A stretch of 39,739 nt of DNA from an uncultured Anaerolineae bacterium (GTDB lineage Bacteria > Chloroflexota > Anaerolineae > J036 > Brachytrichaceae): NCBI GenBank assembly GCA_938034415.1, contig CALHLE010000078.1:1-39739 (forward strand). The letters are read 5' to 3'. This document shows positions 1 to 39,739 of the stretch, piece after piece. Both the position numbers and the translations under genes were made by a program. Below the pieces are notes generated by a model. It saw nothing but the letters and a program-made list of their open reading frames with translations. It did not search any database and was not told the DNA's origin. The stretch's first letter is position 1. Each line of letters opens with the position of its first letter.

Positions 1-325
1 GATCGTCGCCGATCGCTGGTATCCGAGCAGCCGCCTGTGCTCGGTCTGTGGTTATAAAAATGATGCGCTGGCCTTGAGCGACCGTGAGTGGGACTGCCCG
101 CAATGCGGTGCACACCATGATCGCGACCTCAATGCTGCGCGGAATCTTAAACGGCTGGCAACCGTAACTGCCCTACCCGTGGCGAGTCCGTCCGGCAACG
201 GCGGCACTGTGGTAGAGGGGGTCTCTACTACAGTCGGGAAAGTTACGCCTGTCAGATACGAATGCGGTCTGCAAGACGCTTCGGGGCAGGAAGAGAATCG
301 TGCGCAGGTTTGCGCACTTTCTTGA
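1..325 (+). CDS. tnpB: TnpB / IS605 OrfB-type transposon nuclease, C-terminal fragment
   Basis: The frame is open from the left edge (base 2) to the TGA at 323-325, so only about 107 C-terminal residues are visible. It holds the TnpB zinc ribbon, two CxxC pairs (CSVCG and CPQCG), followed by [11 protein letters not shown]. The Asp in that last motif is the third RuvC catalytic residue in this family. TnpB is an RNA-guided nuclease encoded by IS200/IS605 and IS607 elements, and it uses an omega RNA that overlaps the 3' end of its gene. The tail after the zinc ribbon ([28 protein letters not shown]) resembles the low-complexity C-termini of many TnpB proteins, where the DNA also encodes the right end of the element. 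Whether the full gene is intact cannot be seen. Family assignment is secure. Confidence 0.92.
300..317 (+). other. Hairpin at the element right end / omega RNA 3' region
   Basis: GTGCGCA (300-306) and TGCGCAC (311-317) form a perfect 7-bp stem with a GGTT loop, overlapping the last codons of tnpB. IS605-family right ends carry subterminal hairpins, and omega RNAs end near this point, so this is the likely right-end recognition hairpin. A weak terminator is an alternative, but only a short T-rich stretch follows. Confidence 0.5.
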
Positions 326-347
326 TAGCAGACAACAGGAGAAACCA

Positions 348-1430
348 ATGAATCGCCAAGAAATACTACTACTCCAGCAGATGCGCTCGGTGCCGAGCGT
401 GACCATCACGATGCCGACGCATCGCACATCGCCCGACAACAAACAAGATCCGATTCGCTTGAAGAACCTGGTCGTCGAGGCGACCAACCGCATCCTCAGA
501 GACTTCCCGAAGCGTGAGGTTGAGACCGTGCTCAAACGCATGGACGAGCTGGCATCCGACGTGGACCACTCCCATAACCTCGACGGCCTGGCAATGTTTG
601 TCAACCGAGACTTCGGCCGTTTGGTGAAGTTGCCCTTCACGCTCAAGGAACGCGTCGAGGTCGGCGATGCCTTCGCGACGCGCGACCTGGTATTCGCTAT
701 GAACCGCACGCCGCGCTACTGGGTGCTCGCGCTCAGCGAGAAGCCAACTCGGCTGTACGAGGCGACGCGTGACGACCTGAGCGAGGTCACTGCGGGCGCG
801 TTCCCCATGGTGATGGAGCTGCCCGGCGGTTCGCTGCGGCTGCCCGGCGGCGAGGGCGTCAGTTCTAGCCAGCAACGCGACCGCTTTCACGAACAGTTCT
901 TCCGCGCCGTGGCTCAGGAGTATGACAAGGTAACCAAAGATGACCCGTTGCCGCTCGCTGTGCTGGGCGTAGAGCGCTACTTGGCGTTCTTCCGGCAGGT
1001 CTCCACGAAGAACGACGTGATCGCGGAGATCAAAGGGAACTACGATCACCTGTCGGCGCACGACTTGGGCAAGCTAGTGTGGCCGGTGGTCCAAGCGGCC
1101 TTCGACGAGCGCCGCGCCAAGGTCTTCGATCAGCTTAATGACGCCATCGGCGCGCGCAAGTTCGCCAGCACGATTGGCGAAGCGTGGCGCTATGCTCACG
1201 AAGGTCGCGGCGCGCTCTTGCTGCTCGAAGAGGGCTATCATCAGCCGGCCCGGCTCAGCGATGACGGGATGAACATCCTGCTCTCGGACAACCCTGCGGA
1301 TTTCGATGTGATGGATGATGCGGCGGATGTGGTCGTCGAAGAAGTGCTGCAGAAGGGCGGGCGCGTGGTGTTCGTGCCGGATGGCTCATTGGCCGAGCAT
1401 GGTCGCGTGGCGTTAATCCTGCGATACTGA
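348..1430 (+). CDS. baeRF family protein (bacterial archaeo-eukaryotic release factor-like, family 3-type)
   Basis: This is a 360-residue protein. The ATG at 348 is chosen because AGGAGA (337-342) lies 5 bases upstream; the open frame extends back to 300 but inside the mobile element. The N-terminus (PSVTITMPTHRT, DPIRLKNLVVEA) and the C-terminal half (EGRGALLLLEEGYHQPAR, then GRVVFVPDGSLAEHG) match the baeRF group, described from sequence analysis as bacterial relatives of eRF1/Pelota and proposed to act in ribosome rescue or translation stress. The C-terminal segment corresponds to the L7Ae-like or Rossmann-like part of that architecture. It stands alone: a strong terminator follows, and the upstream neighbour is an insertion element. 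Many databases label such proteins only as hypothetical. The biochemical role is inferred. Confidence 0.7.
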   Translation: MNRQEILLLQQMRSVPSVTITMPTHRTSPDNKQDPIRLKNLVVEATNRILRDFPKREVETVLKRMDELASDVDHSHNLDGLAMFVNRDFGRLVKLPFTLKERVEVGDAFATRDLVFAMNRTPRYWVLALSEKPTRLYEATRDDLSEVTAGAFPMVMELPGGSLRLPGGEGVSSSQQRDRFHEQFFRAVAQEYDKVTKDDPLPLAVLGVERYLAFFRQVSTKNDVIAEIKGNYDHLSAHDLGKLVWPVVQAAFDERRAKVFDQLNDAIGARKFASTIGEAWRYAHEGRGALLLLEEGYHQPARLSDDGMNILLSDNPADFDVMDDAADVVVEEVLQKGGRVVFVPDGSLAEHGRVALILRY

Positions 1431-1445
1431 AACGCGCGGCTTTCG

Positions 1446-1489
1446 AAATCGGTAGCGACGCACCGGAGTGCGTCTCTGCCGATTTTTTA
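1446..1489 (+). terminator. Rho-independent terminator after the baeRF gene
   Basis: Arms 1446-1463 and 1468-1485 pair over 18 bases (one G-U and one mismatch) around a CGGA loop. The 3' arm runs into a T-tract ending near 1488. It sits 16 bases after the stop codon. Confidence 0.9.
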
Positions 1490-1497
1490 CTTTAATT

Positions 1498-1511
1498 AGC
1501 AAACGCTTGAT
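1498..1511. promoter_or_regulatory. Possible LacI-family operator upstream of the sugar ABC operon
   Basis: AGCAAACGCTTGAT is an imperfect palindrome (10 of 14 positions symmetric) with the central CG and CAA..TTG half-sites typical of LacI-family operators. It lies about 40 bases before the first permease gene. A possible -10 (TATTTT, 1533-1538) follows. No LacI-type gene is present in the window, so the regulator would be elsewhere. Confidence 0.4.
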
Positions 1512-1551
1512 CTGCTCTTAATCTTGCCTGGCTATTTTTGCCCTCGAGCAC

Positions 1552-2451
1552 GTGAGTGACGTTATCCGGATCGTACGTAGGGATTGGCGCGAGTGGTTGA
1601 TTTTCATCGCGTTCGTCGGTCCGAACTTATTGCTGTTCGGCATCTTCACCTACTATCCACTCGCACAAAATGGTGTCCTTGCCTTTACCGACTACAACCT
1701 GATTACCCGCAGCGGCCGGTTCACCGGGCTGCGCAATTTCGAGACCGTCTTCGGCAGCACGCAGTTCAGCAAGATCCTCGCCAATACGTTTGTCTTCACC
1801 ACAGTCTCGGTAGCGCTGTTGCTTGGCCTTGGGCTGATGATCGCCCTACTGCTCAATCAAAAGCTGCGCGGTCGCAACGCGGCGCGCAGTATCCTCTTCT
1901 CACCCACCATCCTGGCCGGCGCAGCCATTGCCATCGTATGGATCTACATCTTCGATCCGCGCTTCGGCTTCATCTACGCCATCCTGCGCCCGTTCGGCAT
2001 TGTGGCGCCGAAGTGGCTGACCGATCCAAACTGGGCGATGCCGGCCATCATCATCGTCTATGTCTGGAAGAATCTGGGCTATGCAACGGTGATCTTCATC
2101 GCCGGCCTGCAGGCCATCCCTCGCGAGCTGTATGAAGCAGCGCGCGTGGACGGCGCCGGTGCCTTCGACCGCTTCTGGCACGTCACGCTGCCCGGCCTTT
2201 CGCCGGTGATGTTCTTTCTAGTCGTCACCACTATCCTTTCATCCTTCCAGGCCTTCGACATCATCAACATCATGACCAAGGGCGGGCCGGTGAATGCGAC
2301 CAACACTTTGATCTTTCACCTGTATGAGTTGTTCTTCGTGCAATCTTCGGCGGGTCGGGCAGCTGTCGTGGCGCTGCTGCTATTCGTGCTGATGATGGTT
2401 GTTACCCTGTTGCAAGTGCGCTATCTGGAACGGCGAGTGAGCTATGCGTGA
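1552..2451 (+). CDS. ABC sugar transporter permease, UgpA/MalF type
   Basis: This is a 299-residue inner-membrane protein with about six transmembrane segments. It is one of two permeases of a CUT1-type carbohydrate importer. The coupling-helix EAA motif is visible as ELYEAARVDGAGAFDRFWHV (near residues 190-210), which contacts the ATPase. The N-terminal part (GPNLLLFGIFTYYPLAQ) is typical of UgpA/MalF-like subunits. The GTG at 1552 is the only reasonable start; it has no strong ribosome binding site. The next permease overlaps its end by 8 bases, so the two are translationally coupled. No ATPase gene accompanies the operon, which implies a shared MsmX/UgpC-like ATPase encoded elsewhere. Substrate is unknown; a sugar, glycoside or glycerol-3-phosphate is possible. 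Confidence 0.93.
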   Translation: MSDVIRIVRRDWREWLIFIAFVGPNLLLFGIFTYYPLAQNGVLAFTDYNLITRSGRFTGLRNFETVFGSTQFSKILANTFVFTTVSVALLLGLGLMIALLLNQKLRGRNAARSILFSPTILAGAAIAIVWIYIFDPRFGFIYAILRPFGIVAPKWLTDPNWAMPAIIIVYVWKNLGYATVIFIAGLQAIPRELYEAARVDGAGAFDRFWHVTLPGLSPVMFFLVVTTILSSFQAFDIINIMTKGGPVNATNTLIFHLYELFFVQSSAGRAAVVALLLFVLMMVVTLLQVRYLERRVSYA

Positions 2452-3325
2452 TATCACCCTTGCTACATCCGGTGACCGCCAACTGGCAGCGAACAGTCAC
2501 GCCGCGCACATGACGCAGCGCATCCTAGGCTACCTGGCTATGGTTGCCGTGGTGCTCATCATCGGTATCCCGGTGGCCTGGGTGCTGTCGGGTGCGCTGA
2601 AGACCAATCGTGAGATCTTCACGACAACGCCGCGGCTTTTGCCGGCGAACCCGACGCTTGATAACTTCGGAAAGGCGTGGCGCGCGGCGCCCTTCGACCG
2701 CTTCTACATCAACAGTTTCATCACCACGTTGTTAGGCGCCGGCGCCGAGGTGATCATGGCGTTGACCACCGCCTACGCGCTCGTGTTCGTGCGCTTTCCC
2801 AAGCGTGATTGGGTCTTCATCCTCCTGCTGCTGGCGCTGATGGTGCCGGAGGAAGTGGTGCTGGTTCCGAACTACCTGACCATCGCTGGCTGGCGCATGG
2901 TGAACACCTATCCTGGCATCATATTGCCTGGTGCCTCGATTGCCTTTGGCACCTTCCTGCTGCGCCAGTACTTCCGCACGATTCCCCTCGACCTGGTGGA
3001 TGCAGCCAAGGTGGACGGCGCTGGGCACGTGAGCACGCTGCTCAGTGTGGTGCTGCCTGTGGCTGCGCCGGCAGTGGCTACCACGGCTTTGTTGTCCATC
3101 ACGGCCAAGTGGAATGAATACCTCTGGCCGTTGTTGATCACGACAACCGAAGACATGCGCACGCTGCCGGTCGGCATCTCACGCCTGCTTGACCTGGAAG
3201 GTAATACCGAGTGGGGTGTAGTGATGGCAGCAACGTTGTTCGTCATCGTGCCGGTGATGCTGGTCTTCTTATATGCACAGCGCTTCGTCGTTGATGGCAT
3301 TGCCGCCGGCGCAGTGAAAGGATGA
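2444..3325 (+). CDS. ABC sugar transporter permease, UgpE/MalG type
   Basis: This is a 293-residue protein with about six membrane segments, the second permease of the importer. The EAA loop appears as DLVDAAKVDGAGHVSTLLSV (near residues 185-205). The region ITAKWNEYLWPLLIT and the C-terminus QRFVVDGIAAGAVKG are classic MalG/UgpE family signatures. The ATG at 2444 lies within the last codons of the upstream permease (8-base overlap). The binding protein follows after 75 bases. Function as a carbohydrate permease is secure at the family level; the sugar is not identified. Confidence 0.93.
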   Translation: MRDITLATSGDRQLAANSHAAHMTQRILGYLAMVAVVLIIGIPVAWVLSGALKTNREIFTTTPRLLPANPTLDNFGKAWRAAPFDRFYINSFITTLLGAGAEVIMALTTAYALVFVRFPKRDWVFILLLLALMVPEEVVLVPNYLTIAGWRMVNTYPGIILPGASIAFGTFLLRQYFRTIPLDLVDAAKVDGAGHVSTLLSVVLPVAAPAVATTALLSITAKWNEYLWPLLITTTEDMRTLPVGISRLLDLEGNTEWGVVMAATLFVIVPVMLVFLYAQRFVVDGIAAGAVKG

Positions 3326-3400
3326 CCTGTCACACCGACTGATGGTTAAGGAGACTGCTTTAGGTTGTATGAGGCAAAAGAGATTCAGGAGATTGCAATT

Positions 3401-4771
3401 ATGAACAAGGCAAATAAACTCTCGCGACGCACCTTACTGAAAGGCATCGGCCTGGGCGCCGGCGCAGCGGCACTGGCCGCGTGTGCCGCGCCGCCCGCAG
3501 CGCCGTCGGCGCCGGCATCTCAGGCGCCCGCTGCACCTGAACCCACTGCGGCGCCGGCCGCAGCCGGCCCAGTCGAGATCATCCACTGGGGATTCACTGG
3601 CGGCCTGGGCAAGACTGAAGAAAAGCTCGCCACAATGTGGAACGAGATGCAATCCGAGGTGAAGGTGACCTTGCAGGTGCAGGGCAACTACGAGGAGACC
3701 GCGCAGAAGTTGACCGCAGCGCTGGCGGCTCAGCAGGGGCCGGACATGGTGCTGCTCTCTGACGTATGGTGGTTCAAGTTCTTCCGCGCAAAGGCGCTGA
3801 TGCCGCTGAACGACCTGATCAAGGAGCAGGGCATAGATACGGCGGACTTCGTTGAGTCGCTGTGGAACGAGGGTGTGCGCAAGGGCGTGCAGTACTGGAT
3901 CCCCTTCGCGCGCAGTACGCCGCTGTTCTACTACAACGCCGACATGTTGGAGGCGGCTGGCTTGCCCGTCCGTGGTCCAGAGACCTGGGATGAGATGCGC
4001 GAGTGGGCGCCCAAGCTCGTCAAGAAGGAGGGCGGCACGACTAAGGTGGCTGCCTTCGCGCATCCGGGCGCAGCGTCGTATGTAGCCTGGCTGTTCCAGT
4101 GCGTCATCCGCCAGTTCGGCGGCCGCTATAGCGACCAGGACTTCAACATCCTGCTCACCCAGCCGGATAGCATCCGCGCCGGCCAGTTCTATCAGGACAC
4201 GGTCAACAAAGAGGGCTGGGCGATCGCTTCACAGGACGTGACGAAAGACTTTGTAACCGGATTGACGGCCACAGCCATGATGTCCACCGGCGCGCTGGCC
4301 GGCGTGCTGCGCGATGCACAGTTCAAAGTCGGCACGGCCTTCCTGCCCAAAGAGAAGTTCTTCAACTGCTGCACTGGCGGCTCAGGCCTGGCCATCCTTG
4401 CCACGACGCCAATGGAGAAGGCGCGCGCGGCGATCAAGTATATTGACTACGCCACCGGCAACGACGGCGGCGCGTTCTGGTCGCAGAACACCGGCTATAT
4501 GCCTGTGCGCAAGAGCACTGCAACCAGCGAAAGCTACAAGGCCTTCTTCGAGAAGGTGCCCCAGGCGAAGACTGCCGTTGAACAGTTGCCGCTGACCGAG
4601 GCGCAGGACGCTGCGCGCGTGTTCATCCCCGGCGGTGACCAGATCATCGGCAAAGGGCTGGAGCGCATCCTGATTGGCAACGAGCCGGTCGAGAAAGTCT
4701 TCACCGAGGTGAAGGCCATCCTGGAGAAAGAGGCCGAACCGGTGAAGCAGGATATCGCTGCGATGGGCTAA
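3401..4771 (+). CDS. Sugar ABC transporter substrate-binding lipoprotein (UgpB-like), Tat-exported
   Basis: This is a 456-residue extracellular solute-binding protein (family 1) serving the two permeases just upstream. The start at 3401 is supported by AGGAG (3387-3391) nine bases before it. The N-terminus carries a twin-arginine motif SRRTLLK (residues 8-14), a hydrophobic stretch and a lipobox LAAC with the lipidated Cys at 28. A Pro/Ala-rich linker (about 29-62) then leads to the mature domain. Features of the family include HWGFTGG at the start, DMVLLSDVWWFKFF, IPFARSTPLFYYNADMLEAAGLP and ETWDEMREWAPKL. Tat export means it is folded before secretion. The gene is followed by a hairpin terminator. 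A long 5' extension to 3365 (TTG) is unlikely. Confidence 0.93.
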   Translation: MNKANKLSRRTLLKGIGLGAGAAALAACAAPPAAPSAPASQAPAAPEPTAAPAAAGPVEIIHWGFTGGLGKTEEKLATMWNEMQSEVKVTLQVQGNYEETAQKLTAALAAQQGPDMVLLSDVWWFKFFRAKALMPLNDLIKEQGIDTADFVESLWNEGVRKGVQYWIPFARSTPLFYYNADMLEAAGLPVRGPETWDEMREWAPKLVKKEGGTTKVAAFAHPGAASYVAWLFQCVIRQFGGRYSDQDFNILLTQPDSIRAGQFYQDTVNKEGWAIASQDVTKDFVTGLTATAMMSTGALAGVLRDAQFKVGTAFLPKEKFFNCCTGGSGLAILATTPMEKARAAIKYIDYATGNDGGAFWSQNTGYMPVRKSTATSESYKAFFEKVPQAKTAVEQLPLTEAQDAARVFIPGGDQIIGKGLERILIGNEPVEKVFTEVKAILEKEAEPVKQDIAAMG

Positions 4772-4807
4772 GCAGTCATCCAAAAATTCAGTTGCTCGAT
4801 TGCGCGA

Positions 4808-4847
4808 GCGGGTCGGCGAAGGCGCTGCTTACGCCGGCCCGCGTTTG
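4808..4847. terminator. Hairpin terminator between convergent genes
   Basis: Arms 4808-4818 and 4832-4842 pair over 11 bases (one G-U), followed by GTTTGCT on the plus strand. It sits between the plus-strand ABC operon and a minus-strand gene ending at 4864, so it could serve either direction. Confidence 0.55.
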
Positions 4848-4863
4848 CTATACCGACGCGCGC

Positions 4864-5691
4864 TCAGTACCCCTGCCACCAATCCTTCCGTGAGCGAGGG
4901 TCGAGGAACGGCCCGGCATCGCGAATGGCCACCGTGACGTAGTTGTAGCGCGCGATGCCGATCCGTTCGTTGTTGCGCACGGCCGGAAGGTTTCCCGTCG
5001 CCCTGCGTCCGCTGCCATCGAGCTGCTGGCGGTAACGCGCCACCAGATTAGGGTCGGTGCAAATGTTCATCAAGTAGACGACGTAGCCGTTAACCACGCT
5101 ATCCCGGTCGCCGTAGGCCAGCGTCACCTCGTCCTCGTCGGCATACAGCACCATCGCTACAGTGCCGATGGGGGCATTGGGTATGTTGCGCTCCGGGATG
5201 TAGATGCCCTCGCCGGGTGTGGCAGCCAGGTTGATGACCGAGACCGGCCAATCGTTATTGACACCCCCGCGCGCGCCGTAGGGCGGCGGCCCGCTCTCGT
5301 TCCAGTTCCAGTCGTAGCGCTTGAAGACGCCTGTGATGTTGGGGCCGCGATTCGGCTCAAAGATGCCGGCCATCTGCGGCGCATGTGGGTCGGCCGGCCC
5401 ACTATAGTTCACCAGCGTCATCGGCGCAGTGGTTGGCGCGTAACCCAGAATAGAAAGGCGAAAGTCGGCGTTCTCGTCGGTCAGCGCGTTGCCCTTGTAA
5501 TAGCCCCCTTGAATGCCGATGACGTCGTAGGTTTGCGATGAGGTGGTAGGGCAGGGCGAATACAGATTCGCCACGAACGGCAAGAAGAGCCAATAGTTCG
5601 CATTGGGCTGAAAGGAGCCTTGACCCGCATGGGCAAGCAAGGCGGTCACGACGCACAGCGCACACAGCGAAGTTGGGCGAAATTTCAACAT
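4864..5691 (-). CDS. Secreted protein of unknown function
   Basis: This is a 275-residue protein that I cannot assign to a named family. The N-terminus is a signal peptide: basic MLKFRPTS, a hydrophobic core CALCVVTALLAHA, and a likely cleavage near AHAGQG (about residues 20-25). The mature part is rich in Tyr, Asn and Pro. It contains motifs that look structural (YDVIGIQGGYYKG, KRYDWNWNESGPPP, GVNNDWPVSVINLAATPGEG) and a conserved-looking C-terminus (VAIRDAGPFLDPRSRKDWW). There is no transmembrane anchor after the signal. It is monocistronic on the minus strand, with a -10-like TATACT at 5758-5753. It could be a cell-envelope or extracellular protein; no catalytic signature is evident. Confidence 0.8.
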   Translation of the reverse strand: MLKFRPTSLCALCVVTALLAHAGQGSFQPNANYWLFLPFVANLYSPCPTTSSQTYDVIGIQGGYYKGNALTDENADFRLSILGYAPTTAPMTLVNYSGPADPHAPQMAGIFEPNRGPNITGVFKRYDWNWNESGPPPYGARGGVNNDWPVSVINLAATPGEGIYIPERNIPNAPIGTVAMVLYADEDEVTLAYGDRDSVVNGYVVYLMNICTDPNLVARYRQQLDGSGRRATGNLPAVRNNERIGIARYNYVTVAIRDAGPFLDPRSRKDWWQGY

Positions 5692-5752
5692 GGCTCGATG
5701 GGCTTAAGCAAGGCGTCTTTGCTCAACGAGCGAAACGAGCTGCGTCACACCT

Positions 5753-5758
5753 AGTATA
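5753..5758 (-). promoter_or_regulatory. -10-like element for the secreted protein gene
   Basis: On the minus strand this reads TATACT, 61 bases before the start codon at 5691. No good -35 hexamer is seen 16-18 bases further upstream. Confidence 0.35.
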
Positions 5759-5865
5759 TCCCCGGCTTGGTGTGTGGCGGTTTCGCTTTGAGTGAACGAC
5801 GACTGATCGGGCCGGCGGCTGGCCTCGTTCGGCATGAACGCCGGCTCACTCGCCTGGCCGCCCTC

Positions 5866-7059
5866 TCATGCTGGGTTGTTCGTCGTCCAAAGAAGTCCCC
5901 TCAATCGCCAGAACACTCCCACTGCCCCGAGCTGAACGACGACCGAGAAGGCGATCAGCGCCGGCAGCGATGCGTCATAGAGCACGCCCATCAACGCGCT
6001 GCCCAGGAACCAGGCGACCCCATAGCCGGTGTTGAAGATGCCGTAGGCCGTCCCGCGCCGGTCGGCGTGGATCATGCCGGCGACCGCCGCCCGCAGGATG
6101 GATTCCTGTGCGCCCATGCCGATGCCCCACAGCACCATGCCGACGACCGCCGCCGGCAATTTGCCCAGGAAGACCAGCGGCGCAAAGAGCGCGCTCAGCC
6201 CCGTTACGGCCACTAGAACCACGAGTCCGATCCGGTCGAACAGCCGTCCGAAGACCAATGCCGCAATCGCATCTACGCCCATCGCAATCGCATACAAAAT
6301 CGGGATGACGTTTTGCGGCGCGATGCTGTTCTTCTCGAAGTGGAAGGCGATCAAGGGGAAGTCGGCGAATCCGGCGGCCACCAGCGCCGCGCCGGCCAGG
6401 TAGAGCCAATAGACGCGCGGCAGTCCTTGTGGCGTCAATTGAGGCCGGGCGATCTCCAGTTCGCGGGGACGCGGATAGAGCCATCGCGCCAGCAGGAGCG
6501 TGCCGACCGCCAGCACAGCCGGAATCGCCAGGACGGCAAAAGCCGTTCGATAGTCATCGCGCAGGAACAGCACGGCGGAGACGACGAGCGGCCCGGCCAG
6601 CGCGCCGATCTGGTCCATCGCCTCGTGCAGGCCAAACCCCCAGCCGCGTCCGGTCGCTTCCGTAGCGTGCGACAGCATCGCGTCGCGGGCGGGCGTGCGG
6701 ATCGCCTTGCCGATGCGCTCGGCCATCATCAGCATCGCGGCTGCTTCCCAGCGGCCGGCCAGCGCCATCAGCGGCACGGCGAACAGGTTGATCGCGTAGC
6801 CGGCGACGGTGATAGCCCAGTACTGACGCGTGCGGTCGCTGATTGCGCCGGAGACCAGCCGCAGGCCGTAGCCGAGCAGCTCGCCCAGGCCGGCTACGAT
6901 GCCCACGGCAGCGCCGCTCGCGCCGAGCACGGCCAGAAACGGCCCGGTGATGCTGCGCGCGCCCTCATACGTCGCGTCGGCGAACAAGCTGACCACACCG
7001 AGCAAGATGACGAAGCGGATGGCGGTGGGCCGCGTGATGTCTTTAATATTGGCAAGCAT
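5866..7059 (-). CDS. MFS transporter
   Basis: This is a 397-residue membrane protein with about 12 hydrophobic segments. The segment GLRLVSGAISDRTRQYW (near residues 66-82) corresponds to the MFS loop 2-3 motif (G-x-x-x-D-R). AERIGKAIRTPARDAMLS (near 113-130) is characteristic of a subgroup of bacterial drug- or metabolite-efflux MFS proteins. The second half has the equivalent loop VFGRLFDRIG. It is the last gene of a minus-strand run with CDF, CrcB and DUF190 genes, 46 bases after DUF190. This context suggests a role in ion or toxic-solute efflux, but the substrate cannot be read from the sequence. Confidence 0.88.
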   Translation of the reverse strand: MLANIKDITRPTAIRFVILLGVVSLFADATYEGARSITGPFLAVLGASGAAVGIVAGLGELLGYGLRLVSGAISDRTRQYWAITVAGYAINLFAVPLMALAGRWEAAAMLMMAERIGKAIRTPARDAMLSHATEATGRGWGFGLHEAMDQIGALAGPLVVSAVLFLRDDYRTAFAVLAIPAVLAVGTLLLARWLYPRPRELEIARPQLTPQGLPRVYWLYLAGAALVAAGFADFPLIAFHFEKNSIAPQNVIPILYAIAMGVDAIAALVFGRLFDRIGLVVLVAVTGLSALFAPLVFLGKLPAAVVGMVLWGIGMGAQESILRAAVAGMIHADRRGTAYGIFNTGYGVAWFLGSALMGVLYDASLPALIAFSVVVQLGAVGVFWRLRGLLWTTNNPA

Positions 7060-7105
7060 GGTGCGTGGGGTTCGGTATTAGAGGTGTCAGAGGGTGTCTG
7101 TCGTG

Positions 7106-7453
7106 TCAGTAGTTGCTGGTAGGTTTGCTGCGGTAGAAGCGGATGTACGCCTTCTCCAACGTGGCTAGCCCTTCGCGGATGTGTCCTTCAATGCTGTTGA
7201 AGAAGCGCTCTAGCTTCTCCTGGGTGTCAACGATTTCGATCACAATCGGCAGGTCTTCGGACAGTCGCTCGATCTTGGCGGTGTGGACGCGGCTATTAGC
7301 GCCAAATCCCATGATGCCGCGCAGCACGGTCGCGCCGGCCATGCCCTGGCGCTTGGCCTCGAGCACGATCCACTCGTAGAGCAGCTTACCATCTTTGCGA
7401 TCGCTCTCGCCGATGAAGATGCGCAACAGATAACCTTCCTCTGGCAGCACCAT
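7106..7453 (-). CDS. DUF190 family protein, CrcB-associated
   Basis: This is a 115-residue soluble protein of the DUF190 family, which has a PII-like alpha/beta fold. Characteristic parts are LLRIFIGESDRKDGKLLYEW near the N-terminus, GMAGATVLRGIMGFGAN (about residues 37-53) and LPIVIEIVDTQEKLERF (68-84). DUF190 genes are often found next to crcB, and here the start lies only 3 bases after the crcB stop. A regulatory or accessory role for the fluoride channel is the usual inference; no biochemical role is established from sequence. Family assignment is confident. Confidence 0.9.
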   Translation of the reverse strand: MVLPEEGYLLRIFIGESDRKDGKLLYEWIVLEAKRQGMAGATVLRGIMGFGANSRVHTAKIERLSEDLPIVIEIVDTQEKLERFFNSIEGHIREGLATLEKAYIRFYRSKPTSNY

Positions 7454-7456
7454 CGT

Positions 7457-7855
7457 TTACCTCCAAATCAGGGCGGCTACGATGCGCCCAAGCCAAACGG
7501 CCAGCAGGCCAAACGCGACCTGCGCCGACACGTTGACGAATGTGCTCAATGCCTGACCGTCGCGCAGCAAGTTTATAGACTCGTTGGCAAAGGTCGAGAA
7601 CGTCGTGTATCCGCCCAACATGCCGGTGAACACGAACAAGCGCGACTCAGTGGTGAACACGCCCCGCGCGTCGGCCAGTTGCGATAGCAGGCCGATGACG
7701 AAGCAGCCGGTCAAGTTCACGGCCATCGTGCCATAGGGGAACTGTACGTTCTGCATCGCGCTTTGCACGTAGCCGCTGAACAGATAGCGCAGGATCGCGC
7801 CGATGCATCCCCCAAAGCCGACCAGCAGCATGCGATTGAGTGCGGTGTTGTCCAT
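7457..7855 (-). CDS. crcB: Fluoride channel CrcB/Fluc
   Basis: This is a 132-residue, four-helix membrane protein. Fluc channels are dual-topology dimers that export fluoride passively and protect against fluoride toxicity. Family hallmarks are GGCIGAILRYLFSG at the start, PYGTMAVNLTGCFVIGLL (with the central Asn) and GMLGGYTTFSTFANES (with the Phe and Thr/Ser residues that line the fluoride path). The start at 7855 gives the normal family length and leaves an 8-base gap after the CDF gene; a longer open frame back to 8071 would run through the CDF gene in another frame. No fluoride riboswitch is seen upstream, so regulation probably comes from the operon promoter before the CDF gene. Confidence 0.95.
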   Translation of the reverse strand: MDNTALNRMLLVGFGGCIGAILRYLFSGYVQSAMQNVQFPYGTMAVNLTGCFVIGLLSQLADARGVFTTESRLFVFTGMLGGYTTFSTFANESINLLRDGQALSTFVNVSAQVAFGLLAVWLGRIVAALIWR

Positions 7856-7863
7856 TGTGGGTG

Positions 7864-8832
7864 TCAAAAAAACTTCTGTCGCGCCGATTCCTCGGCGAAG
7901 CCGGCCGGGGGTGTTTCGAGCCGTTCGCCGTCGCGCTCCAACGTCTGGTCGTGCCATGATACGGCGTCTTCCAGCGGCTCTAAGTGTGTGAACACGGTGG
8001 TGTTCGGAATCGCATTGCGGATGTCGGCCTCGATGCGCTCCAGCAAGTGATGGCCGTGTTGCACGCTCCACCGGCCTGGCACGAGGATGTGCACCGAGAT
8101 GAAGCTGCGCGCAGCAGCCTGGCGCGTGCGCAACGCATGATACTGGATGCCCTCGTTATCGGCGTAGCGGTCGAGCACGCTGCGCACCTTCGCCATGTCG
8201 GCCTCCGGCAGGCCGGCGTCGAGCAGGCCGTTTGCCGAGCGCGTGAGCAGCGGGATGCCCATGCGGGCGATGTTGGCGGCGACGATCAGCGCAATAATTG
8301 GGTCGAGCCACAGCCAACCGGTGAGCGCAACCAGCGCCACGCCGCCCAGCACGGCAACCGAAGTGAGCACGTCGGTGAACAGATGCTTGGCGTTGGCTTC
8401 CAGCGTGATGGAGTTGTGTCGCCGGCCCGCGTCGCGCAACACCATCGCTACGCCGAAGTTGATCGCCGATGCGATGATGGATACGGTCAGGCCCAACCCG
8501 GGTTGCGTGATGGGTTGTGGGTGCAACAGCCGGTTGGTTGCTGCTGCGCCGATGCTGATCGCCGCGATGGTGATCAGCGCGCCCTCAACCCCGCTGGAGA
8601 AGTACTCGGCCTTGCTATGGCCGTAGGCGTGCGCTTCGTCCGGCGGACGCGCCGCCAGGCTCAACATCGCCAGCGCCATCAGCGCGCCGGCCAGGTTGAC
8701 CAGCGACTCAAGCGCATCCGAGAGCAGACCGACGGAGCCGGTGAGCAAGTAGGCCAAGCCCTTCAGGCCGATGGTGAAGATCGCCGCAGCGATGGAAAGC
8801 CAAGCAAAGCGCGCCAGCGACGAACGCTGCAT
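7864..8832 (-). CDS. Cation diffusion facilitator (CDF) metal transporter
   Basis: This is a 322-residue protein with about six membrane helices and a cytosolic C-terminal domain. It likely exports divalent metal (Zn, Fe, Mn, Co or Cd) by proton antiport. Metal-site residues are visible in helix 2 ([12 protein letters not shown]) and helix 5 ([12 protein letters not shown]), and the HxxxD-type pattern and the conserved YGHSKAEYF loop are present. The C-terminal domain has [21 protein letters not shown] and the CDF motif VTTHLEP-like region [12 protein letters not shown]. The start at 8832 is preferred over 8877 because GATAAT (8844-8839) is 6 bases upstream and the divergent HIT gene begins at 8864. 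It heads the CDF-crcB-DUF190-MFS run. A Ser replaces the first Asp/His of the usual helix-2 HxxxD, so metal preference is uncertain. Confidence 0.9.
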
Positions 8833-8838
8833 GGCGCG

Positions 8839-8844
8839 ATTATC
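8839..8844 (-). promoter_or_regulatory. -10-like element immediately before the CDF start (leaderless candidate)
   Basis: Minus-strand GATAAT, 6 bases upstream of the ATG at 8832. Transcription would start at or next to the A of the start codon. Confidence 0.5.
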
Positions 8845-8847
8845 GCC

Positions 8848-8853
8848 TATAAA
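8848..8853 (+). promoter_or_regulatory. -10-like element immediately before the HIT gene start
   Basis: Plus-strand TATAAA, 10 bases upstream of the ATG at 8864. It lies back to back with the minus-strand -10 at 8844-8839, inside a 31-base divergent intergenic gap. Confidence 0.5.
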
Positions 8854-8863
8854 ATCAAGCGTC

Positions 8864-9211
8864 ATGCCGACTGACACACTCTTCGCGAAGATCGCGCGCC
8901 GGGAGGTGCCCGCGCGGATCGTGTATCAGGACGAAGCGGTGACGGCCTTTCACGACATCAATCCCGTTGCCCCAACGCATATCCTGATCATCCCCAACAA
9001 GATCATTCCCACGATGAACGACGCGACGGATGAGGACGCGGCGCTGCTCGGCCGGCTGATGCTGACGGCGCAAAAGATCGCCCAACAGGTGGGTATTGCC
9101 GAAGGGGGCTATCGGCTGGTGGTGAACTGCAACCCCGATGGCGGGCAATCGGTGTATCACCTGCACATCCATCTGCTCGGCGGGCGCAAGATGACCTGGC
9201 CGCCCGGTTGA
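8864..9211 (+). CDS. HIT family nucleotide hydrolase (HINT-like)
   Basis: This is a 115-residue protein of the histidine triad superfamily, which hydrolyses nucleoside phosphoramidates or related AMP conjugates. The triad is [11 protein letters not shown] (H-phi-H-phi-H, near residues 97-107), with the middle His as nucleophile. [21 protein letters not shown] at the N-terminus and [14 protein letters not shown] are typical of the HINT/PKCI branch. The start at 8864 gives the normal family length; an upstream in-frame extension to 8771 would overlap the divergent CDF gene. The ending (RKMTWPPG) matches the family C-terminus. Confidence 0.95.
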
Positions 9212-9233
9212 CGGGGCCGTGCTGCGAGTGAAT

Positions 9234-10160
9234 ATGAAATTCTTGATCACAGGCGGCGCCGGCTTTCTCGGCGTTGCATTGGCAAACGCGCTGGTCCGTC
9301 AGGGCCATGTCGTGCGCGTCATTGACGATGTGAGCACGGGCGACCCATCGCGCCTCGACCCGGCCGTGCACTTCACGCGCGGCGATGTCTGCGATGTCCC
9401 CAAACTCTGGTCGCTTTTGCACGGCGTGGACTGCGTCTATCATCTTGCAGCGCGTGTGTCTGTGTCCGAGTCCATCTTGTATCCGCGCGAGTACAACGCG
9501 ACGAACGTGGGCGGCACGGTGGCCTTGATCCAGGCGGTGCGCGACGCCGGCGTGCGTCGCCTGGTATTCGCCTCCTCCGGCGCGATTTACGGCGAGCAGC
9601 CCGAAGAACATGTGCGCGAAGACGCGATTCCCAACCCCGGCTCGCCCTATGCGGTGAGCAAGCTGGCCGCCGAATACTACGTGAACACCATCGGCGCGCT
9701 GTGGGGCATAGACACGGTGATCCTGCGCGTGTTCAACGCCTATGGTCCCGGCCAGCCGCTGCGCGCCTCGCATCCGCCGGTGGTTCCGGCGGTGATCCGC
9801 CAGGCGCTCAGCGGCGGCTCGATCATCGTCCACGGCGACGGCCGGCAACAGCGCGATTTCGTCTATGTGGACGACGTGGTGAGCGCGCTGATCGCGGCGG
9901 CGACCGCGCCGAACGTCAATCGCTTGATCATCAACATCGGCAGCGGCGTGCCCACCAGCATCAACGAGCTGGTGGCGACCGTAGGGCGGGTGATCGGCAA
10001 GACGTTGACCCCGCTGCGCGTCACGGCGGAAAGCGGCGGCGTGTCGCGTTTGTGCGCCGACCTGCAGCGCGCGCGCGAGCGCCTGGGTTACGCGCCGAAG
10101 GTCTCACTCGAAGAGGGCATCCGCCGGACGGTCGAGGCGTTCAGGGCCAACGGCGCTTGA
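9234..10160 (+). CDS. NAD-dependent epimerase/dehydratase, UDP-glucose 4-epimerase-like
   Basis: This is a 308-residue extended short-chain dehydrogenase. The Rossmann motif GGAGFLG is near residue 7, the catalytic Ser is in FASSGAIYGE (around 110-120) and the YxxxK pair is in SPYAVSKLAAEYY (around 140-150). RQQRDFVYVDDVVSAL is a typical sugar-nucleotide epimerase segment. Such enzymes interconvert UDP- or TDP-hexoses for cell-surface glycans. The start at 9234 places the Rossmann strand (MKFLITGGAG) directly at the N-terminus; a GTG at 9219 is possible but less likely. It follows the HIT gene by 22 bases. Exact substrate is not determinable. Confidence 0.92.
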   Translation: MKFLITGGAGFLGVALANALVRQGHVVRVIDDVSTGDPSRLDPAVHFTRGDVCDVPKLWSLLHGVDCVYHLAARVSVSESILYPREYNATNVGGTVALIQAVRDAGVRRLVFASSGAIYGEQPEEHVREDAIPNPGSPYAVSKLAAEYYVNTIGALWGIDTVILRVFNAYGPGQPLRASHPPVVPAVIRQALSGGSIIVHGDGRQQRDFVYVDDVVSALIAAATAPNVNRLIINIGSGVPTSINELVATVGRVIGKTLTPLRVTAESGGVSRLCADLQRARERLGYAPKVSLEEGIRRTVEAFRANGA

Positions 10161-10215
10161 CAATGAGCGCGGGCCGCTCATCCGCTTCTCATCTGCGCAG
10201 CCTAACCTGCAAGCA

Positions 10216-11136
10216 GTGGTCGAAATCCGGGAGCTGAGCAAATCCTACGGCAGGCGAACGGCGCTGGATAAGGTCTCCCTTTCTGTGTCGCAAGGTGCCA
10301 TCTTCGGCCTGGTCGGCCCGCGCGGCGCGGGCAAAACCACGCTGCTGAAGATCCTGGCGACGCTCGCTGCACCGTCGGCAGGTGATGCGTTCGTCGCCGG
10401 TCTTTCAGTGGTGAACGAGCCGTTGCGCGTGCGGCGGCAGGTGGGCTATTTGCCCAGCGACTTCGGCGTTTACCCCGATCAAACTTGCGCGGAGTACATC
10501 GCGTTCTTTGCAGCGTGTTACGGCGTGCCGCCCAAGGAACGCGCGACATTAGCCGCGGATTTATTGCAGTTGGTGGACCTGTATCATCACAAGGATACGC
10601 CGGCCAACCGGCTGACGCCTGCCATGCGTCATCGCCTGGGCATCGCGCGCGTTCTGGCGCATGATCCGCGCGTGTTGCTGCTCGACGAACCGCTGGCCAG
10701 GCTGGACCCGCGCGCGCGCGTCGAAGTGCGCGCGCTGCTCCAAGAGCTGAGCAGCATGGGCAAGACCGTCCTGCTCACCGTCCCCAACCTGGCTGAGGTG
10801 CAAGACCTATGCACTCACGCAGCGCTGCTGCAAGCCGGCCGGATCGCGCAAACTGGCCCGCTCCAAGACATCCTGGCGGCTACGCCGCCCTATCGCACCA
10901 TTGCAGTGAAGTTCCTCGGCGATGTCCGGCTGGCGATGAACCTGATCAAGGCGGCCCATGGCGTGGTGGATGTGCAGCCGTTCCCCCCTCCTCCTACGTC
11001 TTCTGACGCGCCGGCCGGCGTCGCGCTGTTGAAAGAGCTGCGCGTGACGTTCGATGGCGCCTATGCGGATGCCAGCGCGCTGTTGCGCACGCTCATGCAC
11101 AGCGGCGTGCAAGTGGTTTCATTTGCGGAGGACTGA
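10216..11136 (+). CDS. ABC transporter ATP-binding protein with degenerate motifs
   Basis: This is a 306-residue ATPase of an ABC-2-type exporter. Walker A is GPRGAGKTT (34-42) and Walker B is VLLLDEP (153-159), with the D-loop ARLDPRAR just after. Two functional motifs are altered. The LSGGQ-type signature reads LTPAM (133-137), and the switch His expected in the ISSH-like position is Pro190 (LLTVPNL). The Q-loop region YLPSDFGVYPD also lacks Gln, although some relatives share a Q-less form. A C-terminal extension (about 220-306) looks like the regulatory domain seen in this exporter group. The GTG start at 10216 is used. The permease gene begins at the next base, so the two are a unit. It could be catalytically impaired or paired with another ATPase. 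Confidence 0.9.
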   Translation: MVEIRELSKSYGRRTALDKVSLSVSQGAIFGLVGPRGAGKTTLLKILATLAAPSAGDAFVAGLSVVNEPLRVRRQVGYLPSDFGVYPDQTCAEYIAFFAACYGVPPKERATLAADLLQLVDLYHHKDTPANRLTPAMRHRLGIARVLAHDPRVLLLDEPLARLDPRARVEVRALLQELSSMGKTVLLTVPNLAEVQDLCTHAALLQAGRIAQTGPLQDILAATPPYRTIAVKFLGDVRLAMNLIKAAHGVVDVQPFPPPPTSSDAPAGVALLKELRVTFDGAYADASALLRTLMHSGVQVVSFAED

Positions 11137-12048
11137 ATGCGCGCGCCTAATCTTAAGCTGCCTAACTTTCAACTCAGCCCGATCTTGGTCAAGGAGATGG
11201 GCGGGCGCATGCGCAGTGCGCAGGCGTATACGGCGTTGACCATCTATTTAGCCGTCGCCAGCAGCCTGGCTGTGCTGATTTACTTGGTGGGGGTCTCGGG
11301 CAGCCCGCGTACGGTGGGCGGCACCAGCGGCGTGGGGCAAGTCGTGTTCTACTTTCTGGTGGGCATGCAGTTGCTGCTGGTCATCTTTGTCGCGCCGGCC
11401 TTCGCCGCCGGCGCCGTCAGCTTCGAGCGCGAGAACAAAACGTTCGATGTGTTGCGCACGACGCCGCTGACGCCGGCGCAGATTGTGCGGGCTAAGCTGA
11501 TTGCGGCGCTGGGCTTCACGTTGTTGCTCCTCTTCGCCACGCTGCCGCTGTTTAGCCTGGCGTTCTTGCTCGGCGGCGTTGAGCCGCGCCAGTTGATCAT
11601 CGCGCTGTGTGGGGTTTTGGCGTCGGCGCTGCTGTATACGTTGCTGGCGCTCTACCTATCAGCGCGGTTCAAGACGACGGTCGGCGCAATGCTGAGCACC
11701 TACGCCGTCGTGCTGGGCATCGTCGTCGGCATCCCGCTGGCCGCGCTGATCGGCGTCTCCACCGTAGACCGGGCGCTTGTGGCTGTGTATAGCCCTTTGC
11801 TGAATCGTTTGCTCAACACGGCGCTTATCGCGGTGATCAGCCTCAGCCCGATCAGCGCGATTGCGGCCAGCGAGATTTTCTTCGGCACCTCAGGCGAACT
11901 GTGGACGCTTACGCCGGGCGCTGCCGGCATCGGGTTGCTGCTCACGTTGCCGTCGCCGTTCTTGATCCTCACCAGCGTCTATCTGGCAGCCAGCGCGTTG
12001 CTTTACGCGCTGACCGTGCGGCGCTTGGCGCGCATCGAACAGCAATAA
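11137..12048 (+). CDS. ABC-2-type transporter permease
   Basis: This is a 303-residue membrane protein with about six hydrophobic segments. FERENKTFDVLRTTPLTPAQIVRAK (starting near residue 98) is the soluble loop typical of ABC-2 permeases, next to the first membrane hairpin. The start codon abuts the stop of the ATPase gene, so they form one transporter. What it moves is unknown. The neighbouring sugar-nucleotide epimerase hints at glycoconjugate export, but that link is weak. It ends 10 bases before the convergent SirB1-like gene. Confidence 0.88.
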   Translation: MRAPNLKLPNFQLSPILVKEMGGRMRSAQAYTALTIYLAVASSLAVLIYLVGVSGSPRTVGGTSGVGQVVFYFLVGMQLLLVIFVAPAFAAGAVSFERENKTFDVLRTTPLTPAQIVRAKLIAALGFTLLLLFATLPLFSLAFLLGGVEPRQLIIALCGVLASALLYTLLALYLSARFKTTVGAMLSTYAVVLGIVVGIPLAALIGVSTVDRALVAVYSPLLNRLLNTALIAVISLSPISAIAASEIFFGTSGELWTLTPGAAGIGLLLTLPSPFLILTSVYLAASALLYALTVRRLARIEQQ

Positions 12049-12058
12049 CAATCGGCGC

Positions 12059-12898
12059 TCAGTTCCAGCGCGATGCCTCGCTCGAAAGCGCGTCGAGATA
12101 GCGCTTGATCGCGTCGGCGTCTTGGGCGTCCGGCCGACCCTGCAGATAGGCTTCCAACAAGGCGACCGCTTGTTGGCGCCTGCCCAGCGATCCGTACAAC
12201 AGCCCTAGGTTACGCACTTCGGAGAGATCGTCGGGGTTGAGGATGAGCAAGCGCTCGACGACCTTTGCTGCCCGATAGAAGTCGTTGGCTGCGGCGTAGA
12301 AGTTCTTGAGGTTGTTCAGCATGCGCGTCAGGATGTAACGCGCGCCGACCGGGTTGAGGAATGCGGCGTTGAACGGCAGCTTACCATCGGTGATGGCGCG
12401 CACGCGCTCGCGGCAGTCTTCTTCGGAGAGAATAGCGCCGCCGTGAAACGGGTCCAGGTAGATTATCTGGCCGGTGTCCAGCACCACGCGGACGATGAAG
12501 TGACCGGGCAACCCCACGCCGTCGGCGCGGATGCCGGTGCGCTGTGCCACTTCGAGGAACAACACCGATAACGAGATGGGAATGCCCAGCCGACGCTCCA
12601 GCACTTCGTTCAAGAAGCTGTTGCGCGGGTCGGTGTAGTTTCGCGCGTTGCCAGTGAATCCCAACCTGTCAAAGAGGAACTGCGCCAGCATAAGCGCCGG
12701 CAGTTCGGCGGACTGGATTGCCCATCCCGCCGACTCCGCCAGCCGGTCGAGCTTGTCGAGATAACTAGAGACGTCGAGGTCAGGATACTCGAACCGACCC
12801 ATCACGAGCGCCGCACGCGCCAGGTTGATCTTTGTATCTGGTTGTTTGACCTCTTGGGCAAAGCTTTCCAGTGCAGAGTCCAGAGGGAAGTTGGCCAT
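12059..12898 (-). CDS. SirB1 family protein (transglutaminase-like fold plus TPR)
   Basis: This is a 279-residue protein. The central part (about residues 80-190) matches the SirB1/transglutaminase-like domain, seen in YTDPRNSFLNEVLERRLGIPISLSVLFLEVAQR and VGLPGHFIVRV, followed by LDPFHGG. The usual catalytic Cys position is not evident, as is common in SirB1 proteins. The C-terminal third carries TPR-like helices (LLILNPDDLSEVRNLGLLYGSLG). The function of the family is not established. The start at 12898 is preferred over 12913: it gives MANFPLDS, and TAACAT lies 5 bases upstream on the minus strand. It is divergent from thyX with only 23 bases between the starts. Confidence 0.88.
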   Translation of the reverse strand: MANFPLDSALESFAQEVKQPDTKINLARAALVMGRFEYPDLDVSSYLDKLDRLAESAGWAIQSAELPALMLAQFLFDRLGFTGNARNYTDPRNSFLNEVLERRLGIPISLSVLFLEVAQRTGIRADGVGLPGHFIVRVVLDTGQIIYLDPFHGGAILSEEDCRERVRAITDGKLPFNAAFLNPVGARYILTRMLNNLKNFYAAANDFYRAAKVVERLLILNPDDLSEVRNLGLLYGSLGRRQQAVALLEAYLQGRPDAQDADAIKRYLDALSSEASRWN

Positions 12899-12903
12899 AC
12901 AAA

Positions 12904-12909
12904 ATGTTA
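12904..12909 (-). promoter_or_regulatory. -10-like element before the SirB1-like gene (leaderless candidate)
   Basis: Minus-strand TAACAT, 5 bases upstream of the ATG at 12898; match to TATAAT is 4 of 6. Confidence 0.35.
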
Positions 12910-12921
12910 CCATTACGTGCT

Positions 12922-13689
12922 ATGACCACAAGCGATGAATCATCCGCGAATCACGGCTATGCGCCGGACAGCGCAACCGTCTTCCGGCCCCCCAACCGCG
13001 CCGCACTATTGGGCAAGCGCGTGGCCGTGCTGGACAAGGGCTGGGTGGAGCTACAAGACTTGATGGGCGACGATCTGGCCATCGTCAACGCTGCGCGGGT
13101 GTCTTTCCTGGGTGAGAGCAAAGGCAGCGAGAAAGACAAAAAGCTGCTGTTCTACCTGATGCAGCATCGGCACACCAGCCCGTTCGAGCAGGTGGAGTTC
13201 AAGTTTCGCGTGCGCGCGCCGGTGGTGACTTGGTGGCAGTGGGTGCGGCATCGCACTTGGCAGTTCAACGCGCAGTCTGGCCGCTACGTTGCCTTCGACG
13301 AGGACGATTTCTACGTGCCGAACGTGTGGCGCAAGCAGTCGCCGTCGAATAAGCAAGCCAGCCTGGGCGAGTTGACGCCTGAAGAGGGCGCGCCGCTCAC
13401 TGCGGCGTTGCTTGAGCATTACGCGCGTGGCTACCAGCTCTACCGCCAGGCGCTCGATGCCGGCGTAGCGCGCGAACAAGCACGCATCTTCCTGCCCGGC
13501 TTCGCCGTGTATTACACCTGGGTTGCCAAAGTGGATGCGCATAACCTGATGCACTTCCTCAGCCTGCGCATGGCCGAAGACGCGCAATTCGAGATTCGCG
13601 TCTATGCTCAGGCAATCTACGAACATTTCTTCAAGCCGGCGTTGCCTTGGACGGCAGAGGCGTTCGAGCAGTTCATCCGCGCAAAATGA
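12922..13689 (+). CDS. thyX: FAD-dependent thymidylate synthase ThyX
   Basis: This is a 255-residue enzyme that methylates dUMP to dTMP with methylenetetrahydrofolate and FAD/NADPH. The ThyX signature is RHRTWQFNAQSGRY (near residues 111-124), a slight variant of RHRTxSxNxxSxRY with Gln in place of the first Ser. Other family parts are QHRHTSPFEQVEFKFRVRAP and REQARIFLPGF, and DAHNLMHFLSLRMAEDAQFEIRVYA near the C-terminus. The start at 12922 avoids an overlap with the divergent gene. An N-terminal tail of about 30 residues precedes the conserved core. Confidence 0.95.
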   Translation: MTTSDESSANHGYAPDSATVFRPPNRAALLGKRVAVLDKGWVELQDLMGDDLAIVNAARVSFLGESKGSEKDKKLLFYLMQHRHTSPFEQVEFKFRVRAPVVTWWQWVRHRTWQFNAQSGRYVAFDEDDFYVPNVWRKQSPSNKQASLGELTPEEGAPLTAALLEHYARGYQLYRQALDAGVAREQARIFLPGFAVYYTWVAKVDAHNLMHFLSLRMAEDAQFEIRVYAQAIYEHFFKPALPWTAEAFEQFIRAK

Positions 13690-13756
13690 AGCGCACGCAT
13701 CTCCCGCATACCCACCCGGTAGGCGGCAGGCGCGAAACGCGCGTCAGGCGTAGAAT

Positions 13757-14998
13757 GTGACGCGCACTTCGCAGCCCGTTACCGCTCCCGTGTCTCTCTC
13801 CTACAAAGATGCTCTCCGCAACGAGCGCCTAAGCGCCATTGAGGTCTTGCTTGCGACGCCGTTCATCGTCGTCGTCACCCAGTATGTGCCGGTGCTGGTG
13901 ACGCGGCTTGGCGCTTCGCCCTTGTTGCTGGGCCTGCTCACCTCTGGGGCGGCGCTCATGCTCACGGTGGCGTCGACGCTGGGGCCGGCCTGGCTACGGC
14001 GCACGCCGGATTGGCCCCGCAACATCAGCATCCCACTCTTGCTTTGGCGCAGTGTGCTGGTGTGGGTGCCGTTGCTCCTGTTCCTGCCAACCTTCCAAGC
14101 CGAGGCCATCGTCGTCGTGGTGGTGGCGTTGAACTTCGTCGCCGGGTTCAGCAACTACACATTAACCGCCTTCCTTTCGCGTATGACGCTGCCCGATCGC
14201 CTGGCGCGCTTGGTCAGCAACCGCTGGACGATGCTCGGCGTCGGCATGGCCATCTTCACGGTCATTCTGGCGGCGATCCTGGACGCCTTTCCGCGCCCGG
14301 CGAACTACGTGATTGCCTGCGCACTCTCGCTTGCAGTCAGCATGGTCGGGTTCGTCATCCTGCGGCAGGTGCGCCCGCTGCCCCTGGATTCGCAGGCTGC
14401 TGCGCGCCCGCGCGCGCGCCTGCGCGACCTCCTTGCGTATCCGCCGGCGCGCGATTATCTGCTGATTACGCTGTTGACGCATACGGCGGTCAACGCGCCC
14501 GGACCGCTGATCACGCTGCAGATGGTGCGCGTGCTGAAGGCGACTGACGTGGACTTCGGCTGGTATCTGGCCGTTTTTTGGGCGAGCCTGGCTATGGTCG
14601 GCCTATTCGTGCCGCAGTTGACCGAGCGATTCGGCAACGTGCGCGTATTCGCGTCGGCGTGTGCCGGCCTGGGGCTGCAAATGGTGATCCTTGCATTCGC
14701 GCCAGCGCTGCCGGTGACGTGGGTCGCCGGCTTCATCGGCGGCGCTGCGTCAGTCATGTTGCAGGTGACAGCGTACGGGTTGATGGTGCAATGCGCGCCG
14801 CCGGAGCGGTTTGAGGGCTATGTGGGGGCGCATACGGCTGCGGTGAACTTCGCGGTGTTCGCCGGGCCGCTGGTGATGTCAGCTATGACTGATGCCGGCC
14901 TACCCATTGCCGCCGGACTGTTGATCGCCGGCGCAGCGCGGGCCGGCGCAGGCGCGTTGTCGCTGCGGCTGGCAACTGCGCCAAGCGCGCAGCGATGA
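13757..14998 (+). CDS. MFS transporter
   Basis: This is a protein of up to 413 residues with about 12 membrane segments. Recognisable parts are RLGASPLLLGLLTSG (helix 2 region), SNRWTMLGVGMAIF, GWYLAVFWASLAMVGLFVPQLTERFG (second-half loop) and QCAPPERFEGYVGAHTAAVNF. It resembles uncharacterised bacterial MFS proteins with no assigned substrate. Start choice is uncertain: the GTG at 13757 follows directly on a -10-like TAGAAT (13751-13756). If that hexamer is used, the GTG at 13790 (402 residues) is the real start. It is convergent with the SufT-like gene. Confidence 0.85.
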   Translation: MTRTSQPVTAPVSLSYKDALRNERLSAIEVLLATPFIVVVTQYVPVLVTRLGASPLLLGLLTSGAALMLTVASTLGPAWLRRTPDWPRNISIPLLLWRSVLVWVPLLLFLPTFQAEAIVVVVVALNFVAGFSNYTLTAFLSRMTLPDRLARLVSNRWTMLGVGMAIFTVILAAILDAFPRPANYVIACALSLAVSMVGFVILRQVRPLPLDSQAAARPRARLRDLLAYPPARDYLLITLLTHTAVNAPGPLITLQMVRVLKATDVDFGWYLAVFWASLAMVGLFVPQLTERFGNVRVFASACAGLGLQMVILAFAPALPVTWVAGFIGGAASVMLQVTAYGLMVQCAPPERFEGYVGAHTAAVNFAVFAGPLVMSAMTDAGLPIAAGLLIAGAARAGAGALSLRLATAPSAQR

Positions 14999-15036
14999 TG
15001 TGTCGGCTTTTGGCTCAAAGCGCGTGCTTGTCGCCT

Positions 15037-15411
15037 TCAGTAATACAGCCCCCAGTTCGCTGCAGCCTGATCCTCCATCATGGTCGGCTCCCACATCTCC
15101 AGGCCCATGGTGACCTTGGCAGGGCGCTCGGCGGCTTCCTGCGTCCTCTGCCGCACCTGTTCTACCAGCGCCGGGCCGTAGGGGCAGAACGGCGTCGTCA
15201 GGATCATGGTTACGTTCACGCTATCGGGTGAGAACTCCAGCTTGCGAATCAGGCCCAGCTCGATCACGCTCATGCCGAGTTCCGGATCGTACACCTCGCG
15301 CAGGGCTTGGCGCACCTTCTCTTCCAGGGCGCCGTATTCGTTCAGGTTGACCTTCGGCTCTGTGTTCGCCGGAGACTGGTTCTCTTGGCTTGCCTTCGTT
15401 TCATCGCTCAT
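15037..15411 (-). CDS. MIP18/DUF59 family iron-sulfur cluster assembly protein (SufT-like)
   Basis: This is a 124-residue protein. The core is EEKVRQALREVYDPELGMSVIELGLI (from about residue 30), which matches the DUF59 motif DPE..S..DLGL, followed by LTTPFCPYGPALVEQVRQR with the conserved Cys. DUF59 proteins act in Fe-S cluster maturation (SufT, MIP18) or phenylacetate oxidation (PaaD). With no paa genes nearby, Fe-S maturation is the better guess. An acidic, Gln/Asn-rich N-terminal tail of about 20 residues precedes the domain. The start at 15411 is set by GGAGG 8 bases upstream; a GTG three codons earlier overlaps that site. It is divergent from the basic protein gene. Confidence 0.88.
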   Translation of the reverse strand: MSDETKASQENQSPANTEPKVNLNEYGALEEKVRQALREVYDPELGMSVIELGLIRKLEFSPDSVNVTMILTTPFCPYGPALVEQVRQRTQEAAERPAKVTMGLEMWEPTMMEDQAAANWGLYY

Positions 15412-15473
15412 TTGCGCCACCTCCGGTAGCGCGGACGGCCATGTCGCATCCGCGCTCCCTCATTCATCGCGTG

Positions 15474-15479
15474 ATTATA
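15474..15479 (-). promoter_or_regulatory. -10 element for the SufT-like gene
   Basis: Minus-strand TATAAT, 62 bases upstream of the start at 15411. It is divergent from the plus-strand promoter at 15491-15518. Confidence 0.5.
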
Positions 15480-15490
15480 GCGTCCGGCTG

Positions 15491-15518
15491 TTGACATTCG
15501 CCCACGCTGAGTTAAATT
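15491..15518 (+). promoter_or_regulatory. Sigma70-type promoter for the small basic protein
   Basis: A consensus -35 TTGACA (15491-15496), a 16-base spacer and a -10-like TAAATT (15513-15518). The start codon is at 15557. Confidence 0.6.
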
Positions 15519-15556
15519 GTATGTGACGCACGAGATTGGCACAGGAGTAAGCAGCC

Positions 15557-15751
15557 ATGGCAACGACCAGCAAATCCAAGGCGACCAAGAAGACGACGAA
15601 TAAGGCAGCAACGAAAAAAGCCACGAAGAAGGCCGCTGTGACGAAGACGACGACTAAGAAAGCGGTCAAGACGAAGAAACCGACGACGCCCGAGCCGGAA
15701 GCCGCGCCCATGCCGGTTGAAGCTGTGCCAGAGCCTGAGCCGGTGGGATGA
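15557..15751 (+). CDS. Small Lys/Ala/Thr-rich basic protein, histone H1-tail-like
   Basis: This is a 64-residue low-complexity protein. Residues 1-44 are almost only Lys, Thr and Ala in KKATKKA-type repeats, like the C-terminal tails of histone H1 and some bacterial nucleoid proteins. Residues 45-64 are acidic and Pro-rich (EPEAAPMPVEAVPEPEPVG). Evidence that it is real: a consensus -35 promoter, AGGAG (15543-15547) 9 bases before the ATG, and a hairpin terminator soon after the stop. It is therefore a single-gene transcript with good expression signals. A role in DNA or RNA binding is inferred from composition only. There is no folded domain. Confidence 0.8.
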   Translation: MATTSKSKATKKTTNKAATKKATKKAAVTKTTTKKAVKTKKPTTPEPEAAPMPVEAVPEPEPVG

Positions 15752-15777
15752 GGTGAGGCAGCTTGAGCCAGTCGCGC

Positions 15778-15822
15778 AAGCGCCCGGCGCGACGAGCGAG
15801 CCGCGCTGGGCGCTTCGCTTTT
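15778..15822 (+). terminator. Rho-independent terminator after the basic protein gene
   Basis: Arms 15778-15791 and 15802-15815 pair over 14 bases (one G-U), followed by CGCTTTT. It lies 27 bases after the stop codon. Confidence 0.8.
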
Positions 15823-15837
15823 CCCCATCCCGTCCGC

Positions 15838-15843
15838 TATAAT
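15838..15843 (+). promoter_or_regulatory. -10 element for secD-secF
   Basis: TATAAT, 47 bases before the secD start. A small hairpin (ATCCTTA 15853-15859 with TAAGGAT 15866-15872) lies in the leader. No clear -35 is seen. Confidence 0.5.
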
Positions 15844-15890
15844 CGCCGCCGCATCCTTATTCTTCTAAGGATGAAAAACTTCTGACTCTC

Positions 15891-17300
15891 ATGCGTCAAA
15901 ACACATTTATCAGGCTGTTGATCGTCCTCGCACTGCTTGCGATATCGGCTTACATCGTCCTTCCGGCGCCTAAGCCCGATTTCGTGAAGAACCTGGTCTT
16001 CTGGCAGGAGCCACGCGGGCGCGATCTACAGATCAAGCAGGGGCTGGATTTGAAGGGCGGCCTGCAAGTGTTGCTGGCCAGCGACCTGCCGGGCGGCGCT
16101 CAGCCTACGCCGGAGCAGATGGAATCGGCCCGGCGCATCATCGAAGACCGTGTGAACGGCCTGGGCGTCTCCGAGCCCATCATCCAGCAGCAAGGCGAAG
16201 ATCGCATCCTGGTCGAGCTGCCGGGCGTGACCGACCGAAACCTGGCCATTGACCTGATTAAGCAGACCGGCCAGCTTGAGTTCGTGGACGCGGGCTTCAC
16301 CCCCCTCCTCGACGGCACGCCGATCTCGACCACGTATAGCTTGTATGGCGGATTGCTGTTCCCGGAGACGTTGCCGACCGGCAAGCCGATCAGCGAGACT
16401 GTGAACGGGCAGGCCACGGCCAAGGTGTACAACACCGCTTTCACCGGCGAAATCCTGCAATCGGCCACGCCGGGACTCGACAACCTAGGTCGCAACGTCG
16501 TCAACTTCACCATCAAGCCGCAGTTCCAGGAGGCCTTCCGGCGCTACACCAGCGAGAAGTTGAACCAGGCGATGTGCATCGTGCTCGATCAGCGCGTGAT
16601 CTCTTGCCCGACCATCCGCGCCGTGCTGAGCGCCGATGGCACCATCAGCGGCAACTTCACGCGCGAGGGCGCCAACAACTTGGCGTTGGTGCTGAGCTAC
16701 GGTTCGCTGCCGGTGCCGCTCACTATCGAGACCACGCGCGACATCGGCGCGACGTTGGGCGCGGATTCGATCCGTCGCAGCCTCATCGCCGGCGCGATCG
16801 CGCTGATCGCGATGATCGCCTTCATGATTGCGCGCTATCGGCTCCCTGGCTTGTTGTCGGCGGTCACCCTGGTGTTCTTCATGCTGGTTTCGCTGGCGCT
16901 GTTCGTGCTGATTCCGGTCACGCTGACGCTGCCGGGCATCGCCGGCTTCCTGCTCTCGGTGGCGGCGGCGGTGGATGCCAACGTGCTGATCTTCGAGCGC
17001 TTCCGCGAGGAGCTGCGCGGCGGACGCACCGTGCGCGCGGCGGTCGAAGCGGCCTTTCAGCGCGCCTGGCCCTCGATCCGCGACTCCAACATCAGCACGT
17101 TGATCACCTGCGCCATCCTGTTCGTGTTCGGCAATACCTTCGGCGCCAGTGCCGTGCGGGGGTTTGCCATCACTTTGTCGCTAGGCATCTTCGTCAGCCT
17201 GTTCTCGTCCATGTTTGTCACGCGCACGCTGATGCGCATCACCTTCAGCGAGCAGGCCGAGACGATCGAGGCGCGCCGCGCCGCACTGTTGGGAGTCTAG
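15891..17300 (+). CDS. secD: Protein translocase subunit SecD
   Basis: This is a 469-residue membrane protein with six transmembrane helices, part of the SecDF complex that uses the proton motive force to complete protein export outside the membrane. An N-terminal helix (about residues 5-25) is followed by the periplasmic region with QGLDLKGGLQVLLA (about 44-57), a conserved SecD segment. DRVNGLGVSEPIIQQQGEDRI comes next, and then the C-terminal membrane domain with VDANVLIFERFREELRGGR, the SecD hallmark that includes the proton-path Asp. The ATG at 15891 is used. secF starts at the base after the stop. Confidence 0.97.
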   Translation: MRQNTFIRLLIVLALLAISAYIVLPAPKPDFVKNLVFWQEPRGRDLQIKQGLDLKGGLQVLLASDLPGGAQPTPEQMESARRIIEDRVNGLGVSEPIIQQQGEDRILVELPGVTDRNLAIDLIKQTGQLEFVDAGFTPLLDGTPISTTYSLYGGLLFPETLPTGKPISETVNGQATAKVYNTAFTGEILQSATPGLDNLGRNVVNFTIKPQFQEAFRRYTSEKLNQAMCIVLDQRVISCPTIRAVLSADGTISGNFTREGANNLALVLSYGSLPVPLTIETTRDIGATLGADSIRRSLIAGAIALIAMIAFMIARYRLPGLLSAVTLVFFMLVSLALFVLIPVTLTLPGIAGFLLSVAAAVDANVLIFERFREELRGGRTVRAAVEAAFQRAWPSIRDSNISTLITCAILFVFGNTFGASAVRGFAITLSLGIFVSLFSSMFVTRTLMRITFSEQAETIEARRAALLGV

Positions 17301-18266
17301 ATGTTCGACCTCTTTCGCATCGTCGAGAATCGCCGTTACTACTTCATCCTGTCGCTATTGGTCATCTTGCCGGGCGTGCTGGCGATGATCTACAACGTGA
17401 TCACGCTGCCCACCCATACCCCCTGGCGGCTGAGCGTGGATTTCCTGCCGGGCAATCGCTTCGAGGTGAAGTTCACGCAGCCGGTCAGCGAAGATCAGAT
17501 TCGCAGCGCATTCCAGTCGTTTGGCATTGCCAACCCGGCTATCACTCGGTTAGGCGACCCGGCGGAGAACGTCTGGCAGGTTCGCACGGTCTTCATCGAG
17601 GGCGAGCGCGCTCAGCAAATTCGCAACGCGCTAGCCCAGGTGGCGCCGCTCGACGATAACAGCACGCAAATTCAGTCGGTCAGCCCAACGGTTGCCTCGC
17701 AGGTGACTCAGGCGGCCATCGTCGCGGTCATCGTCGCCACGGTCGCGATCCTGCTGTTCATCTGGTGGTCGTTCCGCAGGGCGGATCACGCCTTTCGTTA
17801 TAGCGTCTGCGCGATCGCAGCGCTCATCCACGACATTCTGATCGCCGCCGGCATTACGGCGATCTTCTCCGCGCTGTTCAACTGGGAGATTGACGCGCTG
17901 TTCCTGACCGCGATGCTCACCGTGCTTGGCTTCTCCATCCAAGACACCATCGTAGTGTATGACCGTATCCGCGAAAACCTGACGCGCCGGCGCGGCGAGT
18001 CATTTGAGGCTATCGTCACGCGCAGCTTGCTGGAGACGTTGAACCGCTCGCTCACGACCTCTCTCATCAACATCATCGTGCTGACTGCGCTTTTGTTGTT
18101 CGGCGGGGCCAGCATCAAACAGTTCGTCGCGGTGTTGCTGATCGGCATGATCAGCGGCACCTACTCGTCCATCTTCGTCGCCGTGCCGCTTGTGGTGGCT
18201 TGGTTCGAGCGCGATCTGTGGGGGACGAGGCAGCGCGCGCCGCAGGTGGCCGTCGCCGGCAAGTGA
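17301..18266 (+). CDS. secF: Protein translocase subunit SecF
   Basis: This is a 321-residue partner of SecD. The N-terminal helix (about 15-35) is followed by a periplasmic domain that begins WRLSVDFLPGNRFEVKF, the counterpart of the usual GxDFxGG motif and somewhat divergent. The membrane domain contains FSIQDTIVVYDRIREN and LNRSLTTSLINIIVLTALLLFGG, both SecF signatures. The ATG directly follows the secD stop, so the pair is co-translated. A hydrophilic C-terminal tail ends at 18266. The 125 bases after it hold no gene and no convincing terminator. Confidence 0.96.
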   Translation: MFDLFRIVENRRYYFILSLLVILPGVLAMIYNVITLPTHTPWRLSVDFLPGNRFEVKFTQPVSEDQIRSAFQSFGIANPAITRLGDPAENVWQVRTVFIEGERAQQIRNALAQVAPLDDNSTQIQSVSPTVASQVTQAAIVAVIVATVAILLFIWWSFRRADHAFRYSVCAIAALIHDILIAAGITAIFSALFNWEIDALFLTAMLTVLGFSIQDTIVVYDRIRENLTRRRGESFEAIVTRSLLETLNRSLTTSLINIIVLTALLLFGGASIKQFVAVLLIGMISGTYSSIFVAVPLVVAWFERDLWGTRQRAPQVAVAGK

Positions 18267-18391
18267 CGGCCGAGCAATTTCCAAGTCGCAGTTGCCCGCT
18301 GCAGATCGCGCGTTGGGCCTTTTTGCGCCCATCGCGGCTTCCCCTTCCGCGCATAGCGCGTTTTGTGTGTCCGCCGCTTGTGCGTTGAGCC

Positions 18392-19357
18392 ATGAACGCT
18401 GACCTCATCATCGCCAATCTGCTCAACCCGCCGGTGCTGTTCTTCTTGCTGGGCGGCCTGGCCGTCCTGGTCAAGTCCGACCTGGAGTTGCCGGCGCCGA
18501 TTCCCAAAGCGCTGTCGCTCTACTTGCTGTTGGCGCTCGGCTTCAAGGGTGGAATAGCGCTGCGCGAGAACAACGATGGACTGGCGCTGCCGGCGTTATG
18601 CGCGGCGCTGTTGATGGCGCTGGCCACGCCGATCTACGCCTTCCCCATCCTGCGACGCCGCATGACCCTGCCCGATGCGGCTGCGGTCGCGGCGACCTAC
18701 GGCTCAGTCAGCGCAGTCACCTTCGTCACGGCGACGGCGTTTCTGCAGCGGCTGGGCGAGCCGCAAAGCGGCTACATGACTGCGGCGCTGGCGCTGATGG
18801 AGTCGCCGGCCATCGCCGTCGGCGTGCTGTTCGCGCGCTTAGGTCAGCGCAACGGCGACGACATGCGAAGCCGATTTGCCGTGCTGTTGCACGAAGCGAT
18901 GCTCAACGGCTCGGTGCTGTTGCTGGTGGGTAGCCTGGCCATCGGCTATGTCGTCGGCGGAGCCGGCGGCGAGTCGCTCAAGCCGTTCACCGAGGCGCTC
19001 TTCCCCGGCTTGCTCAGCCTTTTCTTGCTGGACATGGGGCTGGTTGTGGGGCGACGCCTAGGCGACTTGAGGCGCATGGGCGCTTTCCCGATTGCGTTCG
19101 CATTCGGCATGCCGCTGTTCAACGCCGCGCTGGGCATGGGGATTGCGCGCTTGATCGGCTTGCCGGTTGGCGACGCGCTGCTGTTTGTCGTGTTATGCGC
19201 CAGCGCGTCTTACATCGCCGTGCCGGCGGCCATGCGCCAGGCCCTGCCGCAGGCCAATCCGGCGCTCTATGTGACGATGGCGCTGGCGCTCACCTTCCCG
19301 TTCAACGTTGTGATCGGCATCCCGCTGTATCTCAGCGTGATCGCCGCGTTCTGGTGA
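18392..19357 (+). CDS. sbtA: Sodium-dependent bicarbonate transporter, SbtA family
   Basis: This is a 321-residue protein with about ten membrane helices. SbtA is a high-affinity Na+/HCO3- symporter of cyanobacteria, with relatives in other bacteria. Features are NPPVLFFLLGGLAVLVKSDLELP at the start, LALGFKGGIALRENN (43-57 region), TYGSVSAVTFVTATAFL, LMESPAIAVGVL and CASASYIAVPAAMRQALP near the end. The repeat-like GSVSAVTF and ASYIAVPAA segments match the substrate-site regions of the family. The PII-like gene that follows 30 bases later is the expected SbtB partner, which supports the assignment. Transport of bicarbonate in this organism is inferred from the family. Confidence 0.92.
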   Translation: MNADLIIANLLNPPVLFFLLGGLAVLVKSDLELPAPIPKALSLYLLLALGFKGGIALRENNDGLALPALCAALLMALATPIYAFPILRRRMTLPDAAAVAATYGSVSAVTFVTATAFLQRLGEPQSGYMTAALALMESPAIAVGVLFARLGQRNGDDMRSRFAVLLHEAMLNGSVLLLVGSLAIGYVVGGAGGESLKPFTEALFPGLLSLFLLDMGLVVGRRLGDLRRMGAFPIAFAFGMPLFNAALGMGIARLIGLPVGDALLFVVLCASASYIAVPAAMRQALPQANPALYVTMALALTFPFNVVIGIPLYLSVIAAFW

Positions 19358-19374
19358 TCGACCCATCCGTACCC

Positions 19375-19380
19375 GATAAT
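19375..19380 (+). promoter_or_regulatory. -10-like element for the SbtB-like gene (leaderless candidate)
   Basis: GATAAT, 7 bases upstream of the ATG at 19388, in the 30-base gap after sbtA. It would allow sbtB to be transcribed apart from sbtA. Confidence 0.45.
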
Positions 19381-19387
19381 CCCTCGC

Positions 19388-19681
19388 ATGCGAGCCATCA
19401 AGCGGATTGAGATCGTCACCGACGCGCTGGAGATCGAGCGTGTGGCGCAGGTGCTGGAACAGCATGGCGTCTCCGGCTACACGATTGTGCCGCATGTCGT
19501 CGGCAAGGGCGAGCGGGGCATCCGTCGCGGCGATGAGCTGAGCGGCGTGTTCAAGAACAGCTACCTGCTCACGACGTGCGACGAATCGCAGCTGCCGGCT
19601 CTCATCGAGGCCATTCGCCCGATCCTCGGGCAGCGCGGCGGGATCTGCCTGGTCTCTGATGCGTGGTGGGTGCAACATTGA
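19388..19681 (+). CDS. sbtB: PII-like regulator, SbtB type
   Basis: This is a 97-residue protein of the PII superfamily. SbtB binds adenine nucleotides (cAMP, AMP, ADP, ATP) and plugs or regulates SbtA. Features are IKRIEIVTDALEIERVAQVLEQHGVSGYTI (beta-1 to alpha-1, residues 4-33), a T-loop region of about 36-55 (GKGERGIRRGDELSGVFKNS), and RGGICLVSDAWWV at the end. It lacks the C-terminal redox CGPxGC extension known in many cyanobacterial SbtB proteins, and the end after AWWVQH is short. Its position directly downstream of sbtA fits the usual pair. Confidence 0.88.
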   Translation: MRAIKRIEIVTDALEIERVAQVLEQHGVSGYTIVPHVVGKGERGIRRGDELSGVFKNSYLLTTCDESQLPALIEAIRPILGQRGGICLVSDAWWVQH

Positions 19682-19701
19682 GCGATGACGAACTTTTGTG
19701 G

Positions 19702-19707
19702 TATTTT
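19702..19707 (+). promoter_or_regulatory. Weak -10-like element before the subtilase gene
   Basis: TATTTT, 9 bases upstream of the ATG at 19717; 4 of 6 match to TATAAT. Confidence 0.3.
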
Positions 19708-19716
19708 CACCCGCCA

Positions 19717-20931
19717 ATGCAGTTGCCGTTCATCAACGACCTGGAAGACGTCGAACTTGTTCTGCCCACGCCGCTGCGCATGCGCGCCGATGCCGCTTAC
19801 ACCGGCAAAGGCATCACAATCGCCTTTCTCGATTCGGGCTTCTATCCCCATCCCGATTTGACGCAGCCGACCAATCGCATCGCCTATTTCGCCGATGCGC
19901 GCGGCGAGGTCGTCCGTGAGAACGTCGGTTTTAGCATTCCGCATCTGTCGAGCTGGCACGGCACGATGACTGCTTGTGTGTGCGCGGGCAACGGCTTTAT
20001 GAGCATGTATCGCTATTCGGGCATCGCCCACCACGCGCGCGTCGTTCTGGTCAAGACCGGCAACTTAAAGAGCAGTCACATTGGCGAGCAAGACATCAGC
20101 CGCGCGCTGCGCTGGTTGTTGGACAATGCGCAGCGCTTCGATGTACGGGTGGTCAATATCTCGCTGGGCGGCGATCATCCATCGGATGGCAAGCTGACCG
20201 CGCTGGATGCGCTAGTGGAGGAAGCTGTGGCCCGCGGGATGGTAGTGGTGTGCGCCGCCGGCAACAGCGGCGTGCGGCGCATGGTGTCGCCGGCCAGCGC
20301 GCCATCGGCGATCACCGTCGGCGGGTTGAACGATCACAATTCGCTCGATCGGTCGCGTTGGACGTTATATCACTCCAGCTATGGTCAAGGGGGGCGCGGC
20401 GCAGCAAAGCCGGAAGTGATCGCGCCGGCGCAGTGGATTGCTGCGCCGATGTTGCCCCGGACGAAGGTGCACAACGAGGCGCAGTTTTTGTGGAGGATCG
20501 AGCGCGCCACGGACGCCGAGCTGGCGCGCATCCTGCGCACCAAGGAGGCGCGCCAGCGCATCAGCGCCGAGACGATGAGCAAGCCCCTCCATGAGATTCG
20601 GCGCATCGTCCGTCAGCGGATGAACGATCAGAAGTTCATTCACCCGCACTACCAGCACGTGGACGGCACATCGTTTGCCGCCGCGATCGTCTCGTCGGTC
20701 GTCGCGCAGATGTTAGAGGCGAACCCGGCGCTCACGCCGGCGCAGGTGAAGCGCATTCTGATCGAGACTGCCGAGCCGTTGGATGGTGCGCCGCCGGAGC
20801 GCCAAGGGGCCGGCGTCGTGCACGCCGGGGCGGCCGTCGCCGCCGCGCTCAAACTCAAGCGGCAGGGGCCGAAGCTGCAACGGCGCAAAAAAGTGGAGAT
20901 GCGCTCCGCGTCTTCGTCGCCTAGCTCCTGA
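19717..20931 (+). CDS. S8 family serine peptidase (intracellular-type subtilase)
   Basis: This is a 404-residue subtilisin-fold protease. The catalytic triad is visible: Asp39 in FLDSG, His81 in HGTMTA and Ser319 in DGTSFAAA, with the oxyanion Asn183 in AAGNSG. There is no signal peptide and no obvious propeptide, so a cytoplasmic protease is likely. About 65 charged, probably helical residues (roughly 242-306) are inserted between KPEVIAPA and GTSFAAA, where most subtilases have a short loop. The C-terminus is Lys/Arg-rich, then Ser-rich. Start: ATG at 19717; the frame is open back to 19663, but that overlaps sbtB. The esterase gene starts 13 bases after the stop, which ties it to the ligase cluster. 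Confidence 0.9.
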   Translation: MQLPFINDLEDVELVLPTPLRMRADAAYTGKGITIAFLDSGFYPHPDLTQPTNRIAYFADARGEVVRENVGFSIPHLSSWHGTMTACVCAGNGFMSMYRYSGIAHHARVVLVKTGNLKSSHIGEQDISRALRWLLDNAQRFDVRVVNISLGGDHPSDGKLTALDALVEEAVARGMVVVCAAGNSGVRRMVSPASAPSAITVGGLNDHNSLDRSRWTLYHSSYGQGGRGAAKPEVIAPAQWIAAPMLPRTKVHNEAQFLWRIERATDAELARILRTKEARQRISAETMSKPLHEIRRIVRQRMNDQKFIHPHYQHVDGTSFAAAIVSSVVAQMLEANPALTPAQVKRILIETAEPLDGAPPERQGAGVVHAGAAVAAALKLKRQGPKLQRRKKVEMRSASSSPSS

Positions 20932-20944
20932 GTGAGATGAGAGC

Positions 20945-21670
20945 ATGAATCGGGAATATCACAAGTGGTGGAGTCCGTCGCTCGGCCGAGAGATGGAATT
21001 GCTGATCTTCGGCCATAGCGGCGCGCGCGTGCTGGTTTTCCCCACCTCGCGCGGTCGGTTCTTTGAATGGGAAGACCGCGGCATGTTCGGCCCAGATGGG
21101 CTGGGCTACCACATCGCGCAGGGTTGGCTGCAGGTGTATTGCGTGGACAGCGTGGACGGCGAAAGCTGGTACAACTACGCAGCGCATCCCGGCCATCGTG
21201 GTTGGCGGCACACGCAATACATGAATTACGTGGTGAACGAGGTGTTGCCGTTGACCCGCGCAAAGAACAGCAATCCGTTCTTAATTGTGCTGGGCGCCAG
21301 CTTCGGCGCGTATCATGCGGCTTGTTTAGCGTTCAAATTCCCGCATCTCGTCGGCCGCATCATTGGCATGAGCGGGATGTATGACATCAAGCGCTTCACC
21401 GGCGGCTACAGCGACGACAATGTGTATTTCAATAACCCGATGGACTTCATTCAGCACGAACACGACCCCGGCCGGCTGGAGGCGCTGCGCCGGATGGACA
21501 TCATCTTGGCGACCGGCAAGGATGATGCGCTGCGCCATGAATCTGAGCGCATGAGCGCTGTGCTGTGGAACAAGGGCATCGGCAATGCGCTGCGCCTGTG
21601 GGATGGCTGGTCGCACGACTGGCCTTATTGGAAACGCATGTTGCATCTGTATATCGGAGGACACGATTAA
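20945..21670 (+). CDS. Alpha/beta-hydrolase, esterase family (COG4947-like)
   Basis: This is a 241-residue hydrolase. The nucleophile elbow is GASFGAY with Ser119. Likely acid and base residues are Asp193 or Asp194 (GKDDALRHES) and His224 (GWSHDWPYWK). LLIFGHSGARVLVFPTSRGRFFEWEDRGMF near the N-terminus matches a family of small, cytoplasmic esterase-like proteins related to esterase D. No signal peptide is present. It sits 13 bases after the subtilase and 104 bases before an ATP-grasp gene. Related genes are often found with ATP-grasp and GCS2 ligases, so it may remove an ester or amide group from a product of that pathway. The substrate is unknown. Confidence 0.85.
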   Translation: MNREYHKWWSPSLGREMELLIFGHSGARVLVFPTSRGRFFEWEDRGMFGPDGLGYHIAQGWLQVYCVDSVDGESWYNYAAHPGHRGWRHTQYMNYVVNEVLPLTRAKNSNPFLIVLGASFGAYHAACLAFKFPHLVGRIIGMSGMYDIKRFTGGYSDDNVYFNNPMDFIQHEHDPGRLEALRRMDIILATGKDDALRHESERMSAVLWNKGIGNALRLWDGWSHDWPYWKRMLHLYIGGHD

Positions 21671-21774
21671 GGCAGGGAGGTGGGTCAAGCGGCGTTCCCC
21701 GGCTCCCAGGTCTGGCCTCGGACTTCCGGATGTCTGCCCCTTGCCCAACTGAATGGCTATAACTTGGAGGAAGC

Positions 21775-22677
21775 ATGAAGAAGATCGGAGTGATCGTAGG
21801 CCGCGAATGGTCATGGCCGCCGGCGTTTATCGAAGAGGTGAACGAGCGCGACGAAGGCGTGATCGCCGAATATGCCAAACTGGGCGGCACGCGCATGAAC
21901 GAGCCGTGTCCCTACGCGGTCATTGTGGATCGCATCTCGCACGAGGTGCCGTATTACCGCTCCTACCTCAAGAATGCCGTGCTGCAGGGGACGTATGTGG
22001 TCAATAACCCGTTCATGTGGACGGCCGACGACAAGTTCTTCGAGGCGTCGCTGGCGACGAAGCTGGGCATCCATAGCCCGAAGACGGTAGTGTTGCCGAA
22101 CAAGGATTACGTGCCGGGCATCGTGCACAACGAGAGCTTGCGCAACCTAATCTATCCCATCCCATGGGCGGAGCACGTGGATTACCTCGGCGGCTTCCCC
22201 CTGGTGCTGAAGGATGCGCGCGGCGGCGGCTGGAAGGGCGTGTTCGTCGTGCACTCAATGGACGAGCTGTTCGCGCGCTATAACGAGAGCGGCCTGCTGA
22301 CCATGGTGCTGCAAGAGTTCATCCGCTGGGAAGATTATCTGCGCTGTATGTGCATCGGCCAGGAGCACGTCTACGTCGCCAAGTACGATCCGGTAAATCG
22401 CCGCTACCTCAAACATGACCTCGCGCCGGCGATGCACGAGCGCATCGTGCGCGAATCGCTGATGTTGGTGCGCGCGTTGGGCTACGATATGAACACCGTC
22501 GAGTGGGCGATCCGCGATGGCGTGCCCTACGCCATTGACTTCATGAATCCCGCGCCGGATATGGACATCAACTCCTGCGGCTACGAGTATCACCGCTGGT
22601 GCGTGGAGAAGATGGCCGACATGTGCATCGCGCTGGCGCAGTCACCTCGCCCGCAGCAGACGCCGTATCGGGTTTGA
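21775..22677 (+). CDS. ATP-grasp family ligase
   Basis: This is a 300-residue enzyme with the ATP-grasp fold, probably forming an amide bond between a carboxylate (activated as acyl phosphate) and an amine. The Lys/Gly loop is FPLVLKDARGGGWKGVFVV (about residues 141-159). The hinge-strand region is MVLQEFIRWEDYLR. Metal ligands are in VEWAIRDGVPYAIDFMNPAPDMD (about 242-264). A start at 21775 is supported by GGAGG (21766-21770). An upstream TATAAC (21758-21763) is a possible -10, though it would overlap the ribosome binding site region. The product is not predictable, but linkage to a permuted ATP-grasp gene and a GCS2 gene suggests a multi-step peptide or amide assembly. Confidence 0.87.
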   Translation: MKKIGVIVGREWSWPPAFIEEVNERDEGVIAEYAKLGGTRMNEPCPYAVIVDRISHEVPYYRSYLKNAVLQGTYVVNNPFMWTADDKFFEASLATKLGIHSPKTVVLPNKDYVPGIVHNESLRNLIYPIPWAEHVDYLGGFPLVLKDARGGGWKGVFVVHSMDELFARYNESGLLTMVLQEFIRWEDYLRCMCIGQEHVYVAKYDPVNRRYLKHDLAPAMHERIVRESLMLVRALGYDMNTVEWAIRDGVPYAIDFMNPAPDMDINSCGYEYHRWCVEKMADMCIALAQSPRPQQTPYRV

Positions 22678-22725
22678 ACACCGAGGCGCGGCGCATCGCC
22701 GACCCGCGCCCTAGAAAAGAGCGCT

Positions 22726-24099
22726 ATGACGGATCTGGCAAAGGCGATCTCGCTCTATCACGACCTGCTCGACGACGAGACGGCGCGGGCGAGCAGCGAG
22801 CTGCTCGAGGAACAGCAACAGCGACGCGGGTTGTTTTTCGGCGCGCGCCCGCTGTGCACGGTGCTGCGCCCACGCTTCCTGACGGATGAGCAGTATCGCT
22901 TCTTGCGGCGCGCCATTGGCGCCGTGATGCCGGCATTCGCCAAGCTGCACACCGCCGCGCTGCGCGACGCCGAACTTCGCGCGCAGTTTATGCTGGCCGA
23001 CTGGGAAGAGAAGCTCGTCATGATGCCGATGCCCTATCGCGCCAGCAGTCCAACGTCCCGCATGGACGCGTTCTTCGTCCCGCAGACGAACGAGCTGAAG
23101 TTCACCGAGTACAACGCCGAGACGCCGGCCGGCATCAGTTACAACGACGCGCTGGGCGAGATCATGTTCGGCTTGCCCATCATGCGCAAGTTCGAGCGGC
23201 GCTATGAAGTGCGACCGCTGCCCGGCATGCATCACGTGTTGCACGCGCTGAACGAGAGCTACCGCCAGTGGGGTGGGCGCGAGCGCATGCGCATCTGCAT
23301 CCTCGACTGGAAGGATGTGCCTACCTATAGCGAGTTCGTCCAATTTGACCGGTACTTTAAGGAGCAGGGCTATGAATGCGTGATCGCCGACCCGCGCGAG
23401 TGCGAGTACCGCGACGGCAAGTTCTACGCCCATCCAGCCCATGGCTCCGGGCCGCCGTTGCAAGCGAACGTGATCTACAAGCGCGTGCTCATCACCGAGC
23501 TGATCGAGCGGGGTGGGCTGGATCACCCGGTCGTCCGAGCGGTGCATGATCGCGCCGTGTGCATGGTCAACCCCTTTCATTGCAAGATCCTCCATCGCAA
23601 GACCAGCTTCGCCGTCATCAGCGATGAAGCCAACCGGGAATTGTTCAGCGAGGACGAGGCGCAGGCGATCGAGCAATTCATTCCCTGGACGCGCATTGTG
23701 GCCGAGCGCTTCACGGTCTATCGCGGTCAGCGCGTGGACCTGTTGCCGTGGATTGCCCAGAATCGCGAACAGTTCGTGCTCAAGCCGGCGGATGAGTACG
23801 GCGGCAAAGGTGTTGTGCTGGGTTGGACGGTGACGCAGGACGAATGGAACCAGACGCTCAGCGCCGCGCTCAACGCCCCCACCATTGTGCAGCAGCGAGT
23901 GACCGTGCCAAACGAGCCATATCCCAGCTTTGCCGATGGGCATGTGCAAGTGATTGACCGGATGCTCGACACGAACCCCTACGTCTGGTATGGGGAGTAT
24001 GCTTCGAGCTGCCTGACGCGCCTTTCAACGGCGGCGTTGTTGAACGTGACCGCCGGCGGCGGCAGCACCGTGCCGACGTTCGTGATCGAGGAGCGGTGA
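22726..24099 (+). CDS. Circularly permuted ATP-grasp ligase (glutathionylspermidine synthase-like)
   Basis: This is a 457-residue protein. The metal-binding motif EYNAETPAG (128-136) comes before the Lys/Gly loop FVLKPADEYGGKGVVLGW (350-367), the reverse of the usual order, as expected for a circularly permuted ATP-grasp. Conserved intermediate segments are VIYKRVLITEL (249-259) and VNPFHCKILHRKTSFAV (281-297), seen in glutathionylspermidine synthase-like and DUF403-associated ligases. Family members ligate amines to carboxylates. It begins 48 bases after the first ATP-grasp gene. TAGAAA (22712-22717) lies 8 bases before the ATG. Substrate unknown. Confidence 0.82.
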   Translation: MTDLAKAISLYHDLLDDETARASSELLEEQQQRRGLFFGARPLCTVLRPRFLTDEQYRFLRRAIGAVMPAFAKLHTAALRDAELRAQFMLADWEEKLVMMPMPYRASSPTSRMDAFFVPQTNELKFTEYNAETPAGISYNDALGEIMFGLPIMRKFERRYEVRPLPGMHHVLHALNESYRQWGGRERMRICILDWKDVPTYSEFVQFDRYFKEQGYECVIADPRECEYRDGKFYAHPAHGSGPPLQANVIYKRVLITELIERGGLDHPVVRAVHDRAVCMVNPFHCKILHRKTSFAVISDEANRELFSEDEAQAIEQFIPWTRIVAERFTVYRGQRVDLLPWIAQNREQFVLKPADEYGGKGVVLGWTVTQDEWNQTLSAALNAPTIVQQRVTVPNEPYPSFADGHVQVIDRMLDTNPYVWYGEYASSCLTRLSTAALLNVTAGGGSTVPTFVIEER

Positions 24100-24174
24100 C
24101 TTTCCCGCCCATGTTGCGCGCAATAAGTAGTCCAGGCCGCCTGCCTATACCGGTGTTTGCCTGTGAGGGTGCCG

Positions 24175-25287
24175 ATGAAGCAACCGAGTTTCAACATTGG
24201 GATCGAAGAAGAGTATCAAATCGTTGATCCGCAGACACGCGAGCTGCGCAGCTACATCACGCAGATGATCGAGGACAAGACGCGCACGCTGATGGAGATT
24301 GACATCAAGCCGGAGCTGCACCAATCCATCGTCGAGGTCGGCACCAAGGTATGCCAGACGCCTGCCGAGGCGCGCGCAGACCTGATCCGCCTGCGGCGTG
24401 GCGTGATGGAGCTGGCCGGCCATCATGGGCTGAAGATCGTGGCCGCCGGCACGCACCCCTTCTCGAGCTGGCTGCAGCAGGAGATCACCCCCTTCGAGCG
24501 TTACGCCGGCGTGCGGCAGGATATGCAGATCCTCGCCCAGCAGTTGCTCATCTTCGGCACACACGTCCACATCGGCATCGAGGATCCCGAAGTGCTGATT
24601 GACGTGATGAACGTGGCGCGTTACCTCATGCCGCACATCCTGTGCCTCTCCACCAGCTCGCCGTTCTGGGTGGGCCAGAACACCGGGCTGATGAGCTACC
24701 GCAGCGTGGTCTTCCGCAACTTCCCGCGCACCGGCACCGCGCCGCGCTTCAACTCATACGCCGAGTTCCAGCGCTTCGTGGACACGCTGGTCAAGACCAA
24801 CAGCATCCCAGATGGCACCAAGATCTGGTGGGATCTGCGACCGAACCACAAGTATCCGACTCTGGAGATGCGCGTGTGCGACGTGTGCACCCGCGTGGAC
24901 GAAGCGATCTGCATCGCCGCGATCTACCAGGCGATCTGTTACAAGTGCTGGAAGCTGCGCCGCAGCAACATGACCTTTCGCGTGTATTCCTCATCGCTGA
25001 TCGAAGAGAACAAGTGGCGCGCGGTGCGCTACGGCTTGGACGGCAAGCTGATTGACTTCGGCAAGCAGGAAGAATTGCCGGCCCGCGACCTGGTGACCGA
25101 GATGATCGAGTGGTTCATCGGCGACGTGGTGGATGAGCTGGGCAGTCGCCAGGAGGTCGAATACGCCTACACGATCATGCGAGAAGGCACCAGCGCGCAC
25201 CGCCAGCTCGAAACGTATCGCCAAACTGGCGACCTGAAAGCCGTGGTCGATCGCCTGATCCGCGAGACGGAAGAAGGCGTGCTGTAA
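24175..25287 (+). CDS. Carboxylate-amine ligase, GCS2/YbdK family
   Basis: This is a 370-residue enzyme of the glutamate-cysteine ligase type 2 family. The N-terminus has [16 protein letters not shown], the ATP/metal glutamate cluster. Further conserved pieces are [17 protein letters not shown] (about 51-67), [14 protein letters not shown] (about 128-141, with His residues), and [21 protein letters not shown] (about 217-237). In E. coli YbdK this family has weak gamma-glutamylcysteine synthetase activity, but many members have other amine and acid substrates. The ATG at 24175 is chosen; the open frame starts at 24157 with a TTG. It is the last ligase in the cassette and the gene after it begins 7 bases downstream. 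Confidence 0.9.
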
Positions 25288-25288
25288 T
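25283..25288 (+). promoter_or_regulatory. -10-like element before the GHMP gene (leaderless candidate)
   Basis: TGTAAT, 6 bases upstream of the ATG at 25295 and overlapping the stop codon of the GCS2 gene; 5 of 6 match to TATAAT. Confidence 0.4.
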
Positions 25289-25294
25289 TTCCCG

Positions 25295-26464
25295 ATGGCG
25301 ACGCATATCCCCCGCGGCTTCAAAGAGATCGCCGGCTTCATGCACGCGGCGCATGATGACATCCTTGATGCGCTGGGCCGGCATGGCATCACCTTCCCCG
25401 ACTATCCGACCTTCGACCGACCGGGCAACCCGCGCGGCGTCGCCGCAGCCAAAGCCCACCCGATGCAGGGCATCCTGAAGTACCATGGCCTGGCCGATTG
25501 GGAGTGGCGCATCGCCTTTCTGCCCAGCATCAGCGTCACCAACGATGTGGCCTACTCGATTACGCTGGTCGAGTTTGACCCTGACTTGGCAGAGGACGAC
25601 GTTTTTATCGGCGGTCAGCGCGCGACCGGCCGCGAGCTGGAGCGGGTCAAGCATAGCCTGAATGCTGTGCGCAACATCGCGGCGATCAAATCCTGCGCCC
25701 GCGTGCGCTCGCGCAATGTGGTCGCCGGCGGCGCGTTGCGCGCAGGCAAAGGGCTGGGCACCAGCGCCAGCGGCTCGGCGGCCCTAGCGATGGCGGCGAT
25801 TGCTGCAGCGTTTGGGCAGGAAGCCGTAGAGAACTGGCGCTTCGTCAGCGCCATGTCGCGCCTCTTGGCCGGCAGCGGCTGCCGCGCCGCAACCGGCGGC
25901 GTCTCCCTCTGGATGTCCTATCCGGGGATTGCGCATGAGGACAGCTTCGCCGTCCGGCTGGACACGCGCGGCCAACTGGCCGACATGCGCCTGATCACCG
26001 TGCCGCTCGATTCGCGCATCGGCCTGAAGACCGAGCGCGCCCATGCCGACGCGCCCAATAGCCCGCTCTTCAAATGCTGGATGCGCAACCGTCGCGACGA
26101 GGCGCTGCGCTGCATCGAGGCGGTCTTGTCCGGCGATTGGCTGACGGTGGCGCAGATGGCCGAGGCCGACAGCATCACGCTGCATGCGGTGACGATGACC
26201 GGCGGCGTCGAGCACAAACTCTTCGCCTGGGAGCCGGAGAACATCACCTTGTTCCGCGCCTGCGATGCGCTGCGGGCCGAAGGCGTGCCGGTCTACTTTT
26301 CAACCGATACCGGCCCGACGACCGTGCTGCTGACGGATGCGCTGCACGCAGCGCGGGTGATCGCCCACGTGCGCGAGCTGGGCTTTGACGCCGCTGAGGG
26401 CAACATCGCGCCGGGCGCGCAGTTGGTGGATGTGGAAGCGGCGCGGGAAGCGCTGGAGTCGTGA
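25295..26464 (+). CDS. Mevalonate (di)phosphate decarboxylase, GHMP family
   Basis: This is a 389-residue GHMP-superfamily enzyme. The GHMP ATP loop is GKGLGTSASGSAALA (151-165). The decarboxylase hallmark is LLAGSGCRAATGGVSLW (near 191-207), and KYHGLADWEWRIAFLPSIS (62-80) is the substrate-binding N-terminal strand. Diphosphomevalonate decarboxylases make isopentenyl diphosphate. A Roseiflexus enzyme that resembles this sequence was shown to act on mevalonate 5-phosphate in the alternative route to isopentenyl phosphate, so either substrate is possible here. No other mevalonate-pathway gene is in the window. The start is 7 bases after the GCS2 stop. It is unclear whether it belongs to that pathway or is simply adjacent. 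Confidence 0.85.
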   Translation: MATHIPRGFKEIAGFMHAAHDDILDALGRHGITFPDYPTFDRPGNPRGVAAAKAHPMQGILKYHGLADWEWRIAFLPSISVTNDVAYSITLVEFDPDLAEDDVFIGGQRATGRELERVKHSLNAVRNIAAIKSCARVRSRNVVAGGALRAGKGLGTSASGSAALAMAAIAAAFGQEAVENWRFVSAMSRLLAGSGCRAATGGVSLWMSYPGIAHEDSFAVRLDTRGQLADMRLITVPLDSRIGLKTERAHADAPNSPLFKCWMRNRRDEALRCIEAVLSGDWLTVAQMAEADSITLHAVTMTGGVEHKLFAWEPENITLFRACDALRAEGVPVYFSTDTGPTTVLLTDALHAARVIAHVRELGFDAAEGNIAPGAQLVDVEAAREALES

Positions 26465-26509
26465 GCGCGCTGGGTTGGCCAGAGCAGCCGGCCTTGGGCG
26501 ACTGGGCGC

Positions 26510-27187
26510 TCATCCCTGCCACTTCCGGTACTTCCACAGCGCCTTGAGGGTGGGCCAGCCATCTGCCGGCGAGAGCTTCTTCTGCTCGTAGCGGGCGTGA
26601 TAGTTGATCGGCACCTCGGCGATGGTGTAACCGCGACGCAAAATCTTGGCGGTGATCTCGGCTTCTACATCGAAACGCCGACACTCCAGTTGTAGCCCCT
26701 GCGCGACATCGCGCGCCATCGCCTTGTAGCACGTCTCCATGTCTTTCAGGGATGCGCCGTAGAGCAGATTTGTGGCGAGCGTGACGAAGCGATTGCCCAG
26801 CGCCATGTACCACTTCTGCGTGCCCAGGTCGCGCACGCCGTAGACAACCTTTGTCTCGCCGCGCAGGATCGGCGCAATCAGCTTGGCGTAATCGTTGGGG
26901 TCATACTCGAGGTCGGCATCCTGGATGATCACAATGTCACCGCTGACGTGCCGAAGCGCAGTCTGAATGGCAGCGCCCTTGCCGCCGTTCACCTCGTGCG
27001 TGATGATTTTTAGGTTGGGGATGTGCGTCTGCGTTTTCAGGATGTGCGGCGTGTCGTCCCGTGAGCAATCATCCACCAGCACGATCTCTTTCTCCACCGG
27101 ATCGAGCCTGACATTGGCCACACGTTGCAAGATTTCCGCGATGGTGTCGGCCTCGTTGAAGACCGGCATGATGATAGACAGCTTCAC
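26510..27187 (-). CDS. Glycosyltransferase family 2 (dolichol-phosphate mannosyltransferase-like)
   Basis: This is a 225-residue GT-A fold enzyme. The N-terminus MKLSIIMPVFNEADTIAEIL, the DDCSRDDTPHIL loop, NGGKGAAIQTAL and the DXD-type site IIQDADLEYDP (about 91-101) are the polyprenyl-phosphate glycosyltransferase signatures. DMETCYKAM and RRFDVEAEITAKILRRG follow. No membrane segments are present. It likely transfers a sugar to a polyprenyl phosphate for surface glycans or glycoproteins. It is the last gene in a minus-strand run, 3 bases after the dehydrogenase. Confidence 0.93.
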   Translation of the reverse strand: MKLSIIMPVFNEADTIAEILQRVANVRLDPVEKEIVLVDDCSRDDTPHILKTQTHIPNLKIITHEVNGGKGAAIQTALRHVSGDIVIIQDADLEYDPNDYAKLIAPILRGETKVVYGVRDLGTQKWYMALGNRFVTLATNLLYGASLKDMETCYKAMARDVAQGLQLECRRFDVEAEITAKILRRGYTIAEVPINYHARYEQKKLSPADGWPTLKALWKYRKWQG

Positions 27188-27190
27188 GAC

Positions 27191-28183
27191 CTAGTATCCT
27201 TGCCTGAAGTCTACCTGATTGATCAGCGGCTGACCACGGCTGAATCGCCTTAAGTTCTCCGCGAACAAAGCGGCGGCCCGCGCTTCGTAGTGTGGCGTTT
27301 GCCCGGCGATGTGCGGCGTGAGGATGACGCGGCCTTCGGCGGCCAACCGCCATAGTGGGCTATCGTCCGGCAGCGGCTCCTGCTCGAACACGTCCAGCGC
27401 GGCGCCGGCGATGCGTCTCTCAACGATCGCCGAGGCCAGCGCCTGCTCATCCACCACTGCGCCGCGCCCGATATTGATGAGGAACGCCGTGGGCTTCATC
27501 TGCCGAAGCGCGCCTGCGTCCAACATGTGCCGCGTCTCCGGCGTGAGCGGCGCGGCTACCACCACGAAGTCAGATTGCGCGAGCAGCATCGGCAGTCGGT
27601 CGCGCCCGATGAACGCAAGGTCATCATCGCGCGGCTCGTCTTCTGGCGGGATGCGTTTGCGCAGGGCGATCACCCGCATGCCGAACGCGCGCGCCAGCCG
27701 CGCGACCTCTCGGCCGATCTGGCCGTAGCCGATCAAGCCGAGCGTCGCGCCGCGCAGCTCCATCGGCATGAACGCTGCGCGGTCATTGCTCCATGCGCCG
27801 GCCTGCATCATCTTGAAGGCCGCCGGCAGCCTGTGCGCCAGTGCCAGCATCATCATGAGCGTATATTCGCCGATGTTGACGGCATGGATGCCTGCGCCGG
27901 TCGTGAGGATCACCTCACCAGATGCGAAGATGGGGGCGTTGATCACCGTGTCCACGCCGGCCCAGTGCATCTGCACCCAGCGTAGCTTGGGCGCTGCTGC
28001 GCGCGAAGGCGGCTCGCCATAGGCGTAGTACACGTCGGCTTGGGCGAGCACGTCGGCCGGGATCTCATCGGGCGTCGCCTTGGGGAACTGATAGCAGCGA
28101 ACGCCCGGCGCGGCTTGCTCGAACAACGCGAGCGAATCGGCGCCAAATGTGCCTGTTGAAACGATGGTCAGCGGTCGAGTCAT
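27191..28183 (-). CDS. D-2-hydroxyacid dehydrogenase
   Basis: This is a 330-residue NAD(P)-dependent enzyme. The Rossmann motif is LGLIGYGQIGREVARLA (about 147-163). The conserved active-site segments are NIGRGAVVDEQALASAI with its catalytic Arg (around 234-250), DVFEQEPLPDDSPLW with Glu (264-278), and LTPHIAGQTPHY with His (about 288-299). These define the D-2-hydroxyacid dehydrogenase family (phosphoglycerate, glyoxylate, lactate types). The early region WAGVDTVINAP and the C-terminal QPLINQVDFRQGY are typical. The 2-hydroxyacid is not determined. It lies between a CAP-domain gene (37 bases) and a GT2 gene (3 bases). Confidence 0.93.
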   Translation of the reverse strand: MTRPLTIVSTGTFGADSLALFEQAAPGVRCYQFPKATPDEIPADVLAQADVYYAYGEPPSRAAAPKLRWVQMHWAGVDTVINAPIFASGEVILTTGAGIHAVNIGEYTLMMMLALAHRLPAAFKMMQAGAWSNDRAAFMPMELRGATLGLIGYGQIGREVARLARAFGMRVIALRKRIPPEDEPRDDDLAFIGRDRLPMLLAQSDFVVVAAPLTPETRHMLDAGALRQMKPTAFLINIGRGAVVDEQALASAIVERRIAGAALDVFEQEPLPDDSPLWRLAAEGRVILTPHIAGQTPHYEARAAALFAENLRRFSRGQPLINQVDFRQGY

Positions 28184-28220
28184 AGCGTGTGTGCAGGGCA
28201 GAGCCAGTCCAGCGATGCGT

Positions 28221-29456
28221 TCATCGGCGCCTTAGGAGCGCGAACACGCCCAGCGCGATGACGCTTGCTTGCGCGAGAAGATAGGCCGGAATGATCCATC
28301 CCATCGGCAACGCGCTTGCTTCAGCAGCATCGAACTGCTGCGCTGCGGCTTCCGTCATCGGGCTGGGGATGACGGCGACCGGCGCGGCGGGCAGCGGCGT
28401 AGGTGTGGGCGTCGGCCGTATGACCACAATCACCGCCGCCGGCGTCGGTTGCGGCGATGGGACGGGCGTGCGGGTCGCTTCGGGGGCCAGGGTGATGACC
28501 ACAGCCATGGCGCTGCCGGGGTCTGCGGCCGCCGGCGCATCGGCCGCAGCAGACTGCGATGGCGCCGGTTGTGCCGCTCCGATTGCCTCCGGCGATGCGA
28601 TCACGTCCCCAGGCGACACAGGGCGGACGGCATCGCGCGCGTTCGGGTCATATTCGATGCTGTCGCTGGCGAGGGTTGTGCGGCCGGCGCCGTCGCGCAT
28701 CTCGACATAGACGGTCTGTTTGCCGGGCTGTCGCGCGAGCGTGAAGGGGATCAGCCGCTCCCAGGGCTGCCACCGAGCGCCGGCGAAGTCCGGCCGATCG
28801 CTCAGCCGCACCTCGATCACGCGCCCGATGGCGTTGGCGCTACCTTCGGGCACGGCTTCCTCCTGCGTCAACATCACGGCGACCTGCCGTTCGTTGGTCA
28901 CCGGCGCATCGTCGTTGATGAAGACGGGCAGCAGATTCGGCTGCGCGCCGAAGGTAAGCGTCCAATAGGTGCGCAGGTTGTCTTTGGCGATGCCGATGCC
29001 CACCTCGCGCAGCTTGGGGCTGAGCACGACGCGCCGTTGCCCCTCATCGCTCAAGAAGAAGGCCAGCGCTTCCTCGAATGTGCCTTGCCCGGCGTAGAGG
29101 CTTTCTGCCCAGATGCGCTGTTGCGGCCAGGCTGCGTAGCCTGTCGCTTCGATGCGTTGGCGCGGTGAAGAGCCGTCGGATCCTGTCTCGTCTATGAATC
29201 CTTTGCTGGCCATGTCGTCGCTGTGGCGCTGGGCGGCTTTGTCCAGGAGCGGGTTCCAGGCGAGCGGCGGCAGGCCGTTGTCGCGTCGCGCCGCGTTCAG
29301 CTTCGCGAGCGCGTCCAGCTTCTCCGGCGGTTGGCCGACGGCGGGCGATGAGACGCCGGCGCACAGGCACGTGAGGAGCGTTGCGCCCAGCGCGCGCAGC
29401 GCCGCGCGCGTGGCAACGTTCAAGGCGCTTTTGGCGTTGACCGCGTGAGGGATCAC
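28221..29456 (-). CDS. CAP (SCP-like) domain secreted or membrane-anchored protein
   Basis: This is a 411-residue protein. A signal peptide (about 1-41, hydrophobic AALRALGATLLTCLCAG) precedes a CAP domain of about 45-170, with KLNAARRDNGLPPLAWNPLL, RHSDDMASKGF and LSPKLREVGIGIA. His78 is kept, but the second family His (normally in a GHR motif) is replaced by Gln (SDEGQRRVV), so metal binding may be lost. A middle beta-rich domain follows, then a Pro/Thr/Ala-rich linker (about 290-375), and a C-terminal membrane helix ending in RRR. This resembles a surface protein tethered by the tail. The start overlaps the upstream glycosyltransferase by 4 bases. Confidence 0.85.
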   Translation of the reverse strand: MIPHAVNAKSALNVATRAALRALGATLLTCLCAGVSSPAVGQPPEKLDALAKLNAARRDNGLPPLAWNPLLDKAAQRHSDDMASKGFIDETGSDGSSPRQRIEATGYAAWPQQRIWAESLYAGQGTFEEALAFFLSDEGQRRVVLSPKLREVGIGIAKDNLRTYWTLTFGAQPNLLPVFINDDAPVTNERQVAVMLTQEEAVPEGSANAIGRVIEVRLSDRPDFAGARWQPWERLIPFTLARQPGKQTVYVEMRDGAGRTTLASDSIEYDPNARDAVRPVSPGDVIASPEAIGAAQPAPSQSAAADAPAAADPGSAMAVVITLAPEATRTPVPSPQPTPAAVIVVIRPTPTPTPLPAAPVAVIPSPMTEAAAQQFDAAEASALPMGWIIPAYLLAQASVIALGVFALLRRR

Positions 29457-31489
29457 GGTGTTGTCACCTCCACTTCGCCGAGCAGCACCGCCTCGCCCAG
29501 CGCGCGGCCGCCGCGATAAGCGGTCAGGCGTCGGCCGGTCGCAGGATGATAGACGCCGACCAGGACGCGATACATACCGGGCGGCAGATCGGCCGGCGCG
29601 ACCATGGCGCGCGCGTCGCGCAGCGTTTCGCCAGGCTGCCAGCGCGTCATCGGCAGCAGCGCGTTCAGCGGCTGCCGGTCGCTCTGAAAGACCGGCCGAT
29701 CATCTGTGCCGGTCACGTGCACGAACACCTTGTAGTCGGTGCGCATTGGTTGCTGCGTTGCCCACTCCAGGATGACGTAGAACCAGTCGCCGGCCTGCGC
29801 GCGCGCACGTTGCCAGGATCGCTGCAGCGCGATGCGCTCGCCCCCCGGCTCGCCGAAGACGACGCCGACGTCGCGAAAGTCCGGGCGCGCGACCGGCCAT
29901 CTCGTGACGCGGTAGAGCGGCAGGCGAATCTGAGCGAAGTTATACTCGCCGATCTCGTAGCCGTTCGGCCACAATGTGGATTCGACGAACCGTTGCGGGT
30001 CCACCACATCGTCCTGCCACAACATTAATCGCACGCGCTGCGGTCGTTGAGTGTTCAACGCTTCGAGCACGACCTCATCGTCGGATAGCACGCCGTGCAA
30101 CCCTGCCGGCAGGGCAACAAGGCTGCCGGCCTGCTTGCTCGGCCAGTAGTATGTCACGGCGAAGTTATCGCGCGACATTATCACGAGGTCGCCCGGCTCA
30201 AGCGCCTCCACCACATGTTGAACAGCGCCGCGGGTGTCCTCGCGCTGAAGCGCCGGATCGCTCAGGTAGGCGCGAAGCGCGGGCAGCCAGGTCGTGCCGA
30301 TGAGCAGCAGCGCCGTGGCGCCCGAAGCCAAGGGCGCGATGCGACGGATGACGGGCGACGCATGGCCGGCGCCCAATGCGCCGGACGCGCCGAACAACAC
30401 GCATGCCATCGGCGCAACGTAGATTAGGTAGCGCGGGTGGAACACTGAGCGGTAGGGATAAACGACGCGCACGGCAATCGTCGCCGCCAGCAACGGTCCG
30501 ACGATCAAGGCGAGCAACACCGCCAGCTCGCGCCAACGCTGCTGCGATGCCATGCCGGCGATGCCCAGCGCGCCTGCGCCGGCCAGCAGCCACGCCCAGC
30601 CGTCGGGCAACGGCCAGCCCTGCCCACCGCCGGCAAAGCTGCGCATCCACTCCAGCAGCCGGCCGCTGATTGTGTTGAGGGGAAAGGCGAAGCCGTCGTC
30701 GTAGGCGAAGCCCACCGAAGCGATGAATAGCCAAGGGATGAGCGAGGCAATGACGCCGGCCGCCGCGATGAGAAATTGAAGACCGAACGCTGAGAACAGG
30801 GCGGGTTTATCGCGCTGCGACGCGATCAAGACGGCGAGGAAGTGAGCCGGCAGCACAAAGATGGCGTAGTAGTGACTGTAGATTGCAAGCGCCAAAAGCG
30901 CCGCCGACGCGATGAGATAGCGCCGGTGCGGCGCTTCGCGCGCCTTACGGCTTCCGTCCTGTGTTGCGCGCTGCAGCCAGCGCCACAGCCAGTAGCTCGA
31001 CGCGGTACATAGCGCCGCGATGAGCGCATACATGCGCGTCTCCTGCGCGTACCACACAGCGAACGGGCACACTGCGTAGAGCGCCCCGGCGATAAGCGGC
31101 GCTAACGAGCGAAGCGCGGCGGACGAATGCGCCGTTGGTGAGGCGCATTCGAGGCCGCGCAGCAGCGCGCGTGTGAAGGCGATGACCAGCGCGACGGTAG
31201 CCGTATCGGCTGCTGCAGAGATGAAGCGCAGGGCGAACTCTGATTGGCCGGCCAGCCCGATCCAGGCGTGCAGCAGCGCGTAGTAGAGGGGTGGGCTGCG
31301 GTCGCCCGCCGTGGTCAGCGCCATTTCGACCAGCGACATGCGCGCCAGGTGCCATGACCACCCTTCGTCAAACCATAGGCTTTGCTTGTCGAGGCCGTAG
31401 ACTCGCAAGAGCCAGGCACCTAGCAATAGGCCCGCCGCAAGCACCTGCGCGCTCCTGGCGCTCGAAACCGGTTGCGTTGGACTATTCAA
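29453..31489 (-). CDS. Integral membrane glycosyltransferase, GT39/83 (ArnT/PMT)-like
   Basis: This is a 678-residue protein with about 10-12 membrane helices in the N-terminal 420 residues and a soluble C-terminal domain of about 480-678. The first extracytoplasmic loop has [12 protein letters not shown], the DE motif of the dolichyl-phosphate-mannose/ArnT-type transferases that use lipid-linked sugars. The [17 protein letters not shown] segment is also typical. The C-terminal part ([30 protein letters not shown]) looks beta-rich. Together with the GT2 gene downstream it could form a lipid-sugar-dependent surface glycosylation route. The start overlaps radC by 8 bases, and the stop overlaps the CAP gene by 4. 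Confidence 0.87.
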
Positions 31490-32231
31490 AGCCGAGGCCT
31501 TGTTCCTTTAGACTGATGTAGCGATTATGTGCGATTATGATGTGGTCGAGTACCTCGATGTTCAGCAGCTTGCCGGCTTGCACGAGCGACCGCGTGACGG
31601 CAACATCCTCGGCCGATGGCGACGGGTCGCCCGAAGGATGGTTATGCGCGAATATGATGGAGGCGCAATTGCTGCGGATGGCCTCACGGAATACTTCGCC
31701 CACGCGCACGCTGGCGCCGTTCAAGCTGCCGCGATAAATCATTGGTGTGCCCAACACCCGGTTGCGCGTGTCGAGCAGCACGACGCGCACTTCCTCCTGC
31801 TCAAGCAGGCTCATGTTCGGCATGAGCAGTTGTGCCGCGTCGGCCGGCGTCTTCACCTGCGGGCGCGTGTCCGGTGTGCTGAGCGCCAGGCGCCGGCCCA
31901 GCTCTAGCGCCGCTTTGATCTCGATGGCCTTGACTGGGCCGATGCCGTGCACCTGTTGCAATTCATCCAGGCTGGCATGCGCTAAGCCGATCAGACCGCC
32001 GAATTTCATCAGCACGGCATCTGCCAGTTGGAGCGCGCTGACCCCTTCTGCGCCGCTGCGCAGGATGATGGCCAGCAGTTCGCGCTGCGACATACCTGTC
32101 GCGCCAATTTCCCGGAAGCGCTCGCGCGGGCGTTCGCCTTCGGGGATGTCACAGATGCGCGCGCGGTACTCCGGCCGGCTGCCGGCGGCTTTGGCGTCGC
32201 TGGGTGACGGCTGAGTCGAGGCGTCGCTCAC
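31482..32231 (-). CDS. radC: RadC family JAB-domain protein
   Basis: This is a 249-residue protein. The N-terminal helix-hairpin-helix region has [22 protein letters not shown]. The JAB/MPN metal motif is [15 protein letters not shown] (H-x-H plus Asp), near the C-terminus. RadC was once named a DNA repair factor; its biochemical role is unsettled, and a metal-dependent isopeptidase or nuclease function has been suggested. The start is GTG at 32231, with a -10-like TATACT 9 bases upstream. A longer frame to 32588 would run opposite to the divergent gene and is unlikely. The gene leads a five-gene minus-strand run. Confidence 0.92.
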
Positions 32232-32240
32232 AATGCGGGC

Positions 32241-32248
32241 AGTATAAT
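32241..32248. promoter_or_regulatory. Overlapping back-to-back -10 elements
   Basis: The 8 bases AGTATAAT carry TATAAT on the plus strand (32243-32248) and TATACT on the minus strand (32246-32241). The minus-strand element would drive radC from a near-leaderless position (9 bases to the GTG). The plus-strand element would give a leader of about 70 bases before the zinc-ribbon gene. Confidence 0.5.
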
Positions 32249-32322
32249 CGTCAATTATCTGAGACCCATGCGCAGCTTCCGAGTTTTGAGACGGTGGAAG
32301 TCTGCGAAAAATTACTTCGCCT

Positions 32323-33087
32323 ATGGCCGAAAACATCAGCAGCCTGATCGTCGCCGCCGTCAGCCTGTGCAGCGCTGTCCTGGTTGCCTTGCTCGCCGGC
32401 ATGACGATCTGGACCTTCCGCGACATCCGCTCGCGCACGCGCGACCCATTCGTGCAAATTCTCGCCACCGTCATGGTCGGCGTCATCCCCATCGGCGGCA
32501 TCCTCGTGTATCTCATGCTTCGCCCGCGCGAGACGTTGAGCGAACAGTACGTGCGCGCCTTGGAGGAAGAGTCGCTGCTGGCCAGCATCGAGAATCAGGA
32601 GTTCTGCCCCACCTGTGGCCGTCGCGTGGATTCCGACATGCAGTTCTGCCCCTCTTGCCACACGAAGCTGCGCAACGCATGCCCAAACTGCGGGCGCGCC
32701 GTGCATCTCTCGTGGGACTTGTGCCCATACTGCGGCAGCAGCCTGGTGCCTGAGATGCCCGCTGCGACGGTGGCCCGGCCGCAGCCGAAGCGCGTAAGCG
32801 CAGCGGCGCCGCCGCAGGTGCCTGCGCCGGCGATGGCAGCGATTGCGCAGCCGCGGGCGGCCAAGCCCAGTCTGCTGGATCGGATGAGCGAAGCGATTGG
32901 TGGGATGGTGGACAAAATGGCTTCGTTCGTGGCGCCGCCTGCGCCAAATGGGCGACCGGGCGACAATGCCGAGGGGACGTCGGCACCCCCGCCTGTAGCG
33001 AATGTGAAGGCCAGCGTCAGCAACAGCGCGCCCCCCTATCCCAAGCCGGTGAAGAAGCCTGCCGTTAACCGGGAGGAACTGGAGTAG
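32323..33087 (+). CDS. Membrane-anchored double zinc-ribbon protein
   Basis: This is a 254-residue protein. Two hydrophobic helices (about residues 6-28 and 46-66) are followed by four CxxC pairs (CPTC, CPSC, CPNC, CPYC; about 90-140), that is two zinc ribbons of the DZR type. A Pro/Ala-rich segment and then a charged tail (about 145-254) follow. Such architecture occurs in bacterial proteins of unknown function with the zinc ribbons facing the cytoplasm. No enzymatic motif is seen. The ATG at 32323 has no clear Shine-Dalgarno; an out-of-frame ATG at 32268 leads to a spurious reading frame. The polX gene follows after 19 bases. Confidence 0.82.
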
Positions 33088-33106
33088 CCGGCGTCACCGT
33101 CGTTCT

Positions 33107-34879
33107 ATGCCGTTCTCCAACCAGCAAATCGCCGCCATCTTCAACGACATCGCCGACCGCCTCGATATTCAGGGCGAGATCGTCTTCAAGGTACGCGCCT
33201 ATCGCGCGGCTGCCGAGAATATCCTCAACGCCCCGCGTTCGGTGGCCGAGCTGTGGCAGGAGGACGCGCTCGATCAAATCCCCGGCGTCGGCAAAGAGAT
33301 CGCCGCCAAGATTGACGAGCTGATGCGCACCGGCAGGCTGGCGTTCTACGAGCGCCTGCGCGATGAAGTGCCCGACGGCGTGGCGGCCATGTTGCGCGTG
33401 CCAAACGTAGGGCCGAAGCGCGTCAAGGAATTCTGGGAGAAGCTCGGCATCACCAGCGTGGACGACCTGGAGGCCGCCGCTCGGGCCGGCAGGCTGCGCG
33501 ACCTGCCGCGCATGGGCGAGAAGGCCGAGCAGAAGATCCTGGCCGGCATCGAGGCTATGAAGCGCCGCGCGACCGGCCGCATGCGCCTGGGCGATGTGCT
33601 GCCTATCGCCCGGCGCATCGTCGCGGCGCTGCGCGAAGCGCCTGGCGCGCAAAAGGTTGAATATGCCGGTTCGCTGCGCCGCGGCAAAGAGACGATCGGC
33701 GACTTGGATATCCTCGTCGCCGCTGCTGATCCCGCGCCGGTGATGCAAGTCTTCCTGGCGCAGCCCGACATCGCCGAGGTGCTCGCAGCAGGCGAGACCA
33801 AAAGCAGCGTTCGGCTGGGGAATGGCCTGCAGGTGGATGTGCGCGTCGTGGAGCCACGCGTGTGGGGCACCGCCCTGCAGTATTTCACCGGCAGCCAGTT
33901 GCACAACATCAAGGTGCGTGAGCTGGCGCAGAAGAAAGGCTTGACGCTCAACGAATACGCCGTCTCGAAGTTAGGTGGCAAGGACAGCGCGGAAAGCAGG
34001 GAGACGTTCGAGGACGAGCCGGCCCTGTATGCCCGCCTGGGTATGGCTTACATCCCGCCGGAGCTGCGCGAAGACCGCGGTGAGGTGGAGAAGGCGCTGG
34101 AGTTGGGTCCGGGGCGCGTCGTAATGCCCGACCTGATTGACCTGTGCGACCTGAAGGGCGACCTCCAGATGCACACCACCTGGAGCGATGGCGCCGGCGA
34201 CGTGATGAGCATGGCGCGCGCCGCGATCGCGCTGGGCTACGAATACATCCTGATTACCGACCACACCGCCGGCTTGGGCGTAGTGAACGGGCTGACACCC
34301 GAGCGCATCGCGCAGCAGCGCAAAGAAATTGATCGGGTCAACGCGCAGCTCAAGAAAGAAGGCCTCAAGTTCCGCGTGCTGCAGGGCGCCGAGGTGGAAG
34401 TGAAGAGCGATGGCTCGCTCGACCTGCCGGATGAGGCACTGGCCCGGTTGGATCTGGTGCAAGCATCCGTGCACACGGCGCTGACGCAGCCGCGCGAGAA
34501 GATCACCGCGCGCGCTATCAAGGCGCTGCAGAACCCACATGTGAACATCCTCGGCCATCCCTCCGGCCGGCTGCTTAACGAGCGCGAGGGCGCGGACTAC
34601 GACTGGGAGGCACTGTTCCGCGCGGCGCTCGAATACGACGTTGCCCTGGAGATCAACGCCGATCCCAGCCGGCTCGACCTGAACGACGTGCTGGCGCAGC
34701 GCGCCGTCACGCTGGGCTGCAAGCTCAGCATCAGCACCGATGCGCATTCGCCCGACGGCCTGCATAACATGATCCTTGGCGTCACGGTAGCGCGCCGCGC
34801 ATGGGTGACTCCTGGTTCGGTGATCAACACTTGGCCGTTGACCAAACTGCTCAGGTGGGCGGATAAGTCGCGCGCATAA
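33107..34879 (+). CDS. polX: Bacterial family X DNA polymerase with PHP domain (PolX)
   Basis: This is a 590-residue DNA repair polymerase. The N-terminal helix-hairpin-helix region (IPGVGKEIAAKIDELM; VPNVGPKRVKEFWEKLG) contacts DNA. The nucleotidyltransferase core has YAGSLRRGKETIGDLDILVAA (about 184-204), with the GSxRR..GD.D pattern of family X catalytic sites. The C-terminal PHP domain (about 340-575) has DLQMHTTWSDGAGD, ITDHTAGLG, GHPSGRLLN and STDAHSPDG, the metal-binding motifs for 3'-5' exonuclease activity. Length and order match bacterial PolX. A hairpin and T-rich tract follow the gene. Confidence 0.96.
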   Translation: MPFSNQQIAAIFNDIADRLDIQGEIVFKVRAYRAAAENILNAPRSVAELWQEDALDQIPGVGKEIAAKIDELMRTGRLAFYERLRDEVPDGVAAMLRVPNVGPKRVKEFWEKLGITSVDDLEAAARAGRLRDLPRMGEKAEQKILAGIEAMKRRATGRMRLGDVLPIARRIVAALREAPGAQKVEYAGSLRRGKETIGDLDILVAAADPAPVMQVFLAQPDIAEVLAAGETKSSVRLGNGLQVDVRVVEPRVWGTALQYFTGSQLHNIKVRELAQKKGLTLNEYAVSKLGGKDSAESRETFEDEPALYARLGMAYIPPELREDRGEVEKALELGPGRVVMPDLIDLCDLKGDLQMHTTWSDGAGDVMSMARAAIALGYEYILITDHTAGLGVVNGLTPERIAQQRKEIDRVNAQLKKEGLKFRVLQGAEVEVKSDGSLDLPDEALARLDLVQASVHTALTQPREKITARAIKALQNPHVNILGHPSGRLLNEREGADYDWEALFRAALEYDVALEINADPSRLDLNDVLAQRAVTLGCKLSISTDAHSPDGLHNMILGVTVARRAWVTPGSVINTWPLTKLLRWADKSRA

Positions 34880-34889
34880 TGCCGCTGGT

Positions 34890-34909
34890 GGCTATCCCAT
34901 AGCCTTTTC
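34890..34909 (+). terminator. Short hairpin with T-rich tail after polX
   Basis: GGCTAT (34890-34895) and ATAGCC (34899-34904) form a 6-bp stem with a CCC loop, followed by TTTTCTGCTTTGCTT. The stem is short, so efficiency is uncertain. Confidence 0.5.
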
Positions 34910-34928
34910 TGCTTTGCTTGCGCCGTGC

Positions 34929-34934
34929 TCTAAT
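34929..34934 (+). promoter_or_regulatory. -10-like element before the uronate isomerase gene (leaderless candidate)
   Basis: TCTAAT, 7 bases upstream of the ATG at 34942; 5 of 6 match to TATAAT. No Shine-Dalgarno is present. Confidence 0.4.
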
Positions 34935-34941
34935 AGCGGGC

Positions 34942-36375
34942 ATGGCGACTACATCATCCCTCGTAGAGGCCGACCGGTACTTCTCACCCGATCCTGCCGT
35001 GCGCGACGTGGCGCGCATGCTCTACGCTTCTATCGCCGCGCTGCCGCTGGTCTGCCCGCACGGCCACGTGGACCCGCGCGTCTTTGCCGATCCCGATTAC
35101 AGCTTTGGCACGCCGGCCGACTTGTTCATCATCCCCGATCACTACGTTGTGCGCCTGTTGTATTCGCAGGGCGTGCCGATGGAGAATCTGCTGCCCGCTG
35201 CTGAGGAAGCCCACATGTCGGCGGAAGATAAGGCGCGTCGCCACCGCGCGATCTGGCAGACCTTCGCCGATCATTTTTACCTCTTCCGCGGCACGCCTAC
35301 CGGTCTGTGGATTCGCGACGAGTTGCACGACATCTTCGGCATCCAGGAGAAGCTGACCGGCGCGAACGCGCAGGACATCTACGACCGCATCGCAGAAAAG
35401 CTGGCGCAGCCCGACTTCCGCCCGCGCGCGCTCTATGCCCGCTTCAACATCGAGGTGTTGTGCACCACCGACGCCGCGACCGACTCGCTCGAACATCATC
35501 AGCGCATTCGACAATCAGCGTGGGGCGGGCGCATCCTGCCCACCTTCCGGCCCGATGGCGTGATCAACCTGGATGCGCCCGCCTGGCGCGCCAACATCGA
35601 GCGGCTGGCCGAGTTAAGCGGCATTTCGATCACCCATTACGCCTCATTCCTCGCCGCGATTGAGCAGCGCCGCGCCTACTTCAAGGCGATGGGCGCCGTG
35701 GCCACCGATCATGCGGCGCTCACGCCGTTCACCGTCCTGTTGAGCGAGCGCGAGGCCGACGCGATCTTCCAGCGCGCCCTGCGCGGCGAAACCATGCCGG
35801 ACGATGCGCCCCGCTTCACGGGTCACATGCTGATGCAGATGGCGCGCATGAGCGTCGAGGATGGCCTGGTGATGCAACTGCACGTCGGCGCGCTGCGCAA
35901 CCACAATCGCGCCGTGTTTGAGCGCTTCGGGCCGGACAAAGGCGCCGATATTCCGATTGCCACCGAATACACGCGCAACCTACAGCCGCTGCTGAACGCC
36001 TTTGGCAACGATCGGCGCTTTCGGCTGATCCTCTTCACCCTAGACGAGGCGACCTACGCGCGTGAACTGGCTCCGTTGGCCGGGCATTACCCCGCTGTCC
36101 GGCTCGGCCCGCCGTGGTGGTTCCACGACTCGCTCAACGGCATGCGCCGCTTCTTCGATCAGGTGATGGAGACCGCAGGCATCTATAACACGGCCGGATT
36201 CAACGACGATACGCGCGCCTTCTGCTCCATCCCTGCCCGGCATGACCTGTGGCGGCGCGCAGCGTGCGACTGGCTGGCCGGGCTGGTCGTGCGTCACGTC
36301 ATTGATGAGCAGGACGCTCATGAGATGGCGCGCGCTTTGGCCTACGACTTGACTAAGATCACCTATCGTTTATAA
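34942..36375 (+). CDS. uxaC: Glucuronate (uronate) isomerase
   Basis: This is a 477-residue enzyme that interconverts D-glucuronate and D-fructuronate (or galacturonate and tagaturonate). It belongs to the amidohydrolase superfamily with a single metal ion. The HxH metal motif is VCPHGHVDPRVF (near residues 34-45). FGTPADLFIIPDHYVVRLLYSQGVP, RGTPTGLWIRDELHDIFGI and LCTTDAATDSLEHH, then VRLGPPWWFHDSLNGMRRF are conserved family segments. The start is ATG at 34942; an in-frame TTG at 34918 is less likely. No other hexuronate catabolism gene is in the window. A promoter for the next gene lies inside its 3' end. Confidence 0.95.
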   Translation: MATTSSLVEADRYFSPDPAVRDVARMLYASIAALPLVCPHGHVDPRVFADPDYSFGTPADLFIIPDHYVVRLLYSQGVPMENLLPAAEEAHMSAEDKARRHRAIWQTFADHFYLFRGTPTGLWIRDELHDIFGIQEKLTGANAQDIYDRIAEKLAQPDFRPRALYARFNIEVLCTTDAATDSLEHHQRIRQSAWGGRILPTFRPDGVINLDAPAWRANIERLAELSGISITHYASFLAAIEQRRAYFKAMGAVATDHAALTPFTVLLSEREADAIFQRALRGETMPDDAPRFTGHMLMQMARMSVEDGLVMQLHVGALRNHNRAVFERFGPDKGADIPIATEYTRNLQPLLNAFGNDRRFRLILFTLDEATYARELAPLAGHYPAVRLGPPWWFHDSLNGMRRFFDQVMETAGIYNTAGFNDDTRAFCSIPARHDLWRRAACDWLAGLVVRHVIDEQDAHEMARALAYDLTKITYRL

Positions 36376-36376
36376 T
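36349..36376 (+). promoter_or_regulatory. Sigma70-type promoter for ferritin, embedded in the uxaC 3' end
   Basis: TTGACT (36349-36354), a 16-base spacer and TATAAT (36371-36376), overlapping the uxaC stop codon. The expected transcript has a leader of roughly 80 bases before the ferritin start. Confidence 0.7.
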
Positions 36377-36413
36377 AGCGGTCAAACTTTGGTTAATGCG
36401 CGCTGTAAATTTG

Positions 36414-36430
36414 CGTTGATCTACGTTGAT
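36414..36430. repeat. Tandem CGTTGAT repeat in the ferritin leader
   Basis: CGTTGAT occurs at 36414-36420 and 36424-36430, exactly 10 bases apart, downstream of the promoter. The helical-turn spacing would suit a regulator site, but two copies can arise by chance. Confidence 0.35.
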
Positions 36431-36465
36431 GCATTTAAGCGTAGCGCGCTTCGAAGGAGGTAAAG

Positions 36466-36963
36466 ATGATTTCCGAACAAATGGCATCCGCTTTGAACCA
36501 GCAGGCCGCGGAAGAGGCCTATGCGTCGAGCGTCTATCTGTCCATGGCGCTGTGGTGCGATGCTCAGGGCTACGAGGGCGCAGCGCGCTATCTGGCTGCC
36601 AGCTCGCAAGAAGAGCGCGAACACATGGAGAAGTTTCTGCAGTACGTCGTGGATCAGGACAGCCCGGCCCGCGTGCCGGCCGTATCCGAACCGCCCCACG
36701 AGTTCAACTCGCTGCCCGAGATCATGAAGTCCGTGCTCGAATTGGAGATGGATGTGGCGCGCAAAATTCACCGCATCGTGGATCTGGCCATCGCCGAGAA
36801 AGACCATGCCACCTGGAATTGGCTGCAGGAGTTTGTGGCCGAGCAGCGCGAGGCCGAGATCAAGGCGCGCAATATCCTCGACCGCATTGAGGTGATCGGC
36901 ACGGAAGCCACCGGCCTGTATGAGATCGACAAGATGCTCGGTAAGATGGCCGAAGCGGAGTAA
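36466..36963 (+). CDS. ftnA: Ferritin (non-haem, bacterial type)
   Basis: This is a 165-residue iron-storage protein that forms a 24-subunit cage. Ferroxidase ligands are in AAEEAYASSVYLSMALWC (Glu and Tyr in helix A, about residues 14-31), EEREHMEKF (Glu and His in helix B, about 49-57) and the helix C-D region ATWNWLQEFVAEQREAEI (about 104-121). LSMALWCDAQGYEGAARYLAASSQEEREH is typical of the FtnA group. AAGGAGG (36454-36460) lies 5 bases before the ATG, a near-ideal site. The gene has its own strong promoter within uxaC and a long hairpin after its stop. Confidence 0.95.
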   Translation: MISEQMASALNQQAAEEAYASSVYLSMALWCDAQGYEGAARYLAASSQEEREHMEKFLQYVVDQDSPARVPAVSEPPHEFNSLPEIMKSVLELEMDVARKIHRIVDLAIAEKDHATWNWLQEFVAEQREAEIKARNILDRIEVIGTEATGLYEIDKMLGKMAEAE

Positions 36964-36974
36964 GCGCAGCGCTC

Positions 36975-37009
36975 CAGCGGCCAGGCTGCTCCGCGCAGTC
37001 TGGCCGCTG
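36975..37009 (+). terminator. Strong hairpin after the ferritin gene, no T-tract
   Basis: CAGCGGCCAG..CTGC (36975-36989) pairs with GCAG..CTGGCCGCTG (36995-37009) over 15 positions including one G-U, with a 5-base loop. No run of T follows, so it may be a transcript end stabiliser, a processing hairpin or a weak terminator. It ends 7 bases before the -10 of the next gene. Confidence 0.45.
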
Positions 37010-37016
37010 CGCGCCA

Positions 37017-37022
37017 TATAAT
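37017..37022 (+). promoter_or_regulatory. -10 element before the SppA-like gene (leaderless candidate)
   Basis: A perfect TATAAT, 7 bases upstream of the ATG at 37030. No Shine-Dalgarno is present. Confidence 0.6.
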
Positions 37023-37029
37023 CCAGCGG

Positions 37030-38844
37030 ATGGCTGGCTTGGGCTTCTCCGTCCGCCGCGCGTGGCTGAACCTCCGGAATCGCTGGCGCGGGCGGCGCAA
37101 GTTCCCCCCTTTCGTCATCGTCCCTCTGAGAGGCGAAATCGTTGAGCTGCCGCCGCCGCGCCTAGAGCTGCCGTCCTTCCTAGCACGTCTGGCACCGATA
37201 CCCGCAGGGCCGCTCAGCGTGAGTGAGCTGCGCCGCACCTTCGAGCGGCTGGCGCTCGATCCACGGGTGAAGGGCGTCGTGCTTCGGATCGAGTGTGTGG
37301 CCAATCCGGCGGTCTATCAGAGCTTGCGCGATTTGCTGACGCGCTTTCGGAGCAGCGGCAAACGCCTCGTCGCTTACGCGGAATCGTTCGGCCCCTTTCA
37401 GTATTATCTGGCGTGCGCTTGCGATCAGGTGGTCATGCCACCCAGCGCCGAGTGGAATGTCCTCGGCTTCTACAACGAATACCTCTTCCTTAAGGATGCG
37501 CTGGATCGCCTGGGCGTCGGCGTAGAAGTGGTGAACGTCTCGCCGTTCAAGTCCGCTGGCGATATTTTCTCGCGCAACGACTTCTCGCCCGATTCGCGTG
37601 CGCAAGCCGAGTGGCTGCTGGATGCGCGCTTCGACGCGCTCGTGCGCGGCATCGCCGAAGGCCGGCATCTCACCCCGGAGCGCGTGCGCGAGTTGGTTGA
37701 TTGCGCGCCCCTGAGCGCTCGGGAGGCAGTGCAACATGGCCTGCTCGATGCGGCGCTCTATGAGGATGAGCTTGATCGCTTCCTAATCCCCGAACCACCC
37801 GCGGCGGTGGATGGGCGCATCGTGCGTTTGGCGCAGCGCGTCGCGAAGGTATCGCCCAGACTGGCTGATGGCCTTCGTCGCGCTCAGCAACTTGCCGCCG
37901 AGCAGGCGCGGCGCGCCTGCATCAACTTGGAGGAAGCGCGCAGGTCGCTGCTCATCCCCATCGTCGAATATGCGCCCAGGGTCATCGGCGTGGTGAAAGT
38001 CGAAGGTTTGATTGCGCCCGGTGCCAGCCGGCGTTTGCCCATCCCCTTTCCGCTGACCGGCGAGCAAATTGCCGGATCGAGCAGCGTTGCGCAAGCCATC
38101 CGGCGCGCCGAGGCAGACGACCATGTTGCTGCGGTGATCCTCTACGTGGATTCCGGCGGCGGTTCGGTGTTGGCGTCTGACTTGATCGCGCGCGAGGTGC
38201 GCCGCCTGCGCGCCAAGAAGCCGGTCGTGGCTTACATGGGCGGAACGGCGGCGTCGGGCGGCTACTATGTGTCGGCGCTTGCGAACTGCATCGTCGCTCA
38301 GCCGCTGACCATTACCGGCAGCATTGGAGTCATCGCGTTCAAGCCGAACACGCGCGAGGCGTTCGAGAAGCTTGGCGTGCATCGCGCTGCGCTGCAGCGT
38401 GGCAGGCGCGCCGCGCTATTTAGCGACGCCGAGCCGATGGATGAGGAGTCGCGCGCGGTTTTCGCCGGCCTGGTTGCGCGTGCTTATGAGGACTTCAAAC
38501 AATTGGTGGCGGAAGGGCGCGCCATTGCGCCGGAAGCCCTGGAACCCATCTGCGGCGGGCGTGTGTGGACCGGCGCGCAAGCGAAGGATCGCCGGTTGGT
38601 GGACGCGTTGGGGGATTTCACCGTGGCAGTGGAGAAGGCGCGCGAGCTGGGCGGCTTGCCGAGCGACAAACGCGCTGCCGCAGTCCTCATCATGCCCCCG
38701 CGCAGGCCGATGCTGCCCTCGGCCTTCTCGGCGGTTGCGCATCCGGCGCGCGTCGCCTTCGATGGCTTGCGCGAGCTGCGCGAGTTGCTAATTGAAACGA
38801 GCGTGTGGGCGGTATCGCTTTGGCATGTCGGCGTCACGCGCTAG
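37030..38844 (+). CDS. sppA: Signal peptide peptidase SppA-like protein (S49, double-domain)
   Basis: This is a 604-residue S49 serine protease with two fused SppA domains, like the long (67K) form that degrades cleaved signal peptides. The catalytic Lys is in the N-terminal domain (VSPFKSAGDIFSRNDFS, near residues 173-189), and the nucleophile Ser is in GGTAASGGYYVSA (C-terminal domain, near 404-416). FGPFQYYLACACDQVVMPPSAEWNVLG and TITGSIGVIAFKPN are conserved family segments. An N-terminal membrane anchor, usual in this enzyme, is absent: the first 30 residues are basic and not hydrophobic. It may be cytoplasmic or peripherally attached. A direct TATAAT precedes the start. Confidence 0.9.
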   Translation: MAGLGFSVRRAWLNLRNRWRGRRKFPPFVIVPLRGEIVELPPPRLELPSFLARLAPIPAGPLSVSELRRTFERLALDPRVKGVVLRIECVANPAVYQSLRDLLTRFRSSGKRLVAYAESFGPFQYYLACACDQVVMPPSAEWNVLGFYNEYLFLKDALDRLGVGVEVVNVSPFKSAGDIFSRNDFSPDSRAQAEWLLDARFDALVRGIAEGRHLTPERVRELVDCAPLSAREAVQHGLLDAALYEDELDRFLIPEPPAAVDGRIVRLAQRVAKVSPRLADGLRRAQQLAAEQARRACINLEEARRSLLIPIVEYAPRVIGVVKVEGLIAPGASRRLPIPFPLTGEQIAGSSSVAQAIRRAEADDHVAAVILYVDSGGGSVLASDLIAREVRRLRAKKPVVAYMGGTAASGGYYVSALANCIVAQPLTITGSIGVIAFKPNTREAFEKLGVHRAALQRGRRAALFSDAEPMDEESRAVFAGLVARAYEDFKQLVAEGRAIAPEALEPICGGRVWTGAQAKDRRLVDALGDFTVAVEKARELGGLPSDKRAAAVLIMPPRRPMLPSAFSAVAHPARVAFDGLRELRELLIETSVWAVSLWHVGVTR

Positions 38845-38912
38845 AGAGCGCGAGCGTTCGCATAGCCCGTCACAGGCATGCGAGCGCTCGTCTGCAACTG
38901 CGCGCTGTGCCG

Positions 38913-39278
38913 TCACTTCACGCGCCACTCACCGTCAATCGTCTCCGGTTTTTTTGCGCGGCCGGCGTCGGTGGATGAATAAAACTCGCAGCCCTCGATC
39001 CGGGCGCGGTGTTCCTCGACGACGTGCGCCGGGCACATCGCAACGAACGATTCGATGCCCACGAGCAACACGCCCAGGTCGTCCAGTTGGCCCAGCAGCG
39101 GCGCGATGTCGGGGACGAAATCTATGGGCGACACTACGTAGAGCGCCGCAGCAATCGGCAGCGCCTTGAGATAGACGGGCACACGCGGGTCGCGCAGCAA
39201 ATGCCAGACCAACCGCGCGCGGTTGATCAGCGCCTTGAGTGTTCCTACCTGGGGTGTGACATTCTGATCGTTCGACAC
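38913..39278 (-). CDS. YkvA/DUF1232 family protein
   Basis: This is a 121-residue protein. The DUF1232 core reads VWHLLRDPRVPVYLKALPIAAALYVVSPIDFVPDIAP, with the hallmark SPIDxxPD and one or two hydrophobic segments. The family is widespread and of unknown function. The GTG at 39278 is chosen because AAGGAGG lies a few bases upstream, a strong site; an ATG frame start at 39317 would ignore it. A minus-strand TAGAAT (39394-39389) could be the -10. The C-terminal tail is hydrophilic. Confidence 0.85.
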   Translation of the reverse strand: MSNDQNVTPQVGTLKALINRARLVWHLLRDPRVPVYLKALPIAAALYVVSPIDFVPDIAPLLGQLDDLGVLLVGIESFVAMCPAHVVEEHRARIEGCEFYSSTDAGRAKKPETIDGEWRVK

Positions 39279-39522
39279 TTCGCCCTCCTTAACCAACAAG
39301 CTCGCCGCGCGCTTCATCGGCTGCTCACGCAGGCAGCGTGTTCAAGCAATGCTGGATGAGCGTTCGCAGTGGGCGCTACGCACTCGATATTCTAGCGTGA
39401 AGCCGGTGTTGTGTTCTTCCCGACATCGCGCCGCCAAATGCAACGCCCCAAGCGCTCGAAACGCACAGAGCGGCTGTCGAGCGAGTCATGGATGCGTCTT
39501 CCCAACTGTGCGCTTTGACGAC

Positions 39523-39739
39523 CTACTGGCTCTGTCGTCTCTTCTGCGCTGCCAAACTGCGCGCCTGAGCGATCCAACCGGCGTAGTCTGGCTTGCGCAG
39601 CTTGGTGGGCGGGCAGATCTCCATCAGCCGTTCGATAGGCGTGTTGGCCAGCGCTTCGTATGTGCAGATGCCGGCTTCGTAGAGCTTGCGCTCATACACG
39701 CTCCCGATGCCTTCGAGCGCTTCGAGGTCGTCGGCCTCT
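39523..39739 (-). CDS. Helix-hairpin-helix (DUF4332-like) protein, C-terminal fragment
   Basis: The minus-strand frame is open to the right edge, with 71 residues and a stop at 39525-39523. [21 protein letters not shown], then [19 protein letters not shown], is the helix-hairpin-helix pattern IEGIGxxxxxxLxxAGIxTxxxLA common in DUF4332 and flap-endonuclease-like tails. [15 protein letters not shown] closes the repeat, and a basic Gln-rich end follows. The N-terminal part lies outside the window. Positions 39318-39522 contain no gene that I can support. Confidence 0.7.

Follow-up and report, generated by a model that had tools for sequence, protein, structure and literature searches.

A short Lys-rich protein with an invariant acidic C-terminal tip in Roseilinea genomes, a candidate nucleic-acid-binding protein

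The stretch of DNA analysed here (the window, 39,739 nucleotides at its full length) carries, just upstream of secD, a gene of 64 codons whose product joins a loosely conserved Lys-rich body to an acidic end that is identical in all the copies of the genus. We consider it reasonably probable that this product is a small H1-like protein of the cytoplasm that binds nucleic acids; it is probably disordered, and its gene probably has a promoter of its own. The simplest way to account for a loose basic body followed by a frozen acidic tip would be a disordered nucleic-acid binder equipped with a docking peptide. The genus of the window is known from hot springs, and it is called Roseilinea here after one relative, Candidatus Roseilinea. 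Roseilinea ranks as one of the eight most active taxa in PMC11788075. The positions of the gene, of its signals and of its neighbours are collected in Table 1.

Table 1. Positions of the small gene, its expression signals and the neighbouring genes in the window
Feature	Position	Strand	Basis
64-residue protein rich in Lys, Thr and Ala; C-terminus acidic and Pro-rich, with EPEPVG at its end	15557..15751	+	ORF and orthologue conservation
Basic body (residues 1-46), length-variable, low-complexity, probably disordered	15557..15694	+	pN/pS (values in text), net positive charge, low model confidence
Acidic Pro-rich tail (residues 47-64)	15695..15748	+	pN/pS (values in text), identical EPEPVG end
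-35 element TTGACA	15491..15496	+	promoter scan; upstream comparison of 11 members
-10 element TAAATT, spacer 16 nt	15513..15518	+	promoter scan; same spacing in genus members
Shine-Dalgarno AGGAG	15543..15547	+	AGGAG, GGAGG or AGGAGG similarly placed in 11/11 members
14-pair hairpin, then short T tract; terminator-like	15778..15815 (15778-15791 / 15802-15815)	+	predicted fold, pairing
TATAAT past the hairpin, probable separate -10 of secD	15838..15843	+	also in G002, G003, G005, G008, G012, G018
secD, neighbour outside the small-gene unit	15891..17300	+	Pfam SecD_1st, SecDF_P1_head, SecD_SecF_C
secF, follows secD	17301-18266	+	neighbour of secD
Divergent neighbour, FeS_assembly_P (PF01883, DUF59), iron-sulfur assembly protein family	15037..15420	-	Pfam match

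The reading frame runs from ATG to TGA and encodes a protein that starts with MATTSK and ends with PVEAVPEPEPVG. Among the 320 window ORFs of at least 40 residues, it is the only one in which Lys reaches 15%. The first 46 residues contain 15 basic residues and a single acidic one; the last 18 contain four acidic residues and six prolines and no basic residue. Across the 11 members compared (nine from the genus and two from a sister genus, g5), the net charge ranges from +8 to +22 and the pI from 10.2 to 12.0, and aromatic residues are absent. The Lys/Ala-rich and highly basic composition of the H1-like bacterial proteins is thus found in the small protein, and ORF, composition and charge split all bear out the earlier note, which had described a 64-residue histone H1-tail-like protein with an acidic Pro-rich end. 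Small low-complexity basic proteins are easily overlooked.

The region upstream of the ORF carries putative expression signals. A scan of positions 15350-15950 returned one promoter-like site, that of the small gene, for a mean of 0.2 in shuffled sequences. TTGACA occurs within 120 nt upstream of the gene in all 11 members, for about 0.009 occurrences expected per 90 nt from the frequency of the hexamer in the window, although the 11 occurrences are not independent counts because the sequences are related. In the genus, the hexamer found 16 nt after TTGACA is TAAATT (6/9), TAGAGT (2/9) or TACATT (1/9), and the two g5 members (G012 and G018) show no convincing -10 element at that spacing. In one genus genome (G007) TTGACA belongs to the terminal part of an upstream ORF, and its presence may be due to chance. 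Of the signals noted earlier in the window, the consensus -35 and a Shine-Dalgarno sequence (AGGAG in the window) are present in 11/11 members. Directly past the -10 element, the sequence G[TC]GACGCA (window 15523-15530) is kept in G000, the genome of the window, and in G001, G002, G003, G006 and G008; it is possibly an operator or a leader element.

The two parts of the protein have evolved in opposite ways. Across the genus the protein ranges in length between 54 and 75 residues, along with Lys/Thr/Ala repeats (the G007 sequence being aligned without its Met), whereas the C-terminal EPEPVG is identical in the nine genus copies and EPVG is found in all 11 members once g5 is included. When all pairs of the nine genus copies are pooled, pN/pS amounts to 0.50 in the body, against 0.21 over the last 18 codons, 0.11 over the last 12 and 0.03 over the last 7, these figures being descriptive since the pairs share history. 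Restricting the comparison to the four closest genomes gives 0.55 (body) and 0.07 (last 18 codons). Of the 106 pairwise differences that affect the last 7 codons, 98 lie at third positions of the forward frame. Comparison of the sequences thus indicates that selection acts on the tip while the rest drifts, and holding one end fixed in this way predicts a specific partner. As regards the two-part charge pattern emphasized by the earlier note, the design itself is upheld by this opposition between loose body and frozen tip; the binding roles then given to the two ends, nucleic acid for one and protein for the other, are what such a design would suggest.

The third-position bias also bears on the strand that is read. 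A 117-residue ORF (15475-15828) is open on the opposite strand of the window and might have been the real product. This idea is scarcely credible: the bias in the last 7 codons is that of the forward frame, the Shine-Dalgarno sequence and the promoter fit the forward ORF, and the antisense frames across the coding sequence are interrupted by stops in three, three and four of the nine members, the frame of the 117-residue ORF itself being interrupted in 3/9. With ORF, -35, Shine-Dalgarno and tail all conserved, the view that the window holds a real, well-signalled small gene is borne out, and on the evidence of the sequences we take the 64-codon ORF to be a real gene.

The structure predicted for the window protein by AlphaFold2 is of low confidence (mean pLDDT 63.2, pTM 0.13, all residues below 90), the highest pLDDT values (74-75) being found in the tail; nine similar sequences only were available as input. 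The small protein is likely to be intrinsically disordered. Disorder is likely rather than demonstrated, as it is deduced from composition and low AlphaFold2 confidence, and DSSP gave no output for the model.

Comparison with known families leads to a general kind rather than to a family. With E values up to 10, Pfam HC2 (PF07382) matches six of the nine members, with 5.3e-6 as the best value, and its gathering cut-off of 40 bits is passed in none of the nine genus genomes (best score 28.4 bits). NF038052 weakly matches four of the nine members and NF038053 three (best E 3.2e-4). The window protein itself matches none of PF07382, NF038052 and NF038053 at E up to 10. More members (7/9) are matched by a valine-tRNA ligase model than by any of the H1-like NCBIfam ones; the weak family scores follow composition. 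Assignment to a known Pfam or NCBIfam family was rejected, the matches being weak and driven by composition, and matches to PEP-CTERM, topoisomerase, sigma-factor, tRNA-ligase and Rv3852-family models were likewise discarded as low-complexity noise. HU/IHF (PF00216) matches none of the nine members at E up to 10. The small protein therefore resembles the HC2/Hc2 H1-like nucleoproteins (PF07382; NF038052) as a Lys/Ala/Thr-rich, low-complexity basic protein with weak matches, but it stays below the cut-off, carries an invariant acidic Pro-rich tip, and has a window member without any match. The likeness to the Burkholderia-type histone H1-like protein (NF038053) lies in an H1-tail-like composition; here also the window member has no match, and common descent is suggested by composition alone. 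Among the publications listed on Roseilinea, on H1-like bacterial proteins and on Chloroflexi nucleoid proteins, none is devoted to the protein. It belongs to a known general kind (H1/HC2-like), in which the fixed acidic tip is unusual.

Considering these properties, a mode of action may be envisaged. The Lys-rich body would neutralise and bridge DNA (or RNA) without sequence specificity. Since such a body would be non-specific, mostly its charge would matter. The invariant EPEPVG end would act as a short linear motif docking on one conserved protein partner, which would in this manner be brought to the nucleic acid. Such an arrangement recalls single-stranded-DNA-binding protein (SSB), whose C-terminal tip docks on a protein partner. 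In both cases a variable stretch, probably disordered in the small protein, precedes an invariant acidic end, but the sequences differ and the small protein has no OB fold, so that the comparison is an analogy only. Alternatively, the EPEPVG end may fold back and weaken nucleic-acid binding.

Composition does not separate DNA from RNA or polyphosphate as the ligand. It can thus be imagined that the protein is not a DNA coat and would instead be associated with RNA or the ribosome, or bind polyphosphate or granules in the manner of AlgP, possibilities that composition fits equally well but that we judge rather unlikely. The Pseudomonas proteins AlgP and PhaF possess H1-like tails, Lys/Ala/Pro-rich and predicted to be disordered. 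According to PMC9239181, peptides from this Lys/Ala/Pro-rich region bind DNA, and AlgP, with its KPAA H1-like tail, localises to polyphosphate granules. However, the AlgP-type N-terminal domain is absent from the small protein: in AlgP and PhaF the H1-like region is a long C-terminal tail placed after an N-terminal domain, whereas the small protein opens with its basic region and has an acidic end.

A nucleic-acid-binding role, which remains the preferred reading, raises the question of a contribution to chromatin. No match to PF00216 at E up to 10 was obtained in the genome of the window (98.5% complete), in G004 or in G007, the last two being sister genomes, and it is for this reason that a chromatin role is worth considering. 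In the boldest version, the small protein would be a main chromatin protein of Roseilinea, able to stand in for HU where none is found, and the EPEPVG tip of its plain basic chain would recruit one specific partner to the nucleoid. We regard this version as improbable. If it were true, the protein would be a minimal adaptor, with a part on double-stranded DNA comparable to that of the SSB tip on single strands. In a genome where no HU is found, the small protein may bear on the way in which bacteria organise DNA without the standard protein. The distribution of HU was compared with that of the small gene. PF00216 passes its cut-off in 6/9 genus genomes and in 21 of the 28 genomes of the family, and the small gene is present in all six HU-bearing and all three HU-less genus genomes. 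The four HU-less family genomes of other genera have no match to it. Loss of HU as a rule behind the presence of the small gene therefore finds no support. A histone fold of the archaeal type as a substitute for HU was found over cut-off in none of the 28 genomes. The seven HU-less genomes of the family (G000, G004, G007, G010, G013, G017 and G022) are all small for the family, at 2.3-3.1 Mb.

The gene neighbourhood had led to the expectation of homologues next to secD in relatives. The gene is indeed so placed in seven of the nine genus genomes (G000-G003, G005, G006 and G008), at a distance of roughly 125 to 350 nt, as are its likely relatives in the two g5 genomes, but the copies of G004 and G007 lie away from secD. 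In G007 the contig holding secD starts at secD, so that relocation in this genome is judged from the surroundings of the small gene itself. A match to the secD query was obtained in 26/28 family genomes. Six further genomes of the family, besides those with the small gene, have the PF01883 gene beside secD without it. Given the two relocated copies and the six genomes having the neighbours without the gene, the small gene looks like a stand-alone unit, not like a constant member of a secD operon.

The 14-pair stem following the stop codon includes one G-U pair, and the sequence after it is CGCTTTTCC. A terminator scan of positions 15350-15950 found none, for 0.6 expected, the hairpin being missed probably because its T tract is short. 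The stem noticed earlier is therefore present, its status as a terminator is not supported by the scan, and 'terminator-like' is a fair description. In predicted folds judged by eye, strong hairpins follow the gene in G000, G002, G003, G005 and G008, hairpins that are strong but of different sequence are seen in G001, G004, G012 and G018, and nothing comparable is seen directly past the stop in G006 and G007. In the five aligned copies 97.1% of the cells pair, against 31-53% when the pairing is slid. Changes on both sides are seen for a single pair, a result equalled in 276 of 500 shuffles; as this does not exceed the shuffles, covariation is not claimed. Past the hairpin, TATAAT is found in seven of the 11 downstream stretches, including those of both g5 genomes, which points to a separate promoter for secD. 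A 15-nt inverted repeat (87%) links window positions 15473-15487 and 15830-15844 and is also present in close relatives; within it lie what are probably the -10 boxes of the genes on either side (CGCTATAATC, on opposite strands), with TATAAT at 15474-15479 (-) and 15838-15843.

These observations bear on another reading, in which the ORF would be a Sec-monitoring arrest peptide or leader, with a conserved C-terminus able to stall the ribosome and to control the downstream secD. This reading has to be taken seriously because published searches target ORFs of this kind located upstream of secDF (PMC7897499, PMC10987492). Their criteria include a small ORF in the upstream position, conservation of its C-terminus and an N-terminal localization signal (signal or transmembrane segment) (PMC10987492, PMC7897499). 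As in VemP, ApdA and ApdP, a small ORF lies directly upstream of secD, in 7/9 genus genomes (not in G004 and G007) and 2/2 g5 genomes, and ends with a conserved, Pro-rich C-terminus, while the Lys-rich stretch would lie in the exit tunnel. However, the small protein differs from these peptides in several respects. Judged by hydropathy alone, it has no hydrophobic N-terminal segment, the maximal 15-residue mean hydropathy, for segments that start in residues 1-30, ranging from -1.03 to 0.32 among the 11 members; values of 1.27 and 1.71 are reached further along in the two g5 members, in an Ala/Val/Pro stretch. RAPP is absent and one RxPP-type match occurs, in one of the 11 members. Moreover, the hairpin and the conserved TATAAT stand between the ORF and secD, and two copies are away from secD altogether. 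Control of secD by ribosome stalling thus appears very improbable. The main text of PMC10987492, as available, contains no word beginning with Chloroflex.

Each of the nine genus genomes has one copy of the gene, as established by protein search and then in larger DNA stretches, and the conservation in related genomes on which the earlier note had staked its claim is therefore observed. A DNA pattern encoding EPEPVG followed by a stop occurs exactly once in each of these genomes. Outside the genus it is found in five of the 387 other sampled genomes of the class, with a Lys-rich frame in none of the five, and two of these occurrences end with TGG, not with a stop. In both g5 genomes a longer Lys-rich ORF ending EPVG is located just upstream of secD. 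These two genes are likely relatives of the small gene, since position and tail agree, the bodies agreeing in composition only. The 15 other family genomes with secD have no comparable ORF upstream, one of them offering only about 286 nt of upstream sequence; in G041 a 40-residue ORF with 15% Lys precedes secD and has no EPVG-type tail. The 19 family genomes that belong to other genera show the shorter EPVG-stop pattern at 51 places, of which 29 have a true stop and the rest TGG. One of the 29 is in G018 (L074) and the 28 others are in loci L079-L117, where an open frame of at least 30 residues is seen in eleven, Lys-rich only in the G012 copy.

At a larger scale, a profile including the g5 members (A2), used on the 396 sampled class genomes, gave matches in 15 genomes outside the family, with E values from 1.8e-4 to 0.1. 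One match frame was considered per genome (15), the match being assumed to start at the usual place in the locus. None of these matches was accepted as an orthologue. They are stretches of low complexity, rich in Lys, Arg, Ser or Pro, in which the tip is missing where the frame could be followed: no EPVG end is seen in the 14 that reach a stop, and the fifteenth (L126) runs off its locus. The order-level search covered the same 28 genomes as the family search. Searches with the tail pattern only yielded 347 stretches in genome_contigs (84,980 species genomes), of which one is a relative, and 266 matches in viral contigs, none of them a relative.

Several other Lys-rich proteins are worth mentioning. 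In G007, a long ORF (L136, G007:C169:1722-1889; 454 codons from the match), which we take to be sigma-factor-like, starts with a similar tail, Lys-rich and then Pro/Ala-rich. A protein with a Lys-rich N-terminal extension, presumably ribosomal L7/L12-like, is encoded in G028 (L127, G028:C7). In two genomes of one other family (L121 in G315 and L130 in G300), small proteins begin with a short hydrophobic segment, which is followed by a Lys-rich central part and then by a Pro-rich end. Finally, g5 has a second small Lys-rich ORF (L137, G012:C60), with a Pro/Gly-rich end in place of the EPVG tip.
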